A stretch of DNA of 7,132 nucleotides from assembly GCA_008501735.1 (NCBI GenBank), contig QQUF01000030.1:1-7132 (forward strand), in the 5' to 3' direction. The DNA is from Calditrichota bacterium (lineage in GTDB: Bacteria; CLD3). Below, in pieces: positions 1 through 7,132 of this stretch. The position numbers and the translations under genes were made by a program. Below the pieces are notes generated by a model. It saw only the letters and a program-made list of their open reading frames with translations. It searched no databases and had not been told where the DNA came from. Each line of letters begins with the position of its first letter. Position 1 is the first letter of the stretch.

Positions 1-545
1 AAAGCGAATGTTTCAAAGTTAATGTTTGTAAGAAAGTAATTACTTGAGCGATGATTCATTTGTTTTGAATTTTGGTCTTTTAAACGCTCAATTTCAAAAA
101 GATAAGCTGTTCCAAAAATCTGCTTTATAGTTTCATTTTTGAAAAGATTTAGTCTCACTCCCAAACCGTAAAGATTCCGTAGATCAAGTCTTGTAAACTC
201 ATTGTATTCAATTTGGGTAAAGGCTTCGTTTGTCCAAAAATCATTAAAAGTATAATTGTAACGCAAATGCGAAAAACCTTTGTTCACAACTTTTGCCCCA
301 CTACTCTTTTCAAATTCAAAATCGTTGACGGCAAAAAGTAAATTTTTATTTTTCTTGAATTCAACTCTAAAACCTAAACCTAAATTTAAGACTTCTGAGT
401 TTCCATTTTTTAAATTCAAACTTGTTTCAAAATCACCGCCAAAACCGTTTCCTTTTGCAGATTTTCTTAGCTTCTCAGTGTTAACTTGAGCAGACAAAAT
501 TTGCAAAAGAAAAAGGGCAAGAGTTAAAGCAATTAGTCTTTGCAT
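1..545 (-). CDS. DUF481-like outer-membrane beta-barrel protein, 3' part cut off by window edge
   Basis: The frame opens at ATG 545-543 and stays open to the left edge, giving 181 residues with no stop. Residues 1-19 form a Sec signal peptide (charged start, hydrophobic core, cleavage at LSA|Q). From about residue 36 the protein alternates polar and hydrophobic residues with aromatic girdle positions. Its order matches DUF481 (YdiY-type) barrels: a GGDFETSLNLKNGNSE strand with the typical 'xGNS' turn, then LNLGLGFRVEFKKNKN, a Leu-rich strand, and an RYNYTFNDFWTNEAFTQIEYNEF stretch split over two strands, followed by LDLRNLYGLGVRLNLF. Family members are outer-membrane proteins of unclear role, some salt-induced. 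The start is preceded by A/T-rich sequence without a Shine-Dalgarno box. The gene is divergent from the radical SAM gene. The missing part should be the last strands of the barrel. The family call rests on pattern recognition; a generic barrel protein is the alternative. Confidence 0.72.
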   Translation of the reverse strand, partial: MQRLIALTLALFLLQILSAQVNTEKLRKSAKGNGFGGDFETSLNLKNGNSEVLNLGLGFRVEFKKNKNLLFAVNDFEFEKSSGAKVVNKGFSHLRYNYTFNDFWTNEAFTQIEYNEFTRLDLRNLYGLGVRLNLFKNETIKQIFGTAYLFEIERLKDQNSKQMNHRSSNYFLTNINFETFA

Positions 546-575
546 TTTTAAATTCTTAAATTTTAAAAGTTATTT

Positions 576-608
576 TTTGTTTTTTGGGATTGGAAGTTAC
601 TAACTTTT
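576..608 (+). promoter_or_regulatory. possible Bacteroidota-type promoter in the divergent spacer
   Basis: The 103-bp spacer between the divergent genes contains TTTG (576-579), 21 bases, then TAACTTTT (601-608). This resembles the Bacteroidota sigma consensus TTTG / TAnnTTTG with the last base mismatched, and lies about 40 bases before the radical SAM start. The same octamer occurs on the minus strand at 572-565, about 20 bases before the DUF481-like gene, but with no TTTG box upstream. In DNA this AT-rich such matches arise easily by chance, so the call is tentative. Confidence 0.2.
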
Positions 609-648
609 CTTACCTTTTTCGCTTAAAATTCTAACTTAAAGTTTTTCA

Positions 649-1893
649 ATGATTGTCCAAAATTTTAATTTTAAATCACCTGATTACTCAAAAATCCTTT
701 CAAAACTCCAAGAATCAAAAGTGCAACTGAACTTCAAAAGAAATTCAATTTCTGTTAGCATAAATATTTTTACAGTTTTGACTTTTGACTTACGTGGTTT
801 TTTAATTTACGGAATTGTTGACGGAATCACTTTTAAACGTGGACTTGGCAACAGATTTTTGAAACTTTTCCGTGAGAATGGTGAAAAACTTCGCTTCGAC
901 CTTACAAAATCTGAAAAAAGCAACTTGCTAGAATTTGTTAAAGAAGTAACCAACTTTGCTTTCAAAAAGCCAACCGAGACCAATAACCACGAAAGTTTTA
1001 CAGAAATTGAGCTAAAAGAATTTGAACAAAAAATAATCTCAAAAAAGATTTCTGACTACGATAGTTTACAAGAAACTTACGACGCAATTTATTCACCGAT
1101 TATGATTTTGCCGCCCGACCAATACTTGGCTTTAGTTGTGCAAATGACAATCGGTTGCTCTTATAACAAGTGTAGTTTTTGTTCTTTTTACAAAGATGTG
1201 AAGTTTCAGCTCAAGCCTTTTGAGGAAGTTCGAAACCACACTTTGGCATTGAAAAATTTTCTTGGAAATTCGATTGGCTTGAGAAAATCAATTTTTCTCG
1301 GTGATGCAAATTCGCTTCTTGCTCCAACTCCTTACCTTGTGAAGTTGCTTGATTTCTTAAACAAAGAGTTCAAGTTTGACAAAAAAAAATTCAATGGAAT
1401 TTATGCCTTCATTGACAATTTTACACAAAACCTGAAAACGGTTGAAGACTACCAAGAATTGGAGAGAAGAAATTTCAAACGTGCTTACATTGGTTTTGAA
1501 ACAGGTTCGCAAAATGTTTTAAGACTTTTGAACAAACCTGGAACACCTCAAATTGCAAAAGATGTTGTGAACAGACTCAAAGAATCTGGAATCTCAGTTG
1601 GAGTAATTTTGATGACAGGTGTTGGCGGTAAAAAATATTTTTCCGAACACGTCGAAGAATCTGCAAAAGTCATTAACGAAATGAACCTTGACAAAAACGA
1701 CATCATTTATTTTTCAGAATTTGTAAGCTATGGAATTCAAAATTACTTGGATTTGTTAAAAGAAGAGAAAATAGAAGACAACTCTCCCGAAGATGCAAAA
1801 ATCCAAACGGAAGAAATTAAAAGCAGGCTTTTTCCAAATTGGCAAGAAAAACCTCGAATGACAAAGTATGAAATTAAAGAATTTATTTACTAA
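649..1893 (+). CDS. radical SAM protein (CX4CX2C cluster motif), substrate unknown
   Basis: This 414-residue protein is a predicted cytoplasmic radical SAM enzyme that would reductively cleave S-adenosylmethionine at a [4Fe-4S] cluster. The cluster cysteines are C170, C175 and C178 (GCSYNKCSFCSFYK), with four rather than three residues between the first two. That spacing is known from COG1032-like radical SAM proteins with a GCxWNxCxFC signature. Further barrel landmarks are IFLGDANSLL (215-224), YIGFETGSQNVLRLLNKPGTP (280-300, here spanning the late strands) and VGVILMTGVGG (317-327). Residues 1-150 precede the barrel and include a TFDLRG...DGITFKRGLGNRF segment, a leader region I associate with this subfamily but whose function I do not know. 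No B12-binding, SPASM or TRAM domain is visible, and the tail after residue 365 is short and charged. Start ATG 649 has no Shine-Dalgarno box. The 3' end overlaps the next ORF by 26 bp if that ORF starts at 1868. The reaction cannot be assigned from sequence alone. Confidence 0.85.
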   Translation: MIVQNFNFKSPDYSKILSKLQESKVQLNFKRNSISVSINIFTVLTFDLRGFLIYGIVDGITFKRGLGNRFLKLFRENGEKLRFDLTKSEKSNLLEFVKEVTNFAFKKPTETNNHESFTEIELKEFEQKIISKKISDYDSLQETYDAIYSPIMILPPDQYLALVVQMTIGCSYNKCSFCSFYKDVKFQLKPFEEVRNHTLALKNFLGNSIGLRKSIFLGDANSLLAPTPYLVKLLDFLNKEFKFDKKKFNGIYAFIDNFTQNLKTVEDYQELERRNFKRAYIGFETGSQNVLRLLNKPGTPQIAKDVVNRLKESGISVGVILMTGVGGKKYFSEHVEESAKVINEMNLDKNDIIYFSEFVSYGIQNYLDLLKEEKIEDNSPEDAKIQTEEIKSRLFPNWQEKPRMTKYEIKEFIY

Positions 1894-3376
1894 CGCAGAA
1901 TTAAGAAGACAGAAGTCAGGAGTCAGAAGTTGGTTTAGTGAAAGACTAAAGACTTTCGATAAAACTGCCAAAATAGAATTGCGGACTTTAGTCCGTTCTT
2001 ATAGCACAAACGGACTAAAGTCCGCAATCCCAATACTCAATTTGCTTGTCTGCTTTTCAAGTCTTTTGACGGCAAAAGAGAAACAGGAATTTGCGGTAAC
2101 TTCACAGAGACCTGTTGAGTTTGGATTTGAGCAAGAAACAATTTTAGCGACTTTTTCAGAAAAGGTTGACACATCGACAATTTCTAAAGAAACATTTTTT
2201 ATTCTAAAAGACTCACGAGAAATTGAAGGTAAAATTTCTTTTAGTCGAAATTTTCAAGCCGTTACTTTTTCGCCTACAGGAAAATTCTTGAAAGGTGCAA
2301 AAATTACTTGTATTCTCACAAATGGTATCAAATCTAAAAGTGGAAAATCGCTTCAACCTAAACTTTGGGAATTTGTAGTTCGTGGTAAAAAGAACCTTAT
2401 ACCTCAAGAAAACGAGCTTGTAATTTATTCTTCAGATTTAGATTTTGACGGAAATCTTGACATCGTTTTAGCTGACAACTCTGCTCTTTGGGAAAACATT
2501 TTGGTTTTTTGGGGATTTGGTGACGGTGCATTTTCTGTTCCACTTCGACTCTCTTTTCCGGGGAAAGCCTTCAAGATTTTAACTGAAAATCTTGACGAAA
2601 CGCCTTTTGCTGAAATCATCGTAACTGGTCGCGAGTTTGGAAAAGTTGCTGTTTTCAAAAACAACTTTGATTCTTTTGGCGAACCTCAAATTTTCAACGG
2701 AATTCGTTTTGCTTTACCAAACGCAGAAGATTTGGACAAAGATGGAGACAAAGATTTGATTTTGGTTTCTGAGGAATTTAGCCAAAACGTCAAAGTTCTT
2801 TTAAACGACGGTAAGGGAAATTTCAGTACAAATCCTCTTGAGTCAGAAAAAATTCTTTCGGCTTACGCAGGTGATTTGAACTCCGACGGAATTCCTGACC
2901 TTGCGGGAATCACTGATTCGGAAGAGAAATTCTTACAACTCAAAATCAGTTCTCCAAAAGGCTACAACTCAAGTAAGTTGCGAATTGGAAATTTTTCTAA
3001 AATTTCGGCAAATGACTTTAACAATGATGCAAAACCTGACCTTTTCCTTTTTAAAGAAAGTGGAGAATTTGAAGTCTTTTTAAATTCGGGAGACGGAAGC
3101 TTTCTTGAACAAGAAAATTATTTTTTACAAACCAAAATCGAAGAAGTCAGCGACTCTCCTAAAAGCAGTTACAAAATTTTAGATTCCTCTAAAAATGAAA
3201 AGATGAAGACAAAAATTGAGTTTTTAGAAGAGAAGGTAACAGTTGAAGTTTTCGATTTTAGTGGCAAGAAATTATCCTCAGAAATCTTTGAAGGGAAAAA
3301 AGGTGATTTGTTAAACTTTGAAAGAAAATTGAATTTCAAGCAAAGAGTTTTTCTAAAAATTATCGGTGGGAAGTAA
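1868..3376 (+). CDS. exported Big_5 + FG-GAP/VCBS repeat protein with type IX-like C-terminal tail; start uncertain
   Basis: The frame from ATG 1868 encodes 502 residues. A hydrophobic signal-peptide core sits unusually far in, at residues 53-69 (AIPILNLLVCFSSLLTA, cleavage probably after LTA). Residues 78-172 look like a Big_5 Ig-like domain (ATFSEKVDTSTIS...VTFSP...). Residues 186-420 hold five FG-GAP/VCBS-type blades spaced 47-51 residues. Four have calcium-loop motifs: DLDFDGNLD at 190, DLDKDGDKD at 288, DLNSDGIPD at 336 and DFNNDAKPD at 383. The one at 241 (NLDETPFAE) is degenerate. Residues 435-502 end in VEVFDFSGKKL...VFLKIIGGK, similar to a divergent type IX secretion sorting domain. 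The protein is probably a secreted or surface adhesin-like propeller; its ligand is unknown. Start: ATG 1868 lies inside the radical SAM gene, and residues 10-52 are encoded by repeats. TTG 1979 would give 465 residues and a normal 32-residue signal peptide. There is no in-frame ATG between 1868 and the signal core. Confidence 0.8.
   Translation: MKLKNLFTNAELRRQKSGVRSWFSERLKTFDKTAKIELRTLVRSYSTNGLKSAIPILNLLVCFSSLLTAKEKQEFAVTSQRPVEFGFEQETILATFSEKVDTSTISKETFFILKDSREIEGKISFSRNFQAVTFSPTGKFLKGAKITCILTNGIKSKSGKSLQPKLWEFVVRGKKNLIPQENELVIYSSDLDFDGNLDIVLADNSALWENILVFWGFGDGAFSVPLRLSFPGKAFKILTENLDETPFAEIIVTGREFGKVAVFKNNFDSFGEPQIFNGIRFALPNAEDLDKDGDKDLILVSEEFSQNVKVLLNDGKGNFSTNPLESEKILSAYAGDLNSDGIPDLAGITDSEEKFLQLKISSPKGYNSSKLRIGNFSKISANDFNNDAKPDLFLFKESGEFEVFLNSGDGSFLEQENYFLQTKIEEVSDSPKSSYKILDSSKNEKMKTKIEFLEEKVTVEVFDFSGKKLSSEIFEGKKGDLLNFERKLNFKQRVFLKIIGGK
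1904..1931 (+). repeat. heptamer tandem repeat, consensus AGAAGTC, about four copies
   Basis: Four imperfect 7-base units follow each other: AGAAGAC, AGAAGTC, AGGAGTC, AGAAGTT. A weaker fifth unit (AGAATTA) may precede them at 1897. The tract starts just after the radical SAM stop codon and resembles the short heptameric repeats that litter intergenic regions of many bacteria. Seven is not a multiple of three, so a gain or loss of one unit would change the reading frame between ATG 1868 and the signal peptide of the FG-GAP protein. Confidence 0.6.
1978..2028. repeat. perfect long palindrome, 20-bp arms with 11-bp loop, REP/MITE-like
   Basis: The left arm 1978-1997 (ATTGCGGACTTTAGTCCGTT) is the exact reverse complement of the right arm 2009-2028; the loop 1998-2008 is CTTATAGCACA. 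Each arm is itself nearly self-complementary (CGGACT-TT-AGTCCG), so the element can fold either as one long hairpin or as two small ones. It is more GC-rich than its surroundings. The style resembles dispersed REP-like palindromes mobilised by RAYT-type transposases in other bacteria; no transposase is in the window. No T-tract follows, so it is not a typical intrinsic terminator. It is read through in frame, encoding ELRTLVR from the left arm and NGLKSAI from the right arm of the FG-GAP protein's extended N-terminus. Confidence 0.9.
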
Positions 3377-3490
3377 CGAACACTCTTTCTTCAAAAGGTA
3401 CTCCTTTTACCACTTGGAATTATTTTAGAGTCTTGATAATTTTCCCTTAAAGGCTTACATTCCAAACCCCAAAATTAGATAAGAAAGTTT

Positions 3491-4345
3491 TTGATTTTGC
3501 AACTTAAGCAAGAAAATTTTATCCTCGAATTTCACAAAAGGACTTACGACCTTACCGAAAGAACTCATTTGATGGGAATTTTGAACGTAACTCCTGACTC
3601 ATTTTCAGATGGAGGAAAGTTTACTTCTTTAGAGAAAGCTGTTTCACAGGCTTTAAAAATGGAAAAAGAAGGAGCAGATTTTATTGACATTGGTGCAGAA
3701 TCAACTCGTCCTAATTCGGAAGGGGTTTCAGAAGGAGAAGAATTAGCAAGACTAACACCGATTGTCTCAGAACTTGTGAAAGTCTTGGAAATCCCGATTT
3801 CAATTGATACAACAAAGGCAAGTGTTGCTGAAAAAATGCTCAAACTTGGTGCTGAAATTGTGAACGACATTTCTGGATTTAAATTTGAACCAAAATTGGC
3901 GGACGTCACAGCAAATTTTAATGCTTTTGCTATTTTGATGCACACTCGTGGGAAGCCGCAAGTAATGCAACAAAACGTAAAATATGAAAATCTGGTTGGC
4001 GAAATTTGCGATTACCTTGAAAGTTCAGTTGAATTAGCTGAAAGAAAAGGCATAAATAAAATAGCAATTGACCCAGGAATCGGGTTTGGGAAATCTTTTG
4101 AAGACAATTTTACTTTAATCAGAAGACTTTCGGAGTTTGAAAAATTTGAACGACCTATTCTTGTTGGACTTTCTCGTAAGTCTTTTCTTGGAAAAGATTT
4201 AGATTTAGCTCCACCCGAAAGGCTTGAGGGAAGTTTGGCAGGAGCTGTTGCTTCGGTTTTGAACGGTGCAAATATTTTGCGAGTTCACGACGTGGCGGAA
4301 ACTAAGAAAGCGATAATTATTGCAGACAGAATTAAAGGTAAATGA
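3491..4345 (+). CDS. folP: dihydropteroate synthase
   Basis: The enzyme condenses p-aminobenzoate with 6-hydroxymethyl-7,8-dihydropterin diphosphate to give 7,8-dihydropteroate in cytoplasmic folate synthesis, and is the sulfonamide target. The 284-residue product has the full set of family motifs in order: MGILNVTPDSFSDGG (28-42), DIGAESTRP (66-74), SIDTT (104-108), NDISG (125-129), LMHTRGKPQVMQ (149-160), AIDPGIGFGKS (192-202), GLSRKSFLG (226-234) and RVHDV (264-268). These cover both pterin-binding loops and the SRKS/R-H diphosphate region, so it should be active. Length is normal. The start is TTG 3491: an in-frame TAG at 3476 blocks longer forms, and the first ATG falls inside the conserved MGILNVTPDS motif, so it is too late. 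TTG 3497 is an alternative. The 114-bp spacer upstream may contain its own promoter, though I see no convincing motif. cdaA follows 40 bp downstream. Confidence 0.96.
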   Translation: MILQLKQENFILEFHKRTYDLTERTHLMGILNVTPDSFSDGGKFTSLEKAVSQALKMEKEGADFIDIGAESTRPNSEGVSEGEELARLTPIVSELVKVLEIPISIDTTKASVAEKMLKLGAEIVNDISGFKFEPKLADVTANFNAFAILMHTRGKPQVMQQNVKYENLVGEICDYLESSVELAERKGINKIAIDPGIGFGKSFEDNFTLIRRLSEFEKFERPILVGLSRKSFLGKDLDLAPPERLEGSLAGAVASVLNGANILRVHDVAETKKAIIIADRIKGK

Positions 4346-4355
4346 CTTATATTTT

Positions 4356-4384
4356 AGGCTTTAAGTTTTTTCAACTTTGAGCTT
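4356..4384 (+). promoter_or_regulatory. possible intercistronic RNA hairpin just before the cdaA start
   Basis: In the folP-cdaA spacer, bases 4356-4367 can pair with 4373-4384 around a 5-base loop (TTTTC). This uses AAGTT/AACTT next to the loop and GCT/AGC further out, with two G-U pairs and one U-U mismatch. The stem ends one base before ATG 4386, where it could affect ribosome access or mark an RNA-processing site. The stem is mostly A-U and may be weak, so a chance match cannot be excluded. Confidence 0.25.
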
Positions 4385-4385
4385 T

Positions 4386-5153
4386 ATGGAACTTTTTAAG
4401 TTAGACTTTCTGTCGGTAACATTTTTTGATTTGTTAGACATTGCTTTAGTGTCTTTCATTTTTTACAAGCTCTTCATCATTTTACGTGGAACAAGAGCTT
4501 ACCAAATGTTCATTGGGTTTGTTGTTCTTTTGTCATTTTCATTTTTGGCAGAAGCAACTCAACTTAAAGGAATGACTTGGCTCATTGACAATATTCGTGC
4601 TGTTTGGGTTGTCGTTTTTGTGATTCTTTTTCAAGCTGAATTAAGACGATTCTTGATTTATCTCGGACAAAGTAAATTAGTTACTTCATTCTTGAAGCAC
4701 GAAATTACAAATTTTATGGATGCTTTGCTTGAGGCTTTGGAGAATCTTTCAAACACAAAAACAGGTGCTTTAATTGTTTTTGAAAAAGATACAGGCTTAA
4801 AAGCGATTATTGAAACAGGTCTGACTCTTAGAGCAGACATTACAAAGGAATTATTAATTTCAATTTTTAATAAAAATTCACCACTTCACGACGGTGCTGT
4901 TGTGATTCGTGATAATTTGGTAGAAGCGGCAACTTGTTTTTTGCCTCTAACTCAAAATCCAAATTTGCCTCACGAACTCGGAACAAGACATCGAGCAGGA
5001 ATTGGTGTTACTGAAGAATCCGATGCATTGGTTTTGATTGTTTCTGAAGAAACAGGGAAAATTTCGATGGCATCAAATGGAATTCTTTCAAGAGATTTGA
5101 CGATTAAAGAGGTTAAAGAAAATTTACAAAAAGAATTATCAAACCTTAATTAG
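4386..5153 (+). CDS. cdaA: membrane diadenylate cyclase, CdaA type (c-di-AMP synthase)
   Basis: The enzyme makes cyclic di-AMP from two ATP molecules at the inner membrane; c-di-AMP commonly governs potassium and osmolyte balance and envelope stress. The 255-residue product has the CdaA layout. About three membrane helices fill residues 10-85 (segments around DIALVSFIFYKLFIIL, MFIGFVVLLSFSFLA and AVWVVVFVILF), followed by the DisA_N cyclase domain. Catalytic signatures are intact: LHDGAVVI at 167-174 (metal-binding Asp) and LGTRHRAGIGVTEESDALV at 198-216 (nucleotide-binding RHR), then VSEETGKIS. The start is ATG 4386; an in-frame TTG at 4377 would add three residues. In Firmicutes this gene travels with cdaR and glmM, neither of which is seen here; next to folP is the arrangement known in Bacteroidota. 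The 27-bp gap to the following C25 gene suggests possible co-transcription. The dacA name is also used for this family. Confidence 0.95.
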   Translation: MELFKLDFLSVTFFDLLDIALVSFIFYKLFIILRGTRAYQMFIGFVVLLSFSFLAEATQLKGMTWLIDNIRAVWVVVFVILFQAELRRFLIYLGQSKLVTSFLKHEITNFMDALLEALENLSNTKTGALIVFEKDTGLKAIIETGLTLRADITKELLISIFNKNSPLHDGAVVIRDNLVEAATCFLPLTQNPNLPHELGTRHRAGIGVTEESDALVLIVSEETGKISMASNGILSRDLTIKEVKENLQKELSNLN

Positions 5154-5180
5154 GTAAACTAAAAATAACGGATAAATTAA

Positions 5181-7132
5181 ATGCGTAAAAATTTGTTTCT
5201 TCTGGGAATTATAGGAAGCATTCTTTTAGGAAATTCACTTTCTGCTCAGAGTTTAAAAACTGATACAAAACAAAAAAAAGAGGTTGTTCATCGAGTCAAA
5301 AGTTTTAAGATTCTTGAACACACCAAAAATAAAATGAGAGTTGAAGTTTTAAGTCCAAAACCTGAATTTGAGATTGTTACAGAAAATGGAAAAGAATACT
5401 TAAAATTTAAGAAAATCGAAGGTTTGAAACAGGAACTCGGAACTCCTGAAATTCCTCAAATTTCTTACACTTTGAACATTCCTACCGAAAATCTTTCAGT
5501 TCGTGTTTTGAGCAAGGAGACAGAAAGTATTCGTCTTGAGAAAAAGATTAAACCAATTTTCCAAGACATTCCGAATTACGGAGTCGAAATTGATGCAACA
5601 CGAGAATCAGAGATTAGGAAAATCGAAGAGCAAAATGCAAAACAAAGTTACTCTTTTGGAAAAACTTACCCTTCACAACTTGCGGAAATTCTTCCAAGTG
5701 GCTCTTTTAGAGGAAATGAATTAGTTGCATTAAAAATTAATCCTTACGTTTACACACCTTCTCAAAATGTTTTGGCTTACCACTCAAAAATGATTTTGGA
5801 AATCACTTTCTCAGAAAACCCAAACTCAACGAAAAGTGTTGTTAACAGAAACCCAAGCCTTTCCGAACTTGAAGTTCTTTCAAAAACCGTTGAAAATTTC
5901 CAAGAAGCAAGAGCTTCAAATTTTTCAGGTGGTAAGAAGAACAAAAACTCAAACTCACTTTCAGCTTCCAATAATTTTGACACAACAGAGAAAAAAGCAA
6001 AAGTTGTCATTGACGAAGACGGAATTTATAGAGTTACGCTTCTTGACTTGGAAAGAGTCAACAATTTAAGTTTGATAAATTTTGACCCAAGGTACTTGAA
6101 AGTCTTCAAAGGCGAGGAAGAAATTCCGATTTACTTTAAAGGTGAAGATGACGGAAAATTTGATGAAGCAGATTACTTTGAATTCTGGGGTGAAAGACGA
6201 GTTAAAACTTATTTCAACAAAGTTGACTCGCCAGATATGTACCAAGACCCTTACTTACCTGAAAATTATTACTACTTAAGTTGGGAAAAAGACAAACTCG
6301 GACTCAGACTTGTTGATGAAAATGTTGCACCAATTATTGTGGACGACCCAAGAATTGGCGATGATGTTTACTCTTCGGATTATTATGACGAAAAAATTCA
6401 CTATGAGGAAGATAGAATTTTTAGTCGCTTAGGTTACATAAACCATAACACAGTTTTAGGTGCTTCGCAAAGAGACCATTGGTTTTGGAGAGAATCAAGA
6501 GCATTCACGACAGAAGTGATTGAAATTGATTTACCTGGACTTCACGGAGATGGAAGTGCTTCGGCAAAATTTACAATGGCTCTGCACGGAAGAACAAACA
6601 CTCCTCACCACGCTACTATTTCGATAAACAACCAACAAGCATTTAACACAACTTGGTCTGGTCAATCTTTACAAATGTTATACCCAAATCCAAACGGAAC
6701 AAATGATATACCTCAGTCTTTACTTCACCAAGGTATCAATAATGTTACTTTCCAAATGGACGGTTCTACAAGTGCAGGTGAAAATGATGTAATTCTTATT
6801 AATTGGATTGATGCAGAATATAAAAGAGAATTTATTGCTGACAATGACCAAATTATTTTCAGGAAACCTGTTGAAGACCTTTTTGGTGTTCCTTTTGAAT
6901 TTGGTGTTTGGGAATTTAATGTTAAAGGTTTCAAGAGTAACAACATAATTGCTTTTAAAAAAGGTATCAGTCGATTAAATGGTGCAGTTATTGGGACTTT
7001 CACTGACCCTGAAACTAAAGAGAAATCTTTTAGATTCAGAATGCAAGATAGAATTTTAAGTAATGAAGTTGAATATATTTTAATTAGTGAAAGTCAAGTT
7101 AAGACACCAAAAAGAATCGAATTAAATACTGC
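5181..7132 (+). CDS. C25 (gingipain/PorU-like) cysteine peptidase precursor, N-terminal 650 residues; cut by window edge
   Basis: The frame runs from ATG 5181 to the right edge without a stop: 650 full codons plus two bases. Residues 1-22 are a signal peptide (MRKNLF..., cleavage SLSA|Q). Residues about 85-210 match the C25 propeptide pattern: a GTPEIP...NIPTE entry, then YPSQL...GSFRGNELVALKINPY with VYTPSQNVLAY. Residues 245-270 are a Ser/Asn/Lys-rich linker. Residues 273-340 (VVIDEDGIYRVTLLDL, DPRYLKVFKGEEEIPIYF, DGKFDEADYFEFWGE) and the beta-sandwich at 455-550 (KFTMALHG...HHATISINNQ...LINWIDAEYKRE) are modules usually found before the catalytic domain in C25 and PorU-like proteins. The last residues (EYILISESQVKTPKRIEL) look like the first strand and helix of that domain, so the catalytic His and Cys lie beyond the window. 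It could be the type IX sortase PorU or a secreted gingipain-like protease. The start has only A/T-rich leader sequence. Confidence 0.8.
   Translation, partial: MRKNLFLLGIIGSILLGNSLSAQSLKTDTKQKKEVVHRVKSFKILEHTKNKMRVEVLSPKPEFEIVTENGKEYLKFKKIEGLKQELGTPEIPQISYTLNIPTENLSVRVLSKETESIRLEKKIKPIFQDIPNYGVEIDATRESEIRKIEEQNAKQSYSFGKTYPSQLAEILPSGSFRGNELVALKINPYVYTPSQNVLAYHSKMILEITFSENPNSTKSVVNRNPSLSELEVLSKTVENFQEARASNFSGGKKNKNSNSLSASNNFDTTEKKAKVVIDEDGIYRVTLLDLERVNNLSLINFDPRYLKVFKGEEEIPIYFKGEDDGKFDEADYFEFWGERRVKTYFNKVDSPDMYQDPYLPENYYYLSWEKDKLGLRLVDENVAPIIVDDPRIGDDVYSSDYYDEKIHYEEDRIFSRLGYINHNTVLGASQRDHWFWRESRAFTTEVIEIDLPGLHGDGSASAKFTMALHGRTNTPHHATISINNQQAFNTTWSGQSLQMLYPNPNGTNDIPQSLLHQGINNVTFQMDGSTSAGENDVILINWIDAEYKREFIADNDQIIFRKPVEDLFGVPFEFGVWEFNVKGFKSNNIIAFKKGISRLNGAVIGTFTDPETKEKSFRFRMQDRILSNEVEYILISESQVKTPKRIELNT

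Follow-up and report, generated by a model that had tools for sequence, protein, structure and literature searches.

A short palindromic repeat family read in frame into predicted signal-peptide n-regions of exported-protein genes in a Calditrichota genome

How does a palindromic repeat come to be read in frame into the N-terminus of a predicted exported protein, and where does translation of such a gene start? The question is raised by a contig of 7,132 nucleotides from a Calditrichota bacterium (hereafter the window, meaning the whole stretch of DNA that was analysed), in which a perfect palindrome lies directly before the hydrophobic core of an FG-GAP protein. The preliminary description of this locus had regarded the palindrome as a REP-like repeat whose insertion created or replaced the start of a Sec signal peptide, and had presented it as a single unusual case.

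The palindrome and its family in the host genome

The inverted repeat occupies positions 1978-2028 (51 bp) of the window and consists of two 20-nt arms that are 100% complementary and separated by an 11-nt loop; among the inverted repeats listed in the window, no other is perfect over a comparable length. Folding of the palindrome as RNA gave a hairpin of -32.3 kcal/mol, and the 231-nt region around it folded with a z of -4.2 relative to shuffled sequences. The open frame from ATG 1868 to position 3376 passes through the palindrome, after which the next in-frame ATG is found about 391 codons downstream and hence none lies before the hydrophobic core. Arm match, open frame and the position of this ATG confirmed the earlier account of an exact palindrome with 20-bp arms, in frame and without an ATG ahead of the core. 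The coordinates first assigned hold for the exact palindrome and were refined for the conserved element, which is somewhat longer (about 1976-2030) and in which each arm is a palindrome itself (CGGACTTTAGTCCG). The features of the locus and of the other genes carrying fused copies are collected in Table 1.

Table 1. Features of the FG-GAP locus (positions in the window) and other genes with fused palindrome copies
Feature	Position	Strand	Evidence and remarks
FG-GAP/Big_5 protein gene, predicted exported	1868..3376	+	Pfam PF13517 6.7e-22, PF13205 2.2e-8; orthologue 53% identical
Apparent native start codon, FG-GAP gene	1868..1870	+	Overlaps radical-SAM gene end by 26 nt; orthologue (MKLKSLFI) starts at the same overlap
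Upstream radical-SAM gene	649..1893	+	PF04055 8.9e-15; same neighbour in G001; insert directly after its stop codon
Dispersed minisatellite-type repeat (AGAATTAAGAAGACAGAAGTCAGGAGTCAGAAGTT...), in-frame translation ELRRQKSGVRSW	1897..1940	+	Part of the palindrome-bearing insert; about 10 other places in the genome
Palindromic, putatively mobile element, REPIN-like inverted doublet	1976..2030	.	Conserved unit GGATTG...CAATCC; aligned with 23 other copies; covariance model match 1973-2033, E 1.2e-15
Left arm, own hairpin CGGACT-TT-AGTCCG	1978..1997	.	In-frame TTG 1979-1981, possible alternative start
Right arm, inverted copy	2009..2028	.	In-frame translation NGLKSAI immediately before the hydrophobic core
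Predicted signal-peptide core and probable cleavage region (ILNLLVCFSSLLTA-KEK)	2032..2076	+	Hydropathy; position matches the orthologue core
OstA/LptA-like gene			Fused palindrome copy; leader MRREEVRRQKSGDRRTGLRTLVCPEVKKRLKSVILQILFLFTVHCSLFTVHCSAQ
TolB-like propeller gene			Fused palindrome copy; leader MVNNLINFLTNRLKSAILLFVIVHCSLFVVNAQ
Multihaem cytochrome gene			Fused palindrome copy; ...CLKRTKVRNPVFSFQILLCLILFPCLAQA
Sensor histidine kinase gene			Fused palindrome copy; ...SKRTKVRNPILVLFIFLLCNNLFAQ
PorZ-like propeller protein gene			Degenerate palindrome copy; MQKIMHRVADFNRFLVLKKVKVGNFQSLIFLAFLFLLPISLFSQ

The draft genome of the host (G000; 4.14 Mb in 59 contigs, the window being one whole 7-kb contig) was searched for further copies. 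A 101-nt query spanning the palindrome gave 31 matches, and a half-site pattern gave 53 matches against 0 for the reversed-pattern control, so that the palindrome is not a product of chance. The family unit is about 55 bp long and reads as the consensus GGATTGCSGACTTTAGTCSGTTT, a variable loop and then the inverse. From an alignment of 24 copies a covariance model was constructed; it identified 29 places at E < 1e-3 in the host genome and gave no match better than E 0.1 in eight class relatives. Once half copies are included the host genome carries about 36 elements, which lie mostly between genes; the dispersed, REP-like repeat expected from the window sequence was thus recovered. By these searches the family seems confined to one genome, with essentially none in the eight class relatives. 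The single half-site match in viral contigs is a 20-nt stretch without an inverted partner and was judged to be due to chance.

Comparison of the aligned copies revealed that 7 of the 12 arm-internal pairs had changes on both sides, a value as high as this being obtained in 0 of 500 shuffles, while only 3 of the 14 pairs between the arms (the long hairpin) had double changes (284 of 500 shuffles). In four copies the two arms differ from each other and each is still self-complementary. Since covariation is greater within the arms than between them, the conserved structure is a pair of small inverted hairpins, which shows that the element is an inverted doublet with each arm forming its own hairpin, an architecture like that of REPINs.

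One copy (G000:C44:198761-199114; L018:1564-1918) is interrupted by about 315 bp with inverted-repeat ends of another kind (AAGTAGTCGAGCAGAATTGTTTGAC...). At another locus (L010) the palindrome sits inside an element similar to this interrupting sequence, and the two elements therefore nest in each other.

The insert in the FG-GAP gene

The only close orthologue of the FG-GAP gene was found in G001, a genome of the same family (record JADZEA010000076.1), with identical synteny (radical SAM, FG-GAP, DHPS) and 53% identity; a search of named genomes for further orthologues yielded only this G001 relative again. As had been predicted for orthologues, the G001 gene is without the insert and has an ordinary signal peptide from an ATG, MKLKSLFIKTFF... 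(longer: MKLKSLFIKTFFALIFGFFSQVLLAQEF), and this ATG overlaps the radical-SAM gene. Relative to it, the window gene has about 45 extra codons before the core, composed of the dispersed minisatellite and the palindrome, and the repeat-derived segment covers about residues 10-54 of the protein. When the flanks were joined without the insert, MKLKNLFTNAILNLLVCFSSLLTAKEKQ was obtained for several boundary choices; a normal-looking signal peptide is restored, e.g. MKLKNLFTNAILNLLVCFSSLLTA, and the radical-SAM stop is kept. Drawn from comparison with one orthologue at this level of identity, the limits of the insert, like the number of insertion events behind it, are approximate. Its codons carry no coding signature (score -0.04 per codon), in contrast to the mature part of the protein (+0.25), as would be expected of inserted repeat DNA.

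Read from ATG 1868 the window gene begins with MKLKNLFT, which matches MKLKSLFI of the orthologue. This in-frame ATG overlaps the upstream gene, had been absent from the preliminary description and is the conserved native start. The proposal that the insertion created or replaced a start is thus not clearly upheld, the insert lengthening the n-region; judged from the two sequences, the native start was apparently displaced from the core by the insert, not created by it. The proposal that the palindrome encodes basic residues immediately before the core was supported. A palindrome unique in the genome, or an N-terminal extension conserved in orthologues, had been named as observations that would speak against insertion of a repeat, and neither was made.

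At four other loci (G000:C26:8771, C26:11731, C48:158575 and C50:49233), as in the window, no more than about 100 bp separates the minisatellite (AGAAGTCAGGAGTCAGAAGTT) from a palindrome copy, which suggests common insertion hot spots or joint movement. Capture of the minisatellite alone in signal peptides was considered and dropped, the other copies examined not being fused to exported-protein genes.

Fused copies in other genes

Among the 36 elements examined, seven, counting that in the window, continue into a coding frame with no ATG in between. Five of the six outside the window are clear cases, in OstA/LptA-like, TolB-like, multihaem cytochrome, sensor histidine kinase and PorZ-like genes, and in all five the hydrophobic core follows the copy at once or after a few residues. 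The FG-GAP gene is therefore not a solitary case, at least five more genes of the genome having the same arrangement. The remaining one, a large gene with no Pfam match, carries a half copy in frame 24 codons before the signal-peptide core (L071:1465-1488; G000:C57:109167); as its start could be a TTG that follows the element, it was set aside from the clear cases.

Upstream of the element, both the OstA-like and the TolB-like gene have an ATG that overlaps the stop codon of the preceding gene, as expected of a native coupled start; in the cytochrome and kinase genes the upstream start candidates are TTG only. The OstA-like orthologue in G001 and the TolB-like and cytochrome orthologues in class relatives have ordinary signal peptides started by ATG and no palindrome. 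For the kinase, no orthologue covering the N-terminus was found. The TolB-like orthologue of G001 (L103, G001:C196) has an unusually long n-region of its own (MIIKTIKFRLFHWFLKDCFSFKGDFSICKSSLFSVLF), from which the palindrome is absent.

The core of the OstA/LptA-like leader (FTVHCSLFTVHCS) consists, at the DNA level, of TTCACTG units of 7 bp repeated in tandem (L011:353-1615; G000:C26:7555-8814, minus strand). This tandem pattern occurs at 9 positions in the host genome; a single class relative has one occurrence and the rest have none. With the palindrome and the TTCACTG core taken together, nearly the whole signal peptide of this gene is repeat DNA.

Signal peptides were called by hydropathy and orthologue position only and are thus predictions from sequence. 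By sequence the leaders show a hydrophobic core with basic residues before it, two of the traits of a Sec signal peptide, which also has a small residue before the cleavage point; the contribution of the element is always basic (net +2 to +4), and at its reading end two of the three frames are open, both of them basic (KRTKVRNP and NGLKSAI). A signal-peptide-like start was found in 6/6 fused genes and in 7/22 genes starting by an ATG after the copy, a comparison class in which signal-peptide-like or membrane-like starts were counted (p = 0.005 at cut-offs 2.0 and 2.1). With all seven fused genes the count was 7/7 (p = 0.002 at cut-offs 2.0 and 2.1); when the cut-off is raised to 2.2 the OstA-like core, at 2.14, narrowly fails to qualify, giving 6/7 (p = 0.019). 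The enrichment depended on the cut-off, p ranging from 0.002 to 0.05 for the seven fused genes over hydropathy cut-offs of 1.8-2.3, and 22% of 68 genes in the fetched stretches had a signal-peptide-like start as a baseline. With these small samples and the hydropathy criterion, enrichment for signal peptides among the fused genes is likely but not proven.

The last ORF of the window (5181-7130) has a Propeptide_C25 match and resembles a PorU-type type IX secretion protein. This PorU-like ORF and the PorZ-like gene elsewhere in the genome suggest that the organism may possess a type IX secretion system.

Relation to known elements and origin of the fusions

REPINs are inverted doublets of REP hairpins mobilised by RAYTs (Bertels and Rainey 2011, PMC3116915); described REPs carry a GTAG or CGTC tag at one end of each unit, and REPs inside genes have also been described (BMC Genomics 2013, PMC3733652). 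The present family resembles REPINs in its two inverted small hairpins with a variable spacer, its mostly extragenic location, its half copies and its subfamilies with compensatory stem changes; candidate RAYT-like genes are also present in the genome. It differs in that the GTAG/CGTC tag is lacking and a conserved flank, GGATTG, is present, in that only about 36 copies occur, and in that no RAYT gene is flanked by the element. The name REP given in the preliminary description therefore holds for the architecture and not for membership, and the element is best termed REP-like by its architecture as read from sequence.

The suggested search for a RAYT/Y1-type transposase found five RAYT-like Y1 genes, all matching NF047646 below its cut-off of 80 bits (the best four at 58-73 bits); PF01797 matches in the genome score only 26.8-29 bits and resemble RAYTs, and canonical IS200 tnpA was not found in the host genome. 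No palindrome copies were found within 1.5 kb of the two RAYT-like genes that were fetched, the other three genes are far from all copies, and the inverted repeats surrounding the fetched pair bear no relation to the palindrome. Linkage of the palindrome to a RAYT was rejected, as no copy adjoins any Y1 gene; spread by a transposase of the Y1/RAYT type may nevertheless be supposed.

The right-end hairpin of ISDra2 (IS200/IS605) has the core GACTTTAGTC with TTTA at its tip (PMC2806898), and the palindrome has the same core and the same tip; it differs in residing in a genome where the canonical IS200 tnpA was not found. A search of the open-access literature for the element sequence gave only this core common with ISDra2, plus unrelated primers and sites.

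Palindromic repeats translated within genes are known from the Rickettsia palindromic elements (RPE), which are in-frame, translated inserts in conserved protein genes (Ogata 2000, reviewed in PMC2229807 and PMC10969869), about 105-150 bp long and reported in many unrelated genes including metabolic ones (PMC2229807, PMC10969869). Here too a palindromic repeat lies in frame within a conserved protein gene, its translation being predicted from sequence; the element is in an open frame and absent from the orthologue for the FG-GAP and OstA-like genes (G001) and for the TolB-like and cytochrome genes (class orthologues). The differences from RPE are the unit of about 55 bp and the position, every in-frame case here being the n-region of a predicted signal peptide. 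In Yersinia, the predicted signal peptide of YPO1552 is encoded in part by the 168-bp MITE RU-2/YPAL (Delihas 2007, PMC2759123), and the homologues of this protein in other genera have unrelated signal sequences (PMC2759123). There one 168-bp element provides residues 1-30 of a single putative protein, while here a far shorter element is found in at least six genes and supplies the n-region before the core of the host gene. Within the open-access literature searched, no description was found of a single short element taken up repeatedly by the n-regions of signal peptides; recurrent capture at this position thus seems to be new, in-frame palindromes and one MITE-derived signal peptide being already known.

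We consider it probable that a short, non-autonomous REPIN-like element landed, together with a second repeat, in the n-region of the FG-GAP gene, is translated from ATG 1868, and entered at least five other exported-protein genes independently in the same way. The element would spread as DNA and settle mostly between genes; where operon genes overlap and leave little intergenic space, an insertion after the upstream stop would hit the first codons of the next gene. In the window, palindrome and minisatellite would have inserted directly after the radical-SAM stop, inside the FG-GAP n-region. As the insert length is divisible by three and no stop lies in frame, translation from ATG 1868 would continue through it and supply a long basic n-region before the unchanged core. 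The n-region of a Sec signal needs mainly positive charge and is removed after export, and this part of a gene should therefore tolerate such insertions. In a cytosolic protein the insertion would be a permanent extension, and in an exported protein it would lie in the removable n-region.

That the palindrome itself supplies the start, through TTG 1979 in the left arm (MRTLVRSYSTNGLKSAIPILNLLVCFSSLLTA), with the open frame upstream a matter of chance, is unlikely. A leader of ordinary length would result, the arm TTG is in frame in 3/3 full copies fused in this way (window, OstA-like and cytochrome), and the upstream 87 nt are open in a given frame in 11% of shuffles, so that chance is possible; however, once the first arm is open the TTG should fall in frame in one of two cases, which makes 3/3 weak, the TTG is buried in a 20-bp stem of about -32 kcal/mol, ATG 1868 agrees with the orthologue start, and the OstA-like and TolB-like genes have their stop-overlapping ATG ahead of the element. 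The native ATG 1868 was preferred over the TTG in the arm. A hairpin of -32 kcal/mol close to the start might hinder translation, and this was counted against translation from ATG 1868 through the insert. It is very improbable that the gene is a decaying pseudogene whose signal peptide was broken by the insertion and whose product is not exported: about 45 extra residues precede the core compared with the orthologue, and codon signature is lacking in the insert, but 502 codons are open, the frame is kept by an insert that is open in a given frame in only about 4% of shuffles (a further factor of one third applies for phase), the mature part retains coding signal and domains, and five other genes, the LptA/OstA-like envelope gene among them, have open frames in this arrangement.

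A repeat-driven misjoin that placed the palindrome before the gene would be conceivable in a 59-contig draft with a repeated element and a window that is an entire 7-kb contig, yet it is extremely unlikely, as gene order across the site is the same as in the relative, a 55-bp element is short enough for ordinary reads to span, and the same in-frame arrangement occurs at six sites. Selection for the hairpin or the basic leader as a means of tuning expression or export of envelope proteins would agree with all six being exported envelope or secreted proteins by sequence and with a contribution that is always basic (+2 to +4); tolerance alone, however, predicts the same bias, the element occurs in one genome only, and this adaptive reading appears quite improbable. 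Tolerance, rather than benefit, together with purifying selection for the frame would be enough to explain the pattern. On the broader view that the n-region is a safe harbour, which the element repeatedly enters at the start-to-core junction and where, with both open frames basic, it acts as a portable n-region remodelling envelope export signals, the case for and against is evenly balanced; on that view almost the whole signal peptide of the OstA/LptA-like gene would derive from three kinds of repeat.

If capture by insertion and read-through is correct, uptake of one short element into the same functional position of six or more genes would constitute a natural replicate experiment, showing where bacterial genes tolerate mobile DNA. 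It would also point to a route for the turnover of export signals, and gene callers may misplace starts where repeats sit inside signal peptides.
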